This document shows positions 1 through 64,000 of a stretch of 64,000 bases of DNA, one piece after another. Within the stretch, counting starts at the first letter, position 1. The number at the start of each line of letters is the position of its first letter. The DNA comes from Holophagaceae bacterium (GTDB taxonomy: Bacteria; Acidobacteriota; Holophagae; Holophagales; Holophagaceae). The position numbers were made by a program, and so were the translations under genes. Below the pieces are notes generated by a model that saw only the letters and a program-made list of their open reading frames with translations, searched no databases and had not been told where the DNA came from. The DNA lies in contig JAJTBS010000005.1 of assembly GCA_021286765.1 (NCBI GenBank), positions 124,001-188,000 on the forward strand. Reading direction: 5' to 3'.

Positions 1-58
1 GAGTACGCCCCATCATGACCGCGGACCTCGAAAACCGACAAGGAAAGAGGCCCTAGGC

Positions 59-1507
59 ATGGACGCGCCGCTGCTGCTCGCCCTCACCCGTGCCTGGCTG
101 CGGGAACGCGGCGACCTGCCGGTGGAGGCCGTCTGGGCCTCCGCCCGGGCCCTGGGTTTGAAGTGGGCCGGGCGCCGTGCCGCAGAGGGCTGGCTGCTGC
201 TGCTGCAGCCAAAGCCGGAGCTGTGGCTGCTGGGCGCGGAGCACCCGGCCTGGAAGCGCCTGCAGGCCGAGGCTCCCAGGGACAGTGGAAAGGTGTGGAG
301 CCCCTGGTTCCAGGGCGCCCGGCTGCGGGCCGTGGAAGGCGATCCCCGGGAGCGCTGGATTGGCCTCCACTTCCAGCGGCGGGCCATCACCGGGCGGTTG
401 GAGTCCCTGCGCCTCGCCTTCCAGGCCATCCCAGGACGGCCTGGCATCCGCGTGGACGGCGTGGATACCCAGGTGCCGAGGCTGGGCCTGGGTGTCCCGT
501 TTCCCGCAGCCCCGCCCCAGCCACTGGAAGACCCGCCGCCCTTCCGGCGCTGGCAGGAGCGCTGGGGGGACCAGCTGGAGGCCGCCATGGCCGGGACGCT
601 TCCCGAGGTGCTCGAAGGCGAAGGGGATCTGCTGACCAGGCATCGGACCTGGTCCGAAGGGCGGGCCGAGGCGTTGATCCTGGCCCCGGTCCAGGCTGCG
701 GCAGAACGGCGGCGGCAGGCCGAGTCCGCCCGACTGGAGCGCCTGGAACAGGCCTTGTCCCGGGATCGCGCCAAGCATGAAGCGCAGCTCCCCCTGAAGC
801 CGTTGGCGCGGAACCTCGCCGCGGAGCTGTACCGATTGAAGGGGGCCACTCGGGAAGCCGTCTTGCTGGACGGCAGCCGCATCGCCTTGCCGGAAGGCGC
901 CACCGCGGAGGAGGCTGTGCAGGCCTGGTTCACGGCCGTGAAGAAGGCCGAGCGGGGGCTGGCCCGCGTGGCTGAGCTTGCGGCAGAGCTCGCGCGGGAG
1001 CGGGCCGCCTGGCTGAAGCGCGCGGAGCAGGAGGCGGAGGGCCTTGCGCCGGAGCTGCCGCCTGCGAGACAACCTAGGGGGAAGCAGCCCACGAAGGATA
1101 GGGGGACGAAGCGGATGCAGGGTGGCGAGGGCAAGCGCAAGGACGGCAAGGGCGCGGCCTTCCGCAGCGTCATGGTGGATGGCTTCGAGGTGCTCATCGG
1201 CAAGGGCGACGCCGAGAACGACCAGCTCACCTTCAAGGTCGCCGACAACCTGGACTTTTGGTTCCATGTGGCCAGCGTGCCGGGCAGCCATGTGGTCATC
1301 CGCAATCCCGACAAGCTGAGCGACCTGCCCCGCGGCGTCGTCGAGCGTGCCGCCGAGTTGGCCGCCTACCACAGCAAGGCCCGGGACGGCGGCAAGGTGG
1401 AAGTCCACATGGCCCGCATTGCCGACATCAGCAAGCCCCGCGGGTTCGCGCCAGGGAAGGTGATCCTTAAAAAGTGGACGGGTCTGCGCGTCTATCCCAA
1501 GCCCTGA
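59..1507 (+). CDS. NFACT-domain (Rqc2/RqcH-like) RNA-binding protein
   Basis: The 482-residue protein ends in a clear NFACT-R domain (about residues 370-480) with the signature region FWFHVASVPGSHVVIRNP. This domain occurs in Rqc2/RqcH/FbpA proteins, which bind peptidyl-tRNA-obstructed large ribosomal subunits and add C-terminal tails during ribosome quality control. The middle (about 215-330) is charged and helical, as expected for the coiled-coil M region. The N-terminal part is shorter and more divergent than a typical NFACT-N, and the linker before NFACT-R is rich in Lys and Gly. A purine-rich GGAAAGAGG precedes the ATG, although the frame stays open to the window edge, so an earlier start is not excluded. 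The family is clear from the C-terminus. A role in ribosome rescue is inferred. Confidence 0.82.
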   Translation: MDAPLLLALTRAWLRERGDLPVEAVWASARALGLKWAGRRAAEGWLLLLQPKPELWLLGAEHPAWKRLQAEAPRDSGKVWSPWFQGARLRAVEGDPRERWIGLHFQRRAITGRLESLRLAFQAIPGRPGIRVDGVDTQVPRLGLGVPFPAAPPQPLEDPPPFRRWQERWGDQLEAAMAGTLPEVLEGEGDLLTRHRTWSEGRAEALILAPVQAAAERRRQAESARLERLEQALSRDRAKHEAQLPLKPLARNLAAELYRLKGATREAVLLDGSRIALPEGATAEEAVQAWFTAVKKAERGLARVAELAAELARERAAWLKRAEQEAEGLAPELPPARQPRGKQPTKDRGTKRMQGGEGKRKDGKGAAFRSVMVDGFEVLIGKGDAENDQLTFKVADNLDFWFHVASVPGSHVVIRNPDKLSDLPRGVVERAAELAAYHSKARDGGKVEVHMARIADISKPRGFAPGKVILKKWTGLRVYPKP

Positions 1508-1517
1508 TCCGCGACCA

Positions 1518-2057
1518 CTACTCCGCCTTCACAGGGAAGGGCTTGAAACCGGCCTTCTTCAGCTTTTCGGCGACCTTGTCCGCGGCGGCGCGATCCGTGG
1601 CTTTCAGAAGGCGCACCTTCAGCTGGCCCTTCTCCTTCACGGTCGTCGTGGCGAAGCCGGCGGCCTTGGCCTTGTCGGCCACCCGCTTGGCTTCGGCGGC
1701 CTCGGCGGTGGCGACCAGCTGGAGGGTCCAGGCCTCAGGCTCGGCGGGCTTCTCTGCCGGCTTGGCTTCGGTCTTCGGCTCTTCCTTGGGCGTGGCCGCG
1801 TCCACCTTCGGGGTGGGGACCAGCTTGTCCGGGCCTTCGCCTTCGAAGATCTTGAGCTGGTCCAGCAGGGGTTCCGGCAGGTCCTTCAGCTCCTCCTCCA
1901 CGCCCTTCTGCATGGGGCGGCGCAGGGCGGCGCTCTGCTTGCCCACCTGCACGCCCAGGACGAAGGCCAGGGTCAGCAGGCCCACGCCCACGCCCGCCAC
2001 CCAGAGGATGGACTGGCTTTGGATGCTGATCTGGTCGCGCGGGTTCGCCACGCTCAC
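1518..2057 (-). CDS. Single-pass membrane SPOR-domain protein
   Basis: A 179-residue protein with one predicted membrane segment near the N-terminus (SILWVAGVGVGLLTLAFVLGV). A Pro/Glu/Lys-rich periplasmic linker follows, then a C-terminal SPOR-like domain of about 75 residues (WTLQLVATAEAAEAKRVADK onward). SPOR domains bind septal, denuded peptidoglycan. I chose the GTG at 2057 because it overlaps the upstream ketosynthase stop in a GTGA arrangement; a second GTG lies two codons in. It is the last gene of the ACP/FabZ/ketosynthase operon. Co-transcription is likely, but a functional link to lipid synthesis is not shown. Confidence 0.72.
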   Translation of the reverse strand: MSVANPRDQISIQSQSILWVAGVGVGLLTLAFVLGVQVGKQSAALRRPMQKGVEEELKDLPEPLLDQLKIFEGEGPDKLVPTPKVDAATPKEEPKTEAKPAEKPAEPEAWTLQLVATAEAAEAKRVADKAKAAGFATTTVKEKGQLKVRLLKATDRAAADKVAEKLKKAGFKPFPVKAE

Positions 2058-3127
2058 AGCGTAACGCCTTCGAGCAGGGCCGCGAACTGGCTGCCACTGC
2101 TGGCCGGGGCGGTGACGAGCGTCAGGTCCGAGGGCTCCAGCAGGGCCGCCGCCAGCAGTTGGCCGCCGGAGCCGCCGAACTCGCCCCAGAGCCGCTTGGG
2201 ATGCTCCGCAGCAGGCCACGCCGGATGGGCCTCTGCCAGGCCGGCCTCAAGCGCGTCGAGGCGGGGCAGGCCGTTGGCCCCGCCCACGCGACGCCGGGGA
2301 TCGGCCTCGCCCAGCGCCCGCACGGCCCGGGCCAAGGCATGACTGCGACCCTGGGCGGTGTCCTGGGCCGAGGCACTGGAGGCCAGGCCCCGGAGTGCCG
2401 CGCGGGGGCGGGCGCCGCGGGACTCGGCGTGGTCCCGGGTCTCCAGAAGGAAGGCCTCAGCGCCTTCGCCGGGCAGGAAGCCCCGTCCGGATCCGATGTC
2501 AGGGTCGCCATGGCGGTCCAGCATCCGAGCCCCCCGGCAGAGGTCCAGCAGCAGGGGGAAGAGGCCGTCCGTGCCGATCACCAGGACGGCCTCCGCCAGG
2601 CTCAGGCGGAGCCAGCGCGCAGCCTGCTCCAGGGCGGCGAAGGTGGCATTCTCCCGGTCCACGAAGGTGGCGCTGGGGCCCTTGAGGCCAAAGGCCAGGG
2701 CGAGGTGTCCGCTGGCGGCGTTGGCCACGCAGTTGGGGAAGATCAGGGGTGAGGCACCCTCAGGACCGCGCTGCAGGTAGGGCCGCATGAAGGCCTCGCT
2801 GGCCTCGCTGCCGCCCGTGAGCGACCCCACGGCCACGGCGAGGCGCTCGCCCAGGGGCTTCGGATCGAGGCCCGCGTCGGCGAAGGCCTGATGGGCCGCC
2901 ACCCAGGCGAAGCGGGAGGGACGGTCCAGGCGGCGCAGCTGCATGGGCGGGATGACGCCGGACGGGTTGAAGGCCGTGCAGGCCGCGCCGCGGCCCTGGC
3001 CGAGGGCCTCGGGCAGGTCGGCGAAGCAGGGCGCGCCTGCCGCGAGGCTGGCCCGGGCCGCCTCTATGCCGTCTCCGCATGGCAGCACCAGGCCCATGCC
3101 CGTGATGACGAGGTCTGCGCCGCTCAC
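2054..3127 (-). CDS. Ketosynthase-like protein without active-site Cys (chain-length-factor-like)
   Basis: A 357-residue thiolase-fold beta-ketoacyl synthase relative. It aligns with the neighbouring ketosynthase through GLKGPSATFVDREN, which places Glu159 at the position of the nucleophilic Cys152. The two catalytic His regions (SAHGTAT and FGHTLGAAG in the partner) are also not conserved. This pattern matches KS-beta/chain-length-factor subunits, which pair with an active ketosynthase, although those usually carry Gln instead of Cys. The start ATG overlaps the stop of the active ketosynthase by 4 bases (ATGA), so equimolar co-translation is plausible. Partnership in a heterodimer is inferred. 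A decayed FabF duplicate is the alternative. Confidence 0.75.
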   Translation of the reverse strand: MSGADLVITGMGLVLPCGDGIEAARASLAAGAPCFADLPEALGQGRGAACTAFNPSGVIPPMQLRRLDRPSRFAWVAAHQAFADAGLDPKPLGERLAVAVGSLTGGSEASEAFMRPYLQRGPEGASPLIFPNCVANAASGHLALAFGLKGPSATFVDRENATFAALEQAARWLRLSLAEAVLVIGTDGLFPLLLDLCRGARMLDRHGDPDIGSGRGFLPGEGAEAFLLETRDHAESRGARPRAALRGLASSASAQDTAQGRSHALARAVRALGEADPRRRVGGANGLPRLDALEAGLAEAHPAWPAAEHPKRLWGEFGGSGGQLLAAALLEPSDLTLVTAPASSGSQFAALLEGVTL

Positions 3128-4314
3128 TGGCCCTCCCAGCGCCGCAGGGCCAGTGACACGTTGTTGCCGCCGAAGGCGAACGCATTGACCAGCGCAGCCC
3201 GCAGCCGCCGCTGTTTCGCCACGATTGGCGTGCAGTCCAGATCACACAGGGGATCGGGCGTTTCCAGGCGCAGGGTCGGGCTCACCACCTGATCCCGAAG
3301 GGCCAGGATGGCCGCCGCGGCGCCAAAGGCTCCCGCAGCGCCCAGGGTGTGGCCGAACTGGCTCTTGGTGCTGGTGACCGAGACGGTCTCAGCCGAGGTT
3401 CCGAGTGCCCGGCGGATGGCCAGGCATTCGGCCCCGTCATTCGCCGGGGTGGCGGTGCCATGGGCGGAGACCAGGTCGATCTCGGCGGCCGCGAGGCCCC
3501 CGGTGCGAAGGGCCATGGCCATGGCCCGGGCCGCACCCTCCCCCTCGGGATGGGGGGCCGTGGGGTGATGGGCGTCCATGCTGGCGCCATAGCCCATCAC
3601 CTCGGCGAAGATCACAGCCCCCCGGGCCCGGGCTCCATCCAGGGTCTCCAGCACCATCTGGACGGCGCCCTCCCCCAGGTTCAGGCCCGCCCGGTCGCGG
3701 CTGAAGGGGCGGCACTTCTTCGCATCCACCGCCTTGAGGCAGGAGAAGCCGGCGTAGGTGGTGCGGCAGAGGTTCTCGGCGCCTCCGGCCACGGCCAGGT
3801 CCAACTCACCGGCCGCCAGCCGCTCCCAGGCCTGCCCGATGGCCAGCAGGCCGGAAGAGCAGGCATTCATGACCGTGCCTCGGGGGCCCTGGGCGCCCAC
3901 CCGGCTGGCCAGGGCGTCGGTGACGGTGCTGGGGCTCTGGTAGGCCGGTTCGGCGGCCTTCCCGCGGCCCCCGGCCAGGCGTGTCTCCAGGAAGGCTTCG
4001 GCGGTGGGCAGGCCGCTGGTGCCCGCCCCCTGGAAGACGCCGATGCGCCCGGGTTCACCCGTGGGCTGGAAGCCGTCCAGACCCTCCTCCAGGGCGCGCA
4101 GGGCCATCCGCTCGCAGAGGGTCCGGTGGCGGCCTGGATCCATGGCCACCTGTCCGGCCAGCTGGGCCGGTTCCAGGGGCAGGGACAGCCGGGTGAGTGG
4201 GGCCAGCCCATCCTTCCCTGCAAGCATGGCGGACCAGGTGCCTTCCCGGTCCAAGGCCAGGGAGGACACGATACCGAGGCCCGTCACCACCACGCGCTGG
4301 GGGGGGCGGTTCAT
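3124..4314 (-). CDS. Beta-ketoacyl-ACP synthase (FabF/KS-alpha type)
   Basis: A 396-residue ketosynthase that condenses acyl and malonyl units on ACP. The catalytic triad is intact: Cys152 in VMNACSSG, His285 in SAHGTATP and His322 in QFGHTLGAAG. Length and motifs match FabF and KS-alpha subunits. It overlaps the dehydratase gene upstream and the inactive ketosynthase gene downstream by 4 bases each (ATGA), so the three are translationally coupled. The pairing with a Cys-less homologue, a dedicated ACP and a dehydratase, but with no ketoreductase nearby, suggests a specialised type II fatty acid or polyketide system and not the housekeeping fab genes. The product is unknown. Confidence 0.88.
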   Translation of the reverse strand: MNRPPQRVVVTGLGIVSSLALDREGTWSAMLAGKDGLAPLTRLSLPLEPAQLAGQVAMDPGRHRTLCERMALRALEEGLDGFQPTGEPGRIGVFQGAGTSGLPTAEAFLETRLAGGRGKAAEPAYQSPSTVTDALASRVGAQGPRGTVMNACSSGLLAIGQAWERLAAGELDLAVAGGAENLCRTTYAGFSCLKAVDAKKCRPFSRDRAGLNLGEGAVQMVLETLDGARARGAVIFAEVMGYGASMDAHHPTAPHPEGEGAARAMAMALRTGGLAAAEIDLVSAHGTATPANDGAECLAIRRALGTSAETVSVTSTKSQFGHTLGAAGAFGAAAAILALRDQVVSPTLRLETPDPLCDLDCTPIVAKQRRLRAALVNAFAFGGNNVSLALRRWEGQ

Positions 4315-4730
4315 AGGCGCTTGACCAGCAGGGCGGCGGTGCAGAGGTCCCGGCCGTCGCAGCTCACGGTACCCCGGATCTTCATCATGCCGGCGAAGGC
4401 GCCGTCGGCCCGGACTTCCAGGCGCAGTCGGTCGCCGGGCAGGGCGGGGCCCTTGAACCGGGCATCCTGCACACCGGCCAGGAAGATGGCCGCTCCGCGC
4501 AGGGGCTCGGCTTCCAGGAAGCCCCCGGCCTGGGCCAGCATCTCCAGCAGCAGCACGCCGGGGACCAGGGGGCGGTCTTCAAAATGGCCCTGGAGGTAGG
4601 GTTCTCCGAAGGTGACGAGCTTCTCCGCAACCACCCGCACGCCGGGTTCGCGCTCAAGCACCCGGTCCACCAGCAGGAAGGGGTAGCGGTGCGGCAGGTG
4701 GGCCGGGATGTCGGCCGGAGGGGCTGTCAT
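4311..4730 (-). CDS. 3-hydroxyacyl-ACP dehydratase, FabZ-like hot-dog protein
   Basis: A 139-residue single hot-dog-fold protein with the FabZ active-site elements: PHRYPF with the catalytic His14, and PGVLLLEMLAQAGG with the catalytic Glu63. FabZ dehydrates 3-hydroxyacyl-ACP to trans-2-enoyl-ACP. It follows the acyl carrier protein gene by 7 bases and overlaps the ketosynthase gene by 4. The length is typical of FabZ. Because it sits in a dedicated operon, I expect it to act on the chain carried by the adjacent ACP and leave the symbol blank. Confidence 0.85.
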   Translation of the reverse strand: MTAPPADIPAHLPHRYPFLLVDRVLEREPGVRVVAEKLVTFGEPYLQGHFEDRPLVPGVLLLEMLAQAGGFLEAEPLRGAAIFLAGVQDARFKGPALPGDRLRLEVRADGAFAGMMKIRGTVSCDGRDLCTAALLVKRL

Positions 4731-4737
4731 CGGGGCC

Positions 4738-4995
4738 TCAGGCCTTGGCGTGCTCGGCGATGAAGTCCGTGAGGGCCTGCACGGACTTGAAGGCCTTGAG
4801 GCCCGCAGCCTCGTCCTCGATCTTCACGCTGAAGACCTGCTCGATGCCCAGCACCAGCTCCAGGGCGTCGATGGAGTCCAGACCCAGGCCCTCGCCGAAG
4901 AGGGGGGCCCCGTCGTCAATCTGGTCCGGCGTCATTCCCTCGAGCTTCAGGCGCTCGATGATCATCTCTTTGACGCGCAGCTTGAGGTCGCTCAT
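4738..4995 (-). CDS. Acyl carrier protein (operon-specific)
   Basis: An 85-residue acidic helical protein with the phosphopantetheine attachment motif LGLDSIDALEL; Ser41 is the expected modified residue. It is the first gene of the leftward operon, with the divergent nuoA starting 139 bases away. The extended motif (LDSIDALE instead of the FAS-type ADSLDTVE) resembles carriers dedicated to polyketide or special lipid pathways. It is probably not the housekeeping AcpP, but that depends on what else the genome encodes. Confidence 0.88.
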   Translation of the reverse strand: MSDLKLRVKEMIIERLKLEGMTPDQIDDGAPLFGEGLGLDSIDALELVLGIEQVFSVKIEDEAAGLKAFKSVQALTDFIAEHAKA

Positions 4996-5134
4996 GGGGT
5001 TCCCGGCAGAAGGGTGGAAAGGCTGATTCTATCCCGAACCCCGGGGTCCAGGACGCTTGTGATCTTGACATCGCTCCCGGAGGTTCAAAGGGCGCTAAGC
5101 TGGATCCTCGCGGAATCCTCCGCCCGAGAGCGCC

Positions 5135-5515
5135 ATGGCCCATCCCGCTTCGCCCTTCCTGTCGGTCCTGATCCTGTTGCTCGTGGCTGCCGTGACGGGC
5201 ATCGCCATCCTCGTGCTGTCTGGCTGGGTGCTGCCCCTCCTGAAGCCGAACAATCCCCAAGAGGCGAAACTGCGGGTCTACGAGTGCGGCGTGCCGCCCA
5301 TCCAGACCGGGGCCCGACACAAGTATTCGGTGAAGTTCTACCTGACGGCCATGCTCTTCATCCTGTTCGACGTGGAAGCCGCCTTCCTGCTGCCCTGGGC
5401 CGTGAACTTCAAGACCGCGCTCTGGACCTTCGGCGCCATGCTGAGCTTCATGGCCACCCTGCTGGTGGGCTTCATCTACGCCTGGGGCAAGGGCGCCTTC
5501 GAGTGGGAGCGCTGA
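5135..5515 (+). CDS. nuoA: NADH-quinone oxidoreductase subunit A
   Basis: A 126-residue membrane protein with three predicted transmembrane helices and the conserved NuoA loop YECGVPPIQTGARHKYSVKFY, followed by FDVEAAFLLPW. NuoA helps form the quinone-access region of complex I in the cytoplasmic membrane. It is the first gene of nuoABCD and is separated from nuoB by one base. The assignment is secure from motif, length and neighbours. Confidence 0.95.
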   Translation: MAHPASPFLSVLILLLVAAVTGIAILVLSGWVLPLLKPNNPQEAKLRVYECGVPPIQTGARHKYSVKFYLTAMLFILFDVEAAFLLPWAVNFKTALWTFGAMLSFMATLLVGFIYAWGKGAFEWER

Positions 5516-5516
5516 C

Positions 5517-6125
5517 ATGGCTGAGATGGACATCAATGATGCCGTGCTGACCACCCGCCTGGACGCGGTGGTCAACTGGGGCCGGAAGAACAGCCTGTGG
5601 CCCATGCCCTTCGGCGTGGCCTGCTGCGCCATCGAGTTCATGAGCATGATGTCGTCGAAGTACGACCTCAGCCGCTTCGGCGCCGAGGCCATGCGCTTCA
5701 GCCCCCGGCAGAGCGACATGATGCTGGTGCTTGGGACCATCACCAACAAGATGGCCCCGGTGCTCCGCACCATCTACGCCCAGATGGCCGAGCCCAAGTG
5801 GGTGATCTCCGTGGGCGTCTGCGCCTCGTCCGGCGGCATGTACCGCACCTACGCGACCCTGCAGGGCATCGACCGCATCATCCCGGTGGACGTCTACGTG
5901 CCGGGCTGCCCGCCCCGGCCCGAGAGCATCATCTACGGCGTCATGAAGCTGCAGGAGCAGATCGAGAAGGAATCGCTCTCCATGCGCAAGGATCACATCG
6001 CACGGTTCTACGAGAGCCTGGAGCGGCAGGATGCCCTGCAGGCCCAGAAAGGCCTCACCGGCCAGCAGACCATCCGCGAGATGCTGATGGACGCTGGCGA
6101 GCGCGGCGTGGGCACGATTTTCTAG
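5517..6125 (+). CDS. nuoB: NADH-quinone oxidoreductase subunit B
   Basis: A 202-residue peripheral-arm subunit that carries the terminal N2 [4Fe-4S] cluster and passes electrons to quinone. The four cluster ligands are visible: the Cys36-Cys37 pair in GVACCAIEFM, Cys102 in VGVCASSGGMY and Cys131 in VPGCPPRPE. The length is normal apart from a somewhat long C-terminal tail. It starts one base after nuoA. An 85-base gap carrying a palindromic repeat element separates it from nuoC, which is unusual within a nuo operon. Confidence 0.95.
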   Translation: MAEMDINDAVLTTRLDAVVNWGRKNSLWPMPFGVACCAIEFMSMMSSKYDLSRFGAEAMRFSPRQSDMMLVLGTITNKMAPVLRTIYAQMAEPKWVISVGVCASSGGMYRTYATLQGIDRIIPVDVYVPGCPPRPESIIYGVMKLQEQIEKESLSMRKDHIARFYESLERQDALQAQKGLTGQQTIREMLMDAGERGVGTIF

Positions 6126-6134
6126 GCGGGGCGC

Positions 6135-6212
6135 ACATGAGCATGCAGCAGGAGCGAAATGCCACTTTGGCGCAGCCGAAGCCCGGAGGGCGCGGCACAG
6201 GAGGTGCCGCGT
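6135..6212 (+). repeat. REP-like palindromic repeat, copy 1 (nuoB-nuoC gap)
   Basis: This stretch aligns without gaps to 8106-8183; I count about 59 of 75 identical bases from the ATG-like start to the end of the stem. It ends in a hairpin with arms 6192-6198 (GCGGCAC) and 6204-6210 (GTGCCGC) around the loop AGGAG. The other copy has a swapped G-C pair in the same stem, compensated on both arms. The element abuts the GTG start of nuoC. It also contains a 25-codon reading frame (6137-6214) whose stop overlaps that GTG. Confidence 0.7.
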
Positions 6213-6699
6213 GATCATCGAGCACATCGACGCCCAGCTGCCGGGAGCCGTCACCGACCGGCACGACTTCCGCGGCGACCAGACCATCGTCATCGCCAAG
6301 GCGGACCTGCTGGCCGTGGTGGACCTGCTCCACCGCGAGGGCTTCCAGTTGCTGGTGGACATCACCGCGGTGGACTGGCCCGAGCGTGAGCAGAGGTTCG
6401 ACGTGGTCTACCACTGGCTCAACCTGGCCAGCCAGGAGCGCCTGCGCGTGAAGGTGCCCGTGGCCGACGGCGAGTCCGTCGCCAGCCTGGCCGGCCTGTT
6501 CAAAACCGCCAATTGGTTCGAGCGCGAAGTCTTCGATCTCTTCGGCATCCGCTTCGAGGGCCATCCGGATCTTCGGCGCCTGCTGACTTGGGATGACTTC
6601 CAGGGCCATGCGCTGCGCAAGGACTTCCCCCTGGATGGCGGCGACGTCTTCTGCATGGAAGGCTGCACCGCGCCCTACAACAACGGCGAACGGAGCTAG
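6211..6699 (+). CDS. nuoC: NADH-quinone oxidoreductase subunit C
   Basis: A 162-residue NuoC (30 kDa subunit) that forms part of the complex I peripheral arm next to NuoD. The family signature is seen around NWFEREVFDLFGIRFEGHPDLRRLL and GHALRKDFPL. It starts at a GTG directly after the palindromic repeat, and no earlier in-frame start fits. The gap to nuoD is 3 bases. It is a separate gene here, not fused to nuoD as in some bacteria. Confidence 0.93.
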   Translation: MIIEHIDAQLPGAVTDRHDFRGDQTIVIAKADLLAVVDLLHREGFQLLVDITAVDWPEREQRFDVVYHWLNLASQERLRVKVPVADGESVASLAGLFKTANWFEREVFDLFGIRFEGHPDLRRLLTWDDFQGHALRKDFPLDGGDVFCMEGCTAPYNNGERS

Positions 6700-6702
6700 A
6701 CC

Positions 6703-7902
6703 ATGGAATCCATCGCCATGACCCGGCAGCAGCTCGACGGCGACAAGATGATCGTCAACATGGGGCCGTCGCACCCCACCACGCACGGCACGCTCCGCAT
6801 CGTGCTGGAACTCGAGGGCGAGACCATCACCAAGGCCACCCCCGAAATGGGCTACCTCCACCGCGGCGTGGAGAAGCTGGGCGAGAGCCTCAGCTACCAG
6901 CAGTTCATCCCCCTCACGGACCGGCTGAACTACTGCAGCTCCATCATGAACAACGTGGGCTACGCCACGGCGGTGGAGAAGCTGCTGGGCATCGAGATCC
7001 CCAAGCGCGCCCAGCAGATCCGGGTGCTGGTCTCCGAGCTCGCCCGCATCGCCGACCACCTGGTCTGCGTGGGTGTGAACGCCGTGGACATCGGCGCCTT
7101 CACGGCCTTCCTCTACCTCTTCCGCCAGCGCGAGACCATCTACGATCTCTTCGAGATGGCTGCCGGCCAGCGCCTGCACACCAGCTTCACCCGCATCGGC
7201 GGCCTCTACCGGGACATCCCCGAAGGCTTCGTGCCCCTCACCGAGCGCTTCCTGGTGGAGTGCGAGGCGAGCATCAACGAGATGGAGAACCTGCTCACCC
7301 ACAATCCCATCTGGCATGACCGCACCAAGGGCATCGGCGCCATCAGCCCCGAGGACGCGGTGAACTGGGGCTACACCGGCCCCTGCCTCCGTGCGGCGGG
7401 CGTGCCCCAGGACCTGCGGAAGGCCCAGCCCTACCTGGGCTACGAGACCTACGACTTCGACATTCCCGTGGGCACCACCGGCGATGTGTTCGATCGCTAC
7501 CTGGTGCGCACCGAGGAGATGCGCCAGAGCCTGCGCATCATCCGCCAGGTGCTGGACCGCCTGGAGCCCGGCCCCGTCATGGTGGACGACTACAAGGTGG
7601 CCCTGCCGCCGAAGGAGAAGGTCTACACCCGCATGGAGAGCCTCATCCACCACTTCAAGCTCATCATGCATGGCATGGAGATGCCCGTGGGCGAGGTCTA
7701 CAGCGCCACCGAAGCCGCCAATGGCGAGCTGGGCTTCTACCTCGTGAGCGATGGCGGCAAGAACCCCTACCGCATCCGGGTCCGTCCCCCCTGCCTCCCC
7801 ATCTTCAGCAGCTTCGAGGACCAGGTGAAGGGCGGGCTCATCGCCGATGCCGTGGCTGTGCTTGGTGCCATGAACATCATTGCCGGCGAACTCGACCGCT
7901 GA
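6703..7902 (+). CDS. nuoD: NADH-quinone oxidoreductase subunit D
   Basis: A 399-residue 49 kDa subunit that lines the quinone-binding cavity with NuoB. Typical motifs include MGPSHPTTHGTLR, EMGYLHRGVEKL, the DRLNYCSS segment and the C-terminal VRPPCLPIFSSF. The reading frame is intact and ends at 7902. The last 21 codons are present again, with only synonymous changes, at 7995-8057. A shorter piece lies at 8188-8214, so the 3' end has been duplicated or exchanged. A terminator hairpin follows, and nuoE/nuoF lie about 2 kb further on. Confidence 0.95.
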   Translation: MESIAMTRQQLDGDKMIVNMGPSHPTTHGTLRIVLELEGETITKATPEMGYLHRGVEKLGESLSYQQFIPLTDRLNYCSSIMNNVGYATAVEKLLGIEIPKRAQQIRVLVSELARIADHLVCVGVNAVDIGAFTAFLYLFRQRETIYDLFEMAAGQRLHTSFTRIGGLYRDIPEGFVPLTERFLVECEASINEMENLLTHNPIWHDRTKGIGAISPEDAVNWGYTGPCLRAAGVPQDLRKAQPYLGYETYDFDIPVGTTGDVFDRYLVRTEEMRQSLRIIRQVLDRLEPGPVMVDDYKVALPPKEKVYTRMESLIHHFKLIMHGMEMPVGEVYSATEAANGELGFYLVSDGGKNPYRIRVRPPCLPIFSSFEDQVKGGLIADAVAVLGAMNIIAGELDR

Positions 7903-7938
7903 GGTTCCAACGCAGGGGCGATTTGCCTCCCGGCTATC

Positions 7939-7969
7939 GGAGGCCCCACTGGGGCCTCCTTCCCGTTTC
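7939..7969 (+). terminator. Rho-independent terminator after nuoD
   Basis: A perfect 9-bp stem GGAGGCCCC/GGGGCCTCC with the 3-base loop ACT (7939-7959) is followed by TTCCCGTTT. It lies 36 bases after the nuoD stop and would end the nuoABCD transcript. A decayed version with one mismatch is found 312 bases downstream (about 8250-8270). Confidence 0.65.
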
Positions 7970-8105
7970 GCCTGTGGCTCAACGGAGCCGGGACATCGCT
8001 GATGCCGTGGCTGTGCTTGGTGCCATGAACATCATTGCGGGTGAGTTGGATCGCTAAGGGGCGCCAAGCACGGACATCGGGCGGAGGCCGATGCCGGTCT
8101 GGGAT

Positions 8106-8183
8106 CCATGAGGCCGAAGCAGGACCGTAAGCCGACCTTGCCGAAGGCGAAGCCCGGAGGGCGCCGCACAGGAAGTGCGGCGT
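8106..8183 (+). repeat. REP-like palindromic repeat, copy 2
   Basis: Second copy of the element found before nuoC. The hairpin arms are 8163-8169 (GCCGCAC) and 8175-8181 (GTGCGGC) around the loop AGGAA. Compared with copy 1, the third base pair of the stem is flipped on both arms, so base pairing is kept. This suggests that the folded structure matters. No transposase is nearby. Confidence 0.7.
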
Positions 8184-8333
8184 CAGCATCATCGCCGGAG
8201 AACCCGACCGCTGAGGCTTCCACCGAGGGCGATTCGCCTTCCGGCGATCGGAGGCCCCACCGGGACCTCCTTCCTGTTTCGCCTGGGGCTCAACTGAGCC
8301 GGGACATCGCCGAGGCGCGCCCGGCGAACATGC

Positions 8334-8828
8334 TCACTCCGCCTTCTGCAGCTCCGCCAGCTGGGTCCGGTGGTCATTGCGCAGGCGCTCCAGGAGGCCC
8401 AGGAGGGCGTTCCGCTCCTCGGCGCTGAGGCAGCGGTCCACCTGCTGGCAGAGGGCGTTGTGGCGGGCGAACATCCTGGCCTCCAGGGCCAGGCCCTTGG
8501 GGGTGATCTGGACGCGGCTCCCGCGCCGGTCGGCGGGGTTCTCGCAGCGCTTGACCAGACCGCGGGCCTCCAGCCGGTTCACGAGGCGGGGCACATCGGC
8601 GAAGCGGTAGATCATGCGGCAGCGCAGCTCCTTCACCAGGTAGCCGTCCTTGGGCCCGCCCTTGAGGATGCGCAGCACGTTGAACTGCTGGTCCGAGAGT
8701 CCTTCCGGTTCGTACAGGCACTCGTCGAAGAGGCGGGCCACATACTCCCGGGTGAGGAGCAGGGCCAGGGCCACCTCGTGGCCCGGCTCGAGGGGCTTGG
8801 TGATCTGGAGTTCCTCGCGGATGTGCAT
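8334..8828 (-). CDS. MarR-family transcriptional regulator
   Basis: A 164-residue winged-helix regulator. The DNA-binding domain spans about residues 45-115 and includes FADVPRLVNRLEARGLV and the wing DRRGSRVQITPKGL. MarR proteins bind palindromes as dimers and are released by small ligands or oxidation. It is transcribed away from the yceI gene. The 112-base gap between them holds two perfect palindromes (8859-8870 and 8874-8883), which are candidate operators for control of itself and of yceI. The ligand is unknown. Confidence 0.85.
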   Translation of the reverse strand: MHIREELQITKPLEPGHEVALALLLTREYVARLFDECLYEPEGLSDQQFNVLRILKGGPKDGYLVKELRCRMIYRFADVPRLVNRLEARGLVKRCENPADRRGSRVQITPKGLALEARMFARHNALCQQVDRCLSAEERNALLGLLERLRNDHRTQLAELQKAE

Positions 8829-8858
8829 GAACGGCTCCGTTGCGGAAAGGATGACAGA

Positions 8859-8883
8859 TTTTTCGAAAAAAGAAGTTGCAACT
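8859..8883. promoter_or_regulatory. Palindromes between marR and yceI (candidate MarR operator)
   Basis: Two adjacent perfect palindromes, TTTTTCGAAAAA (8859-8870) and AGTTGCAACT (8874-8883), sit in the divergent marR-yceI promoter gap. Their size and position suit a MarR dimer site, but binding is only inferred. Confidence 0.4.
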
Positions 8884-8940
8884 CTCGAATTTCGGCCTAG
8901 ACTTCAATGCATGGTGAAACACCTATTCTTTGGAGGCCCC

Positions 8941-9510
8941 ATGCGTCATCCCTTCCGTGCCGTTCTTGCCGCCCTCGCCCTGGCGGCCCTGCCCGCCCTG
9001 GCTCAGGACACCTACAAGATTGACCCCGTCCACAGCGAGATCAGCTTCAAGATCCGCCACCTCCTGGCCAAGACCAGCGGCCGCTTCACCAAGTTCAGCG
9101 GCACCATCAAGGTGGATACCGCCGACATCACCAAGTCCAGCGTGGAGGTCAGCATCGATGCCGCCAGCATCAACACCGACAATGAGGGTCGGGACAAGCA
9201 CCTGAGGACCCCCGAGTTCTTCGACGTGGAGAAATACCCCACCATCACCTTCAAGAGCACCGCAGTGAAGGAAGTGGCGAAGGGCAAGCTCGAGGTCACC
9301 GGCGACTTCACCCTGCACGGCGTGACCAAGAAGATCACCTTCCCCATCACCAACGCCGGCACCCAGCCGGGCATGAAGCCTGGCACCGTGGTGGCCGGGT
9401 TCATCGATGGCGCCGTGACCATCAACCGCAACGACTACGGCATCAAGACCTACCCCGGCGCCCTGGGCGACGACGTGGCCATCAGCCTGAACATCGAGGC
9501 TGGCAAGTAA
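8941..9510 (+). CDS. YceI-family periplasmic lipid-binding protein
   Basis: A 189-residue exported protein. A signal peptide (MRHPFRAVLAALALAALPALA) precedes a YceI domain that begins YKIDPVHSEISFKIRHL. YceI proteins form a lipocalin-like barrel and bind polyisoprenoid or other lipids in the periplasm. Start: the ATG at 8941 has a GGAG site 7 bases upstream. It is divergent from the MarR gene and followed 10 bases later by a CDGSH protein gene, so the two are probably co-transcribed. The ligand and physiological role are not evident. Confidence 0.88.
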   Translation: MRHPFRAVLAALALAALPALAQDTYKIDPVHSEISFKIRHLLAKTSGRFTKFSGTIKVDTADITKSSVEVSIDAASINTDNEGRDKHLRTPEFFDVEKYPTITFKSTAVKEVAKGKLEVTGDFTLHGVTKKITFPITNAGTQPGMKPGTVVAGFIDGAVTINRNDYGIKTYPGALGDDVAISLNIEAGK

Positions 9511-9520
9511 GGGGGGCTCC

Positions 9521-9763
9521 ATGAGCGAAGGATTCCCGAAAAGCCCGGCCAAGGTTCCGGCGGTGCTGGACCTGGAGCCCGGAACCTACTACTGGTGCGC
9601 CTGCGGCCTCAGCGCCAAGCAGCCCTTCTGCGACGGCGCCCACAAGGTCTGCGACCTGCGTCCCCTGAAGGTAGAAGTCTCGGAGGCTGGCAAGAAGGCC
9701 CTCTGCCAGTGCAAGCACACCAAGACCGCCCCGTTCTGCGATGGGAGCCACGGCCGTCTGTAA
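9521..9763 (+). CDS. Tandem CDGSH iron-sulfur protein
   Basis: An 80-residue protein with two CDGSH-type [2Fe-2S] motifs: CACG...PFCDGAH at about residues 26-41, and CQCK...PFCDGSH at about residues 62-77. Each motif supplies the 3Cys-1His ligand set typical of mitoNEET-like proteins, which take part in redox sensing or cluster transfer. There is no signal peptide, so it is cytoplasmic. It lies directly behind yceI and is followed by a hairpin at 9786-9814. Confidence 0.88.
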   Translation: MSEGFPKSPAKVPAVLDLEPGTYYWCACGLSAKQPFCDGAHKVCDLRPLKVEVSEAGKKALCQCKHTKTAPFCDGSHGRL

Positions 9764-9785
9764 GTCCAGGGAGGCTGGTCGTGAT

Positions 9786-9823
9786 GGGGGGCACCGGGTT
9801 TACCGGCGCCTCCCATCTTCGTT
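9786..9823 (+). terminator. Putative terminator after the CDGSH gene
   Basis: The hairpin GGGGGGCACCGG / CCGGCGCCTCCC (9786-9797 and 9803-9814, loop GTTTA) contains one G-U pair and one mismatch, and is followed by ATCTTCGTTT. It separates the yceI-CDGSH unit from nuoE. Confidence 0.5.
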
Positions 9824-9857
9824 TACGGCTAAACTGACCCCTCATGCGAGCGCGCCC

Positions 9858-10433
9858 ATGAACCATCCCCAGGCCCCTGAAACGTCGAACGAACCCCTGG
9901 CCCCCGGCCAGCGGCTGCCCGAATCCGAGCGACGGGAGTTCAGCCCGGAAGCCATCGCCGAGATCCAGGCCATCATGGCGAAGTATCCCGACAAACTCGC
10001 CGCCACGCTGCCAGCCCTGCACATCGCCCAGCGGGAGTTCGGATTCGTGAGCCTGTCGGCCATGAAGGCTGTGGCCAAGGCCATCGGCATTCCCGAAGGG
10101 CATGTCTTCGGCGTGGCCACCTTCTACACGATGTATCAGAAGGCCCCCGTGGGGAAATACCACTTCTCCGTCTGCACCAACATCAGTTGCGCCCTGCGCG
10201 GGGCCGCCCAGCTGCTGGAGAAGGTCTGCGAAAAGACGGGCGTGAAGCCGGGCGCGGGTCCCAGCCCCGACGGCATGTGGAGCGTGGAGGAAGTGGAGTG
10301 CCTGGCTGGCTGTGGCGTGGCGCCCTGCGTCCAGGTGAACCACGACGTCTATGACGAGCTGGTGGACGAGCAGAAGCTGATCGACATGATGGAAGCCTGC
10401 AAGCGGGGCGAATACCGGCCCTGGGCCCAGTGA
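9858..10433 (+). CDS. nuoE: NADH-quinone oxidoreductase subunit E
   Basis: A 191-residue 24 kDa-type subunit of the NADH-oxidising module. The [2Fe-2S] ligands are Cys106, Cys111, Cys148 and Cys152 (CTNISC and CLAGC). The thioredoxin-like fold signature HVFGVATFYTMY is present. I chose the ATG at 9858; the reading frame extends further upstream into the preceding terminator region, which is unlikely to be coding. nuoF follows after 13 bases. The usual next gene, nuoG, is not in the window. Confidence 0.92.
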   Translation: MNHPQAPETSNEPLAPGQRLPESERREFSPEAIAEIQAIMAKYPDKLAATLPALHIAQREFGFVSLSAMKAVAKAIGIPEGHVFGVATFYTMYQKAPVGKYHFSVCTNISCALRGAAQLLEKVCEKTGVKPGAGPSPDGMWSVEEVECLAGCGVAPCVQVNHDVYDELVDEQKLIDMMEACKRGEYRPWAQ

Positions 10434-10446
10434 GCGGAGACAAGAC

Positions 10447-11817
10447 ATGGCAGCCATCCGCACCAAGCCTGATCACCACACCTACACCTTCCCCGGCTTC
10501 GGCTCGGAGAAGTTCCCGAACCTCCTGCTTCGGGGCGCGGGCGACCTGAACAACTGGCACCTGAAGGTCTACGAGCAGCAGCACGAAGGCTACGTGGCCA
10601 TGAAGGCTGCGCTGAAGATGGAACCCGTGGCCGTGATCGAGGAGGTCAAGACCTCCGGCCTCCGGGGACGCGGCGGCGCGGGCTTCCCCTGCGGGCTGAA
10701 GTGGTCCTTCATGCCCAAGGACACGGCGGACCGCAAGTTCACCCGCTACCTGGTCTGCAACGCCGACGAGGGTGAGCCCGGCACCTTCAAAGACCGGGTC
10801 ATCCTCGAATACAACCCCCACCAGCTGATCGAAGGCATGATCATCGGCGGCTGGGCCATGCAGTGCGTGACCGGCTACGTCTATGTCCGCGGCGAGTTCC
10901 TCTGGCTCATCGAGAAGCTTGAGGCCGCCATCCAGGAAGCCCGGGATGCCGGCTACCTGGGCAAGAACATCCTCGGCACCGGCTGGGATTACGACATTCT
11001 CGTGCACCGCGGCGCCGGCGCCTACATCTGTGGCGAGGAGACGGCCCTGCTGAACTCGCTGGAGGGTCGCCGCGGCGAACCCCGCGTGAAGCCGCCCTTC
11101 CCGGCGGCCAAGGGCGCCTTCGGCCAGCCCACCACCATCAACAACGTGGAGACCCTGGCTGCGGTTCCTCCGATCATGCGCATGGGCGGCGCCGAGTACG
11201 CCAAGATCGGCTCCCCCAAGAACTCCGGCACCCGCATCTTCGGGGTCAGCGGCCACGTGAAGCGCCCGGGCATCTACGAGCTGCCCATGGGCACCCCCAT
11301 GAACTTCCTGGTGGAGGAGCTTTGCGGCGGTTCCAGCACCGGCAAGAAGATCAAGGCCATCATCCCTGGCGGCGCCAGCTGCCCCATGCTGGACGAGAAG
11401 GACTTCGACGTCCCCATGGATTTCGACAACCTGCGGGCCCGGGGCTCCATGGGCGGCTCCGGCGGCCTCATCGTCATGGACGAGGACACCTGCATCGTCC
11501 AGGCGACGCTCCGCCTCATCCGCTTCTACGCCCATGAGAGCTGCGGCCAGTGCACGCCCTGCCGTGAAGGCTGCAACTGGATGGAGATGATCCTCTACCG
11601 CATCGAGCACGGGGAAGGAAAGATGGAGGACCTGGACCTTCTCGCCAGCCTCACGCCGCGCATCGGCATGCGCACGCTATGCCCACTGGGTGACGCGGCC
11701 TGCGGTCCCATGGACTCGGCCCTGCAGAAGTTCCGCCACGAGTTCGAGCATCACATCACCCACAAGACCTGCTACGCCACGGGTTCCCGTTTGCTGTCCA
11801 AGGTCGGGGCCCACTAG
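10447..11817 (+). CDS. nuoF: NADH-quinone oxidoreductase subunit F
   Basis: A 456-residue 51 kDa subunit that binds NADH and FMN. The nucleotide-binding glycine motifs GLRGRGGAGFPCGLKW and GAGAYICGEETAL are seen, as is NADEGEPGTFKDR. The C-terminal [4Fe-4S] N3 cluster motif is ESCGQCTPCREGC with a later Cys in CPLGDAA. A strong hairpin follows the gene, so nuoEF ends here. The rest of complex I (nuoG-N) must lie outside the window. Confidence 0.95.
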   Translation: MAAIRTKPDHHTYTFPGFGSEKFPNLLLRGAGDLNNWHLKVYEQQHEGYVAMKAALKMEPVAVIEEVKTSGLRGRGGAGFPCGLKWSFMPKDTADRKFTRYLVCNADEGEPGTFKDRVILEYNPHQLIEGMIIGGWAMQCVTGYVYVRGEFLWLIEKLEAAIQEARDAGYLGKNILGTGWDYDILVHRGAGAYICGEETALLNSLEGRRGEPRVKPPFPAAKGAFGQPTTINNVETLAAVPPIMRMGGAEYAKIGSPKNSGTRIFGVSGHVKRPGIYELPMGTPMNFLVEELCGGSSTGKKIKAIIPGGASCPMLDEKDFDVPMDFDNLRARGSMGGSGGLIVMDEDTCIVQATLRLIRFYAHESCGQCTPCREGCNWMEMILYRIEHGEGKMEDLDLLASLTPRIGMRTLCPLGDAACGPMDSALQKFRHEFEHHITHKTCYATGSRLLSKVGAH

Positions 11818-11840
11818 CGCCGACCGGGTTCGTTCCGCAA

Positions 11841-11868
11841 AAAGGGCGCCCGGGGCGCCCTTTGCGTT
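11841..11868 (+). terminator. Terminator after nuoF
   Basis: A perfect 10-bp stem AAAGGGCGCC/GGCGCCCTTT with a 3-base CGG loop (11841-11863), continuing into TTTGCGTT. It lies 23 bases after the nuoF stop. Confidence 0.7.
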
Positions 11869-11883
11869 GCTGGATAATGCGGG

Positions 11884-13227
11884 ATGCGAAGCTTCCTGCT
11901 CTGCCTCCTCTGCGCCCTGCTGCCCGCCCAGGACGCCTTCCTGGTGAAGCCCTACCTGCAGCTGGGTGACGCTCCCAAGGTGGCGGCCCGGGAGCGGCTG
12001 GACCTGCTCTGGCACGCCGGGGACGAGGAGGCCACCTGGTCCGTGGCCGTGCGCGGCGCCAAAGGGTGGCTGGTCCAGGCCACGCCGGCCTTCCGCCGCC
12101 TGGAGGTCCCGCCCCTCGCCCCGCACCGGATCTACCGGACCACGCTACGGAACCTGAAGCCCGGGGCGGTCGTGCCCTACCGGGTGACCCGGAATGGCGA
12201 GGTGGTCTTCGAAGCCGAGGCGCAGGCCCGCAAGCCCGGGACCCACCGCATGGCCGTGTTCGGCGATGCGGCCGATGGCTCCAAGGGGCAGATGGCCATC
12301 GCGAAGGCAGTGGCGGCCGCCCGGCCCGACGCGGTCTTCATCACCGGCGACCTGGTCTATGGCCGTGGCCGCGCAGCGGAGTACCGGGCCCGCTTCTTCC
12401 CTGTCTACAACGGCGAGGCCGCGCCCCTGATGCGCCGCATCCCCATTCTGGGCGTGGTGGGCAACCACGATGTTCCTTTTCCCGAGTTCCCGGATGCGTC
12501 GGCCTACTTCACCTACTGGTCCCTGCCCTTGAACGGGCCCGCCCTGCGACCAGGCGAGAAAAGCGCCGTCCCGGTGAAGCCCGGTGTGCACGATGCCATC
12601 GTGGCGGCCTCGGGCCCGGCCTTCCCCCGCATGGCCAGTTTCAGCTTCGACTACGGGCGGGTCCACTGGACGGTGCTGGATTCCAACGGCTACGCGGATT
12701 GGGACAGTCCCCAGCTGAGGGCCTGGTTGGAGGCCGATCTCAAGGCCGCGAGGGGTGCGGCTTGGCGCATCGTGGCCCTGCATCACCCACTGTTCCAGAG
12801 CGCGCGAAGCCACTTCGACGACCAATGGATGCGGCCCATCAGCCCCCTCCTCGAAAAATATGGCGTGGACCTGGTGCTGGCGGGCCATGTGCACAACTAC
12901 CAGCGCACGGCGCCCCTGCGCTTCCGACCCACCCAGGTCGGCTTGCGCGGTCGGCCGGTGGCGGGCGAGTTCACGGTGGATGAGGCCTTCGACGGCAAGA
13001 CGGTCACCCGGGCCCGGGGGCCCATCCACATCGTCACCGGCGCCGGGGGCGCTGAGCTCTACGATCCCTGGCAAACCGATGTCAGGGCCAGCTGGCAGCC
13101 CTGGACTCGGGCCTTCATTTCCGACAAGCACTCCTTCACGGTGCTGGACGTGGCCGCGAAGGCCCTCACGCTGCGGCAGCTCGATGCTGAGGGCCGCGAG
13201 CTGGACGCGATCACCCTGACGAAGTGA
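11884..13227 (+). CDS. Secreted purple-acid-phosphatase-like metallophosphoesterase
   Basis: A 447-residue exported protein. A short signal peptide (MRSFLLCLLCALLPAQDA) is followed by an N-terminal beta-sandwich resembling the fibronectin-like domain of purple acid phosphatases (about 20-120). A calcineurin-like metallophosphoesterase domain follows. Metal-binding motifs appear in order: FGDAADG, TGDLVYG, GNHD, LHHPLF and AGHVHNYQR. The enzyme should hydrolyse phosphate esters outside the cytoplasm; the substrate is not predictable. It is a single gene after the nuoF terminator, convergent with the cupin gene. Confidence 0.87.
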   Translation: MRSFLLCLLCALLPAQDAFLVKPYLQLGDAPKVAARERLDLLWHAGDEEATWSVAVRGAKGWLVQATPAFRRLEVPPLAPHRIYRTTLRNLKPGAVVPYRVTRNGEVVFEAEAQARKPGTHRMAVFGDAADGSKGQMAIAKAVAAARPDAVFITGDLVYGRGRAAEYRARFFPVYNGEAAPLMRRIPILGVVGNHDVPFPEFPDASAYFTYWSLPLNGPALRPGEKSAVPVKPGVHDAIVAASGPAFPRMASFSFDYGRVHWTVLDSNGYADWDSPQLRAWLEADLKAARGAAWRIVALHHPLFQSARSHFDDQWMRPISPLLEKYGVDLVLAGHVHNYQRTAPLRFRPTQVGLRGRPVAGEFTVDEAFDGKTVTRARGPIHIVTGAGGAELYDPWQTDVRASWQPWTRAFISDKHSFTVLDVAAKALTLRQLDAEGRELDAITLTK

Positions 13228-13246
13228 CCACTGCGGCTGGGATGCC

Positions 13247-13618
13247 CTAGAGTGGCCGGAGCTGCTCCGCGAGGGAGCGGGTCCGCTCCGTGATTTCGGT
13301 GCCGGTGTGCAGGGTGGATTTGCGCTCGATGAGCAGGAGGTGGCACTCCTGTTCGGCCACCGGATTGTGGCGCACACCCTTCGGCACCACGAACATCTGC
13401 CCTTCGTCCAGCTCCACAGCCCCCTCCTCCAGCTCGATGCGCAGATGGCCCTTGAGCACCAGGAACAGCTCGTCCTCCGCCTCGTGGCTGTGCCACACCA
13501 GCGAGCCCTGCACCTTGGCCACCTTGATGTAGGCCTCGTCCACCTCCCCCACCACCCGGGGCGACCAGAACTCCGTCAGCGAAGCCGCGACCTGCTGAGG
13601 GGAGACGATGGTGGACAT
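13247..13618 (-). CDS. Small cupin-domain protein
   Basis: A 123-residue single-domain cupin with the metal-site motif WHSHEAEDELFLVLKG and the second motif VPKGVRHNP. This supplies His, His, Glu and His ligands for one metal ion. Small cupins of this type act as dioxygenases, isomerases or sensors; the function here is unknown. It is the last gene of a leftward set of three, starting 15 bases after the zinc-ribbon-like protein gene. Confidence 0.82.
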   Translation of the reverse strand: MSTIVSPQQVAASLTEFWSPRVVGEVDEAYIKVAKVQGSLVWHSHEAEDELFLVLKGHLRIELEEGAVELDEGQMFVVPKGVRHNPVAEQECHLLLIERKSTLHTGTEITERTRSLAEQLRPL

Positions 13619-13633
13619 GGGGACTCCCAGGGT

Positions 13634-14164
13634 TCAGGCGCGGATGGATTGCAGGAGCCGGGCGGTGGCTTCGAGGACCTGATCCCGGTGTTTGGCGATC
13701 AGGAAGTGGCGGGGAACCTTGACGGGCCCGAACGGGGAAGGTTCGCTCGACCCGCGGTCGCCCCGGAGGGCGTCCTGGATCGATTGGAGGTGGCTCCGGT
13801 TCCAGGCCCACAAGGTCCGCCCCTGGATGTCGCAGCGGAAGAAGGCGTCGCCTGGCCAATCGAGCAGATGCCTGCGGACCAGCCCACAGGCCGCGCACAC
13901 GACCACGCCGAGGGTCTTGGAGCGGGCGGCGGGATGGATGGCCGCGTTGCAGGGGTCCTCCCAGGGCACCAGGCCTGGAAAGCGTGCCTGTACGAGCCGC
14001 CCCTTCCATTCGACCAGCGCCCCGGAACCCGGTGCTGGCTCTCCCTGGGGGACGGCCCAGTACGGGGCTTCGAAGCTGGCCTGGTGGGTGCACTGCGGGC
14101 AGACGAGGCTCACATGCGCAGGCATGGCCGGCGGTTGGACGGGGAAGAAGGCCTGGGCTGGCAT
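13634..14164 (-). CDS. Conserved protein with two CxxC pairs (unknown function)
   Basis: A 176-residue soluble protein that I do not recognise. It contains LVCPQC near residue 22 and VVCAACG near residue 92, spaced as in a split zinc ribbon. The remainder is rich in aromatic residues. The start could also be the second Met at residue 14 (14125). It is 23 bases behind a secreted-protein gene and 15 bases ahead of a cupin gene, so it is probably part of a three-gene leftward operon. Confidence 0.6.
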   Translation of the reverse strand: MPAQAFFPVQPPAMPAHVSLVCPQCTHQASFEAPYWAVPQGEPAPGSGALVEWKGRLVQARFPGLVPWEDPCNAAIHPAARSKTLGVVVCAACGLVRRHLLDWPGDAFFRCDIQGRTLWAWNRSHLQSIQDALRGDRGSSEPSPFGPVKVPRHFLIAKHRDQVLEATARLLQSIRA

Positions 14165-14187
14165 GGCGGGCAGGGCCCCGGAGCGAC

Positions 14188-14685
14188 CTACCTCCCGAAC
14201 GTGATCGAATACGTCAGGGGCTTGGGCAGCTGAGGGCTCTTCACGGTGGCGGTCATGGTGAGGGACTTGCCGTCGGGGCTCAGCTTGAAGAGGTTGGTGC
14301 GCTCGCCCTCGTCGTTCTTGAAGGTCTGGATGAGCTGGTCCTTCGACACCTGGGCGGCCACCTGGAACTTGTCCCCATCCTCGCGGGTCCAGGGGGCTGA
14401 CCTGCCGTCGGCGGGCATGTGAATGGCATCGCGCTCGTCCAGCTTGATGAGCACTTCCTGCGGGCTGAGGGTGATGACGACTTTCTTATAGGCGGGATTG
14501 AGCTTGGCGAGGCGGCCCCGGGCGATGGGGCGCTTGATGAAGTTCATGTCCGCCACAGTGCTGTTGATGGCCGCGGCGATGTCATCGGCCCGCACCTGGG
14601 TCCAGGTGCCGGAGAGGGAGCCCTCCTGCGCCGCGAGGGACAGGGCCGCGAAGGCAGGGACGAGGAACAGCCGGGCTGAACGCAT
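14188..14685 (-). CDS. Secreted protein of unknown function
   Basis: A 165-residue protein with a signal peptide (MRSARLFLVPAFAALSLAAQ) and a mature part predicted to be mainly beta-strand (SGTWTQVRAD...SLTMTATVKS...TYSITFGR). The 'sGtWt' opening and closing strands recall lipocalin-like domains, but I cannot assign a family. First gene of the leftward set with the CxxC protein and the cupin. Confidence 0.6.
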   Translation of the reverse strand: MRSARLFLVPAFAALSLAAQEGSLSGTWTQVRADDIAAAINSTVADMNFIKRPIARGRLAKLNPAYKKVVITLSPQEVLIKLDERDAIHMPADGRSAPWTREDGDKFQVAAQVSKDQLIQTFKNDEGERTNLFKLSPDGKSLTMTATVKSPQLPKPLTYSITFGR

Positions 14686-14806
14686 GGGATCTCCGTGGGG
14701 ATGGTGGCTCCCACCTTAGCAGAAGGACCGGAACCCCGAGCCGCCCAGGCTCAGCGCTGGTGGACGGATCAGCGGGCCCCCTACAATCGGGACAGGCGGT
14801 GATTCC

Positions 14807-16402
14807 ATGAGCGCGATCCAGTTCCTGTTGAGTGCCGCCCTGCTCTTCGGCTCCGGATCGCCCCCGCCGTCCAGGGACAAGCCTGAGGATGAGGTGGCTG
14901 TCCTGATCCGCAGGTTGGCTGATCACGACCCCCGGGCTCGGGAAGGCGCCGCCGGGGCCTTGGGAAGCCTCGGTCCGGGGGCCCGCGAAGCCATCGGTCC
15001 CCTGGTGGCGGCCCTTGGCCACGAGGATGTCTACCTTCGGGGCGCGGCGGCCTCCGCTCTCAGCCGGATCGGCGAAGCCGCGGTGCCAGCCCTGATCCAG
15101 GCCCTCGGGGAGGGGCGCCCCCCGGTGCGCCAGTCCGCGGCCATCGCGCTGGGACGGTTGGGACCGGCGGGCCGTAAGGCGGTGCCGGCGTTGACCCGGG
15201 CCCTCGCCGACTCCCAGGAGACCACCCGCCACGCGGCCGCCGTGGCCCTTGGCGGCCTTGGCTCCGCCGCGCTGGAAGCGGCGCCGGCGTTGACGGAGCT
15301 GTTGAGCGACCGGGAGGAGTCGGTGCGGCGCGCCGCCACCGTCGCCCTCAGCCAGGTGGATCCCGGCGGCCGGTTCAGGCCGCGCAGCCTCCAGGCACTC
15401 ACGGCCACCCTCGACCGGTTGGTGCCCATGCTGATGGAGGAAACCCGTGTGCCGGGCGTGTCCATCGCGGTCATCCGGGACCGGCGCGTGGCCTGGACCA
15501 AGGGGTATGGCGTCCGCCACGCCGGGTCCAGAGAACCGGTCGCCAGGGATTCGGTGTTTGAAGCAGCCTCCATGAGCAAGCCGATCTTCGGCCTCCTGGC
15601 CATGCAGCTGGTCGATCAGGAACGGCTCGACCTGGACCGGCCCCTGGTGGAATACGGCCAGGAATGCTTCGTTCCTGACCTGCCGGAGAAGCGGCTGATC
15701 ACGGCCCGGATGGCGCTCTCCCACACCTCCGGCTATCCCAACTGGCGGCCCGGCGGTGAAGAGCTTGAGGGGCCGATCCCGCTGCTGTTCCGGCCGGGAA
15801 CGCGCTTCACCTACTCCGGCGAGGGGATCTTCTACCTCCAACGGCGGGTGGAACACATCACGGGTCAGCCTCTGGACCAGTGGGCGGAGCAGCATCTCTT
15901 CCGGCCCCTCGGCCTAAAGGCCACGGGCTACCGCTGGACCGCGAGCCTCGGGGTCCGGATGGCGGCGGGGCACCGCGACGATGGGCAACCCCTCGGCACT
16001 TCGACCTACCTGCATCCCAACGCGGCCTACTCGCTCTACACCACCGCCGAGGAGTATGCGCGCCTGCTGACCGAGGTCATGCGCGCGGAACGGGGCGAAT
16101 CTCCGCTGCTGTCCCGTTCTGCGGCGCAGGAGATGCTTCGGCACCAGGTCACGGTGGGTTCCCGCGAGCCCATCGAGCGCCCGGGAACCGCGCAGGGCCT
16201 CATGGCCTACTGGGGCCTCGGCTGGTCCATCAATGCCACAGGCCAGGGGGACATGGCCCATCACAGTGGGGCGAACGGCACCGGCTTCCGCTGCTTTTCG
16301 CAGTTCTCGCCCACCGGTGGGACAGGGCTCGTCATCTTGACCAACAGCACCCGCGGAGGCGAGCTGTGGGTTCGCCTCGTCGCAGCCATCGGGGACCTCT
16401 GA
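14807..16402 (+). CDS. HEAT-repeat / beta-lactamase-like serine hydrolase fusion
   Basis: A 531-residue protein with an unusual architecture. After a weak signal sequence, residues 27-185 form about five HEAT-like helical repeats of the PBS-lyase type (for example DPRAREGAAGALGSLGPGA and VRQSAAIALGRLGPAGRKAV). Residues 200-530 form a class C beta-lactamase/esterase domain with Ser255-x-x-Lys258 (SMSK), a Tyr336 motif (YSG in place of YxN) and HSG at 486-488. Such domains act as esterases or D-amino peptidases. The HEAT part may bind a partner. A family-standard enzyme would have only the second half. It is convergent with argF. Confidence 0.8.
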   Translation: MSAIQFLLSAALLFGSGSPPPSRDKPEDEVAVLIRRLADHDPRAREGAAGALGSLGPGAREAIGPLVAALGHEDVYLRGAAASALSRIGEAAVPALIQALGEGRPPVRQSAAIALGRLGPAGRKAVPALTRALADSQETTRHAAAVALGGLGSAALEAAPALTELLSDREESVRRAATVALSQVDPGGRFRPRSLQALTATLDRLVPMLMEETRVPGVSIAVIRDRRVAWTKGYGVRHAGSREPVARDSVFEAASMSKPIFGLLAMQLVDQERLDLDRPLVEYGQECFVPDLPEKRLITARMALSHTSGYPNWRPGGEELEGPIPLLFRPGTRFTYSGEGIFYLQRRVEHITGQPLDQWAEQHLFRPLGLKATGYRWTASLGVRMAAGHRDDGQPLGTSTYLHPNAAYSLYTTAEEYARLLTEVMRAERGESPLLSRSAAQEMLRHQVTVGSREPIERPGTAQGLMAYWGLGWSINATGQGDMAHHSGANGTGFRCFSQFSPTGGTGLVILTNSTRGGELWVRLVAAIGDL

Positions 16403-16422
16403 GCTGGGTCCCTGGCATGAAA

Positions 16423-16446
16423 CGGCCCCGCCAGGGCGGGGCCGTG
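16423..16446 (-). terminator. Terminator hairpin between the serine hydrolase gene and argF
   Basis: A nearly perfect palindrome CGGCCCCGCC / GGCGGGGCCG (16423-16444). Read leftwards it is followed by TTTCAT, so it fits argF best; it may serve both convergent genes. Confidence 0.55.
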
Positions 16447-16462
16447 GGCGGAGCTCTCGAGG

Positions 16463-17455
16463 TCAGCCGATGGTGGCGACCATCACGGCCTTGATGGTGT
16501 GCATGCGGTTCTCGGCTTCGTCGAAGACCACGCTGTGGCGGCTGCGGAAGACCTCGTCGGTGACCTCGCGGATGTCGTGGCCCTGGGCCTTCATCTCCTT
16601 GGCCAGCTTGGTCTCGAAGTCGTGGAAGGCGGGCAGGCAGTGGAGGAACTTCACGTCGGAGTTGCCGGTCTTCTGGATCATCTCCATGGTGACCTTGAAG
16701 GGCGTGAGCAGCTTCACGCGGGCGGGGATCTGGTCCTCTTCGCCCATGCTGGCCCAGACATCGGTGTAGATGACATCGGCCCCCTTCACGGCCTCATCCA
16801 CGTTGTCGGTGACTTCGATGGTGGCGCCGGTGAGCTTGGCGGCTTCGCGGGCGGCGGCGAGCACGGCCGGATCGGGGGCCAGCTCCTTGGGCCCCAGGGC
16901 CACCATGTGCATGCCGGTCTTGGCGGCGCCGTACATCAGGGCGTAGCTCATGTTGTTGCGGATATCGCCGCAGAAGACCAGCTTCACCTTGTGCAGGGGC
17001 TTGGCCACGTGCTCTTCGATGGTGAGGAAGTCCGCCAGGATCTGGGTGGGGTGGTCCGTGTCCGTGAGGCCGTTCCAGACGGGCACGCCGCTGTGCTTCG
17101 CGAGCGCTTCCACGACCTCCTGCTTGTAGCCGCGGTACTCGATGCCGTCGTAGAAACGGCCCAGCACCTTGGCGCTGTCTTCGATGCTCTCCTTCTTGCC
17201 CACCTGGGAGCTGGCGCTGTCCAGGAAGGTCACGTGGGCTCCCTCTTCCAGCGCGCCCACTTCAAAGGCGCAGCGGGTGCGGGTGCTGGTCTTCTCGAAG
17301 AGCAGCACGATGTTCTTGCCCTTGAGCAGGTCGTTGTAGACGCCCATGCGCTTCTTGGCCTTCAGGTCCCGGGAGAGATCCAGGAGGTAGCGCACCTCCT
17401 CAGGGGAGAAGTCCATGAGGGTGAGAAAGCTGCGACCCTTGAGATTGACGGCCAT
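16463..17455 (-). CDS. argF: Ornithine carbamoyltransferase
   Basis: A 330-residue enzyme that converts ornithine and carbamoyl phosphate to citrulline in arginine synthesis. The carbamoyl-phosphate motif FEKTSTRTR (residues 53-61), the HPTQ motif in [13 protein letters not shown] and the ornithine-side motif HCLPAFHD are all present. The length is standard. An anabolic role is assumed because no arginine deiminase or carbamate kinase gene is adjacent. It lies 85 bases downstream of the biotin-carrier gene on the same strand. Confidence 0.92.
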
Positions 17456-17540
17456 GTGGTCCTCCAGAACAGATTCAGGGCCCAGAGTAGCGCCGGGCCT
17501 TCGGCCCTGTGCTCTGAAAACACCATGCAGGGCCTGGGAT

Positions 17541-17882
17541 TTACAAAGCGTCAGGGAGCGGCTCGAACTCCATCAGTAGCTGGCCCTTGGTGACCGTCTC
17601 GCCGGGGACCACGTGGACAGCCTTCACGGTGACGTCATCGTGGGCGGTGATGTGGTTCTGCATCTTCATGGCCTCGAGGATCAGGAGATCCTGCCCCTGG
17701 CGGACCTGGTCGCCGGGCTGGGCGATGGGCGTCAGAATGAGCCCAGGAATGATGGCTGTGAGGCGGCTGGGATCCTTGGGCTGGTAGGGCTTGCGGTGGG
17801 CGTACTTCTTGGTGAAGGTGGTCTCGTACACCGTGTCGTTCAGGCGGATCGTCTGGCGGGCGGGCTTCTGGGCGGGGGTCAT
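17541..17882 (-). CDS. Biotin carboxyl carrier protein
   Basis: A 113-residue biotinyl-domain protein. The biotinylation motif is EAMKM with Lys73, flanked by [12 protein letters not shown] and [13 protein letters not shown]. The N-terminal 40 residues are a basic, non-conserved extension. I chose the ATG at 17882, which leaves 44 bases after the carboxyltransferase gene. Together they look like carrier and carboxyltransferase parts of an acyl-CoA carboxylase, transcarboxylase or decarboxylase; no biotin carboxylase gene is in the window. Confidence 0.87.
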
Positions 17883-17926
17883 GGCATCTCGGCTGGGGAG
17901 GGCGGTGGGGAAACGCGGCGCGGGCC

Positions 17927-19468
17927 TCAGAAGGGCGGAACGCCGTGCTTCCGCTCCGGCCGGAGTTCCTGCTTTTCGGCGCTGATCTCCAGGGCATGGA
18001 GCAGGAAGTCCCGGGTCTGGTGGGGTGCGATGACCGCATCCACGTGCCCATTGGCGGCGGCCACGTAGGGGCTGGCGAACTTCTCGGTGTACTCCTTGAC
18101 CTTCTCCTTGCGGAAGGCTTCGGGATCGGTGGCGGCGGCAATCTCGCCCTTGAAGATGATGTTGGCGGCGCCTTCCGGGCCCATGACGGCGATCTCGGCG
18201 CAGGGCCAGGCGAAGACGAAGTCCGCGCCCAGGTGCCGCGAGCACATGGCGATGTAGCCGCCGCCATAGGCCTTCCGCAGGATGACGGTGATCTTGGGCA
18301 CCGTGGCCTCGCTGTAGGCGTAGAGCAGCTTGGCGCCGTGGCGGATGACGCCGGCGTGCTCCTGGTCGATGCCCGGCAGGTAGCCCGGCAGGTCCACGAA
18401 GGTGACCAGCGGGATGTTGAAGGCGTCGCAGAAGCGGATGAAGCGGGCGGCCTTGTCCGAGCTGTCCACGTCCAGCACACCCGCCAGCACCATGGGCTGG
18501 TTGGCGATCATGCCCACGGTGCGTCCATCCATGCGGGCGAAGCCCACCACGATGTTGGCCGCCCACAGGGCCTGAACCTCCATGAAGTCCGAGCCGTCGC
18601 AGACGGCGCGGATCACGTCCCGCACGTCATAGGGCTTGTTGGATTCCGCCGGGATGATGTGCTCCAGGCCGATCTCACTGCGCGAAGGGATGACACTGAA
18701 GGCGTCGGCCTTCTTGCGGTTGTTCCAGGGGATGTAGGTGACCAGCCGCTTCACCTGCTCAAAGCACTCGGCCTCACTCTGGGCGTAGAAGTGGGCATTG
18801 CCAGTCATCTCGGCCTGCACCCGGGCGCCGCCCAGGTTCTCCATGGAGATCTCCTCGCCCAGCACGGTCTTGATGACCTCGGGTCCGGTGATGAACATCT
18901 TGGAGATCTTGTCCACGACGAACACGAAATCCGTGAGGGCCGGGGAGTACACAGCGCCCCCGGCGCAGGGGCCCAGGATGATCGAGATCTGGGGGATGAC
19001 GCCCGAGGCCAGGGTGTTGCGGTAGAAGATCTCGCCATAGCCTGCCAGGGAGTTCACGCCCTCCTGGATGCGGGCGCCACCGGAGTCGTTGATGCCGATG
19101 AGGGGGATGCCCAGCTTGATGGCGTGGTCCATGATCTTGGTGATCTTGCGCGCGTGGGCGAGGCCCAGCGAGCCGCCGGCCACCGTGAAATCCTGGGCGA
19201 AGATGGCCACGGGGTGGCCCAGGATGGTGCCGGTGCCCGTGATGACCCCATCTCCCGGTAGCTGCTTCTTCTCCATGCCGAAGTCGGAGCACTTGTGCTC
19301 CACGAAGAGGTCGTACTCGTGGAAGGAGTCCTGGTCCAGGATGGCCGTGATGCGTTCCCGGGCCAGGAGCTTGCCCTGGGCGGCCTGCTTCCGGGCGGCC
19401 TCCGGGTGGGGCTCGGTGGCCTCGGCGTGCCGGACGGCGTGATCTTTCATCTTCTTGGGCATGGACAT
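17927..19468 (-). CDS. Acyl-CoA carboxyltransferase subunit (PccB/MmdA type)
   Basis: A 513-residue carboxyltransferase with the crotonase-fold halves of propionyl-CoA carboxylase beta and methylmalonyl-CoA decarboxylase alpha. Seen are SGGARIQEGVNSLAGYGEIF, GPCAGGAVYSPALTDF (oxyanion-hole glycines) and RKAYGGGYIAMCSRHLGAD. It transfers CO2 between biotin and an acyl-CoA, most likely propionyl-CoA or methylmalonyl-CoA. Start: ATG at 19468 with GAGGA six bases upstream; the next ATG is two codons later. The biotin carrier gene follows. Sequence alone does not separate carboxylase from decarboxylase use. Confidence 0.87.
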   Translation of the reverse strand: MSMPKKMKDHAVRHAEATEPHPEAARKQAAQGKLLARERITAILDQDSFHEYDLFVEHKCSDFGMEKKQLPGDGVITGTGTILGHPVAIFAQDFTVAGGSLGLAHARKITKIMDHAIKLGIPLIGINDSGGARIQEGVNSLAGYGEIFYRNTLASGVIPQISIILGPCAGGAVYSPALTDFVFVVDKISKMFITGPEVIKTVLGEEISMENLGGARVQAEMTGNAHFYAQSEAECFEQVKRLVTYIPWNNRKKADAFSVIPSRSEIGLEHIIPAESNKPYDVRDVIRAVCDGSDFMEVQALWAANIVVGFARMDGRTVGMIANQPMVLAGVLDVDSSDKAARFIRFCDAFNIPLVTFVDLPGYLPGIDQEHAGVIRHGAKLLYAYSEATVPKITVILRKAYGGGYIAMCSRHLGADFVFAWPCAEIAVMGPEGAANIIFKGEIAAATDPEAFRKEKVKEYTEKFASPYVAAANGHVDAVIAPHQTRDFLLHALEISAEKQELRPERKHGVPPF

Positions 19469-19684
19469 GGAAAATCCTCGGAGGCGTGTTTGGACCCGGA
19501 GTCAGTACCGGTCTGAAGATATTAAAACGACTTCAACATCGCAAATAAACATGCCAAGGGGGTGTTGAGGCATTCATCACGGTTTGGAGGGGGCCGGCCC
19601 CGGATTCACCCTGGCGTGCCTCCGGCTTCGCCTTATAGTCAGAACCACGATTCCCCATCCACCCTGAAAGGCCCGGAGGCGCAC

Positions 19685-20113
19685 ATGCGGCCACTGAAGC
19701 AGCTGATCGATGCCAAGCCGTCCACTGTCACGGTGGGGCCGGATGACACCGTGTTCACGGCCCTGACGCTGCTCGCGCAGTTCGACATCGGCGCCCTCCT
19801 GGTGCTGGAGCAGGGCAAGCTCGTGGGGATCTTCTCGGAGCGTGACTACGCCCGCAAGATCATCCTCAAGGGGAAGGCCTCCAAGGACACCCCGGTGCGC
19901 GAGATCATGAGCGACAAGGTCAGCTGCGTCACGCTCAAGCAGTCCGTCGAGGAGTGCATGGCCCTCATGACCGACAAGCGGATCCGCCACCTGCCCGTGA
20001 TCGGGCCGAACGGGGAGGTGCTGGGCATCCTCTCCATCGGCGACCTGGTGAAGGAAGTCATCTCCGACCAGAAGTTCACCATCGACCAGCTGGTGTCGTA
20101 CATCCAGAACTGA
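19685..20113 (+). CDS. CBS-domain-pair protein
   Basis: A 142-residue protein made of two CBS domains (about residues 8-65 and 72-130), with typical ends such as GIFSERDYARKI and GILSIGDLVKEVI. CBS pairs bind adenine nucleotides and sense energy charge or a nucleotide second messenger. I chose the ATG at 19685 where homology begins; the frame is open upstream. It is divergent from the carboxyltransferase gene. The target it controls is unknown. Confidence 0.87.
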   Translation: MRPLKQLIDAKPSTVTVGPDDTVFTALTLLAQFDIGALLVLEQGKLVGIFSERDYARKIILKGKASKDTPVREIMSDKVSCVTLKQSVEECMALMTDKRIRHLPVIGPNGEVLGILSIGDLVKEVISDQKFTIDQLVSYIQN

Positions 20114-20116
20114 TGG

Positions 20117-20147
20117 AAAGGGCCCGGCATCCACCGGGCCCTTTCCC
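20117..20147. terminator. Bidirectional terminator hairpin
   Basis: A perfect 11-bp stem AAAGGGCCCGG/CCGGGCCCTTT with a 6-base loop (20117-20144) between the convergent CBS and epimerase genes. Short A and T runs at both ends of the stem let it serve either strand. Confidence 0.65.
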
Positions 20148-20163
20148 GCCTTGATGCGGACCG

Positions 20164-21291
20164 TCAGCCTTTGGGCTTGGAGGATTCCCGCCAGGCGGCG
20201 ATGAGCTTGGTCTCCTGCTCGGCGGTGGGGCCGGCCAGGCGGGTGCGGCCCTTCTCCACCTTCTCCTGGGTCTTGAACCAGGCCAGGGTGTCCTTCACGG
20301 TCTCGGTGGCGGGCCGGAACTTGAGGCCGGCCTTGACCGCGCGGTCGTTGCGCCAGGTGGAGAAGCCCTTGGTCTCGCCCAGATAGGGGGCCCAGATGGG
20401 GAAGTCCACGCCCTCCTGCTTGACGATGTACTCGGCGGGGATCCACACGGGCTTGGCGTTGGGGTGGCCAGCCTTCTGGCAGTCCGCGATGAGGCTGCCC
20501 CAGGGCAGGCGCTTCTCGGGACCGCAGGCGTTGAAGGCGCCGGTGGTGCCTTGTTCCACCAGGTGGACCAGCCAAGCGGCCAGGTCCCGCACATCGATGA
20601 TCTGGACCGGATCCGTCGGGGCGCCCGGCACGGCGACCTCGCCGCCCTTGTCGAAGCGCACGGGCCAGTAGGTGAAGCGGCCCGTGGGGTCGTCGGGGCC
20701 CACGATGTAGCCGGGCCGGATGATGGTGGTGCGGCCGGGCATGGCCTTCGCCGCCGCCTGCTCGCAGAGGGCCTTCAGCGCGCCATAGTACTCGTAGTTC
20801 TTGCCCATGTTTTCGAGGGTGGGATCGGGCATGGTGGCCAGGGGCGCGTCCTCCGTGCCGTTCTCAGGATTGGGCTCCTTGTAGGCACTGATGCTGGAGA
20901 TGTAGAGGTACTGCTTGGCCCGGGGGGCCAGCAGGGCGGCCGAGGCGCCCACCATGCGCGGGTAGTAGCCGCTGTTGTCGATGACGGCATCCCAGGTGCC
21001 CGTCTCCAGCTCCTTCAGACCGTCGCCCTTCTTGGGGTCACGGTCGCCGTGGAGCTTGGTCACGCCGGGGAAGAGGTCCGGGCGGGTCTTCCCGCGGTTG
21101 AACATGGTCACCTGGTGGCCGCGCGCCTGGGCGATCTCGATGGTGGCGGGCCCCAGGAAGCCCGTGCCGCCGAGGATGAGGATCTTCTTCGGAGCGGCCT
21201 TGGCGGGGGCCGCCGACAGATCGAGGCCCGTGGCGGCCAGGGCGGTGGCGGCGGCGGACCACTGGATGAACTCACGGCGGGAGACAGTCAT
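20164..21291 (-). CDS. Tat-exported NAD-dependent epimerase/dehydratase-like protein
   Basis: A 375-residue protein. Residues 1-30 form a twin-arginine signal (SRREFIQWSAAATALAATG), and the Rossmann motif GGTGFLG starts at residue 41. A YxxxK pair is present in the short-chain dehydrogenase region (YGALK). The family is the NAD-dependent epimerase/reductase type found in isoflavone-reductase-like and RNA-binding relatives. Export of a folded, cofactor-loaded enzyme through Tat fits. I chose the ATG at 21291; the frame extends further upstream without homology. The substrate is unknown. Confidence 0.82.
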   Translation of the reverse strand: MTVSRREFIQWSAAATALAATGLDLSAAPAKAAPKKILILGGTGFLGPATIEIAQARGHQVTMFNRGKTRPDLFPGVTKLHGDRDPKKGDGLKELETGTWDAVIDNSGYYPRMVGASAALLAPRAKQYLYISSISAYKEPNPENGTEDAPLATMPDPTLENMGKNYEYYGALKALCEQAAAKAMPGRTTIIRPGYIVGPDDPTGRFTYWPVRFDKGGEVAVPGAPTDPVQIIDVRDLAAWLVHLVEQGTTGAFNACGPEKRLPWGSLIADCQKAGHPNAKPVWIPAEYIVKQEGVDFPIWAPYLGETKGFSTWRNDRAVKAGLKFRPATETVKDTLAWFKTQEKVEKGRTRLAGPTAEQETKLIAAWRESSKPKG

Positions 21292-21327
21292 GGCGACCTC
21301 CGGTCTTGGGTTGACGATGAACTGGGG

Positions 21328-21354
21328 TTGATACCTCGTGAATCGATATATACT
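21328..21354 (+). promoter_or_regulatory. Candidate sigma-70-type promoter for the translocase-like gene
   Basis: TTGATA (21328-21333) and TATACT (21349-21354) are separated by 15 bases, 38 bases before the start codon. The spacing is slightly short; no other good pair is visible in the 101-base divergent gap. Confidence 0.35.
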
Positions 21355-21392
21355 CCTTCGGGTTCCTCCTGCAACTGCTTTTTGGAGTGTCC

Positions 21393-22694
21393 ATGTCCGC
21401 GGCCCAGCCGAAGTCCCCCCGGTTCCTCCGCCGCCTCGTCCTGCTGGAGGAAGGGGAGGGGACCGCGCTGCTCTGGTCCACGAGCTACTTCTTCCTGCTG
21501 TTCTTCGGCTACTACCTGCTGCGCCCCGTGCGCGAGGCCATCGGCATCGCCCGGGGCGCCGACAAGCTGCCCTGGCTGATGACGGGCACCCTCTTGGCGA
21601 TGGTGCTGGCCAACCCGGCCTTCGCGGTCCTGGTATCCAAGCTGCCACGGCGGCGCTTCATCCCCTGGACCTACCGGTTCTTCGCCCTCAACATGCTGGC
21701 CTTCTTCCTGGCCTTCCGCTTCCTGCCCCACCGCGGTCCCGCGCTGGGCTACGCCTTCTACATCTGGCTCAGCGTCTTCAACCTCTTCGTGGTCTCCGTG
21801 TTCTGGGGCCTGATGTCCGACGTGTGGTCCGAAGACCAGGGGAAGCGGCTCTTCGGGTTCATCGCCACGGGCGGCACCCTGGGCGCCATCGCGGGCGCGG
21901 CGCTCACCGGGGCCCTGACCAAGGGCTTCACGCTGGGCGGCCTCGCCGTGAAGGTGGATCCCCTTTCCCTGCTGCTGCTCTCCATGCTCACGCTGGAGTT
22001 GGCCGTGCAGTGCGTGAAGCGGCTCGCGTCCATCTTCCGGCTGGGTGATACGGCCCATGGCACCCGCGAGCCGGGCCCCGGGCTGCTCGAGGGTCTGCGC
22101 CTCATCGCCACCTCGCGGTATCTGCAGCTCATCTGCGCCTACATGCTGCTCTTCACCATCACCAGCACGTTCCTCTACCTGCAGCAGGGCAGCATCGTCG
22201 AGCGGGCCTTCAGCGGCACCGCCGCCCGCACGGCGGCATTCGCCCGCATCGACCTCTGGGTGAACGTGCTCACCCTGGCCACCCAGGTCTTCCTCACGGG
22301 GCGGCTCATCACGGCCCTGGGCATCCCCTTCGTGTTGGCCATCCTGCCGGTGCTGACCCTGGCAGGCTTCGGGGCGCTCTGGATCTGGCCCACCTTCGGC
22401 GTCATGGCCATCTTCCAGGTCCTGCGGCGGGGTCTCCACTACGCGGTGGACCGCCCCGCCCGGGAAATCCTCTACATTCCCCTGGGCCCCGAGGAACGCT
22501 ACAAGTCGAAGCCCTTCATCGACACCTTCGTCTACCGGGGCGGCGACCTCCTGGGCGTGTGGGCTCCCACCGCCCTGGCCGCCCTGGCCATTCCCTTGGG
22601 GCTCGCGGCCGTGGGCTGTTCCAGCCTTTGGATCGGCAGCAGCCTGGTGCTTGGAAGCCACGTGAAGGCCAAGGATTCCGAGGATCCTGGTTGA
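21393..22694 (+). CDS. ATP/ADP-translocase-like (NTP/NDP exchange) membrane transporter
   Basis: A 433-residue polytopic protein with about 10-12 hydrophobic segments, resembling MFS-related nucleotide translocases of the Tlc/ATP:ADP antiporter group. Features include YYLLRPVREAIGI near the first helix, FWGLMSDVWSEDQGKRLFGFIATGGTLGAI, and the C-terminal DRPAREILYIPLGPEERYKSKPFIDTFVYRGGD. The ATG at 21393 has GGAG 6 bases upstream; a GTG two codons earlier is also possible. Free-living bacteria with such proteins do not use them for energy parasitism, so the substrate is open. Its stop overlaps the -35 element of the thr promoter. Confidence 0.75.
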   Translation: MSAAQPKSPRFLRRLVLLEEGEGTALLWSTSYFFLLFFGYYLLRPVREAIGIARGADKLPWLMTGTLLAMVLANPAFAVLVSKLPRRRFIPWTYRFFALNMLAFFLAFRFLPHRGPALGYAFYIWLSVFNLFVVSVFWGLMSDVWSEDQGKRLFGFIATGGTLGAIAGAALTGALTKGFTLGGLAVKVDPLSLLLLSMLTLELAVQCVKRLASIFRLGDTAHGTREPGPGLLEGLRLIATSRYLQLICAYMLLFTITSTFLYLQQGSIVERAFSGTAARTAAFARIDLWVNVLTLATQVFLTGRLITALGIPFVLAILPVLTLAGFGALWIWPTFGVMAIFQVLRRGLHYAVDRPAREILYIPLGPEERYKSKPFIDTFVYRGGDLLGVWAPTALAALAIPLGLAAVGCSSLWIGSSLVLGSHVKAKDSEDPG

Positions 22695-22718
22695 CTTTTC
22701 AGCCGCTTCCCGGATGAT
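22691..22718 (+). promoter_or_regulatory. Candidate promoter of the thr operon
   Basis: TTGACT (22691-22696) and GATGAT (22713-22718), 16-base spacing, overlapping the stop of the preceding gene. Transcription from here would give a leader of about 190 bases ahead of thrA, containing the threonine-rich peptide and terminator. Confidence 0.4.
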
Positions 22719-22791
22719 GGCGGACATGCCGTTCCCGTTGAACCCCATGCCGTCCCGGTCCGCCAGCCACGCTGGCGAGGGCCGCCTCCGC

Positions 22792-22848
22792 ATGGTCAAC
22801 ACCAATGGCATTACCACCACCACGCACACCGCCGTGCGGGGCACCTGA
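22792..22848 (+). CDS. thrL: Threonine-rich thr operon leader peptide
   Basis: A short reading frame encodes MVNTNGITTTTHTAVRGT: 7 Thr and 1 Ile in 18 codons, with four consecutive Thr codons (22813-22824). It ends 69 bases before thrA and 22 bases before an intrinsic terminator. By analogy with enterobacterial thrL, charged threonyl-tRNA would let the ribosome reach the stop and permit termination, while shortage would stall it at the Thr run. The same frame is open back to an ATG at 22714, so the true start is uncertain. An upstream hairpin CGCCAGC/GCTGGCG (22761-22777) may be a pause site. Confidence 0.75.
   Translation: MVNTNGITTTTHTAVRGT
22836..22842 (+). promoter_or_regulatory. Antiterminator arm of the thr attenuator
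   Basis: GCGGGGC (22836-22842), inside the last codons of the leader peptide, is exactly complementary to GCCCCGC (22872-22878) in the 5' arm of the terminator. A ribosome at the leader stop codon would cover it. A ribosome stalled at the Thr codons would leave it free to pair and disrupt the terminator. Confidence 0.6.
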
Positions 22849-22870
22849 CCTGATCCCACCTTCAGATCTC

Positions 22871-22903
22871 AGCCCCGCGAACCCCACGCGGGGCTTTTTC
22901 GTT
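22871..22903 (+). terminator. Attenuator terminator of the thr operon
   Basis: A 9-bp perfect stem AGCCCCGCG/CGCGGGGCT (22871-22879 and 22887-22895), loop AACCCCA, followed by TTTTTCGTTT. It lies between the leader peptide and thrA, where a simple terminator would abolish thr expression, so conditional termination is expected. Confidence 0.75.
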
Positions 22904-22917
22904 TCCCCGGAGTGCCC

Positions 22918-25395
22918 ATGTCCCTGCAGCCCATCCGCGTCATGAAGTTCGGCGGCACCAGCCTGGCCGATGCGGACCGGTTCCGCACGGTGGCGGAGCT
23001 GGTGGGCTCCGCCTGCGCCACCCACCGGGTGTGTGTGGTGGCCTCGGCCATGGCGGGCATCACGAACCTCCTGCTGCATGGGGGGCGTGTCCCCAACCGC
23101 GAGGAGGCGGACCGCCTGCTGGAGGCGTTCCGGGATCGGCACGCCCAGGTGCTGGCGGATCTGGCAAAGGACCTGGGCGCTGAGGCCGGGCCGGTTCAGG
23201 GGGAGCTGGAGGGCCTTGAGGCGCTGGGCCGCCGCCTCCTGCACGGCATGGCCCTGCTGGAGGAAGGACCCCCCTCGGTGCTGGCCCAGGTGTCCAGCCT
23301 CGGGGAGCGGGCCTCCTCCCTGATCCTGACGGCCCTGCTGAAGGCCCAGGGCCTGGCAGCCAGGTATCTCGATCCCGTGGAGCACATCAAAGTCGAAGGC
23401 GATCCCCTGCAGGCCCGGCCCCGCATGGCCGACATCGAGACGGCCTTCGCTGCCGTGGCGTCCGGTCCGGGAGGGCTCTGGGTGCTGCCGGGCTTCTTCG
23501 GCGGGGATGCCCAGGGCCGCATTCTCTCGCTGGGCCGCGGCGGCTCGGACCACAGCGCGGCCCTGGCCGCCGCGGCCCTGAAGTCGGAGCTGCTGGAGAT
23601 CTGGACCGATGTGGCGGGCCTCTACAGCGCCGATCCCTCGCTGGTGCCCGAGGCCTTCCCGCTGCCCGAAGCGAGCTTCGAGGAGGCCATGGAGCTCTCC
23701 TTCTTCGGGGCGAAGGTCCTCCATCCGAAAACCATCCCGCCCGTGCGTGAGCGGGGCATTCCTGTGCGCGTGTGCAGCAGCTTCGACCCTCTCCATCCCG
23801 GCACCGTGATCCGCGAAGAGGTGCCGCCGCCGCCCAGCGGCGTGCGCGGCCTCTCCTTCCTGCGGGACCTCACGGTGGTGAACCTCACGGGTCCGGGCAT
23901 GCCCGGCGTGCCCGGCATCGCGGGCCGCGTGTTCGGCGCCCTGGCGCGGCGGGGCATCTCCGTGGTGCTCATCACGCAGAGTTCCTCCGAGCTCTCCATC
24001 TGCTTCGCCGTGCGTCGGGCCGATGGTCCGGGCGCCGTGGCGGCCATCCAGGAGGCCTTCCCGGCGGAGCTGTCCGCGGGCTTCATCGATCCGGTGCTCC
24101 TGCGTCCGGGCCTGGCCGTGCTCAGCATCGTGGGTGACGGCATGCGCACGCGGCCCGGGGTGGCGGGTACCTTCTTCGACGCGTTGGCGGAGGTGGGCTG
24201 CAACGTGGTGGCCATCGCCCAGGGCGCCAGCGAGCGAATCATCTCCGCGGTGGTGGAGGAGGCCGACGGTGCCCGGGCCATGGCCCACATCCACCGCCGC
24301 TTCTTCCAGACCCAGGTGGTGGTGGACGTGCACCTGCTGGGCGCGGGCAATGTGGGGGGCAGCCTGCTGGGCCAGATCCAGCGCCAGCATGACCAATTGC
24401 TGAGCTTGGGCCTCGACCTCCGTGTGGCCACCGTGGCCACCAGCCGGCGCGTGACGATGGATGCCAAAGGCGTGGACCTCACGCGGTGGCGGGAGGAGCT
24501 GGCCCAGGGCGCCCCCATGGACCTGGACCTGCTGCTGGATTCGGTGCGCACGGGACCGCCCGCCCTGTCCGTGCTGGTGGACTGCAGCACCAGCGGGGAG
24601 CTGGCCGCCCGCTACCCCGACATGTTCGACGCGGGCTTCCACGTGGTGACGGCCAACAAGAAGGCCAACAGCAGCAGCCAGGGCTTCTACCGGGAGCTGC
24701 GCCAGCGCTCCTCGAAGCGAGGCCTTCGCTTTCTCTACGAGGCCAACGTGGGCGCGGGCCTGCCCATCATCGACACGGTGAAGAACCTGGTCATGACCGG
24801 CGACCGCGTGCTGCGGGCCGAGGGCATCCTGTCAGGCTCCATGTCGTACATCCTGGGCCTGCTGGGCGAGGGGGTTGCCCTCTCCGAGGCCGTGAGGCGC
24901 GCCAAGGAGAGCGGCTTCACCGAGCCTGATCCCCGGGACGACCTCAGCGGCATGGACGTGGCGCGCAAGCTGCTCATCCTGGCCCGCGAGCTGGGTCTGG
25001 AGCTGGAGCTGGACGATGTGGCGGTGGAAGGCCTGCTGCCGGCGGACTTCGATGCCACGGGCGACATCCCCGCGTTCATGGCTCGCCTGCCTCAGCTGGA
25101 TGCACCCTTCCGCGAGCGACTGGCCAGCCTGAAGGCCGAAGGCAAGACGCTCCGTTATGTCGGCTCCCTCTCCGAGGGCGGCTGCCGCGTGGGCCTGCTG
25201 CCCGTGGACGCAGAGCATCCCTTCATCGCCATCAAGGGCGGCGAGAACGCCCTGGCCCTGCTCACCGAGCGCTATCAGCCCCATCCCATGGTCATCCGCG
25301 GCTACGGGGCCGGGGCCGAGGTCACGGCCGCGGGTGTGCTGGCGGACATCCTGCGGCTGGTGCCTCCCGGCGCCCGCCCGGCGCGGAGGCTGTGA
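22918..25395 (+). CDS. thrA: Bifunctional aspartate kinase / homoserine dehydrogenase
   Basis: An 825-residue fusion enzyme that catalyses the first and third steps from aspartate to threonine. The N-terminal aspartokinase begins [11 protein letters not shown] and extends to about residue 300. Two ACT-type regulatory regions follow (about 315-465). A homoserine dehydrogenase then begins with the NAD(P) motif [10 protein letters not shown] near residue 475. Start: the ATG at 22918, with GGAG 5 bases upstream; a GTG two codons earlier is less likely. Feedback control by threonine is expected from the ACT domains. It is followed by thrB with a 1-base overlap. Confidence 0.95.
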
Positions 25396-26411
25396 TGGCG
25401 GGCCTTTCCGACCTGCCCGCCACGGGCCTGGTGGCCTACGCCCCCGCCAGCATCGGCAACCTGGCCGCGGGCTTTGACCTGCTGGGCGCGGCCCTGGCCC
25501 CCCTGGACGGCAGCCTTCTGGGGGACCTGGTGCATGTGGACCACGCGGCCGAGTCCTCTTTCCAGATCACCGGCCCCTTCGCTGCGGCGCTGGCAGATGA
25601 CACCCGCCCCAACCTCGCGCTGCAGGTCCGCGATCTCTTCGTGGAGGCCGTGCGGACGCGGGGCGACGAGGTGGGCCCCTTCGCCATCACCCTGGAGAAG
25701 CGCCTGCCCGTGGCCAGCGGTCTGGGTTCCAGCGCCAGCTCCATCGTGGCCACCCTGGTGGCCCTGCAGGCCCTCTGCGGCGAGCCCCTGGACGGCTCCG
25801 ACCTGCTCGACCTGGCGGGCCGGGCGGAGGGTCTCACCAGCGGCGGCCGGCACCTCGACAACGTGGCACCTTCACTCCTGGGCGGGCTCCAGCTGATGGT
25901 GCCCGGGCGAGGCGGCGCCCCCGCCACCCGTCGCCTGCCCTGGCCCTCGGACCTGCTGCTGGTGGTGGTGCACCCGGCCTTCCAGTTGTCCACGGCGAAA
26001 AGCCGCAGCGCGCTTCCGGAGCGCCCGGAGTGGGGCGCCACCGTGGACTTCGCCGGCAATCTGGCAAGCCTGGTGCAAGCCCTCCACAGCGGTGACCGCG
26101 CCCTGCTCAGCCGCTGCCTGCGCGACCCGATCGTGGAGGTCCACCGCGCGCCGCTGGTGCCAGGGTTCCATGCCGCCCAGGCTGCGGCGAGGCAGCTGGG
26201 TGCCCTGGGCTGCAGCCTGTCGGGTTCGGGCCCCTCGATGTTCGCCGTGGCGGAGGATGAGGCCCAGGCCGCGGCCATCAGCGACGCCATCCGCAGAGCC
26301 TTTGCCGAGGCCGGATTGGAGAGCCGGGCCTGGATCTGTGCCCTGGATCCCGATGGGGCCCGCGTCATCACCCCTGGTTCGCATCATCCGTCGCGCGAGG
26401 CCCACCCATGA
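25395..26411 (+). CDS. thrB: Homoserine kinase
   Basis: A 338-residue GHMP-family kinase that phosphorylates homoserine. The phosphate-binding loop is LPVASGLGSSASSIVATL, the N-terminal motif is YAPASIGNLAAGFDLLG, and the C-terminal GSGPSMFAV motif is present. The ATG shares one base with the thrA stop (TGATG). A GTG one codon earlier could also start. It overlaps thrC by 4 bases, which indicates coupled translation in thrABC. Confidence 0.93.
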   Translation: MAGLSDLPATGLVAYAPASIGNLAAGFDLLGAALAPLDGSLLGDLVHVDHAAESSFQITGPFAAALADDTRPNLALQVRDLFVEAVRTRGDEVGPFAITLEKRLPVASGLGSSASSIVATLVALQALCGEPLDGSDLLDLAGRAEGLTSGGRHLDNVAPSLLGGLQLMVPGRGGAPATRRLPWPSDLLLVVVHPAFQLSTAKSRSALPERPEWGATVDFAGNLASLVQALHSGDRALLSRCLRDPIVEVHRAPLVPGFHAAQAAARQLGALGCSLSGSGPSMFAVAEDEAQAAAISDAIRRAFAEAGLESRAWICALDPDGARVITPGSHHPSREAHP

Positions 26412-27676
26412 GACTGGTCAGCACACGCACGCCCGATCTTTCCGCCACCTTCGTCGAGGCCGTGCAGGCGGGGCTCGCCCCGGATGGCGGGCTCTTCGTG
26501 CCGGCGACGATGCCGCGTTTTGCCGATGTTCCCGACCTGCTCAAGCTGGACTTCGCCACCCGCTCGGTGGAGATCCTCCAGCGGCTGCTGGGCGATGAGA
26601 TTCCCCGCGAGGTCGTGGCGCAGCTGGCGCGCTCCGCCTTCACCTTTCCGGCTCCCCTGGTGCCGGTGGAGGGCCGAATCGGGGCCCTCGAGCTCTTCCA
26701 TGGACCCACCCTGGCCTTCAAGGACTTTGGCGCGCGGTTCCTGGCCCGCGTGCTGGCGCTGGGCGCCGAAGGCCGCCGTCGCACGGTGCTGACGGCCACC
26801 TCCGGCGACACCGGCGCCGCCGTGGCCAGCGCTTTCCACGGCCTGCCCGGGGTGCAGGTGGTGGTGCTCTATCCGGCGGGCCGCGTGTCGCCCTTGCAGG
26901 AGCGCCAGTTCGCCACCTGCGGCGGCAACGTGCTGGCGCTGGCCGTCGAAGGCGCCTTCGACGACTGCCAGCGCCTGGTGAAGGGGGCCTTCGATGATGC
27001 CGAGCTGGTGGGGCGCCTGGGCCTGACGTCCGCCAACAGCATCAACATCGCCCGGCTGCTGGCGCAGACACTCTACTACTTCGAGGCTGTGGCCCAGGTT
27101 GAGGACGATGCGCCCCTGGTGGTCTCCGTGCCCAGCGGCAACTTCGGCAACCTCACGGCGGGGCTCTGGGCGCAACGGATGGGCGCTCCGATCTCCGCCT
27201 TCGTGGCCGCCACCAATGCCAACCGCGTGGTGCCGGACTACCTCGACTCCGGTGTGTACCAGCCCAAGGCCTCGGTGGCCACACTGTCCAACGCCATGGA
27301 CGTGGGCTCGCCAAGCAACTGGGAGCGCATCCACTCGCTGTTCGATGGCGACCACGAGGCCATGACCGCCGCCCTCCGCTGGGGCAGCTGCACCGATGAG
27401 GCAACCGAACAGATCGTGCTCGACCTGGATCGGGCTGGTTACCTGGCGGATCCCCACGGGGCCGTGGCCTGCCATGTGCTCCGGGCCAACCTGCGCGAGG
27501 GTGAGCGGGGCGTCTTCCTCGCCACGGCCCACCCGGCCAAATTCCGCGAAGCCCTGGCCCCGGCCGTCGGTCGGGACATCCCGTTGCCCCAGGCACTGAG
27601 CGATCTGCTGGAGCTGCCGCTGCTCCACGAGCCCCTGGCCACCGATCAGGCGGCGCTGCGGCGACGCCTGATCTGA
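26408..27676 (+). CDS. thrC: Threonine synthase
   Basis: A 422-residue PLP enzyme that converts phosphohomoserine to threonine. The PLP lysine motif is GPTLAFKDFGARFL, followed by LTATSGDTGAAVASAF and the phosphate-loop segment VPSGNFGNLTAG. The length fits the class seen in Gram-negative bacteria. Last gene of thrLABC. No clear hairpin is seen in the 34 bases before the convergent peptidase gene. Confidence 0.94.
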   Translation: MRLVSTRTPDLSATFVEAVQAGLAPDGGLFVPATMPRFADVPDLLKLDFATRSVEILQRLLGDEIPREVVAQLARSAFTFPAPLVPVEGRIGALELFHGPTLAFKDFGARFLARVLALGAEGRRRTVLTATSGDTGAAVASAFHGLPGVQVVVLYPAGRVSPLQERQFATCGGNVLALAVEGAFDDCQRLVKGAFDDAELVGRLGLTSANSINIARLLAQTLYYFEAVAQVEDDAPLVVSVPSGNFGNLTAGLWAQRMGAPISAFVAATNANRVVPDYLDSGVYQPKASVATLSNAMDVGSPSNWERIHSLFDGDHEAMTAALRWGSCTDEATEQIVLDLDRAGYLADPHGAVACHVLRANLREGERGVFLATAHPAKFREALAPAVGRDIPLPQALSDLLELPLLHEPLATDQAALRRRLI

Positions 27677-27710
27677 CGCCGGCCGGGGCCGTGGCGATCC
27701 CCGAACCGGT

Positions 27711-29861
27711 CTAGAAGGCCAGGACCTGGCGGACCACCCTCGTGTCGGTGTAAGGGTCCACCGGGGCCGGGATCAGGCCCGGGGGCCGGGGCGGCGTGCC
27801 CGGTGGGAGGCCGGGCAGGATGGCATCCACGGTCAGGCGGGATCCCTGCCGGGGGGCCAGCCCAAGGGTGAGGTTCGCTGGAGGGGCGAACCAGTGGACC
27901 CGTCGGGCGGCTGGGAGGGGGGTGCCATCCAGGGTCATTCCCGACAGGGGCGCGTCCGCAGACAATACCAGCGCCAGGGCCCGTTCCGGGAGGGCGATGG
28001 TCAGCTGCTTCCCCTCCAGAATTAGCGAGGGCCGCGCCAGATGAAGGACCGGGGTCGGGCTGGCCTGGGCGCGCCGGCCCCCGAAGCGGATCTCCCCGGC
28101 GGGTTCTGTCCGCAGGGATCGGGTCCAGGCATCGGGATCGTGGAAGCTCACCCAGTGCGCTTTCCCGGTGTCTGCCTCTTCGAGGTAGGCCAGGGTGCTG
28201 AGGTGCGGACCGGTTGTGGTGGCTCCTGCCGCGAAGCAGAGCATGGCGGTGCCCAGGCCGATGGCGGGCAGCGCCATGGGGTGCGCCTGGAAAGGGGCCC
28301 GCAGGAGGGGAAGCAAGGGAATCAGTCCGAAGGCCAGCATCAGGCCCAGGAAGCCGGGCAGGCTGAAGCCCAGCAAGAGGGCGAGGCTGTGCCATACGGC
28401 GGGGAAGAGCAGCAGCAGCGGGAGGCCGGCGACCCAGGGCTTCTCCCACCAAAGTCCCAGCATGGCGAACAGCAGGGGCCAGAGCAGGAGGTAGGTGGCG
28501 CCGGGTAGAAGGGCGGTGGCGACCACGAGGGCCAGCAACCACAAGGCCAGGGCCCCCAGCACGAGGCATCGGGCCTCGAAGCGGCGGAGCGCCCAGCCCC
28601 ACACCCAAGCCAGGATGGCCAGGGCGGCTGCGAGCAGGGCCCCCTCGAACCAGCCCACCCCGTAGGGATCCTGGTTGGGAATGCCCTGACGGAAGGGCCT
28701 TACCAGAAGCCCCGCCACCTGGCCGGTGAGGGCGCCTGCGGCCAGGCTGCCGAGCGCCAGGCCCGTGCCGGCCAGGCCGCTCCGCCAGGCACCCCGCTCC
28801 CGGCGGAAGCGCCAGAGCAGGGTGGCGAAGGCGGCCAGGGCCACCGCAGTCAGGGGCCAGGCCAGGGTGGCGGGGTAGAGCAGCAGGATCCGGCCCAGCA
28901 CGTCGAAGTAGATGGCCTCGCCCTGCCCGGGCCGGGTGACAGCCCCCAGGTCGGCGGCGAGGAAGCGGCGGCCGAGGGCGAGGGCCGTGTCCCCATGCTG
29001 CTGGAGGCTGCGCTGATCCAGGCCTTCTGGGGTGTCGAGCGCGGTGTGGTAGTGCTGCCACGTTCCCACGAAGGCGAAATTGAGCCCGGCCATGCCCGCC
29101 TGCTTGAGCACGGTCAGATCCGTGTCGTTGGGCAGCAGCTTGTAGAGGGCGTACATCAGCGAGGAGGCGTGGGGCCTGGGAGCCGCCGAGGCGAACTCAC
29201 GCATGAGCGGCAGGTTGCCTTCGCTGGTCTCGAACATGAAGACCGGGCCGCCGCCGCCCCGCGCCTCGAAGTTGAGCGCGAGGGTGGGACCCTTCTCCCC
29301 GAGGGCATCGACATAGCCCTGGGCGCCCAGGAGGCCCACCTCCTCGGCATCGGTGATGAGGATGCGGAGGGTGTTCCGATCCGGTGCCAGGGCCCTCGCC
29401 GTTTCGAGCAGGGCAGCCACGCCGGCGGCATCGTCGCCCGCGCCGGGTCCGGTGCCATGGGAGTCATAGTGCGCCACGAGCAGCAGCGTGCCGGTGGGGG
29501 CGCTGCCGGGCTTTTCGGCGACGATGTTCTCCACGGTCGCGAGGACCAGGTCGCGCTCCCCATGGGCGCGCCATGCGGTCCGCTTCTGGACGGCGGTGGT
29601 GAATCCGAGGTGCCGGAAGGACGCGACCAGGTGGTCGCGGAGGCGGTCGTGTTCCAGCGTGCCCAGGGGGTGCGGGGCCTGAGCGAGCTCGCGCACGTGG
29701 ACCATGGCCCGCTCCGCGGAGAAGCGGTCGGCGGGGGCGCTGGCCGGGACCGGGTCTGGCGGTGCCTGCAGGTGCATCGCGCCGGCGGTGATGAGGCCGA
29801 GCAGCAGCAGGGTGGCGAGGGGACGTTGCAGGAGGTCCAGCACGGAACGGGCCGTCCTCAA
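27711..29861 (-). CDS. M28-family membrane metallopeptidase
   Basis: A 716-residue protein. One N-terminal membrane segment precedes a zinc peptidase domain (about 45-310) with the M28 ligands: His131 and Asp133 in AHYDSHG, Asp143/144 in GAGDDAAG, Glu173/174 in DAEEVGLLG, and a late His in QHYHTALD. Around eight to nine hydrophobic segments (about 330-590) and a beta-rich extracytoplasmic tail follow. This layout matches ERMP1/Fxna-like M28 peptidases. The active site should face the periplasm. It overlaps the upstream GDPD gene by 4 bases. Confidence 0.83.
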   Translation of the reverse strand: MRTARSVLDLLQRPLATLLLLGLITAGAMHLQAPPDPVPASAPADRFSAERAMVHVRELAQAPHPLGTLEHDRLRDHLVASFRHLGFTTAVQKRTAWRAHGERDLVLATVENIVAEKPGSAPTGTLLLVAHYDSHGTGPGAGDDAAGVAALLETARALAPDRNTLRILITDAEEVGLLGAQGYVDALGEKGPTLALNFEARGGGGPVFMFETSEGNLPLMREFASAAPRPHASSLMYALYKLLPNDTDLTVLKQAGMAGLNFAFVGTWQHYHTALDTPEGLDQRSLQQHGDTALALGRRFLAADLGAVTRPGQGEAIYFDVLGRILLLYPATLAWPLTAVALAAFATLLWRFRRERGAWRSGLAGTGLALGSLAAGALTGQVAGLLVRPFRQGIPNQDPYGVGWFEGALLAAALAILAWVWGWALRRFEARCLVLGALALWLLALVVATALLPGATYLLLWPLLFAMLGLWWEKPWVAGLPLLLLFPAVWHSLALLLGFSLPGFLGLMLAFGLIPLLPLLRAPFQAHPMALPAIGLGTAMLCFAAGATTTGPHLSTLAYLEEADTGKAHWVSFHDPDAWTRSLRTEPAGEIRFGGRRAQASPTPVLHLARPSLILEGKQLTIALPERALALVLSADAPLSGMTLDGTPLPAARRVHWFAPPANLTLGLAPRQGSRLTVDAILPGLPPGTPPRPPGLIPAPVDPYTDTRVVRQVLAF

Positions 29862-30517
29862 AGCCCGTCCGCGATGAGTACCGCCGGGTTGAAGGTCAGC
29901 TCCCCAGCTTCGGCCGGCGTCTTCATCCCCCAGAGGGCCAGGCGGTCGGCATAGGGCGCCCAGAGCTCGGGCCTGGCCTTCACGGCCTTCAGGGGCGGGT
30001 GGAACCAGAGGGCCCCGGGCAGGTCGGCCAATTCCTCGGCCGTGAGGTCGAGGGCCTCGTCGGTCTCCCAGAGGAAGCCGCAGCGGGCGGTTTCACAGGC
30101 GGCCCACAGCTGCAGAACCTCGCTGTGCTCGAAGCTGCTGAACAGCACGCGATCCAGGGCCTCGGCAGCCTCCACGGTGGCCAGGGCCTGCTGCCAGCCG
30201 GGCTCGCCCTTCAGCTCGACGTTGATGAGCTTGGCGGGCAGCTCCAGGGCGTCCGCCAGCCGGGGCACGGGCTCGCCGTTCTTCAGGGGGGGCAGCTCCG
30301 CCGCCTTCATCTGGCGCAGGAGCCCGGAGCCCTTCGCCGTGCGGGAAAGGTCTTCGTCGTGGAGCACCAGACAGACCCCGTCCCGGGTTGGCTGCACGTC
30401 CAGTTCGAAGCCGTCCATGCCTGCGGCCAGAGCAGCACGGAAGGCCTCAAGGCTGTTCTCCAGGTGCTTCGAGGAGAGTCCGCGGTGGCCGAGGATGAGG
30501 GGACGGTTGGAGGGCAT
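29858..30517 (-). CDS. Glycerophosphodiester phosphodiesterase
   Basis: A 219-residue single-domain GDPD that hydrolyses glycerophosphodiesters to glycerol-3-phosphate and an alcohol. The catalytic pattern is intact: His11-Arg12, ENSLEAF (Glu20), Glu38/Asp40 in GFELDVQPTRDG and His53 in HDEDLSRT. There is no signal peptide, so it is the cytoplasmic UgpQ-like form. I chose the ATG at 30517; the frame is open 18 codons further but without homology. It is coupled by a 4-base overlap to the M28 peptidase gene. Confidence 0.88.
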   Translation of the reverse strand: MPSNRPLILGHRGLSSKHLENSLEAFRAALAAGMDGFELDVQPTRDGVCLVLHDEDLSRTAKGSGLLRQMKAAELPPLKNGEPVPRLADALELPAKLINVELKGEPGWQQALATVEAAEALDRVLFSSFEHSEVLQLWAACETARCGFLWETDEALDLTAEELADLPGALWFHPPLKAVKARPELWAPYADRLALWGMKTPAEAGELTFNPAVLIADGL

Positions 30518-30626
30518 GGCGACTCCCGGATCTGAAGTTGATTCTGCCTGGAAAGCCGCAGCCCGCCGCACGGGATTCCACCTTTGGCCCGGCCGCGCCG
30601 ATGAGGGTATCTGAGGGGAATCGAGG

Positions 30627-31814
30627 ATGCGGATCCTGCTGGTGGATGGTGATGGGGACCTGCTTCAGGCGATTCGGCGCGCTTTCTGGAAGCGCCACCG
30701 AACCTGGGAGGTCCTGCTGGCGCAGACCGGGGCCGAGGCTGTCCAGGCGCTGGGCCGGGATCCGGTGGACATCGTCATTTCAGACATGGGGCTACCGGAC
30801 ATGGAGGGCGCCGACCTAATCCACCAGGTGCGGGTCCTCCAGCCCGGGGCCGTGCGCATTGCGCTGGCGGCCGACCCCCTCGCCGAGTGGCTGGAGCGGG
30901 TTGAAGGGGATCTGCACCGCCTCTTCATCAAGCCGCTGGAGCCGGATTTCCTCATCGGAGCCGTGGAAAGCCTCGACATCGAGGACGATGAAACGAATGT
31001 CCGGGCGGTCCGCGCCTTCGTGGGCGGGCTGGGCCGGATCCCGAGCCTTCCGAGCCTCTATCAAGAGCTGCTGGCGCTCCTTCAGCGCGAGGACGCCGGC
31101 ATGAACGAGGTGGCCCGCCTCATCCGCAAGGACCTGGGCGTGGCCAGCCAGGTGCTGAAGCTGGCCAACTCGGTCCATTGCGCATCGGATCGCCCCGTGG
31201 CGGAGTTGGGCCGGGCCGTGGCCATGCTGGGCGTGGATTCCCTGCGCTCCCTGGTGCTGTTCCGGGGGCTCATCTCCGGCATCGATTCCCCACGGCCCCA
31301 GGGCCTCGACCTGGAGAAGCTCTGGCTCCATTCCTTCGAGGTGGCCACCGGGGTGCGCAAGCTGGTGGTGCTGGAGGGCGCCACGCAGCTCGCGGACCTC
31401 GCCTTCTCCGTGGGGCTGTTGCACGACATCGGATTGGTGGTGCTGGCCACGGATCCGGCGGGTCGCTACCGGGCCATCCTGGAGCAGGCGCAGACGAGCC
31501 GCATCCCGCTGGCGGTGCTCGAGCACGATACCTATGGGGTGGACCACGCGCAGGTCGGAGCCCATCTCCTGAACCTCTGGGGGCTGCCGCCCACCTTCTG
31601 TCGCCCCGTCCGCGAACACCACGCGCCGCCTGCCGGAGGCGATGGTTTCCCGCTGTCCGCGGCCCTGCACCTGGCGGACGCCCGCCACGGCGGGGGCAAG
31701 ACCGCGGGCATCTTCGCGGATGGCCGGTGGGGCCTCCATCCGCACGTGCTGAGCGATCCCGAGCGCTTCGCCCGCTGGAAGGGCTGTCTGGCCATGGACG
31801 ACAAGGACGCCTAG
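30627..31814 (+). CDS. Response regulator with HDOD output domain
   Basis: A 395-residue protein. The receiver domain (1-120) has the phospho-acceptor Asp53 in VISDMGLPDMEG and Lys in IKPLEPD. A HDOD domain (about 138-340) follows, with KDLGVASQVLKLANS and SVGLLHDIGLVVL. HDOD proteins are found in signalling and sometimes in c-di-GMP or motility control; they need not be hydrolases. No cognate kinase is adjacent, although a hybrid kinase lies one gene away. Its stop codon overlaps the stop of the convergent oxidase gene in a CTAG. Confidence 0.87.
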   Translation: MRILLVDGDGDLLQAIRRAFWKRHRTWEVLLAQTGAEAVQALGRDPVDIVISDMGLPDMEGADLIHQVRVLQPGAVRIALAADPLAEWLERVEGDLHRLFIKPLEPDFLIGAVESLDIEDDETNVRAVRAFVGGLGRIPSLPSLYQELLALLQREDAGMNEVARLIRKDLGVASQVLKLANSVHCASDRPVAELGRAVAMLGVDSLRSLVLFRGLISGIDSPRPQGLDLEKLWLHSFEVATGVRKLVVLEGATQLADLAFSVGLLHDIGLVVLATDPAGRYRAILEQAQTSRIPLAVLEHDTYGVDHAQVGAHLLNLWGLPPTFCRPVREHHAPPAGGDGFPLSAALHLADARHGGGKTAGIFADGRWGLHPHVLSDPERFARWKGCLAMDDKDA

Positions 31815-33148
31815 ATCACCTTGCCGGGATTGAAGATGTTTTGCGGATCCAGGGCCTGCTTGAGGGCGCGCAGGGCCCGCACCTGGGCCGGGTCGGCCAG
31901 GGCCAGGAAGGCCTCCCGCTTGGCCAGGCCGATGCCGTGTTCGCCGCTGAGGGTGCCACCGAGGCTCAGCGCGAGCCCGAAGAGGTCCATGAGCTGGCGT
32001 TCCAGCTGCGCGGGATCGGTTTCCCCGGCGGCCAGGAGGTTCACATGCAAGTTGCCATCGCCCAGGTGCCCATAGGTGACGGCGGGAATGCCCAGGCGGT
32101 TGATCCCCGCGAAGAAGTCGCGGAGGCGGCTGCGGGGCACCACGATGTCCTCGCTGACCTTCTTCGGGTGGCGCTCCTTCAGGAAGGCGCTGGTCATGCG
32201 GCGCACGGCCCAGATGGCCTGCCGCTGGCGCACGTCCGAGGCGATTTCCAGGCCGTCGGCCAAGGGCCCCAGGAGGTCGAGCAGGCCTTCGAGGAAGGAT
32301 TCTGAAGTGCAGCCGCGTTCATCGAATTCGAGGATGGCCAGCGCCTCACCGGGCAGGCGCCGGGCCCCCTCCGGGCCGTGGGCGCGCAGCTCTCCCAGCA
32401 CCGCGGGATCGAAGAACTCGAAGGCGCTGGGCAGGTAGCCCGCGCCGCAGAGGCGCCCGGGCAGCTCCAGCAGGTCTTCCCAGCGCTTCACGGGCAGCAG
32501 GAGGGTGGCGAACTCCCGGGGCAGGGGCGTGAGCCGCAGGGTGGCCCCCACAATGAAGCCGAAGATGCCTTCGCTGCCGACGAGGAGCTGGCCGAGGTTG
32601 GGGCCGGCGTTGGCCTTCACGCTGCGGATGCCGAAAGTGTGGAGTTCCCCGTCTTCGAGGAGGGCCTCCACGGCCAGGACCCAGTGCCGGGTCATGCCGT
32701 ACTTGCAGGCATTGGGCCCCCCGGCATTGGTGGCCAGGGTTCCCCCGAGGGCGCAGCTCTCCCAGGAATTGGGATCCGGCGGGTAGAAGAGCCCCTGGGC
32801 TTCCGCCGCAGCCTTCACCTCGCGCAGGGGTGCGCTGGCGGGGGCCCGGAGGCAGAGGTCCTGGGGAGAGATCTGGATCTCGCCGGGCCACTCGGAGAAG
32901 TCCACCACCACGGCCCGCGCGGTGGGGAGGCATCCACCCGCCTTGCCCGTGCCGGCCCCCCTGGGCACAAGGCTGAAGCCTTCCGCTTTGGCCCGGCGGA
33001 CCAGCTCACGGAGGGCCCGGGGGCCGTGGGGCTTCACCACCGCCAGGGGCGGCACGCCACGCAGATGGGACTCATCCTGGAGGAAGGGCGCCAGATCACC
33101 TGGATCGGTGATGATCGCGGCCTCGTGTATTTCCAGGAATGGATTCAT
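31811..33148 (-). CDS. FAD-binding GlcD-type 2-hydroxyacid dehydrogenase
   Basis: A 445-residue flavoenzyme of the vanillyl-alcohol-oxidase/PCMH family. The FAD loops are VPRGAGTGKAGG and SCALGGTLATNAGGPNACKYG. The C-terminal metal-site and cap motifs are YGHLGDGNLHVNLL and SGEHGIGLAKR. Relatives oxidise glycolate or D-lactate and pass electrons to quinone or an electron-transfer protein. No FeS partner (glcE/F) is adjacent, so D-lactate dehydrogenase-like use is as likely. I chose the ATG at 33148. Confidence 0.87.
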   Translation of the reverse strand: MNPFLEIHEAAIITDPGDLAPFLQDESHLRGVPPLAVVKPHGPRALRELVRRAKAEGFSLVPRGAGTGKAGGCLPTARAVVVDFSEWPGEIQISPQDLCLRAPASAPLREVKAAAEAQGLFYPPDPNSWESCALGGTLATNAGGPNACKYGMTRHWVLAVEALLEDGELHTFGIRSVKANAGPNLGQLLVGSEGIFGFIVGATLRLTPLPREFATLLLPVKRWEDLLELPGRLCGAGYLPSAFEFFDPAVLGELRAHGPEGARRLPGEALAILEFDERGCTSESFLEGLLDLLGPLADGLEIASDVRQRQAIWAVRRMTSAFLKERHPKKVSEDIVVPRSRLRDFFAGINRLGIPAVTYGHLGDGNLHVNLLAAGETDPAQLERQLMDLFGLALSLGGTLSGEHGIGLAKREAFLALADPAQVRALRALKQALDPQNIFNPGKVI

Positions 33149-33194
33149 GGATCCAGTGTGACGGAAGGTGGTCCGCCCAGGTAAGCTGGCCCTC

Positions 33195-35714
33195 ATGCCG
33201 CCGTCCTACGCGCCGTCCCCCCGGGCCCGCCGGGGCCGGTATTTGCAGATCCTGGGCCAAGTGTCGCCTTGGCTTGTGCTGCTGCTCGGGCTCAGCGGGA
33301 CCACCTGGGCCTGGCGCGCCCTGACGCTGCAGGACCGCTCGTTCCAGGCCAGCCGTCTGGACGGGGCCCTGGCCCAGACCCGGGAGGCGGTGGAACATCG
33401 CATCGAGGAGCAGACCAAGCTGCTCCTGGGGGCCCAGGGCCTCGTGGTGGGACGGCCTCAACTCGTCGCCGAGGACTGGCGGATGTTCGTCGCGAGCCTG
33501 GATCTGCGGCGCCTTTCCCCGGGAACGCGGCTGCTGGGCTTCGTGCCCCGCGGGGTCTTCGAGGGCCGGCCTGGGGCCTCGCCCCTGCTGGAACACGAGG
33601 GAGATGCCGCCTTGATGGGTTCCAAGGGCACGGGCCTGCTGAGCCTCCCCGGGTTCCAGGAGGTGGCGGCCAGGGCCAGGGATCTGGGTGAGCTCTCGGT
33701 TTCCGGGCGGCTGGACCTTCCGGGCGAGCAGGTGCCCTCCATCGCCTTCGTGTTTCCGGTCTTCCGGGATTTTGCCGTTCCGGCAGATCAGGCCGCCCGC
33801 CGGGCGGGCTTTCAGGGGCTGGTGGTCTGTCTGGCCGACAGCCATGAAATGTTCCGATCCATGTACGGGGCCAGCCCCATCGCCGACCTGGATGTGGAGA
33901 TCTACGATGGCCCCTCCTGCCGGGCGGAGGGCCTGCTCTACGACCGGGACCTGTGCATGACCATGCTGGGATCGGCCACCGCGTTCCGGTCTGGGGCCCG
34001 GCACACGCCCCTGGTGGTGGGGGGGCAGCGCTGGACCCTGGTGGTGGGCTTCGTGCCGGGGGAGGCGGGGGCCCCGGTCGATCGGCCCCGCATGGTGGCG
34101 CTCGGGGGCGCACTTGCGAGCCTTCTGGCTTTCGGGCTCACGCTGTTCCTGGCCTATGGCCGGTCCAAGCTGGAGGGGCTCGCCCACCAGCTCCAGGAGA
34201 GCGAAGCCCGGTTCCGGTCTGTGGCGGAGACGGCCTCCTGCGCGATCTTCATCTATTCCGACCGCATTGAGTACATGAACGAGGCGGGCTCGCGGATCAC
34301 CGGATTCTCCCTGGACGAGATCGTGGGACTGCCTTTCCTGAAGCTTGTCCATCCGCTGGACCAGGAGCTGGTGGCCTCCCGCGCCCGGGCCCGGCTGCGG
34401 GGCGATTCCGTGCCGCTCCGCTACGAGTTCCGCCTGCAGACGAAGCAGGGGGACACCCGCTGGATCGACTTCGCGGCGGGCACCGTGGCCCTGGGGGATC
34501 GGGTCTATGGCCTGGGCACGGCCTTCGACGTCACGGAGCGGGTGAAGGCCAATGAGGCCCGCCTCAAGGTCGAACGCAAGCTGCTGGAGGCGCAGCGGCT
34601 GGAGAGCCTCGGCCTGCTCGCAGGGGGCGTGGCCCACGATTTCAACAACCTGCTGACCGTCATCCAGGGCAATGCAGGCATGGTGCGCGAGGCGGCCCAC
34701 GAACCTGAGCTGGCCCAGACCTGCCTTTGGAACATCGAGGAGACCTGCCGGCGGGCCTCCGACCTCGTGCGGCAGATGCTCGCCTACTCGGGGCGGGGCA
34801 CGATCCAGTTTCAGCTGCTGGATCTGAACCGGCTGATCCAGGACATCGCTCAGCTGCTCAGCGTGTCCATTCCGAAGTCCATCACTCTGAAGTACGACCT
34901 GGCTGAAACCCTGCCCCCCGTCTCCGCTGACGCGGCGCAGCTCCAGCAGGTGGTGATGAACCTGGTCACCAATGCGGCGGAGGCCATCGGCGAGGCGGAG
35001 GGCACCGTGACCCTGCGCTCCGGAATCCGTGAACTCGGCGAGACGGATGTGACCGCCCTGCGGGTGGCCGAGGCCCTGAACTCCGGGACCTTCGTCTTCC
35101 TCGAGGTGGTGGACACGGGCTCAGGGATGGATGGGGAGACCCAGGCCCGGATCTTCGATCCCTTCTTCACCACCAAGTTCACGGGGCGGGGTCTCGGCCT
35201 GGCGGCCATGCAGGGCATCGTCCGGAGCCACGGCGGCGGTGTGGACATCCAGAGCCGGCCGGGGGCCGGGACCCTCTTCCGGGTCTATCTACCCGCGCAG
35301 AGCGGAAGGGTGCAAGCGGTTGAACCCGCCGAATCCGCCGAGGCCCACACCAGGATGGTCGGAGCCGGCCTCGTGCTGGTGGCCGACGACGAGCCGGGCA
35401 TCCGCGACTTCGCCCGACGCGTCCTGGAACGCGCTGGGTTAGAAGTCATCGTCGCGAAGGATGGCGTGGAGGCTGTGGAGCATGTGCGCGCCCACCAGCA
35501 GGAGCTGCGCCTCGTGCTGCTGGACCTGACCATGCCGAAGCTGGGGGGCGAGGAGGCCCTGCTGGAGATGCGGGCCCTGAGCTTCACAGGGCCCGTCATC
35601 CGCTGGAGCGGCTACTCCCTGAACGAAGGCGTCCCGGATCCCAAGGCTCCCTTCCTGCGGAAGCCCTTCAGCGCGGAAGAGCTGCTGGCGGCCGTGGGAA
35701 AGGCGCTGAAATGA
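33195..35714 (+). CDS. Hybrid sensor histidine kinase with CHASE and PAS domains
   Basis: An 839-residue membrane sensor. Predicted domains in order: a transmembrane helix (about 18-40), a periplasmic CHASE-like domain (to about 295), a second helix (about 300-325), PAS (about 335-455), HisKA with His481 in GGVAHDFNNLL, HATPase with VMNLVTNAAEAIG and GRGLGLAAMQGI, and a C-terminal receiver with Asp777 in LLDLTMPKLGG. I prefer the ATG at 33195 (AGGTAA upstream); a GTG at 33168 is possible. The kinase is divergent from the GlcD-like gene. Its stimulus is unknown. Confidence 0.88.
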   Translation: MPPSYAPSPRARRGRYLQILGQVSPWLVLLLGLSGTTWAWRALTLQDRSFQASRLDGALAQTREAVEHRIEEQTKLLLGAQGLVVGRPQLVAEDWRMFVASLDLRRLSPGTRLLGFVPRGVFEGRPGASPLLEHEGDAALMGSKGTGLLSLPGFQEVAARARDLGELSVSGRLDLPGEQVPSIAFVFPVFRDFAVPADQAARRAGFQGLVVCLADSHEMFRSMYGASPIADLDVEIYDGPSCRAEGLLYDRDLCMTMLGSATAFRSGARHTPLVVGGQRWTLVVGFVPGEAGAPVDRPRMVALGGALASLLAFGLTLFLAYGRSKLEGLAHQLQESEARFRSVAETASCAIFIYSDRIEYMNEAGSRITGFSLDEIVGLPFLKLVHPLDQELVASRARARLRGDSVPLRYEFRLQTKQGDTRWIDFAAGTVALGDRVYGLGTAFDVTERVKANEARLKVERKLLEAQRLESLGLLAGGVAHDFNNLLTVIQGNAGMVREAAHEPELAQTCLWNIEETCRRASDLVRQMLAYSGRGTIQFQLLDLNRLIQDIAQLLSVSIPKSITLKYDLAETLPPVSADAAQLQQVVMNLVTNAAEAIGEAEGTVTLRSGIRELGETDVTALRVAEALNSGTFVFLEVVDTGSGMDGETQARIFDPFFTTKFTGRGLGLAAMQGIVRSHGGGVDIQSRPGAGTLFRVYLPAQSGRVQAVEPAESAEAHTRMVGAGLVLVADDEPGIRDFARRVLERAGLEVIVAKDGVEAVEHVRAHQQELRLVLLDLTMPKLGGEEALLEMRALSFTGPVIRWSGYSLNEGVPDPKAPFLRKPFSAEELLAAVGKALK

Positions 35715-35720
35715 GACCGC

Positions 35721-36350
35721 TCAGCGCTCAGCCAGCAGTCGGTTGACCCGCGAGAGCAGCAGGTTCTCCTGATAGCCGGACCACATGGCTGCGAGCCCAC
35801 CCTCCTTGTCGATCAGGAACACGGTGGGCAGGGAGTCCAGCTCGTTCACCAGGTTGCTGAGTCCGTGTTCGCCCAGGCCAAGGCGCATGACCTCGACGCC
35901 GTCGAAGTAGGTCTTCTTGGTCCTCAGGAAGCTCATGACCTCGGGCCAGGGCTCGAAATGTACCGGCCAAAGGGTGAGGTTCAAGCGGAGCTGGATGACC
36001 TGCTGCTGGAAGTTCCGGAACTCCTGGAGCATCTTCATGGAGGGCTCGCAGCGGGTGCTCCAGAAGCCGACGACCACGATGCGCCCCTTGAGGTCGGCGA
36101 GGGTCTTCAACTGTCCATTCAGATCGGTGGCGCCGAATGCGGCGACATTACGGCGTGAGCCCTTGGCGATGACCTCATCGACGGCTGCATCCTTCAGGGG
36201 ACGTGCGCCCGCTGCTCGGTGGGCGCCCACGGAGGTGTCGTTCACTCGTGGGCAGCCTGGTGAACCCAGGGAGAGTTCCTTGAAGGAGCGGGCATCCTGA
36301 GCGGCAAGGGCCACCCCGATCGTGAGGGTCGCGATGAGGCCACGGAGCAT
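35721..36350 (-). CDS. Exported TlpA/thioredoxin-like protein
   Basis: A 209-residue protein with a short signal peptide (MLRGLIATLTIGVALAAQ) and a thioredoxin-fold domain (about 70-205). The strand GRIVVVGFWSTRCEPSMKML sits at the usual active-site position, but the motif has a single Cys (RCEPS) where CxxC is expected. The cis-Pro is in SLPTVFLID. Disulfide exchange by the normal mechanism is therefore doubtful; a resting thiol or binding role is possible. It lies 51 bases downstream of pyrH. Confidence 0.75.
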   Translation of the reverse strand: MLRGLIATLTIGVALAAQDARSFKELSLGSPGCPRVNDTSVGAHRAAGARPLKDAAVDEVIAKGSRRNVAAFGATDLNGQLKTLADLKGRIVVVGFWSTRCEPSMKMLQEFRNFQQQVIQLRLNLTLWPVHFEPWPEVMSFLRTKKTYFDGVEVMRLGLGEHGLSNLVNELDSLPTVFLIDKEGGLAAMWSGYQENLLLSRVNRLLAER

Positions 36351-36401
36351 GAATCACCTGAAGGGCTTCGGCCGGAGGGAGTGGATCAGGTTTGGAATAC
36401 C

Positions 36402-37106
36402 TCAGTTGACCAGCGTCCCCACCGGCTCGCCGCTGACGGCGGCCACCAGGTTGCCGGGCTTGTTCATGTCGAACACGAGAATGGGCAGCTTGTTGTCCAT
36501 GCACAGTGCGATAGCCGGGGCATCCATGACCTTCAACCCCTTTTCCAGCACGTCCTGGAAGCTGATGTGGTCGAAGCGGGTGGCAGTGGGATCCTTCTTG
36601 GGATCGGCGGTGTAGATGCCATCCACGTTGGTGGCCTTCATCACCACTTCCGCATTGACCTCGTTGGCCCGGAGGGCCGCGGCCGTGTCGGTGCTGAAGT
36701 AGGGATTGCCCGTGCCTGCGCCGAAGATGACCACGCGGCCCTTCTCGAGGTGGCGGGTGGCGCGGCGGCGGATGTAGGTCTCGGTGACCTTGGGCATCTC
36801 CAGACCGCTGAGGGTGCGGGTGTGCACGCCCTTGTGCTCCAGGGCATCCTGCAGGGCCAGGGCGTTGATCATGGTGGCCAGCATGCCCATGTGGTCGGCG
36901 GTGGTGCGGTCCATGCCCTTGGTGGCGCCGGCCACGCCGCGGAAGATGTTGCCGCCGCCGATGACCAAGGCCACCTCCACGCCCATTTCACGGATGGTCT
37001 TCACCTGGTCGGCGATCATGGACACCACGGCCGGATCGATGCCGCCCTTCTGCTCGCCCATGAGGGCTTCGCCGGAGAGCTTGAGGAGGATGCGCTTGAA
37101 TTTCAT
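36402..37106 (-). CDS. pyrH: UMP kinase
   Basis: A 234-residue amino-acid-kinase-fold enzyme that phosphorylates UMP. Characteristic motifs are [36 protein letters not shown] and [13 protein letters not shown]. It follows tsf, the common order rpsB-tsf-pyrH, but a strong terminator after tsf suggests either its own promoter or partial readthrough. Confidence 0.95.
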
Positions 37107-37137
37107 GGGTACCCCGGGAGTTGATAAAGCCTAGCCC

Positions 37138-37164
37138 AAAAAAAGGGCGGCACGGATGCCGCCC
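37138..37164 (-). terminator. Terminator after tsf
   Basis: Perfect 8-bp stem GGGCGGCA/TGCCGCCC (37145-37164). Read leftwards it is followed by seven T residues (A run 37138-37144). It ends 22 bases after the tsf stop. Confidence 0.8.
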
Positions 37165-37185
37165 TCGTTCGGTCGATTCAAAACC

Positions 37186-37836
37186 TCACTTGGCGGCGGC
37201 CACTTCGGCGGCGAAGTTCTCGCTGCGCTTCTCAAGGCCCTCACCCATGATGTACTTCGTGAAGCGGCGGATGCTGAGCTTCTCGCCGATCTCCGCGGTC
37301 TTCTGGGACAGGTACTGCTGGATGGTGAGGTCGGGGTTCATGATGAAGGGCTGCTCGAGGAGGCAGACCTCCTTGAAGATGCTGTTCATCTTGCCCTCGA
37401 CGATCTTCTCGACGATGTTCTGGGGCTTGCCGGTGGCCAGGGCCTGCTCGGTGGCGATGCGCTTCTCGGTGTCCAGGAAGTCCTGGGTGACCTCATCCTT
37501 GGTGACGAAGCGGGGCGCGGGATCGGCGGCCGCGATGTGCATCGCGATTTCCTTCACCAGGCGCTGGAAGGCCTCATTGCGGGCCACGAAGTCGGTTTCG
37601 GAGTTCACCTCGACCAGCACGCCCACGCGGCCGCCGGGGTGGATGTAAGCCTCGACGATGCCTTCGGCGGCGATGCGGTCGGCCTTCTTGGCGGAGGCCG
37701 CCAGGCCCTTCTTGCGCAGCCACTCGTTGGCGGCTTCCATGTCGCCGTTGCTCTCTTCCAGGGCCTTCTTGCAATCCATCATGCCGAGGCCGGTCTTCTC
37801 GCGCAGTGCCTTCACGTCTAGGGCGGTGAATGCCAT
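37186..37836 (-). CDS. tsf: Elongation factor Ts
   Basis: A 216-residue nucleotide exchange factor for EF-Tu. The N-terminal UBA-like module ([21 protein letters not shown]) and the core motif [13 protein letters not shown] are present. It is shorter than the E. coli protein (283 residues), which fits the short EF-Ts class with a reduced core. I chose the ATG at 37836, with the next 18 upstream codons judged non-coding. Confidence 0.94.
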
Positions 37837-37867
37837 GTCATCTCCTGATCGTTGGGGATTCAGAACA

Positions 37868-37900
37868 TCAGCCATCAGCGGGCGGACCACCGATGGCTGA
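37868..37900. repeat. Inverted repeat between rpsB and tsf
   Basis: TCAGCCATC (37868-37876) and GATGGCTGA (37892-37900) form a 9-bp stem with a 15-base loop in the 83-base rpsB-tsf gap. It may tune tsf expression or stabilise the rpsB mRNA end. No T run follows. Confidence 0.4.
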
Positions 37901-37919
37901 CGAATGGGTGGGTTTGGGT

Positions 37920-38672
37920 CTAGCCCTCGACTTCCATCTTCTCGGCCATCATCTTCTTCATGTCTTCGCTGTCGCCCTTGTCCCGGAAGGACTGGCGCCC
38001 TTCGAGGATGGAGTCGGCCACGCGCTCGGAGAAGAGCAGGATGGAGCGGATCGCGTCGTCATTGGCGGGGATCACGTAGTCCACCATGTCGGGATCGCAG
38101 TTGGTGTCCACGATGCCCACGACCTTGATGCCGATCTTCTTGGCCTCGGTGACGGCGATGTCCTCGCGGTGCGGATCGATGACGAAGATGACGTCGGGCA
38201 GCGCGCGCATGTCGCGGATGCCGTGGAAGGAGGCCTCCAGCTTTAGGCGGGTGCGGTTCAGGGTGAGCAGTTCCTTCTTGGAGAGCTGGGCCGTGCGGGC
38301 GGGATCGGCCAGGGTGGCCTCGATCTCGCGGAACTTCTCCAGGCTCTTCTTGATGGTGGCGAAGTTGGTCAGCATGCCGCCCAGCCAGCGGTTGTTCACG
38401 TAGAAGGCGCCGCAGCGGGCGGCCTGCTCGGCGATGAGCTCCTGGGCCTGGGGCTTGGTGGCCACGAAGAGGAAGTTCTTGCCCTCGGAGGCGGACTTGG
38501 TGAGGAAGTTCGCCGCGGTGTTCCAGAGGCGCAGGGTCTTCTGGAGGTCGATGATGTAGATGCTGTTGCGGGCCCCGAAGATGTACTTCTTCATCTTGGG
38601 GTTCCAACGCTTGGTCTGGTGTCCGAAGTGGGCACCGGCTTCAAGCAGTTCCTTCATCTGGATGGCAGCCAT
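37920..38672 (-). CDS. rpsB: 30S ribosomal protein S2
   Basis: A 250-residue S2 with the family start MKELLEAGAHFGHQTKRWNPKM and motifs IIDLQKT, NNRWLGGMLTNF and DTNCDPD. I chose the ATG at 38672, the conventional start. First gene of rpsB-tsf, separated from rpsI by a terminator, so it has its own promoter in the 148-base gap. Confidence 0.95.
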   Translation of the reverse strand: MAAIQMKELLEAGAHFGHQTKRWNPKMKKYIFGARNSIYIIDLQKTLRLWNTAANFLTKSASEGKNFLFVATKPQAQELIAEQAARCGAFYVNNRWLGGMLTNFATIKKSLEKFREIEATLADPARTAQLSKKELLTLNRTRLKLEASFHGIRDMRALPDVIFVIDPHREDIAVTEAKKIGIKVVGIVDTNCDPDMVDYVIPANDDAIRSILLFSERVADSILEGRQSFRDKGDSEDMKKMMAEKMEVEG

Positions 38673-38776
38673 GCTGGCCTCCCTGGTCAAGCGGCGATGG
38701 TTAGAAGGACGCCGCGGGTGGGATGAAAGGCTTCGGGTTGGTTCCCTCGGCCCGAATCGCCCGCTTTCGCGGGCCG

Positions 38777-38810
38777 GGAAAACAGAAGGGGGATCCGAGG
38801 ATCCCCCTTC
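38777..38810 (-). terminator. Terminator after rpsI
   Basis: A perfect 12-bp stem GAAGGGGGATCC/GGATCCCCCTTC with loop GA (38785-38810). Read leftwards it continues TGTTTTCCC. A second small hairpin GCCCGC/GCGGGC follows at 38759-38774. Confidence 0.75.
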
Positions 38811-38820
38811 CAGAGACGAA

Positions 38821-39213
38821 CTAGCGCTTGCTGAACTGGAAGCGGCGACGGGCGGCCTTGCGACCGGGCTTCTTGCGCTCCTTCATGCGGGGGTCGCGGG
38901 TCAGGAGACCGGCGCCGCGCAGCAGGGACTTCAGCTGATCGTTGTAGCCGAGCAGGGCGCGGGAGATGCCCATGCGGATGGCCGAGGCCTGGCCGGCGGG
39001 GCCGCCGCCGCAGACGCTGATGATCATGTCGAACTTGCCGTCGAGGTCGGCCAGCACGAGGGGCTGGTGGACCATCATGCGGAGCACGGCATTGGGGAAG
39101 TAGTTCTCCAAGCTGCGGCCGTTGACGGTGATCTTGCCGGTGCCGGGGCGCAGGAAAGCGCGGGCGGCCGCGCTCTTGCGGCGACCGGTTCCGTAGTTCT
39201 GGGAAATGGCCAT
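38821..39213 (-). CDS. rpsI: 30S ribosomal protein S9
   Basis: A 130-residue S9. It begins with [15 protein letters not shown] and ends with the basic tail [14 protein letters not shown], which reaches the P-site tRNA. It lies 13 bases after rplM, the usual pair. Confidence 0.96.
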
Positions 39214-39226
39214 GGGGTCCTCGCCT

Positions 39227-39661
39227 CTACTTCTGGATGGTCAGGATCTGGGGCTGCTGGGCGGACTGATCGTGCTCGGGGCCCGCGTAGACCTTGAGCT
39301 TGCGATACATCGCCCGGCCGAGGGGGCCCTTGGGCAGCATGCCCTTGACCGCGCTCTCGATGATGCGCTCGGGGAAGGTCGCCTTCATCACCTCGGCGCG
39401 GACTTCCTTCATGGAGCCGGGCTGGGTGGTGGTGCGGCGGTAGAACTTCTGCACGCCCTTCTTGCCCGTCAGCACGGCCTTGTCGGCGTTGATGACGATC
39501 ACGTGGTCGCCGGTGTCGAGGAACGGGGTCCAGGTCGGCTTGTTCTTGCCGGACAGGACATCCGCGACGGCGGTGCTGAGGCGGCCCACGGCGACGCCCG
39601 TGGCGTCCACCAGGAACCACTGGCGCTTGACATCATTGGCTTTCGGGAAGTACGTGCTCAT
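39227..39661 (-). CDS. rplM: 50S ribosomal protein L13
   Basis: A 144-residue L13 with [29 protein letters not shown] and [21 protein letters not shown] chose the ATG at 39661 by homology. The 5' region holds a small hairpin CCACCC/GGGTGG (39698-39712), a possible leader structure. Confidence 0.95.
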
Positions 39662-39769
39662 GGCCTGCTCCGGAATCACGTTCGATCCGCAAACACACCA
39701 CCCCATGGGTGGAGAATTCACAGAAGGGAAAGCTTATCGCTGGCAGCCCGGAGGGTCAAGCCGGGATTT

Positions 39770-40849
39770 CTAGGCGGGGCAATCCGCGAGGCGCCACAGC
39801 TCCTGGGCGATGCGGGCAGCGGCGTTGCCGTCCACCAGGGCCATGCCGTCCCGCACCTGCTCCTGGCGGTTATCCTGGCCCTCGGGGCCGAGCCATTGGG
39901 CCAGGGCCTCGCGCACGATGACCAGGTCCGCCCCGGGACCCACGCCCAGGTCGAAGCAGCCGTTGGCCATGGCTAGGTCGGAGAGGATGCCGTGCTGCCG
40001 CTCGTTCTGGCCCCAGACGGCGGCGGGGATGCCCATGCAGAGGGATTCGGCGAGGGTCACCCCCGCCGAGCACCAGAGGGCGTCATACTCCGGGATGCGC
40101 TGAGTGAGGCCCGGCAGGCTGCGGACCACGGTGCAACCTGGGAAGGGATCGCCCTGGATGCCGTTGGGGGCCAGCACGGTGCAGGTGCCGCGCCAGCGGT
40201 CCTCGGCGGCCAGGCGGGCCAGGGTGTCGTAGGCCTGCTGGGCGAGGTTCGGCCCGTCGCTGCCGCCGAAGGTGACCAGCAGCTTGTGGACTGCCAAAGG
40301 CTGGAGCGGCATGCGTTTGGGCCGGAGGGCCAGGGCGGCCTTGTCCACCACGATGAAGTGGGACCCGCGCAGGACGCGGCAGGCGCCGGAGGTGGTCTCG
40401 AAGGGGCGCACCTTGCAGCCGTTCACCACCTTCACGGGGTGGTCGGGCCAGCACACGCCTTCGAGGAAGGGCTGGAAGAGGAGGTCCGCCGACTCGTGGG
40501 CGTCGGTGTCATCCTCCATCACGGCCACCTTCAAGGGGCGCAGCGACTGAAGGAAGGCGGGGGTGGTGTCCCACTGATCGACCAGGACCACGGCGGCGCG
40601 GGCCTTGAGCGCCTCGGGCAGAGGCGCGTGGAGGTCCTCGCCGAGGTCGCTCGCCTCGCAGGCCAGGGGCTGGTCCAGGAAGGGATGGCGGCCCCCGCCC
40701 ACGCGGCGGGCGCGATCGTCGCCCGTGATGGCGATGCAGGCCTGACCGCCGAGGCCGCGCCAAGCCTCCTGCAGGGCGAGCGCCCGGGCCACATGGCCCA
40801 GCCCAAGGCGCAGATCGGCGTGGACGCGGAGGATCAGCAGGGGGGACAT
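39770..40849 (-). CDS. PseG-like sugar-nucleotide hydrolase / GT-B fold protein
   Basis: A 359-residue protein resembling PseG (UDP-2,4-diacetamido-2,4,6-trideoxy-beta-L-altropyranose hydrolase). The N-terminal motif is LRVHADLRLGLGHVARALAL, with the expected catalytic His in LGHVARA. The C-terminal half carries VTFGGSDGPNLAQQAYD and a GVTLAESLCMGIPAAV loop typical of the GT-B nucleotide site. PseG works in pseudaminic acid synthesis for flagellin or surface glycans. No other pse gene is adjacent, so the exact substrate is uncertain. Confidence 0.7.
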   Translation of the reverse strand: MSPLLILRVHADLRLGLGHVARALALQEAWRGLGGQACIAITGDDRARRVGGGRHPFLDQPLACEASDLGEDLHAPLPEALKARAAVVLVDQWDTTPAFLQSLRPLKVAVMEDDTDAHESADLLFQPFLEGVCWPDHPVKVVNGCKVRPFETTSGACRVLRGSHFIVVDKAALALRPKRMPLQPLAVHKLLVTFGGSDGPNLAQQAYDTLARLAAEDRWRGTCTVLAPNGIQGDPFPGCTVVRSLPGLTQRIPEYDALWCSAGVTLAESLCMGIPAAVWGQNERQHGILSDLAMANGCFDLGVGPGADLVIVREALAQWLGPEGQDNRQEQVRDGMALVDGNAAARIAQELWRLADCPA

Positions 40850-40958
40850 GATCCGGAGAGTCTAGCGGTATGAGCCAGGAATGGGGAGTGGGGAGTGGAA
40901 AATGCTTGAGGTCGTTACGCACCGTGTGAAAGGCTGGCGGATCTGATCGGAGATCTTC

Positions 40959-41645
40959 ATGTCCACAACCATGCTCCCCCAGGCACCCGGTGCCAGCACC
41001 GCCAAAACCACCGGGATCCTGTCCATCGTCCTCGGGATCCTCTGCCTTCCGGTGGGCTTGATCCTTGCCATCGTCGCCCTGGTCCAGCACAACAAAGCCA
41101 AGAATGCCTATGCCGCGAACCCCGAAGCTTTCCAACCGGTGGGGAGTGTCGGGCTCGTCACTGCCATCGTCGGCCTCATTCTGCCCCTGGTCCTGGCGGT
41201 CATCGGGATCATTGCCGCGATCTCCATTCCAGCGCTGCTGGGACAGCGGAGTCGAGCCCGAGATAAGGCTTCAATTTTGACCATGAGCTCGGCCCTGAGT
41301 GAGCTGGTGATGGAGTATGACAAGCAGCTTGAGCAGCGGATCAGCCGTGAGGAACTCCTGGCCCGGATGGAATCCAGGCTGAAATCTCTTGGTCAGGAGA
41401 CGAAGAACCCCTGGAACCCGGCTGCCCCCGCCTTCGAGTATCGAATCGAGTTGGTGGACGCGACGACTCCCGAGGGTATCTATGAGGCCGCCAGGGCTCG
41501 GGCAGTCGAGAAGGGCGCTTCCGTGTTCGTACTATCAGGGCCTATTTCCCCGCAGGGAGGGGGGCGGCAACTTGCAGGCGCAGTAAGGCTCCAGATGCCA
41601 GTGAACGGATCCTCCGTGGTCACCAAAGTTGTGGCGCTGGATTGA
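40959..41645 (+). CDS. DUF4190-like membrane protein with pilin-like helix, paralogue 1
   Basis: A 228-residue protein. Two N-terminal membrane segments (GILSIVLGILCLPVGLILAIVALV and GLVTAIVGLILPLVLAVIGI) match the DUF4190 type. The second runs into AAISIPALLGQRSRARDKA, which closely resembles the hydrophobic helix of type IV pilins and pseudopilins. The remaining 120 residues are soluble. The next gene encodes a paralogue of the same design 2 bases later. No prepilin peptidase site precedes the helix, so it is probably a membrane-anchored protein of unknown role. Confidence 0.7.
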   Translation: MSTTMLPQAPGASTAKTTGILSIVLGILCLPVGLILAIVALVQHNKAKNAYAANPEAFQPVGSVGLVTAIVGLILPLVLAVIGIIAAISIPALLGQRSRARDKASILTMSSALSELVMEYDKQLEQRISREELLARMESRLKSLGQETKNPWNPAAPAFEYRIELVDATTPEGIYEAARARAVEKGASVFVLSGPISPQGGGRQLAGAVRLQMPVNGSSVVTKVVALD

Positions 41646-41647
41646 AC

Positions 41648-42376
41648 ATGGATACCTTCGCCCCAGCCGTTCCCGCCCCCGGCGCCAAGGCCGCCAAGCT
41701 CTGCGGCATTCTGGCCATCCTCTTCGCCCTGACGTGCGTCGGCTTCCCCATCGCCATCTTCCTCGGCATCGTCGCGCTGGTGCAGCAGGCCAAGGCCAAG
41801 CGCCTCGCCAAGGCGAAGCCGGAGACCTACCTGCCCGTGCCGGCCACGGGGCTGGTCACGGGCATCATCGGGCTGGTGCTCCCCGTCCTGATGCTGCCCT
41901 TGGTTGGCATCGTCAGCGCCATCGCCATCCCGGCCTTCCTGGGCCAGCGCGATCGGGCTCGGGAAATGGCAGTGCAGGCCATGGTCGAGGCGGCGCGCCA
42001 GAAGGCAGAGGTCATTGTGACGGAGCTGCATGCCAAGGCCCCGGGGCAGGTTCCCTCCCAAGACGTCGTGATCCAGGCCCTGGCGCGGGACCCCGGCATC
42101 CAGGCCTTCAAGAATCCCTACAATCCTTCGGCGCCCGCCTTCAAGCGGGGGAAGGAAGGGGTGCTGGGCTCCGTGACGGTCTATCCGGATGTGGAAGAGG
42201 TGGGCGGTGTCACCACCTGGTCCATCAAGTTCCGCGGGACCGCCCGCCGCGGCGCGCAGGACCGCTTGATCGAGGCCGAGGTCATCACCCACACCCAGGA
42301 GAAGGTCCAGGGCCGCACCGAGGATGGCTGGGAAGTGGTCAACCCGCCGGTGGAGTCCCCGTCGCCGAAGGACTGA
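41648..42376 (+). CDS. DUF4190-like membrane protein with pilin-like helix, paralogue 2
   Basis: A 242-residue paralogue of the preceding protein with the same layout: two membrane segments (residues about 17-45 and 65-95), the second ending SAIAIPAFLGQRDRAREMA, then a soluble domain. The soluble domains share little, apart from a 'NP.NP.APAF' segment (NPYNPSAPAF here, NPWNPAAPAF in paralogue 1). Start: the ATG at 41648, with a TTG two codons before. The tandem arrangement indicates gene duplication. The function is unknown. Confidence 0.7.
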   Translation: MDTFAPAVPAPGAKAAKLCGILAILFALTCVGFPIAIFLGIVALVQQAKAKRLAKAKPETYLPVPATGLVTGIIGLVLPVLMLPLVGIVSAIAIPAFLGQRDRAREMAVQAMVEAARQKAEVIVTELHAKAPGQVPSQDVVIQALARDPGIQAFKNPYNPSAPAFKRGKEGVLGSVTVYPDVEEVGGVTTWSIKFRGTARRGAQDRLIEAEVITHTQEKVQGRTEDGWEVVNPPVESPSPKD

Positions 42377-42379
42377 CCG

Positions 42380-42961
42380 TCAGGGATAGGGATGCCCCTC
42401 GGCGAAGCCGGGCCGGGGGGCGTCGATGTTCGGAGCTTCGGCGATGGGCCAGCCGTCGGCGAAGTACGCCTCCTTGTAGCGCACGTAGCGAGCCCAGACG
42501 CTGGTGGCGATCTCCCGCTGTCTGTCGCTGAGGGGGCCCTTCACGACCGCGGGCCAGCCGGCCACCAGACTGTGGGGCGGAGCCTGGAAACCTTCGCGGA
42601 CCAGGCTGCCGGCGGCCACCAGGCAGCCTTCTCCGATCTCGGCGCCATCCATGATGGTGGTGCTCATGCCGATGAGCGCGCCTCGGCGGATGGTGCAGCC
42701 ATGCAGCATGACGTTGTGGGCCACGCTCACCTCCTCCTCGATGAGGAGGGGCCAGATGGTGTTGGAGACGTGCAGGCAGCAGGCGTCCTGGATGTTGGCG
42801 CGGGCGCCGATGCGGATCCAGTTCACGTCCCCGCGAATGACGCAATTGAACCAGATGCTGGCGTCGTCGCCGATGCTGACATCGCCCAGGATCAGCGCGT
42901 TGTCGGGCACGAACACACGGGATCCGAGGCGGGGGACCATGCCTTGAAAGGGACGGATCAT
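42380..42961 (-). CDS. Gamma-class carbonic anhydrase-like hexapeptide protein
   Basis: A 193-residue left-handed beta-helix protein. Hexapeptide repeats run from about residue 15 to 140, with candidate zinc ligands His in CLHV and two His in VAHNVMLHGC. The signature RGDVNWIRIGARANIQD matches the gamma-CA family (YrdA/PaaY-like). Catalytic activity in such small proteins is variable. It is convergent with the DUF4190 paralogue genes and divergent from the aminotransferase gene. Confidence 0.82.
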   Translation of the reverse strand: MIRPFQGMVPRLGSRVFVPDNALILGDVSIGDDASIWFNCVIRGDVNWIRIGARANIQDACCLHVSNTIWPLLIEEEVSVAHNVMLHGCTIRRGALIGMSTTIMDGAEIGEGCLVAAGSLVREGFQAPPHSLVAGWPAVVKGPLSDRQREIATSVWARYVRYKEAYFADGWPIAEAPNIDAPRPGFAEGHPYP

Positions 42962-43060
42962 GGGATTCTCCGGGGTCTGAGTCTAGCCCAGGGGCATCCA
43001 GCCCGGACAAGGCGGCCAGTGGGCGCGGACGGGCTCCTCCCTTCAGAGTACCCTGGGAGG

Positions 43061-44278
43061 ATGACTGATCAGCTCATCCCCACCCGTCGCGCCTTCCCCG
43101 CGGACGATCCGATCTTCGCCCTGAACGCCGAGGCCCAGGCCCGCAAGGCCACGGGCGAGTCTATCCTCAACGCCACGGTAGGGGCGCTGCTGGATGAGGC
43201 CGGGCAGCTGGTGGTGCTGGATTCGATCATGGATCTGTGGCGGGAGCTGACGGCTCTCGAAGTGGCGCCCTACGCCCCCATTGCCGGCGATCCCGCGTTC
43301 CTGAATGCCCTCGTCCAGCGCCACTGGCCCTCCCTCCAGTCGGCGGGGGCCGCCTGTGCCACGCCTGGAGGCAGCGGGGCGATCTCCCTCGCCATGCGCA
43401 ACTTCCTGGAGGCGGGCCAGAAGGTGCTGACCACCGCCCCGTTCTGGGGGCCGTACGCCACGATGGCGGCTGAGAACGGCCTGAGCCTGGCCACGGTTCC
43501 CTGGCCCGAAGTGGGTCAGCCCCTGGATGTCGTTGCCTGGACCAGGGCCATCCAGGATTTGCTGAAGGCGCAGGGGCGGGTACTGCTCATCCTCAACGAC
43601 CCCTGCCACAACCCCACGGGACGAAGCCTGAGCGCCGCGGATCGCCGGGCGTTGGGCGATCTCCTGCATGGGGCTTCGGCCCTGGGGCCCATCACCCTGC
43701 TTCTGGATTTCGCCTACCTGGACTACACCCGTGACCCGGCCGCCGTGGCGGCGGCACTGGCGGACTATGCATCTCTGGGCGCCGAAGGCCGGATCCTGGT
43801 GGGGGCCTCCATGTCCCTGTCGAAATCGATGACGCTGTACGGCGCGCGTTGCGGGGCCGTGGCTTTCCCCTGGAGCAGGGATCCGGCCCTGCAGGCGGCA
43901 CTCACCCAATCCTGCCGCGGCACCTGGTCCAACTGCGCCAAGGCCCCCCAGGCGCTGCTCCTGCGCCTGGCGAAGGAGGGCAAGGCGCAGGAGCGACTGG
44001 CGGACGAACACCGCCACTGGTCCGAGGTCCTGTCTGCTCGGGCCGCGGCCCTGGATACCGCCCTTGTGGCGGCGGCCATGCCGCCGGTCCACTGGATGGG
44101 GGGCTTCTTCGTCTGCGTGCCGGCGCCCGATCCCGAGGCTGTCTGCGCTCGGCTGAAAGCCCAGGGCGTCTTCACCGTGCCCTTGCCCGAGGGCCTGCGC
44201 GTGGGCCTCTGCGGTCTGCGGTCCTCGGAGGCGCCGCGTTTCGCCCAGGCGCTCCGGCAGGTCTTGTCGGTCCGCTGA
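43061..44278 (+). CDS. PLP-dependent class I/II aminotransferase
   Basis: A 405-residue fold-type I aminotransferase. Key elements are the glycine loop CATPGGSGAISLAMRNFL, the NDPCHNPTG motif, the Asp-Tyr pair in LLLDFAYLDY and the PLP lysine in SMSLSKSMTLYGARCG. It resembles aromatic or aspartate aminotransferases, but the exact amino acid is not evident. Start: ATG at 43061 with GGGAGG directly upstream. It is a single gene just before the tRNA-Val gene. Confidence 0.85.
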   Translation: MTDQLIPTRRAFPADDPIFALNAEAQARKATGESILNATVGALLDEAGQLVVLDSIMDLWRELTALEVAPYAPIAGDPAFLNALVQRHWPSLQSAGAACATPGGSGAISLAMRNFLEAGQKVLTTAPFWGPYATMAAENGLSLATVPWPEVGQPLDVVAWTRAIQDLLKAQGRVLLILNDPCHNPTGRSLSAADRRALGDLLHGASALGPITLLLDFAYLDYTRDPAAVAAALADYASLGAEGRILVGASMSLSKSMTLYGARCGAVAFPWSRDPALQAALTQSCRGTWSNCAKAPQALLLRLAKEGKAQERLADEHRHWSEVLSARAAALDTALVAAAMPPVHWMGGFFVCVPAPDPEAVCARLKAQGVFTVPLPEGLRVGLCGLRSSEAPRFAQALRQVLSVR

Positions 44279-44324
44279 TTCGGGCTTGGAAAGGCCCTCA
44301 TCCTGGGGTATTCTGATCGACCGC

Positions 44325-44399
44325 GGGCGTATAACTCAGCGGTAGAGTGCTACCTTCACACGGTAGAAGTCCCAGGTTCGAATCCTGGTACGCCCACCA
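44325..44399 (+). tRNA. tRNA-Val (anticodon CAC)
   Basis: A complete cloverleaf can be drawn: acceptor GGGCGTA/TACGCCC, D-stem ACTC/GAGT, anticodon stem CTACC/GGTAG with loop TTCACAC (anticodon CAC), T-stem CCAGG/CCTGG with loop TTCGAAT, discriminator A and an encoded CCA end. It reads GUG valine codons. Confidence 0.96.
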
Positions 44400-44408
44400 C
44401 TCCAAGCC

Positions 44409-44442
44409 AAGGCCCTGATCGTGATCGGGGCCTTTTCTTCTT
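44409..44442 (+). terminator. Terminator after tRNA-Val
   Basis: A 12-bp stem with one G-U pair, AAGGCCCTGATC / GATCGGGGCCTT (44409-44434, loop GT), followed by TTCTTCTT. It begins 10 bases after the tRNA end and separates it from efp. Confidence 0.75.
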
Positions 44443-44490
44443 CCCGCCTGTCCTGTTTCCCCGTCCGCCCTCCATCCTTCGGGAGCCCCC

Positions 44491-45057
44491 ATGCCTCTGA
44501 TCCTCGCCACCCAGGTTCGCGCCGGGATGATCGTCAACTTCGAGAACGAGCTCTGCCGCGTCATCAGCGTCGAGCATCAGACCCCCGGCAACCTGCCGGC
44601 CCGGGTGCAGGTGAAGATGAAGCGCCTCAAGGACGGCATCAACCGGGAGAATCGCTTCGGCAGCTCCGACAAGGTGGACAAGGCCAGCCTCGAACAGCAC
44701 ATGCTCGAGTTCCTCTATGAGGACGGCGACAATCTCATCTTCATGAACAACGAGACCTACGAGCAGCTGGAGGTCAACAAGGACATCCTGGGAGACGACA
44801 TGGTCTTCCTCGAGCCGAACATGCAGGTGGAGATCGAGTTCTACGAGAGCCAGCCCATGGGCGCCACCCTGCCCCCCAGCGTGGTCCTGGAGATTCTGGA
44901 GACCGATCCGGTCATGAAGAACGCCAATGCCACGGGCTCGTACAAGCCCGCCAAGCTGAACAACGGCATCACCGTAGGCGTCCCCCCCTACATGGAGGCT
45001 GGACAAAAGATCCGCGTGAACACGGTGGACCGCACCTTCATGGAGCGGGTGAAGTAG
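44491..45057 (+). CDS. efp: Elongation factor P
   Basis: A 188-residue EF-P, the three-domain factor that relieves ribosome stalling at polyproline. The domain I loop that contacts the peptidyl-transferase centre reads HQTPGNLPARVQV. The residue at the E. coli Lys34 position is Asn34, so neither beta-lysylation, the 5-aminopentanol modification nor Arg rhamnosylation at this site is possible. The OB domains (NNETYEQLEVNKDILGDD and later) are standard, ending GQKIRVNTVDRTFMERV. It is a single gene after the tRNA terminator. Confidence 0.93.
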   Translation: MPLILATQVRAGMIVNFENELCRVISVEHQTPGNLPARVQVKMKRLKDGINRENRFGSSDKVDKASLEQHMLEFLYEDGDNLIFMNNETYEQLEVNKDILGDDMVFLEPNMQVEIEFYESQPMGATLPPSVVLEILETDPVMKNANATGSYKPAKLNNGITVGVPPYMEAGQKIRVNTVDRTFMERVK

Positions 45058-45357
45058 CTGCCAGATCCAGATGCAGGCTCCGGACGGTCGGGGGGGCTTG
45101 GCCAAGCCTCCGCTCCAGGTCTGGAGCGAGGGGCCGGGCTGCCTCGGGGAGGATCAATCACCCTCAAGGTGATCTGAAGATGTGCCGATACAGGAGCGGT
45201 AGGCAGAAGCCGCCGGGACCTTGTCCTCCATGATTTTTCCCGGACGAAATTCCAACCCCGCGGTAAAGTACTGGTCGGTTGGTTCCCGGGGGCGTGACCT
45301 AGGTCACAATCGGACGGGAATTATGCGATAACTGACGGATTCACCCGGTGGAGCCCC
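45058..45357. other. 300-base gene-free stretch between efp and crp with consecutive inverted repeats
   Basis: I see no coding frame. The left half holds three consecutive hairpins: the palindrome GGCTTGGCCAAGCC (45095-45108), CGCTCCAG/CTGGAGCG (45111-45128) and ATCACC/GGTGAT (45157-45173). No T run follows any of them, so this does not look like a simple terminator. A small RNA or structured leader is possible but unrecognised. The right part holds the Crp/Fnr-like site (45293-45308) and the promoter of the regulator gene. Confidence 0.4.
45293..45308. promoter_or_regulatory. Crp/Fnr-like site upstream of the crp-family gene
   Basis: CGTGA-CCTAGG-TCACA fits the TGTGA-N6-TCACA consensus in 9 of 10 positions; its core GTGACCTAGGTCAC is a perfect 14-base palindrome. 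It lies 50 bases before the start codon of a Crp/Fnr-type regulator, which suggests autoregulation. A -10-like GATAAC lies about 20 bases downstream. Confidence 0.65.
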
Positions 45358-46032
45358 ATGCCTCAAGCAGTCCTCAACCTGAGAAGGATCGAGTTCCTGG
45401 CCGGGCTGCCGATGAACGCAGCCGAGGAAATGGCCAGCATCGCCGAACTCCGACGCTTCCCGGACGGAGCCCGCGTCTACACCCAGGGTGACCTCGTCTC
45501 GGGAATCTATGTCGTGGTCAAGGGCGGGCTGAAGGTCTTCCGCACCGATGGCCGGGGGCGGGTTCAGGTGCTCCAGTTCCTCAAGGTGGGCGACTGCGTG
45601 GGTGAAGTGCCGGTCTTCGATGGCGGACCCACGCCTTCCAGCGCCGAATCCCATGGCGAGACGGAGTGCTGGCTCATTCCGGCAGCGCCGCTCCGCCAGA
45701 TCGTGCACCGCCATCCCGAAGTGGCCGAGATGATCATCCACCACTTCACCGCCAAGGTGCGCCACCTGGTGACCCTGGTGGAGACCCTCAGCCTGCACAG
45801 CGTCCCCGAGCGCGTGGCCCAGCTGCTGCTGGAGGCCCACGAATCGAATCCCATGCGGTCCCTGGTGGAGTTCCAGGAGACCCAGGAAGACCTGGCCCAG
45901 TGCATCGGTGCCAGCCGCGAGGCCTTCAGCCGGGCCTTGCGCCTGCTGACGGACCTGGGACTCATCCAGAGCACCTTCCCGGTGGTGCGCATCCTGGACC
46001 TGGGCAAGCTGCAGCGCTACGCGAAGGGCTGA
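45358..46032 (+). CDS. Crp/Fnr-family transcriptional regulator
   Basis: A 224-residue regulator. The N-terminal cyclic-nucleotide-binding-fold domain (about 10-130) includes RVYTQGDLVSGIYVVVKGGLKV and GDCVGEVPVFDGGPTPSSAES. A dimer helix and a C-terminal winged helix follow, with QETQEDLAQCIGASREAFSRAL as the recognition region. It lacks the N-terminal Cys cluster of FNR, so it does not carry that oxygen-sensing [4Fe-4S] cluster; the ligand is open. Several sites of the type it probably binds occur in this window. Confidence 0.88.
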   Translation: MPQAVLNLRRIEFLAGLPMNAAEEMASIAELRRFPDGARVYTQGDLVSGIYVVVKGGLKVFRTDGRGRVQVLQFLKVGDCVGEVPVFDGGPTPSSAESHGETECWLIPAAPLRQIVHRHPEVAEMIIHHFTAKVRHLVTLVETLSLHSVPERVAQLLLEAHESNPMRSLVEFQETQEDLAQCIGASREAFSRALRLLTDLGLIQSTFPVVRILDLGKLQRYAKG

Positions 46033-46035
46033 TCC

Positions 46036-47175
46036 CTACACCACCATAAGGTAACGCACCTTGGTGCCCGCCTCTTCGCCCGGGGCCTCGATCCACGCGA
46101 AGGCATCCGCCCGTGCCAGGGTGACGAGGTCTGCCGAGCCTTTGCCGGGCAGTGGCTCAAGGCATCCCTCCAGCAGGCGGCAGGGGTGGAGCAGCGGCCG
46201 GTCGCCCTTGTGCCTCACGGGGGCGCTCAGGCGCGCCCGGCGCCACGGGTCGGGCGCCCCGCGGCCCTCCAGCCGGGCCAGCGCGGCCCCCAGGAAGAGC
46301 AGGCCGTTCAGATAGGCCGAGACGGGATTCCCCGGCAGGCCCAGCACCAGCAGGTCCCCCAGAAGGGCTGCGAGCATGGGCTTGCCCGGCTTGAGGCGGA
46401 TGCGGTGGAAGAGGATCGTCGCACCGAGATCCCGGAGCACCGCCGGCAGGTGGTCATGCTCTCCCATGCTCACGCCCCCGGAGGTCAGGAGGATGCGGAT
46501 GTCTCCGGGCTGGCGCAGGGCGGCGGCCAGGGCTGTGGGTTGGTCTGGAAGGGCGGGGCGGAGGTCCACCTCGGCACCCATGGCGTGGGCCAGAGCCGCG
46601 AGCATGGGGCCATTGGAATCGCGGATCTGGTGCGGGGCCGGTTTCGGCACCAGCTCGTCGCCCGTGGAGGCCACACCCACGCGGATGCGCGACCTGGGTG
46701 GAAGCGCCTGGCCCTCCTGCGCCAGGAGGGCGATGCGCGCCGCGTTGAAAGGGCCTCCGGCGGGCAGCAGCAGGTCGCCGGCCCGGGCCTGATCGCCCTG
46801 GCGACGGACATGATCCCCGGGCTCCGGAGTGATGGTTGGGACGAGGCATTCACCAGCGGGCTCGAGCTGTTCCACCGGCACGATGGCGTCGGCGCCCCGG
46901 GGCAGCGCCGCGCCGGTCATGATGCGGACGGCGGTGCCGGGGGTGACGGTGAAGGCGACGGGATTGCTGCCAGCGAAGAGGGTGCCCAGGATGTGGCGCG
47001 GCGCGCAGCCCTCCGACGCCATGAGGGCGATGCCGTCCATGCTGGCGCGGTCCGTGGCGGGGTCATCCCGTTCGGCGCGCAGCTCGGGCATGGAGGGGGC
47101 GGGCAGGGCCCTCCAGAGGCGCTGCAGGGCCTCCTCCAGAGGCAGCAGGTCGGGGTGGTCGCAGGTCATCGCCAT
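46036..47175 (-). CDS. moeA: Molybdopterin molybdenumtransferase
   Basis: A 379-residue MoeA that inserts molybdate (or tungstate) into adenylylated molybdopterin. Motifs are DRASMDGIAL, GTAVRIMTGAALPRGADAIVP, VGVASTGDELV and LTSGGVSMGEHDHLP, with the C-terminal LGLPGNPVSAYL. It is convergent with the crp gene. The cell therefore makes molybdenum or tungsten cofactor enzymes. Confidence 0.93.
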   Translation of the reverse strand: MAMTCDHPDLLPLEEALQRLWRALPAPSMPELRAERDDPATDRASMDGIALMASEGCAPRHILGTLFAGSNPVAFTVTPGTAVRIMTGAALPRGADAIVPVEQLEPAGECLVPTITPEPGDHVRRQGDQARAGDLLLPAGGPFNAARIALLAQEGQALPPRSRIRVGVASTGDELVPKPAPHQIRDSNGPMLAALAHAMGAEVDLRPALPDQPTALAAALRQPGDIRILLTSGGVSMGEHDHLPAVLRDLGATILFHRIRLKPGKPMLAALLGDLLVLGLPGNPVSAYLNGLLFLGAALARLEGRGAPDPWRRARLSAPVRHKGDRPLLHPCRLLEGCLEPLPGKGSADLVTLARADAFAWIEAPGEEAGTKVRYLMVV

Positions 47176-47243
47176 GCCTCGATCATAGGCGTTCCCCGTT
47201 CAGCAGAACCTCCCCGCCCCGCTCCCTCCGGCCGTCAGGAGCC

Positions 47244-47687
47244 TCAGGCGTTTTTCGGAGGGCGCGCTTCGGCTTCTTTCTGATGGCGGATGTCCATGAG
47301 CTGGAGGTCCCGGATGGTGGCCTCCGTCATGGAGGAGCTCACCTGGGTTTTCACGGCGGCCCAGGCATCGTGCAGTGGGCAGGGATGGTCGCCGCCGCAG
47401 GTGGGGAAGCCCATGATGCAGCCGTCCATGGCGTCGGGGCCCTCGAGGGCCGCCACCACTTCGCCGACGGTGATGCGGTGCGAGGGGCGGGTGAAGCGGA
47501 AGCCGCCCTTGGGACCGCGCACCGATTCCAGGATGTCGGCCTGCACGAGACCCTGCAGGATCTTCGCGAGGTAGGGGCCGGGGAGCTCCAGCTTGGCGGA
47601 CAGGTCCTTCGCCAGGCTGAAGGATCCATCTTCGGGAAGCGCCGCGAGGGCGCGGAGGGCATAGCCAGTGGCTGTGGAGAAGAGCAT
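47244..47687 (-). CDS. Rrf2-family regulator with IscR-like cysteines
   Basis: A 147-residue winged-helix regulator. The N-terminal HTH (residues 1-65) contains YALRALAAL and YLAKILQGLVQADILESVRGPKGGF. Cys90, Cys97 and Cys103 (C-x6-C-x5-C) are close to the IscR/NsrR cluster arrangement, so a [2Fe-2S] or [4Fe-4S] sensor is likely. The start codon region carries an inverted repeat and a direct repeat (47686-47738) suited to autoregulation. It is 68 bases from moeA on the same strand. Confidence 0.87.
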   Translation of the reverse strand: MLFSTATGYALRALAALPEDGSFSLAKDLSAKLELPGPYLAKILQGLVQADILESVRGPKGGFRFTRPSHRITVGEVVAALEGPDAMDGCIMGFPTCGGDHPCPLHDAWAAVKTQVSSSMTEATIRDLQLMDIRHQKEAEARPPKNA

Positions 47688-47738
47688 TCAGGAATCCTTA
47701 TTCTGAATCGAGCATCGAGCCCAATGATTCAGGAGTCC
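47686..47738. promoter_or_regulatory. Candidate Rrf2 operator
   Basis: ATTCAG (47686-47691) and CTGAAT (47703-47708) form an inverted repeat with an 11-base spacer, and ATTCAGGA-N-TCC occurs again 41 bases upstream of the gene start (from 47727). The position over the start codon and promoter fits autorepression. Confidence 0.4.
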
Positions 47739-47769
47739 AGCCCGTTGTGACCGATGTCCGGGGTTCGGC

Positions 47770-48537
47770 TCAGAGGAGTGCCCGCCAGAGCAGGGCGAGC
47801 CCGATGACGCTCAGGCCGCCCTCACGCCAGCCGAGGGTGCGAGCGGGGACCGCGCGGTACGGGGCGAGCGCCCGCAGGTAGAGCAGCACCGCCCAGCCGG
47901 TCCACAGCGCCCCCGCCAGTCCCCTGGTCGCCAGCAGGAGGGCGGACGAGCCGACCAGCAGGGCGTGGAGGAGATGGACGATGAGCCTCCGCCGGCGCAG
48001 GTCGGATGGCTCGATCCCATGGGCCTGGCCCAACCAGCGGCGCACGTGGGCGAGGTTGGCGCTGCCCACGAGGGTGACGAACCACCAGGCGCGGAGGGCC
48101 GAAAGCAGCGGATCTCCGCCCGCCACGAGCATGGCTGCGGCCAGTCCCGCGAAGGCGCCCTGGGCCGCCATCTCCACGGCGAGGGAGCGGGTCGTCCGGG
48201 CCAGATCGGCCCGCAGGGCGAGGAGGACGAGGGGCGCGACACAGGCCAGGGGGAGGAGGAACCGGGCATCGGCAATGACCAGGGCCAGAATCCCGAAGGC
48301 GATGGCCAGGGCACCGAGCAGGAGGAGGGCGCGGATCTGGGCAGGATCCCTCTGCCCGAGAAGCACCCGCCGCAGCGGTGGCCGGCCCAGGAAGAAGGAA
48401 ATCGCCGCCAGGCCCAGGCAGAGCCCGGCGAGGCTGGGGCGCAGCAGGAGGCCCAGCACCAGCGGGAACCCGAGCATGAACCAGCTGCCGTGTTCGGCGG
48501 GCAGGATGGAGCGGAGGGGAGGCAGCCACTTGGTCAT
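47770..48537 (-). CDS. YwiC-like integral membrane protein
   Basis: A 255-residue protein with about eight hydrophobic segments and the N-terminal signature LPAEHGSWFMLGFPLVLGLL typical of the YwiC-like family. This family is often encoded near nitrate or anaerobic respiration genes, but its function is unknown. It is the third leftward gene after the acyl-CoA synthetase gene, from which a 62-base gap separates it. Confidence 0.75.
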   Translation of the reverse strand: MTKWLPPLRSILPAEHGSWFMLGFPLVLGLLLRPSLAGLCLGLAAISFFLGRPPLRRVLLGQRDPAQIRALLLLGALAIAFGILALVIADARFLLPLACVAPLVLLALRADLARTTRSLAVEMAAQGAFAGLAAAMLVAGGDPLLSALRAWWFVTLVGSANLAHVRRWLGQAHGIEPSDLRRRRLIVHLLHALLVGSSALLLATRGLAGALWTGWAVLLYLRALAPYRAVPARTLGWREGGLSVIGLALLWRALL

Positions 48538-48599
48538 TTCGGTATCAAAACTCCGAAATAAAGTGTGACCCCTTTCCCGCCCTCAAGCCATGCGTCTGG

Positions 48600-50738
48600 T
48601 CACACCTCGGAAGCGATGAGGCGCAGGCCCTCCAGGGCCTCTTCCATGGTGAGGAAGACGGGCAGCCCGGCCGCCCGCAGTTCCTGGCGGTAGAGGTCGA
48701 AGAGGACGCCCCCCTCCACCGCCACGCCCAGCCATTTGCCGGAAGCCGTGGCCAGGCGGACCAATTCGGAGGCGAAGGCCCGGATGGCTTCAGGCCGTGT
48801 CGTGTCGAGGCGCACCGTGAGGGGCACCAGGCCCACGACCACGGCCTCGGCTTCGGATTCCAGGAGAATCTTGGCCGCCGCCAGGTAGGCAGACTCGTTG
48901 GCCATGGGGGTGAGGTCCAGGGGCAGCCGGGCGCTGACGAGGCCCGTCAGGCCCTCTGCCTCGATGGCGGTCGCGAGGGCCGCGGTTTCGGACTCCGACA
49001 GCCGAGCGCCCCGGAATGGCCCGCTCAGCAAGTCGGCGGAGGCCACCGACTCGAAGCCCGCGTTGGTCATGATGGCCACCGAGCCGGGTCGACCCTCAGG
49101 ATAGGTGCCGAGCCAGGCGAGGGCTGCATCGAAGGTCTCCATCCGCTCCGCGAGCATCGCGCCCGCGCGACGCAGCAGGGCGGCCTGCAGGGCGTGGTCG
49201 CCCGCGAGCGCCCCGGTGTGGCTGCTGGCGGCGGCCATGCCCTCCTGGCTGCGGCCTCCCTTGTAGAGAAGGACGCGACGGCCTGCCTTGCGCAGGGTCC
49301 GGGTGGCCTGGGCCGTGGCTTGGAGATCGGCGGGAGCAAAACCTTCCAGATAGGCGCCCACCACCTTCACGGCGGCATCCGTGGCGAAGCCGTGCAGGAA
49401 ATCCGAACAGCGCACGTCCATCTGGTTGCCGATGGCGATGGCCGCGCGCAGGCCCAGCTCGGGGCGGCGGCTCAGGCGGGTGATGAGGAAGGCACCGCTC
49501 TGGCTGACCAGGGCGAGGTGGCCAGGCTTGGCCGTGAGGGGCAGCTTCACCTCGGGGATGAACAGTGTGTTGAGGGCCGAGTCGGGGCTGAAGAGGCCCA
49601 GGCCGTTGGGACCCACGACGGCGGGAGTCCACTTCCCGGCGCGGCGGTGCTCCTCCAGGCAGGCCACGAGCCGCTTGCCCAGGCCGTCGGTATCGGCGCC
49701 ATCGCCCAGACCCCCGGCCACCAGGTAGACCACGGTGGCGCCCCCGCCTTGGCGGCAGAGCTGCTCCACGGCCTCGAGGGTCTGCACGGCCGGCAGGGAG
49801 AGGATGAGCTGATCGGTGGGGGCGCCTGCGAGCTCTGCGACGGAGGCCAGGCAGGGCAGGCCCAGGAATTCCTTGGAGCCGGGCTTGATGAGCCGCAGGG
49901 CGCCTGATGGCAGCTTCGACTTCTGCACGTTCTCGAGGATGATGCGGCCCACGGTGCCTTCGCGGCTGGAGACGCCGGCGATGACGAGGCGCTGGGGGTT
50001 GACCAGGGCCTGGTACCAGGCCGGATCCGGAGCCGCGATGGTCGCCTGTGCGGAATCCTCCAGCGTGCCCACGCCATCCAGCGCGGTGGGCAGGCCCTCG
50101 CTGTCCAGCACGATGGGGTTGAGCTCGAGCAGGGTGACGCCCTCGCGCTCCAGGCCCTGCACCGCGCGCCAGAGGCCCTGGAGGAAGGCCAGCAGTTTCG
50201 CCTCGTCGGTGAGCGCCTCGGTGCCTCGTTGGCGACCGAGCCAGGTGCGGCCCAGCCAGTGGGCGCAGAGGTCCGAGAGGGCCTGCTCCGGGGTGGTGAG
50301 GGCGATGGGCCAGATCATGGGCGGAGCCATGGCAGCCCAGGCGTCGGCCTGGAGGCCGCCGATGCCGCAGACCACCAGCCAGCCGGCGTCGGGATCGCGC
50401 TTGAGGGAGACCAGGGCCTCGGTGGGGAGGCCGGACAGCTTCTTGAAGGCCACCTTCTCGCAGACGAGGCCGCCGATCCAGGGATGTTCGGCCACGCGCT
50501 GCCGCATGGCCGCGGCCTCGGCTCTCAGGGCCTCCACCTCGAAGGTGCCGAAGTGCACCGCACCGCGGTCTGACTTATGCCAGAGCTGGTCCGCAATGCC
50601 CTTGAGCACGATGGGTTCCCCAACCTCGAAGGGAAGGTTGCCGGATTCGATGAAGCCGTGGCGAGGCACGCGCAGGCCCGCGGCGGCGAGCAGGCCGTAG
50701 GCCCGCCCCTCGTGGAGGAATCCCGTGGCCGTGTGCAT
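48600..50738 (-). CDS. Acyl-CoA synthetase (ADP-forming), permuted domain order
   Basis: A 712-residue NDP-forming acyl-CoA synthetase that can convert acyl-CoA, ADP and Pi to acid, CoA and ATP. Domain order is ATP-grasp (1-225, with VLKGIADQLWHKSDRGAVHFG), CoA-binding Rossmann (about 245-365, with LVIAGVSSREGTVGRIIL) and succinyl-CoA-ligase-like (about 395-710, GHLALVSQSGAF; candidate phospho-His in SSHTGALAGD). The ATP-grasp part comes first, the reverse of the more common single-chain order. It is one base behind iorB, so aryl- or branched acyl-CoA from 2-oxoacids is the likely substrate. Confidence 0.88.
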   Translation of the reverse strand: MHTATGFLHEGRAYGLLAAAGLRVPRHGFIESGNLPFEVGEPIVLKGIADQLWHKSDRGAVHFGTFEVEALRAEAAAMRQRVAEHPWIGGLVCEKVAFKKLSGLPTEALVSLKRDPDAGWLVVCGIGGLQADAWAAMAPPMIWPIALTTPEQALSDLCAHWLGRTWLGRQRGTEALTDEAKLLAFLQGLWRAVQGLEREGVTLLELNPIVLDSEGLPTALDGVGTLEDSAQATIAAPDPAWYQALVNPQRLVIAGVSSREGTVGRIILENVQKSKLPSGALRLIKPGSKEFLGLPCLASVAELAGAPTDQLILSLPAVQTLEAVEQLCRQGGGATVVYLVAGGLGDGADTDGLGKRLVACLEEHRRAGKWTPAVVGPNGLGLFSPDSALNTLFIPEVKLPLTAKPGHLALVSQSGAFLITRLSRRPELGLRAAIAIGNQMDVRCSDFLHGFATDAAVKVVGAYLEGFAPADLQATAQATRTLRKAGRRVLLYKGGRSQEGMAAASSHTGALAGDHALQAALLRRAGAMLAERMETFDAALAWLGTYPEGRPGSVAIMTNAGFESVASADLLSGPFRGARLSESETAALATAIEAEGLTGLVSARLPLDLTPMANESAYLAAAKILLESEAEAVVVGLVPLTVRLDTTRPEAIRAFASELVRLATASGKWLGVAVEGGVLFDLYRQELRAAGLPVFLTMEEALEGLRLIASEV

Positions 50739-50739
50739 G

Positions 50740-51339
50740 TCAGACTCCCACTGCTTCCTGGACCAGGCCCCGGCCCGCGTTGAAGGCCTCGATGTTCTTC
50801 TCGGTGACCCGGGCGCCCTTGGCGGAGAAGCGCTCGGTGATCACGTCGTGCCAGACGGCATCGGAGACCGGCAGGAATTTGGAAGCCATGCCCAGCAGGG
50901 CCATGCCACCGGCCTGCCGGTGGTTGAGCTTGCGGGCCAAGTCCTCGGTGTCCACCAGGTGGCACCCGCGGACCTTCTTCAGGGCGGCGTAGACGTCGTC
51001 CAGGGGCGGGTAGCCCTCCATGTTTACCTGCGGTTCCTCGGAGACCACCAGGTGCCCGTTCATCCGCAGCATGGCCACGTAGCGCAGGGCCTCCAGGGGT
51101 TCGAGGGCGATGAGCAGGTCGGCGCAGCCCTCGTCGATGATGGGCGAGCTGAGGGGAACTTCCGAGAAGCAGACCTGGGCGTGGACGCTGCCGCCCCGCT
51201 GGCTCATGCCGTGGATCTCGGATTGCAGTGCATGGAGGCCGCTGCGGCGCAGCGCTTCGAGGACGATCTGGGCGAGGGAGAGGACCCCTTGGCCGCCGAC
51301 GCCGCCCAAGACAATGCCGTGGATGCGGGGTTCGCTCAT
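50740..51339 (-). CDS. iorB: 2-oxoacid (indolepyruvate):ferredoxin oxidoreductase, beta (gamma-type) subunit
   Basis: A 199-residue subunit of the pyruvate/ketoisovalerate oxidoreductase gamma family. It begins GIVLGGVGGQGVLSLAQIVLEAL and continues SEIHGMSQRGGSVHAQVCF, both family signatures. It pairs with IorA to oxidise aryl pyruvates to acyl-CoA. The ATG overlaps the iorA stop by 4 bases. It is immediately followed by the ADP-forming acyl-CoA synthetase gene. Confidence 0.9.
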   Translation of the reverse strand: MSEPRIHGIVLGGVGGQGVLSLAQIVLEALRRSGLHALQSEIHGMSQRGGSVHAQVCFSEVPLSSPIIDEGCADLLIALEPLEALRYVAMLRMNGHLVVSEEPQVNMEGYPPLDDVYAALKKVRGCHLVDTEDLARKLNHRQAGGMALLGMASKFLPVSDAVWHDVITERFSAKGARVTEKNIEAFNAGRGLVQEAVGV

Positions 51340-53015
51340 GGGCGGGCCTCCGTGCTGCAGCAGGCCTGCTCCGCGCAGGCCTTCAGTTCCTGATCGTGTT
51401 CCTTGAGGACGCCCCGGCGGATGGACTGGATGCATTCGCGCCGGAAGACGACCACCGAGGGCCCCGGGTGCTGAAGGGCCGCTTCCATGGCCTTGACGTT
51501 GGCCTCGTGCTGCCTGGGCAGGGGCGTGAGGACCTGGACCTGGGAGGCGGGGATGCCCATGCCAAGCACCATGCGCTCCACCTGGTCGAGGGCCTGGCTG
51601 GGCTGTTGGCCTGTCATGCCCACCACGCGGTTGTCGAGGATCATGATGGTGACGTTCACGCCGGAATCGGCGGCGGTTAGCAGGGCGGGCAGGCCACTGT
51701 GTCCGAAGGTGGAATCGCCGATGACGGCCACGGAGGGGGTCTGGCCGGCCATGGCCGCACCCACGGCCATGCTGATGCTGGCGCCCATCTCGACCACGGC
51801 GTGGATGGCGCCCATGGGCTCCTGGGCGGCCAGGGTGTAGCAGCCGATGTCGCCGAAAACCCGGGCCCCGGGCACCCCGAGGTTCTGGAGGGCCTCCTGC
51901 ATGGCCTCGTAGGCATCCACATGGCCACAACCATCGCAGAACCTGGGCGCGCGGATGGGCAGATCGAGGGCGCTGGCCGACTTGCCGTCGGCGGTGCGCA
52001 GCCCCAGAGCCTCCTTGAGCAGGCGCGGCGTCAACTCGCCGGTGCGGGGCAGGGAGCCGTCCAGGCGGCCGTGGATCCTTCCGGCCCGCTGGAAGGTCAG
52101 GCGCTCCTCCAGCACCGGGTAGTCCTCCTCGAAGACGAAGACCTCGTCCACCTGGGCAAGGAAGGCCGGCTCGAGCCCGGGATCCATGGGGTAGGCCGCT
52201 ACCTCCAGACGGGGCATCGCCTTCAATTCAGGGTGTTCGAGGGCGAGCTGCTCGAAGTATGCCCGGCCCATGCCGGCGACGGCCACGCCTACCCGGCCAA
52301 TGCCCGCCACGAGGCGGTTCATGGGCGCCAGCGCCTCGACCATGCGGGGCTGCTTGGCCAGCAGGTCCACATAGCGGCGGCGCGCGTTGGAGGGGATGAG
52401 CACCCAATCCTGGATGGTCTCCTTCGGTGCGAGGCCCAGGCCTGTGGGCTGCATCACCTCACGGCGGACCAGGTGGGCCCGGCAGTGGGCCAGGCGGGTC
52501 ACCAGGCGCACCATCACGGGCACTTGCAGGGCTTCGGACAGCTCAAAGGCGCGCCAGGTGAAGTCGTAGCACTCCTGCACCGTGGCGGGCTCCAGCACCG
52601 GCAGCCAGGCGAACTTGGCCAGGCGGCGGCTGTCCTGCTCGTTCTGGCTGCTATGCATGCCAGGATCATCGGCCACCAGGAGCACCAGGCCGCCCCGCAC
52701 GCCCGTCAAGGCCGAGTTGGCGTAGGCGTCCATGGCCACGTTCAGGCCCACGTGTTTCATGGTCACCAGGGTGCGGTGGCCGGCGTAGCTCACGCCCAGA
52801 GCCAGGTCGTAGGCCACCTTCTCGTTGGCGGCCCATTGGGCCACACGGCCCTCGGGTTCGGCATGGATCATGGCCTCCACGAACTCGAAGCCCTCGGTGG
52901 AGGGCGTGCCCGGGTACCCGAACGCGCCCTTGATGCCGGCATCGAAGGCCGCACAGCCCACCGCCTCCACGCCCAGCGCCAGGGTGCCCAATGCCATGTC
53001 AACCTCCACCTTCAT
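51336..53015 (-). CDS. iorA: 2-oxoacid (indolepyruvate):ferredoxin oxidoreductase, alpha subunit lacking the ferredoxin domain
   Basis: A 559-residue IorA-like subunit. The N-terminal pyrimidine-binding domain has FGYPGTPSTEGFEF, and the TPP domain has RFCDGCGHVDAYEAM, FGDIGCYTLA and GDSTFGHSG. Typical IorA ends with two [4Fe-4S] ferredoxin modules. Here the chain stops with CIQSIRRG and CAEQACC and no CxxCxxCxxxCP motif. Electrons may leave through another protein, or the relative may be a different thiamine enzyme. First gene of the iorA-iorB-synthetase operon. Confidence 0.85.
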   Translation of the reverse strand: MKVEVDMALGTLALGVEAVGCAAFDAGIKGAFGYPGTPSTEGFEFVEAMIHAEPEGRVAQWAANEKVAYDLALGVSYAGHRTLVTMKHVGLNVAMDAYANSALTGVRGGLVLLVADDPGMHSSQNEQDSRRLAKFAWLPVLEPATVQECYDFTWRAFELSEALQVPVMVRLVTRLAHCRAHLVRREVMQPTGLGLAPKETIQDWVLIPSNARRRYVDLLAKQPRMVEALAPMNRLVAGIGRVGVAVAGMGRAYFEQLALEHPELKAMPRLEVAAYPMDPGLEPAFLAQVDEVFVFEEDYPVLEERLTFQRAGRIHGRLDGSLPRTGELTPRLLKEALGLRTADGKSASALDLPIRAPRFCDGCGHVDAYEAMQEALQNLGVPGARVFGDIGCYTLAAQEPMGAIHAVVEMGASISMAVGAAMAGQTPSVAVIGDSTFGHSGLPALLTAADSGVNVTIMILDNRVVGMTGQQPSQALDQVERMVLGMGIPASQVQVLTPLPRQHEANVKAMEAALQHPGPSVVVFRRECIQSIRRGVLKEHDQELKACAEQACCSTEARP

Positions 53016-53044
53016 TCCAGCGGGGAAGTATGTGGGGCCAAGGC

Positions 53045-53060
53045 CGTGTCAGGGGTCACA
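53045..53060. promoter_or_regulatory. Crp/Fnr-like site 1 between iorA and porin
   Basis: CGTGT-CAGGGG-TCACA, 8 of 10 positions of TGTGA-N6-TCACA. It is 30 bases upstream of iorA. Confidence 0.4.
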
Positions 53061-53081
53061 CGGGCTTGCCGACCCCTTGGG

Positions 53082-53097
53082 TGTGCGCGGGGTCACA
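53082..53097. promoter_or_regulatory. Crp/Fnr-like site 2 between iorA and porin
   Basis: TGTGC-GCGGGG-TCACA, 9 of 10 positions. The right half GGGGTCACA is shared with site 1. Confidence 0.5.
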
Positions 53098-53150
53098 GCC
53101 CTTCGAAAAAACCGAAAAAATGAACACGAAATTCCCGGGAACCATTCCCC

Positions 53151-53166
53151 AGTGCCACAGGTCACA
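53151..53166. promoter_or_regulatory. Crp/Fnr-like site 3 between iorA and porin
   Basis: AGTGC-CACAGG-TCACA, 8 of 10 positions, just upstream of the A+T-rich block that precedes the porin operon. Confidence 0.4.
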
Positions 53167-53495
53167 ACTTTGTCCTCCGGGGGCTTTCGAATTTCGTCTA
53201 AAAACAATGAGAATGCATATTTTTGACCAATATTTCAGATATTAAAATATTGAAAATAAAAATATTTAAAAAAAAATCAGGATTGTCACGAATGCGTGTA
53301 GACGACCTTCTATAGAACCATCTGGGCATACCTGCTTGTGCATTCTCTCTCTTGAGGTCGGCTAAATAGCGGCCTACTGTCGATCCTGACCTGACGATCA
53401 GCTAGACCCCCCGCCATTCCCAGACATTCCGCTCCACGCACCACTCGTCTTCTGAAACGGCCAAACGAACAGCGCACTGCGAGATGAGGCGAACC

Positions 53496-54875
53496 ATGAA
53501 ACGACACAATCTTGTGGCCCTGCTTGCCACCCTGATGTCAGCCACGGCCTGGGGCCAGGAGGTCAGCCTGTACGGCACGACCATGGCCCAGATGTGGAAG
53601 TCTGAGGTCGGGTTGGACAAGGCCACCTACACCCCGGCGACCCAGTATCTGGGCATCGACGCCAACAAGCTGGGCTCCGACAACCTGTCGCTGCACCTCT
53701 TCGGATGGGGGCGGACGGACCTGTCGGATTCCAGCAACCTGGATGGCTCCAAGACCGTGGGCTACTTGAACTTCGGGTACCTGCAGTACCGGTTCAACCA
53801 GGCGAATGCCGAGGTCAAGGCTGGCCGCTTCACGGTGAACCAGGGCACCGGCTTCGAGCAGGTGGACGGCGTCAGCCTGCGGACCGACCTCAAGGGTGGC
53901 TTCACCCTCTCGGCCTTCGGCGGCAAGCCGGTCCTCTACAAGACGGTGGATCCCACCGCCCAGAAGGACTATGACTTCCAGCGCGATTTCATCTTCGGGA
54001 CCCGGCTGGGCTGGCGCATCCCCAAGGTGGGCGAGATCGGCCTTTCCTACCTCCAGGACGGCACCAAGGCCGCGAAGGACCTGACCATCCCCTCCACGGT
54101 GGACTACACCCGCAAGCAGATGGGTGTGGACCTCCTGATCTCTCCGGCGCCGGTGTTCCAGCTGCGCGGCCGGACGATCTTCGATCTCGCTGATCACGCC
54201 ACTCTCCCGGTCGGTACCGAGAAGCCCTCGAACATCGCCGAGCACGACTACACCGCCATCGTGAAGTTCGGCTCCAAGGTGATCTTCACGGCCAACGTCG
54301 CCGAGCGGAATTTCTACGCCTACTTCGCGGGCACGAACCTGCCCTCCCTGTTCCGCCAGGATGAGAAGGACAAATACAAGGGCTACGGTGGCAGCCTGAC
54401 CGTGAGCGGCACCGACAACCTGCAGGTGATCGCTGACTTCCGCCACATGAACCGGGAGTCCTTCGGGGATGTGAACCGCGTCGGCGGTGAGATCCGCTAC
54501 GCCTCCACCGAGAAGCACTACATGGCCGGCCTGGGCGCCCGTTCCGTGAGCGCCAGCAAGACCATCCAGGTGGATCCCACCGCCCCTGGCCGCAGCCTCT
54601 CCCACACCGAGTTCCGCGCCTTCACCATGATCGAGCGGAAGCGGCTCTCGCTGAGCCTCGATGGCATCGTCCAGCAGTACAAGGAAGGCAACCCCTACCT
54701 GAATGGGCTCACCAGCCTCTATGAGGTGGTGGCCTCGGTGGGTTTCAAGGCGACCGAGAATCTGAAGGTCAGCGGAGACATCAGCCGCGGCAGCACGCCG
54801 GTGGCCAAGGATGAGACCCGTGGTCTGCTGCGTGCCGAGTACCGGTTCGGCTTTGGTAAGAAGGGAGGTCAGTAA
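53496..54875 (+). CDS. Outer-membrane beta-barrel porin of the cytochrome cluster
   Basis: A 459-residue exported protein with a signal peptide (to about residue 21, SATAWGQ). The mature chain consists of alternating amphipathic beta-strands (for example GYLNFGYLQYRFNQANAEVKAGRF) and ends with an aromatic strand (LLRAEYRFGFGKKGGQ). The start at 53496 is supported by GAGG 6 bases upstream. It is shorter than MtrB-type porins (about 700 residues). It is followed, with stop and start overlapping in TAATG, by a cytochrome gene, which suggests it houses or accompanies a periplasmic cytochrome to form an electron conduit. That role is inferred. Confidence 0.8.
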   Translation: MKRHNLVALLATLMSATAWGQEVSLYGTTMAQMWKSEVGLDKATYTPATQYLGIDANKLGSDNLSLHLFGWGRTDLSDSSNLDGSKTVGYLNFGYLQYRFNQANAEVKAGRFTVNQGTGFEQVDGVSLRTDLKGGFTLSAFGGKPVLYKTVDPTAQKDYDFQRDFIFGTRLGWRIPKVGEIGLSYLQDGTKAAKDLTIPSTVDYTRKQMGVDLLISPAPVFQLRGRTIFDLADHATLPVGTEKPSNIAEHDYTAIVKFGSKVIFTANVAERNFYAYFAGTNLPSLFRQDEKDKYKGYGGSLTVSGTDNLQVIADFRHMNRESFGDVNRVGGEIRYASTEKHYMAGLGARSVSASKTIQVDPTAPGRSLSHTEFRAFTMIERKRLSLSLDGIVQQYKEGNPYLNGLTSLYEVVASVGFKATENLKVSGDISRGSTPVAKDETRGLLRAEYRFGFGKKGGQ

Positions 54876-55348
54876 TGGCCCGCAAGTCCGTCCTCCAGTT
54901 TTTCGGCGTCCTCCTCGGCCTGGGCGTGCTCATGGCCTGCAGCCTGATCTCTCCTGAGACCAGCTTCGCGGCGACCCACCCGGAAGGCGTGGGTGCCGGC
55001 CGGCCCATGTGCTCCGAGTGCCACACCACGGATGTGTCGAAGGGTGCCCTCAAGCCCTATGCCTCCTTTGACCACACCCAGACGTTCGTGAAGAGCCACA
55101 AGTACCAGGCGAACCAGGATGCCAACACCTGCGCCTCCTGCCACGCCCAGTCGTTCTGCTCCGATTGCCACGGCGGCAAGGTGCCGATGAAGCCCGCGAT
55201 CCGCCTCAGCGACAGTCCGGATCGCATGGCGCCGCACCGGGGCGACTATCTGACCCTCCACAAGATGGAAGGGAAGATGGATCCCTCGAGCTGCTACACC
55301 TGCCACGGCCGCGCCAACAACGACAAGTGCCGCGCTTGTCATCGGTAG
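54875..55348 (+). CDS. Pentaheme c-type cytochrome lipoprotein
   Basis: A 157-residue exported cytochrome. Its N-terminal signal ends in a lipobox-like VLMAC with Cys22. Five CxxCH heme sites are at Cys46, Cys86, Cys95, Cys140 and Cys152. Extra His residues (for example in SFDHTQT, FVKSHKY and LTLHKME) can be distal ligands. It starts within the porin stop (TAATG), with GGAGGT just before, so it is translated with the porin. A place inside or next to the porin is plausible. Confidence 0.88.
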   Translation: MARKSVLQFFGVLLGLGVLMACSLISPETSFAATHPEGVGAGRPMCSECHTTDVSKGALKPYASFDHTQTFVKSHKYQANQDANTCASCHAQSFCSDCHGGKVPMKPAIRLSDSPDRMAPHRGDYLTLHKMEGKMDPSSCYTCHGRANNDKCRACHR

Positions 55349-55377
55349 TCATCCGCTGAGTCTCGAAGGGGAATACG

Positions 55378-56022
55378 ATGCGCAACATTAAATGGATGGC
55401 GGGAACCTGTTTTGCGATGGCCCTGGCGTTCCTCGCCTGGGGCTGCGCCGGGAAGGCCCAGAAGGCCGTTCCGTTTGAAGAGGTCAAGGGCCAGCATCCG
55501 GCCAACTGGATCCAGGTCCACTATGCCGGCTACGCAGCCACGCCTGAGCAGTGCCAGACCTGCCACGGCTCCACCACCAACCCCGCCTTGGCCGGCGGCA
55601 TCTCCAAGGTGAGCTGCTTCACCTGCCACCCCGGCGGCGTGGACCACCCCGCTGGCTGGGCAGATCCCATGCAGCATGGCCGTCACGCGGCGCAGCTGGC
55701 GGTGAACAGCTCCGACATGTTCGCCATGGCCGGTTTCGCCCGTTGCGCGAAGTGCCACGGCTCCAACTACGACAATGGCCCCGCCGTCTCCTGCAAGGCC
55801 TGCCACACCAAGGCCCCGCATCCCGCCAAGCCCTGGACTGGCACCACCCTCGCACAGCCCAACCACACGCAGACGGATGTCTCGAACGCCCCTGAGTGCG
55901 CCAAGTGCCACACGGCTGGTGCGAATTCGACCATGAAGCCCCTGACCACGCCGCCCGCCGGCACGGCTCCTGGCTGCTTCAACGAGACTCTCTGCCACGG
56001 CACCAACATCGCCCGCCCCTAA
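55378..56022 (+). CDS. Multiheme c-type cytochrome lipoprotein (five CxxCH plus one CX5CH)
   Basis: A 214-residue exported protein with a lipoprotein-type signal (Cys23 in LAWGCAG). Five canonical heme motifs are at Cys59, Cys80, Cys123, Cys139 and Cys174. A sixth motif at the C-terminus is Cys200-x5-Cys206-His207 (CFNETLCHG), an enlarged spacing that may bind heme non-canonically or be a disulfide/metal site. It lies 29 bases after the pentaheme gene and 123 bases before the decaheme gene. Confidence 0.85.
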   Translation: MRNIKWMAGTCFAMALAFLAWGCAGKAQKAVPFEEVKGQHPANWIQVHYAGYAATPEQCQTCHGSTTNPALAGGISKVSCFTCHPGGVDHPAGWADPMQHGRHAAQLAVNSSDMFAMAGFARCAKCHGSNYDNGPAVSCKACHTKAPHPAKPWTGTTLAQPNHTQTDVSNAPECAKCHTAGANSTMKPLTTPPAGTAPGCFNETLCHGTNIARP

Positions 56023-56145
56023 CCCAGGACTGGGCCGTCCCACCCACGAAGCCAAAGGAGGTGCCCCATTTCCTTTAGTGAACCAAGCCTCTCACGTCCT
56101 TCCTTCTTCCACCGCTTCACCACCTCAATTCAAGGAGAACTGAAC

Positions 56146-59055
56146 ATGAAGCATCGTCCCTTCAAACAGCTCTGCGGGCTTCTTGCCTCCGCAGCGATCG
56201 CCCTCGTGCTGATCGGTTGCAACGGGAAGGCCGGCCAGAACGGCGCTACCGGTGCCACCGGCCCCGCCGGCCCCACGGGCCCCACCGGCCCCACTGGTCC
56301 TACCGGCCCCACGGGCCCCACTGGCCCCTCCGGCGCGACCCTGATCAATGCCGCCGCCCTGACCCCCGATGAGTGGGCTGCCCAGTCCTTCACCGGGACC
56401 ATTACCAGCGCGTCGGTTTCCGCCGCTGCCGGTAAGCCCGTCGTGAACTTCAAGGTCACCGACAAGTACGGCACGCCCGTGATCGGCCTCGGCTTCACCG
56501 CCAAGTCCTCCACGGCCCTCTACGCCGGCTACCAGAACCTCTCGCTGAGCATCTGCAAGCTGGTTCCTGGCACCAACGGTGGCCCCAGCATCTGGGTCAA
56601 CTACATCGTGACCTCGACGCCCACCACCACCACCGCGGCCGCCCCCTCCAAGCCCAGCACCGACAGCGTCGGCACCCTGGTGGACAACGGCGATGGCTCC
56701 TACAAGTACACCTTCTTCCGTGACATCACCGCCGCCCAGGCCTTCCTGGATGCCGCGACCTACACGGGCAACAACAAGCGCGCCGACCTCGGCGACGTGA
56801 CCTTCAACGCCAACCTGGTCCACCGCGTCAGCATCCAGATCGGCGGCAACGCCCGCGGCACCGGCTCCAACACCCCTGACGGCTCCAACACCGCCATCCC
56901 CGGCGTGCCCGTCAAGAACCCCGCCAACATCATCTACGACTTCGTGCCCGCCACGGGCGCCGTGGCCGCTCCCGCCGCCACCCGCACCATCGTGGACATG
57001 GCCGCCTGCAACCAGTGCCACACGGAACTCGTGGTGCACGGTGGCAGCCGCGTGGATCCCAACTACTGCGTGGTCTGCCACACCGACCAGCGCAAGTACG
57101 GCAATGCCGAGTCCGTCGTGACGGCTACCACCGTCGCCCCGCCCTCCGGCACCACCAGCACCTACAAGATCGATGGCCTGGCCACCGGCGAGTTCACGGC
57201 CCTGATCCACCGCACCCACATGGGTGAGGCCCTCCAGAAGACTGGCTACAACTACGCCAATGTCCTCTTCAATGAGGTCACCTATCCCCAGGACCAGCGG
57301 AACTGCGTCAAGTGCCATGACGGCGCCCGCGCTCCCGAAGGCGACAACTGGAAGAACGTGCCCAACCGCAAGGCCTGCGGCGCCTGCCACGACAAGGTGA
57401 ACTTCGTCGACGGCACCAACCACGGCACCATCGGCAACGGCGGTCCCCAGCTTGACGACCACCTCTGCGCCACCTGCCACACCCCCAGCGCCATCGACAT
57501 CTACCACACCCCCGTCGTGGCCCCCAACGCCAACAACATCTTCCTCGGCTCCCAGACCGCCCTCAGCGGCGCGGGCAAGGCCACCGGCAACAACAACACC
57601 AACGCCTCCTTCGTGGCGGCCTACACCAACAGCCTGCCCCTGGGCGCCCACAAGCCCACCTGGGACATCAAGAGCTTCACCCTGGATGCCACCGGCCACC
57701 CGGTCTTCCTCTTCCGCTTCCTGGAAGATGGCGTCCGCAAGGACTTCCGCACCTATGACGCCGTGACCGCCCCCACCTTCTGGGACAAGTACGTCGGCGG
57801 CCCCAGCTTCTACGTGGCCTTCGGCATGCCCCAGGATGGCATCACCAACCCTGCCGACTGGAACACCACCCTGAGCGTTTACTTCCCCAACGTCTGGCGC
57901 AATGATGGCAAGGCGGCGGATGGACAGGCTCTGGCTGCCACGGCTGCCGCCACCCTTTCCGCCACCCCCGATGCCAACGGCTACTACACCCTGACCATGA
58001 CGGGCGTGGCCGTTCCCGCGGGCGCCGTGATGGTTACCGGCGGCATCGGTTACACCTATGGCCTGCAGACCACGCCTCCCCTCGTCCAGACGGACCTGGC
58101 GGCGTATCCCTACACGCCCATCCAGTGGACGGGCCCCGGCCTCTGGACTGGCCCCTCCGGCCAGGGCGGCCTCGCCGTTCCCGCCCCCAATGCCTGGGTG
58201 AAGGTCAGCGGCACCCTGCCCGCCGGCTACAACACCCTCGCGACGGCCAGCCGCCGCGCCATCGTCACCAACGCCAAGTGCAATGACTGCCACGCGGCCC
58301 TCGGCATCTTCACCGAAGCCGGCTACCACGCGGCCCAGCGCAACGACGTTCCGACCTGCACCTTCTGCCACAACGTCAACCGCATCAACAGTGGCTGGGC
58401 CGTGAACATCAAGGAAGCCGTCCACGGCATCCACGCCTCCGCCAAGCGGGTGAACAAGTACTCCTGGGAAGCCACTGCTGGGCCCAAGTACTGGAACGTG
58501 ACCTACCCGGCCGTGCTGAACAACTGCGAAGCCTGCCACGTCACCGGCTCCTTCGACTTCACCAACAGCGCCAGCGCCTCCGCGCTGCCGAACCTGCTCT
58601 GGACCGGCGTCGCCGCCGGCGCCCAGACCACCGCCACGGCCTACTCCATCGTGACCGGCACCGAGACCGTGCTCGCCACGGACAAGGTGATCTCTCCCTG
58701 GATCAACCCCACGATGAACCCCGCGTTCAACCCCGCGCTCACCGGCACGGTCAACAGCAACCCTGCTGTCCTGGCTCTGGGCACGGCCTACCCCGCGGGC
58801 TGGTCCTACACCGCCGCCACCGGCGCCGTCACCCAGGCCAAGGCCGGCTCCCTCGTGATCTCCCCGATCACGGGCGCCTGCTCTGCCTGCCACGACACGC
58901 CGACCGCGGTCGCTCACTTCCGTGCCAACGGCGGTTCGTTCTACGCCCCCCGTCCGGCCGATGGTGTCCTGCCCGGCAACGTCGAGCAGTGCATGATCTG
59001 CCACGGCAACGGCAAGACCGCGGACATCCGCGTCGTCCACCTGAGCTTCAAGTAG
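56146..59055 (+). CDS. OmcA/MtrC-family decaheme c-type cytochrome with collagen-like stalk
   Basis: A 969-residue outer-surface lipoprotein. Its signal ends LVLIGC (Cys25). Immediately after it, about 13 Gly-X-Y triplets (residues 27-65) form a collagen-like stalk. Ten CxxCH motifs occur in two groups of five: Cys288, 308, 387, 411, 441 and Cys712, 738, 794, 912, 949. This is the split-pentaheme layout of MtrC/OmcA, with beta domains between. Such proteins reduce metals or electrodes at the cell surface. Start: ATG with AAGGAG upstream. A terminator follows. Confidence 0.93.
56224..56340 (+). repeat. Collagen-like Gly-X-Y coding repeat
   Basis: Tandem 9-base units of the type GGC-CCC-ACC encode Gly-Pro-Thr triplets directly behind the lipidated Cys of the decaheme cytochrome. 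Such repeats change length by slippage, so stalk length may differ between strains. Confidence 0.85.
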
Positions 59056-59106
59056 CCTGATCCCTGGGGCCTGGTTTGCCGGGCCCCACCGATCACCACC
59101 GCCTGA

Positions 59107-59149
59107 CCAAGGGACCCGGTCGCTAAAGCAGCCGGGTCCCTTGGCTTTG
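59107..59149 (+). terminator. Terminator after the decaheme cytochrome gene
   Basis: A perfect 13-bp stem CCAAGGGACCCGG/CCGGGTCCCTTGG (59107-59119 and 59132-59144, loop of 12) followed by CTTTGG. It lies 51 bases behind the stop and ends the porin-cytochrome transcript. Confidence 0.65.
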
Positions 59150-59212
59150 GGCCTCCGGTTGACACCTGGTCCGGGTTGGCCCGAAAATGAAGCTGTAGAA
59201 ACGAGGTAATTT

Positions 59213-59587
59213 ATGAACTTAAAAATAGTTAGAGCGTTTCTTGTGGTCGCCTTCACGCTCGGCAGCTTCGGACTCTTCGCTCAGGAGGACATGCCGCCTA
59301 CCAAGAAGAAGCGCACCCCCACCAAGGAGGAGCGCGAGGCCAAGGCGAAGATCCGCGAGCAGCGGCACAAGGCCAAGGCCAAGGCCGATGGGGAACTCCT
59401 GGCCAAGGCGGTGGACATCAACCACGCCAGCAAAACCGAGCTCATGAAGCTCCCTGGCATCTCGGCGGAATTCGCCGCCGCCATCATCGCCAAGCGGCCC
59501 TTCAAGTCGAAGGCCGAACTGGTCACCAAGAACGCGATCCCCCAGGGCACCTACCAGAACCTCCACAGCCTGGTGGTGGCGAAGTAG
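59213..59587 (+). CDS. Exported ComEA-like helix-hairpin-helix protein
   Basis: A 124-residue protein with a signal peptide (to about FGLFAQ), a highly basic linker (KKKRTPTKEEREAKAKIREQ) and a C-terminal pair of helix-hairpin-helix motifs beginning VDINHASKTELMKLPGISAEFAAAII. The domain is that of ComEA-type DNA receptors for transformation. Here it would be periplasmic. It follows the cytochrome terminator and has its own terminator, so it is an independent unit. Confidence 0.82.
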   Translation: MNLKIVRAFLVVAFTLGSFGLFAQEDMPPTKKKRTPTKEEREAKAKIREQRHKAKAKADGELLAKAVDINHASKTELMKLPGISAEFAAAIIAKRPFKSKAELVTKNAIPQGTYQNLHSLVVAK

Positions 59588-59620
59588 GACCCTTTTCCGC
59601 GGAACAAATCATGGTTTCAG

Positions 59621-59647
59621 AGCCCCCGCTTGGGGGCTTTGTTTTTT
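59621..59647 (+). terminator. Terminator after the ComEA-like gene
   Basis: Stem AGCCCCC/GGGGGCT (59621-59638, loop GCTT) followed by TTGTTTTTT, a strong intrinsic terminator. Confidence 0.8.
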
Positions 59648-59674
59648 CCTTAGGACCCTCTGGTTTGAGCTGGG

Positions 59675-59690
59675 GGTGACGCAGATCACA
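59675..59690. promoter_or_regulatory. Crp/Fnr-like site upstream of rrf2
   Basis: GGTGA-CGCAGA-TCACA, 9 of 10 positions of TGTGA-N6-TCACA. It lies 79 bases before the Rrf2 start and just ahead of a TTGACT (59697-59702) that could be the -35 element. Confidence 0.55.
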
Positions 59691-59768
59691 ACGGAGTTGA
59701 CTCGTTAGATTACCGGAGCATCTTCATTAACAAGGCCAGTTCTGGCAAGCTCTTTCATGGAGGTTCAG

Positions 59769-60263
59769 ATGCTCCCACTGTCCCAGACAACGGGCTATGC
59801 AGTGCGGGCGTTGCGCTGCCTCCAGGAACCTGGCGGCCACCCGGTACTGGTCGAAGAAGTGGCCGAATACACAGGCATCCCACGGTCGTACCTGTCCAAG
59901 CTGATCCACAAGCTGGCGAAACAGGGGCTGGTGGTGGCCCGCCGCGGGCACCACGGCGGCGTGGTACTGGCTCGGCCCTCCAGCGAGATCACCCTCGAAG
60001 ACCTGTCCGACGCCATCGATGGCTCCGCTTGGCGGAACCGCTGCCTCATGGGCCTGCTTGGCTGCTCGGATCACGCCCCCTGTGTCCTCCACGAGTTCTG
60101 GCACACCACCCTGGACCAGATCATGGCTAGGCTGCGCTCCGTGACCCTGGCAGACCTGGCGCAGAACCACGATCCTGGCGTGGAGCGTTTCCGGGCCACC
60201 CACGGGCTCGCCAACGAGCCCCATGCAACTGCCTGCGAGTGTGAGCACGTCAGCGTGCATTGA
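59769..60263 (+). CDS. Rrf2-family regulator with IscR-like cysteines, paralogue A
   Basis: A 164-residue regulator. The HTH includes YAVRALRCL and YLSKLIHKLAKQGLVVARRGHHGG. The cluster-type cysteines are Cys92, Cys99 and Cys105 (C-x6-C-x5-C). Two more Cys occur in the C-terminal tail (ACECEH). I chose the ATG at 59769 because GGAGG lies just upstream; an earlier ATG at 59757 has no such site. It is convergent with a close paralogue. A role in iron-sulfur or redox control of the nearby respiratory genes is inferred. Confidence 0.87.
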   Translation: MLPLSQTTGYAVRALRCLQEPGGHPVLVEEVAEYTGIPRSYLSKLIHKLAKQGLVVARRGHHGGVVLARPSSEITLEDLSDAIDGSAWRNRCLMGLLGCSDHAPCVLHEFWHTTLDQIMARLRSVTLADLAQNHDPGVERFRATHGLANEPHATACECEHVSVH

Positions 60264-60277
60264 AAGAGCCTTTCAAT

Positions 60278-60325
60278 CCCCTGAACGCATGAGGCCGCCA
60301 GCAGGCGGCCTCATGCGTTCAGGGG
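60278..60325. repeat. 22-bp perfect inverted repeat between convergent rrf2 paralogues
   Basis: The arms 60278-60299 and 60304-60325 are perfect reverse complements around the loop AGCA. No T run follows on either side. It probably ends transcription of both convergent genes or blocks readthrough, but it is far longer than the other terminator stems in the window. Confidence 0.7.
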
Positions 60326-60337
60326 AAGGGCCCTGGA

Positions 60338-60871
60338 TCAGGCCTTCTTGACAGGAGCCTTCTTGGGGGCGGCCGGCTTCTTGGCGGCGGGTTTGGCGGC
60401 CTTCTTGGCCCGGGGCTTGACCTTCTTCTCGGGCAGGGCATCGGCGAGGCGCCAGCCCCGGCTCTGCTGCTCGAAGGTGCGGATCTCCTCAAGGGTGATG
60501 TCCTTCAGGCAGCGGTAGATGTGGTCGCGCTCGGACTTCCAGAAGGTGTGGGAGGGGCAGGCGCGCTCGTCGCTGCAGTCCTTGAACCCGAGGAGGCACT
60601 GGTTGCGCCACTCGGAGCCGTCCACGGCCTCGGCGATGAGGTCCAGCGAGATCTCCTTGGCGGCCAGGGAAAGCACCACGCCGCCCTTGTTGCCGCGCTT
60701 AGCCATGACCAGGCCGACCTTCGCAAGCTTGTGGATCATCTTGGAGAGGTAGGGGCGCGGGAAGCCTGTGCGGGCTGCGACGTCGACGACCAGGGTGGGC
60801 TTGCCGCCCGGATCTTCGAGGCAGCTCATGGCCAGGACCGCGTAACCGGAAGACTGGGACAGTGGGAGCAT
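60338..60871 (-). CDS. Rrf2-family regulator with Lys/Ala/Pro-rich tail, paralogue B
   Basis: A 177-residue paralogue of the convergent Rrf2 protein. The HTH contains YAVLAMSCL and YLSKMIHKLAKVGLVMAKRGNKGG, and Cys92, Cys99 and Cys105 have the same spacing. It differs by a C-terminal tail of about 33 residues made of Lys, Ala and Pro (AKKAAKPAAKKPAAPKK), like histone H1-type tails, which would add non-specific DNA affinity. Start: ATG at 60871; a GTG two codons earlier is possible. Confidence 0.87.
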   Translation of the reverse strand: MLPLSQSSGYAVLAMSCLEDPGGKPTLVVDVAARTGFPRPYLSKMIHKLAKVGLVMAKRGNKGGVVLSLAAKEISLDLIAEAVDGSEWRNQCLLGFKDCSDERACPSHTFWKSERDHIYRCLKDITLEEIRTFEQQSRGWRLADALPEKKVKPRAKKAAKPAAKKPAAPKKAPVKKA

Positions 60872-60945
60872 GGTCACCTGCGCTGATGAGGTTGGATGGA
60901 TTCTACAGATAATAGACGATCTTTAGGTCAATCACATTCAAAGAC

Positions 60946-60961
60946 TGTGATTCCGCGCACA
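60946..60961. promoter_or_regulatory. Crp/Fnr-like site upstream of rrf2 paralogue B
   Basis: TGTGA-TTCCGC-GCACA, 9 of 10 positions. It lies 75 bases upstream of the rrf2 start and beside the terminator of the DHOD-like gene. Confidence 0.4.
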
Positions 60962-60968
60962 ATACGCA

Positions 60969-60992
60969 AAACCCCCGGTTGCCCGGGGGTTT
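60969..60992 (-). terminator. Terminator after the DHOD-like gene
   Basis: Stem AAACCCCCGG/CCGGGGGTTT (60969-60992, loop of 4). It is read leftwards from the DHOD-like gene, whose stop is 19 bases away. Confidence 0.65.
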
Positions 60993-61010
60993 CTTGGGAA
61001 AAACCCTTGC

Positions 61011-62003
61011 TCAGGGCTTCCATCCGTTCAGGATGCGCATGTAGTTGGCGCGGGTGAAGGCCTGGGGGTTCGGGGACTTGACCAGGCTCATGCTGCCCCG
61101 GGCCTGGGCCAGGGATTCGTACTCATGTTCCTCGAGCCACTCGGTCAGGGTGGACCGGCTCTGGGCCAGACGGTCGGGGCCATGGATCAGCAGGGCCGAA
61201 ACCATCTGGACCGCGTCGGCGCCGGCCATGACGGCCTTGAGGGCGCCGATGCCGTCATGCACGCCGCCGGTGACGGCAAGGCTGCCCTTGACGTGGCCGT
61301 GCAGCACCGCGAGCCAGCGCAGACGGAGCAGCAGATCGGCGGGGCCGGAGAGCTGCAGGCTCGGCTCGGCGACGAGCTCCTCGACATTGATGTCGGGCTG
61401 GAAGAAGCGGTTGAAGAGCACCAGGCCGTCGGCCCCGGCCGCTTCCAGTTCCACGGCGAAGTGGGCCAGGGCAGAGAAGAAGGGGGACAGCTTGACCGAG
61501 ACAGGGATCTTCACCTCGGCCTTCACGGCCTTGACGATGTCGAGGGTGCGCTTCTCCACCTCGGCGGCGGATTCCTTCGCATCCGTGGGGATGTGGTAGA
61601 CGTTCAGCTCCAGCGCGTCGGCGCCGGCGTCCTGCATCAGCTTGCCGTAGTGCAGCCAGCCGGCGGGCGTGGTGCCGTTCAGCGAGGCGATTACGGGCAC
61701 GGAGACGGCGTCCTTGATGCGGCGGATCTGCTCCAGGTACTTCTCGGGCCCGAGGCGGAACTCGTCGGGCTGCGGGAAGAAGGAGATGGCCTCGGCGCTG
61801 GTGTTGGCGCTGAGCTGCATGTCCATGATGGTGCCCTGCTCTTCGCGGGTGATCTGCTCCTCGAAGAGTGAGTGCATCACGATGGCCGAGGCGCCAGCGT
61901 CTTCCAGGCGCTTGACCATGCCCATGTCGTCGACCATGGGGGAGGCACCCGCCATCAGGGGATGGGCGAGCTCGAGACCGAGGTAGGTGGTCGAGAGGTT
62001 CAT
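61011..62003 (-). CDS. Dihydroorotate-dehydrogenase-like flavoprotein
   Basis: A 330-residue TIM-barrel FMN protein of the DHOD superfamily. It begins LSTTYLGLELAHPLMAGASPM and contains LELNVYH, SVKLSPFFS and a C-terminal AVTGGVHDGIGALKAVMAGADAVQM phosphate-binding region. This subgroup is commonly found next to pyruvate:ferredoxin oxidoreductase genes, as here (9-base gap), and is not the pyrimidine enzyme. Its substrate is unknown; acting with nifJ in anaerobic redox metabolism is inferred. Confidence 0.82.
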   Translation of the reverse strand: MNLSTTYLGLELAHPLMAGASPMVDDMGMVKRLEDAGASAIVMHSLFEEQITREEQGTIMDMQLSANTSAEAISFFPQPDEFRLGPEKYLEQIRRIKDAVSVPVIASLNGTTPAGWLHYGKLMQDAGADALELNVYHIPTDAKESAAEVEKRTLDIVKAVKAEVKIPVSVKLSPFFSALAHFAVELEAAGADGLVLFNRFFQPDINVEELVAEPSLQLSGPADLLLRLRWLAVLHGHVKGSLAVTGGVHDGIGALKAVMAGADAVQMVSALLIHGPDRLAQSRSTLTEWLEEHEYESLAQARGSMSLVKSPNPQAFTRANYMRILNGWKP

Positions 62004-62012
62004 GTCGTCCCC

Positions 62013-64000
<1,988 letters not shown>

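Follow-up and report, generated by a model that had tools for sequence, protein, structure and literature searches.

A conserved candidate threonine attenuator ahead of thrABC in Holophagaceae (Acidobacteriota)

Does the short stretch of DNA that separates a transporter-like gene from the threonine operon of an acidobacterium carry an attenuator working on the principle of thrL in E. coli? According to a study of 2010, hardly any function had been assigned to the attenuators predicted in Acidobacteria; its authors had known leader-peptide systems from Proteobacteria and Actinobacteria alone and then extended them to Firmicutes (PMC2965389). In the literature that we searched, whose coverage was incomplete, we found no description of a threonine attenuator in Acidobacteria. 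We have analysed a stretch of 64,000 nt (hereafter the window) that, according to a search with its ThrA protein, belongs in or beside Geothrix, a soil bacterium of the Holophagaceae (Acidobacteriota). An earlier note on this DNA had proposed a leader peptide, a terminator and an alternative pairing ahead of thrA.

The leader region of thrABC

The element occupies positions 22691-22917, between the transporter-like gene and thrA-thrB-thrC (22918-27676), whose identities were assigned with NCBIfam models (Table 1). No homoserine dehydrogenase other than ThrA was found in the genome, so that the operon would also feed methionine. The distal part of the leader reads MVNTNGITTTTHTAVRGT* and comprises 18 codons, of which seven encode Thr and one Ile. 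When both strands of the 64-kb window were scanned for at least 7 Thr among the 18 codons preceding a stop, a single site was found, the one described here, and a terminator follows it. The terminator hairpin consists of 9 bp closed by a 7-nt loop and is succeeded by a T run. Thus, a Thr-rich leader, an antiterminator strand and an intrinsic terminator ahead of thrABC are real. As a side observation, the TGA stop codon of the transporter-like gene falls inside the -35 box of the thr promoter.

Table 1. Features of the thrABC leader region and neighbouring genes (positions in the window)
Feature	Position	Strand	Basis or remark
TLC-type transporter-like gene	21387-22694	+ (same strand as thrA)	upstream neighbour
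-35 box TTGACT	22691-22696	+	consensus scan, 9/12 matches
-10 box GATGAT, 16-nt spacer	22713-22718	+	consensus scan
Leader peptide ORF, 40 codons, probable leaderless start at +1, MPFPLNPMPSRSASHAGEGRLRMVNTNGITTTTHTAVRGT	22726-22848	+	ATG 35 nt after the start of the -35 box
Thr-rich distal part of the leader, putative control codons (18-codon ORF of the earlier note)	22792-22848	+	codon counts
Antiterminator 5′ strand GCGGGGC, codons -4 to -2 before the stop	22836-22842	+	exact complement of 22872-22878
Antiterminator 3′ strand GCCCCGC, also the terminator 5′ arm	22872-22878	+	complementarity, folding
Intrinsic terminator AGCCCCGCG-AACCCCA-CGCGGGGCT and T run	22871-22900	+	hairpin 22871-22895
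thrA, fused aspartate kinase/homoserine dehydrogenase I (AK-HSD I)	22918-25395	+	NF006959, 953.7 bits (cut-off 726)
thrB, homoserine kinase	25392-26411	+	TIGR00191
thrC, threonine synthase	26408-27676	+	TIGR00260

Conservation of the leader and position of its start codon

The upstream regions of thrA in related genomes were gathered by ThrA search. The element was recovered at 54 distinct loci from eight Holophagaceae genera, namely g1 (the Geothrix group), g3, g4, g5, g6, g7, g9 and g10. At each of the 54 an intrinsic terminator is present, located 25-39 nt after the end of the Thr-rich frame, and across these loci the Thr enrichment, the terminator and the complementarity between leader and terminator are kept despite differing sequences. 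The leader frame runs uninterrupted in 54/54 loci, compared with 7 and 31 loci for the two alternative frames. The element was absent ahead of an aspartate kinase gene in one Holophagaceae genome (G053, L131). Overall, these data give good support to a threonine attenuator element that is family-wide in Holophagaceae.

Where translation of the leader begins was examined at the 52 of the 54 loci that hold the relevant upstream sequence. All of them carry a TTGAC/TTGC-type -35 box at the equivalent place, with GAAGAT, TAGAGT, TACACT or TAGGCT as equivalents of the -10 box, and in all of them an ATG that shares the frame of the Thr codons lies exactly 35 nt (42 loci) or 36 nt (10 loci) after the -35 box. 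The ORFs starting there range from 23 to 48 codons, their lengths being always multiples of three and always in frame. The rival possibility is an attenuator with a normal 5′ UTR whose 18-codon leader begins at the ATG at 22792, led by a Shine-Dalgarno sequence, and in the window a GAGGG motif does occur about 11 nt upstream of that codon. We regard such a start as unlikely, since 22 of the 54 relatives lack any in-frame ATG from codons -31 to -13, as opposed to the invariable presence of the promoter-linked one; a Shine-Dalgarno-like 5-mer at the usual place was seen at only 1 of the 52 loci. The true start is probably the ATG at 22726, because it is the only one that is conserved and always coincides with the predicted +1. 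An mRNA whose AUG sits at the predicted transcription start would be leaderless, a reading that the position of this codon strongly supports. Leaderless genes have been predicted to make up 13.3% on average of the genes in three Acidobacteria genomes (Zheng et al., PMC3160421).

The composition proposed in the earlier note for the distal leader is thus retained, but the start that it had placed at 22792 gives way to a leader of probably 40 codons. Its terminator and the 7-base match between the leader end and the terminator arm were both confirmed, and close relatives have lost neither the Thr codons nor the pairing, an outcome that it had named in advance as evidence against an attenuator: both are kept in the eight genera, the pairing by means of changed sequences.

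A further alternative is that the hairpin is a plain terminator of the upstream transporter gene, that the thrA promoter lies further down and that the Thr-rich ORF is incidental. The transporter gene runs in the same direction as thrA and stops at 22694, and an intergenic terminator would be ordinary, but the Thr-rich frame, the promoter-linked start codon and the complementarity are all kept in eight genera, and the conserved -35/-10 pair is found upstream of the leader, not between the terminator and thrA. Codon counts also speak against it. In representative leaders, 74 of 210 codons of the distal part encode Thr, compared with 18 of 307 in the proximal part (P = 1e-17), and in leaders across genera Thr accounts for 32% of codons -18 to -5, versus 4.4% in the proteins of the window, a 7.2-fold difference. 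We consider the plain terminator very improbable.

Leaders also differ from window genes in the codons chosen. Ile is written ATT at a ratio of 47:18, against 9:112 in window genes (P = 3e-20). ACT, a rare codon for Thr, is used in excess as well (P = 3e-5). The presence of ATT and ACT, rare in window genes, in leader codons -18 to -5 (22795-22836) may be linked to a choice of codons that are sensitive to starvation. We also considered, and rejected, a broader signal of the aspartate family: Met, Asn and Ile look enriched in leaders with respect to window proteins, but not significantly so when the proximal leader half serves as reference (P from 0.10 to 0.49), and only Thr is claimed as control codon for this reason.

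Alternative pairing and the proposed mechanism

Compared with shuffled sequences, the terminator stretch folds with z = -4.5 and the leader end together with the terminator 5′ arm with z = -3.7. When folding starts at 22825, with the footprint of a stalled ribosome removed, the antiterminator is formed (-29.1 kcal/mol); when it starts at 22855, with the footprint of a ribosome at the stop codon removed, the terminator is formed. Geometry and folds therefore agree with a mutually exclusive antiterminator whose strand would be covered by a ribosome at the stop codon yet free on stalling. If a ribosome occupies the stop codon, the terminator is predicted with a probability of at least 0.88 at each locus. 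If the antiterminator strand is left free instead, the balance between the two structures varies widely among relatives, and in many of them (for example L010, L014, L016, L025, L031, L042, L079, L083 and L087) the terminator is still favoured at thermodynamic equilibrium. Equilibrium folding alone does not show the switch in every relative, and in such relatives the switch must be kinetic, that is, co-transcriptional, because equilibrium there favours the terminator. The antiterminator of g7 is weak, about -11 kcal/mol.

Since the register of the antiterminator shifts between genera, column-wise covariation was set aside and tests with swapped partners and with recoded leaders were used in its place. 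By genus, the antiterminator strand reads GCGGGGC, GGCCGGTC, CGGGGGTA, GGGGACGG or GGGGCTGGTC, each complementary to its own terminator arm. Leader ends paired with their own arms outperformed shuffled partners, none of 20000 permutations reaching the true mean energy, a count in which kinship within genera is ignored. Synonymous recoding of the last eight leader codons usually made this pairing weaker (combined P = 7e-6 with one locus per genus), and the best complement to the terminator arm was the leader end in 35 of 54 upstream regions.

Taken together, we consider it very probable that the element controls thrABC as a ribosome-mediated transcription attenuator. Transcription by RNA polymerase would start at about 22726, and a ribosome would initiate on the 5′-terminal AUG and translate the leader peptide of 40 codons. 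When Thr-tRNA is plentiful, this ribosome would reach the UGA at 22846 and cover the antiterminator 5′ strand, allowing the terminator hairpin to fold and transcription to end before thrA. With scarce Thr-tRNA, it would stall in the Thr run at 22813-22824 and leave that strand free to pair with the terminator 5′ arm, so that the terminator would be blocked and thrABC transcribed. A response of the operon to threonine is suggested by analogy with E. coli thrL. Of all the alternatives the least credible is a metabolite-binding riboswitch, a T-box or a protein-dependent attenuator: terminator/antiterminator pairs are common to these classes and such pairing is found here, but tRNA was the only Rfam family above its own cut-off in the window (no T-box or riboswitch among the weak matches), the conserved signal consists of fixed-frame Thr codons rather than an aptamer, and the antiterminator strand lies precisely within the stretch that a terminating ribosome would cover.

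Origin of the operon and comparison with known systems

The Rfam model of the threonine leader, RF00506 (Thr_leader), gave the window element 12.7 bits (E = 9.3), far below the gathering cut-off of 55 bits, and no match above this cut-off was found in any of 77 genomes of the order; the controls from E. coli, Proteus and Aeromonas scored 122, 59.7 and 56 bits, respectively. The Holophagaceae element would thus represent a well-supported family-wide leader-peptide attenuator in Acidobacteriota that Rfam misses.

The proteins of the operon point towards gammaproteobacteria. Geothrix ThrA is 46% identical to that of E. coli and 36-40% identical to the fused ThrA of other acidobacterial families. 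Whether or not long branches were included in the tree, the ThrA proteins of Holophagaceae and of gammaproteobacteria (the latter drawn from plasmid-collection records) form one clade with support of 100/100 and 100/99, and other Acidobacteriota ThrA fall outside it. ThrC of the Geothrix group shares about 50-54% identity with that of E. coli, the other acidobacterial ThrC examined being lower. Because the ThrA clade, the thrABC order and the ThrC identity are common with gammaproteobacteria, the operon and its control are probably shared by horizontal transfer. The ThrA tree thus suggests that a regulated operon moved between phyla, and where it had been proposed that the same gene order and control either evolved in this lineage or were acquired, the second option is favoured over the first. 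A bolder version, which we hold to be rather doubtful, is that the attenuator moved between phyla with the operon and was rebuilt on a leaderless mRNA, where it would sense both threonyl-tRNA and the capacity for leaderless (70S) initiation; if true, the latter would give thrABC a second, stress-linked input.

Fused thrA genes are preceded by Thr-rich leaders elsewhere too. In the acidobacterial family f24, a Thr-rich leader, a terminator and an antiterminator lie ahead of fused thrA (L137-L142, L145), in 6 of 6 examined g87 genomes with the fused gene and in one g185 genome. The start ATG of this leader is about 10-13 nt after a -10-like box, TAGTCT or TAGCCT, and its stop codon lies inside the antiterminator. 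The f24 element resembles that of Holophagaceae in having a Thr-rich leader, a terminator and an antiterminator strand at the leader stop, whereas its stem sequence is unrelated (GGGCCATCATCC) and its ThrA distant; no similarity to thrB or thrC was found beside f24 thrA in the stretch examined. The origin of the f24 leader looks independent of the Holophagaceae one, and Thr-leader control seems to occur more than once around fused thrA genes. In further acidobacterial families with a fused ThrA, f22 and f47 among them, no such leader was found.

Two other upstream regions deserve mention in their own right. On a plasmid of Rufibacter tibetensis (Bacteroidota; L168:180-520), a Thr/Ile-rich leader of 36 codons, MRHTPFTTISIIITGTSATTGTTGYCTRGKAKSRNT, lies ahead of thrA together with a strong terminator, and this leader is not recognised by Rfam. 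In Bacteroides finegoldii (L166:180-520), a short ORF with Thr and Met codons, MMKYYPHTVTSMCTMTLRG, lies upstream of thrA with no obvious terminator.

A leader peptide translated from the very end of its RNA has a precedent in trpL of Sinorhizobium meliloti, where the ATG of the leader sORF is at the RNA 5′ end (PMC7298713). The Holophagaceae leader is predicted to share this arrangement, although the S. meliloti attenuator deals with tryptophan in an alphaproteobacterium and the present one with threonine. With its start codon at a fixed position, the Holophagaceae element lends itself to a test of attenuation on a leaderless mRNA.

The closest parallel is thrL of E. coli and other gammaproteobacteria (RF00506), with which the Holophagaceae element has in common the thrABC order, a Thr/Ile-rich leader and an antiterminator strand at the end of the leader ORF that is complementary to the terminator 5′ arm. 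The E. coli thrL end, GGTGCGGGCT, is a 10-nt complement of its own terminator arm, AGCCCGCACC, giving a 10-bp antiterminator. The proposal that thrABC is controlled here by E. coli thrLABC-like logic is supported by this common layout. The compactness once singled out as special is not, since masking of the antiterminator by a ribosome at the stop codon is the design of E. coli thrL too. In contrast to E. coli thrL, the Holophagaceae leader probably starts at the predicted +1 without a 5′ UTR; it contains few Ile codons and belongs to another phylum. From its anatomy and conservation, we infer that the element is a conserved threonine attenuator of the classical kind.
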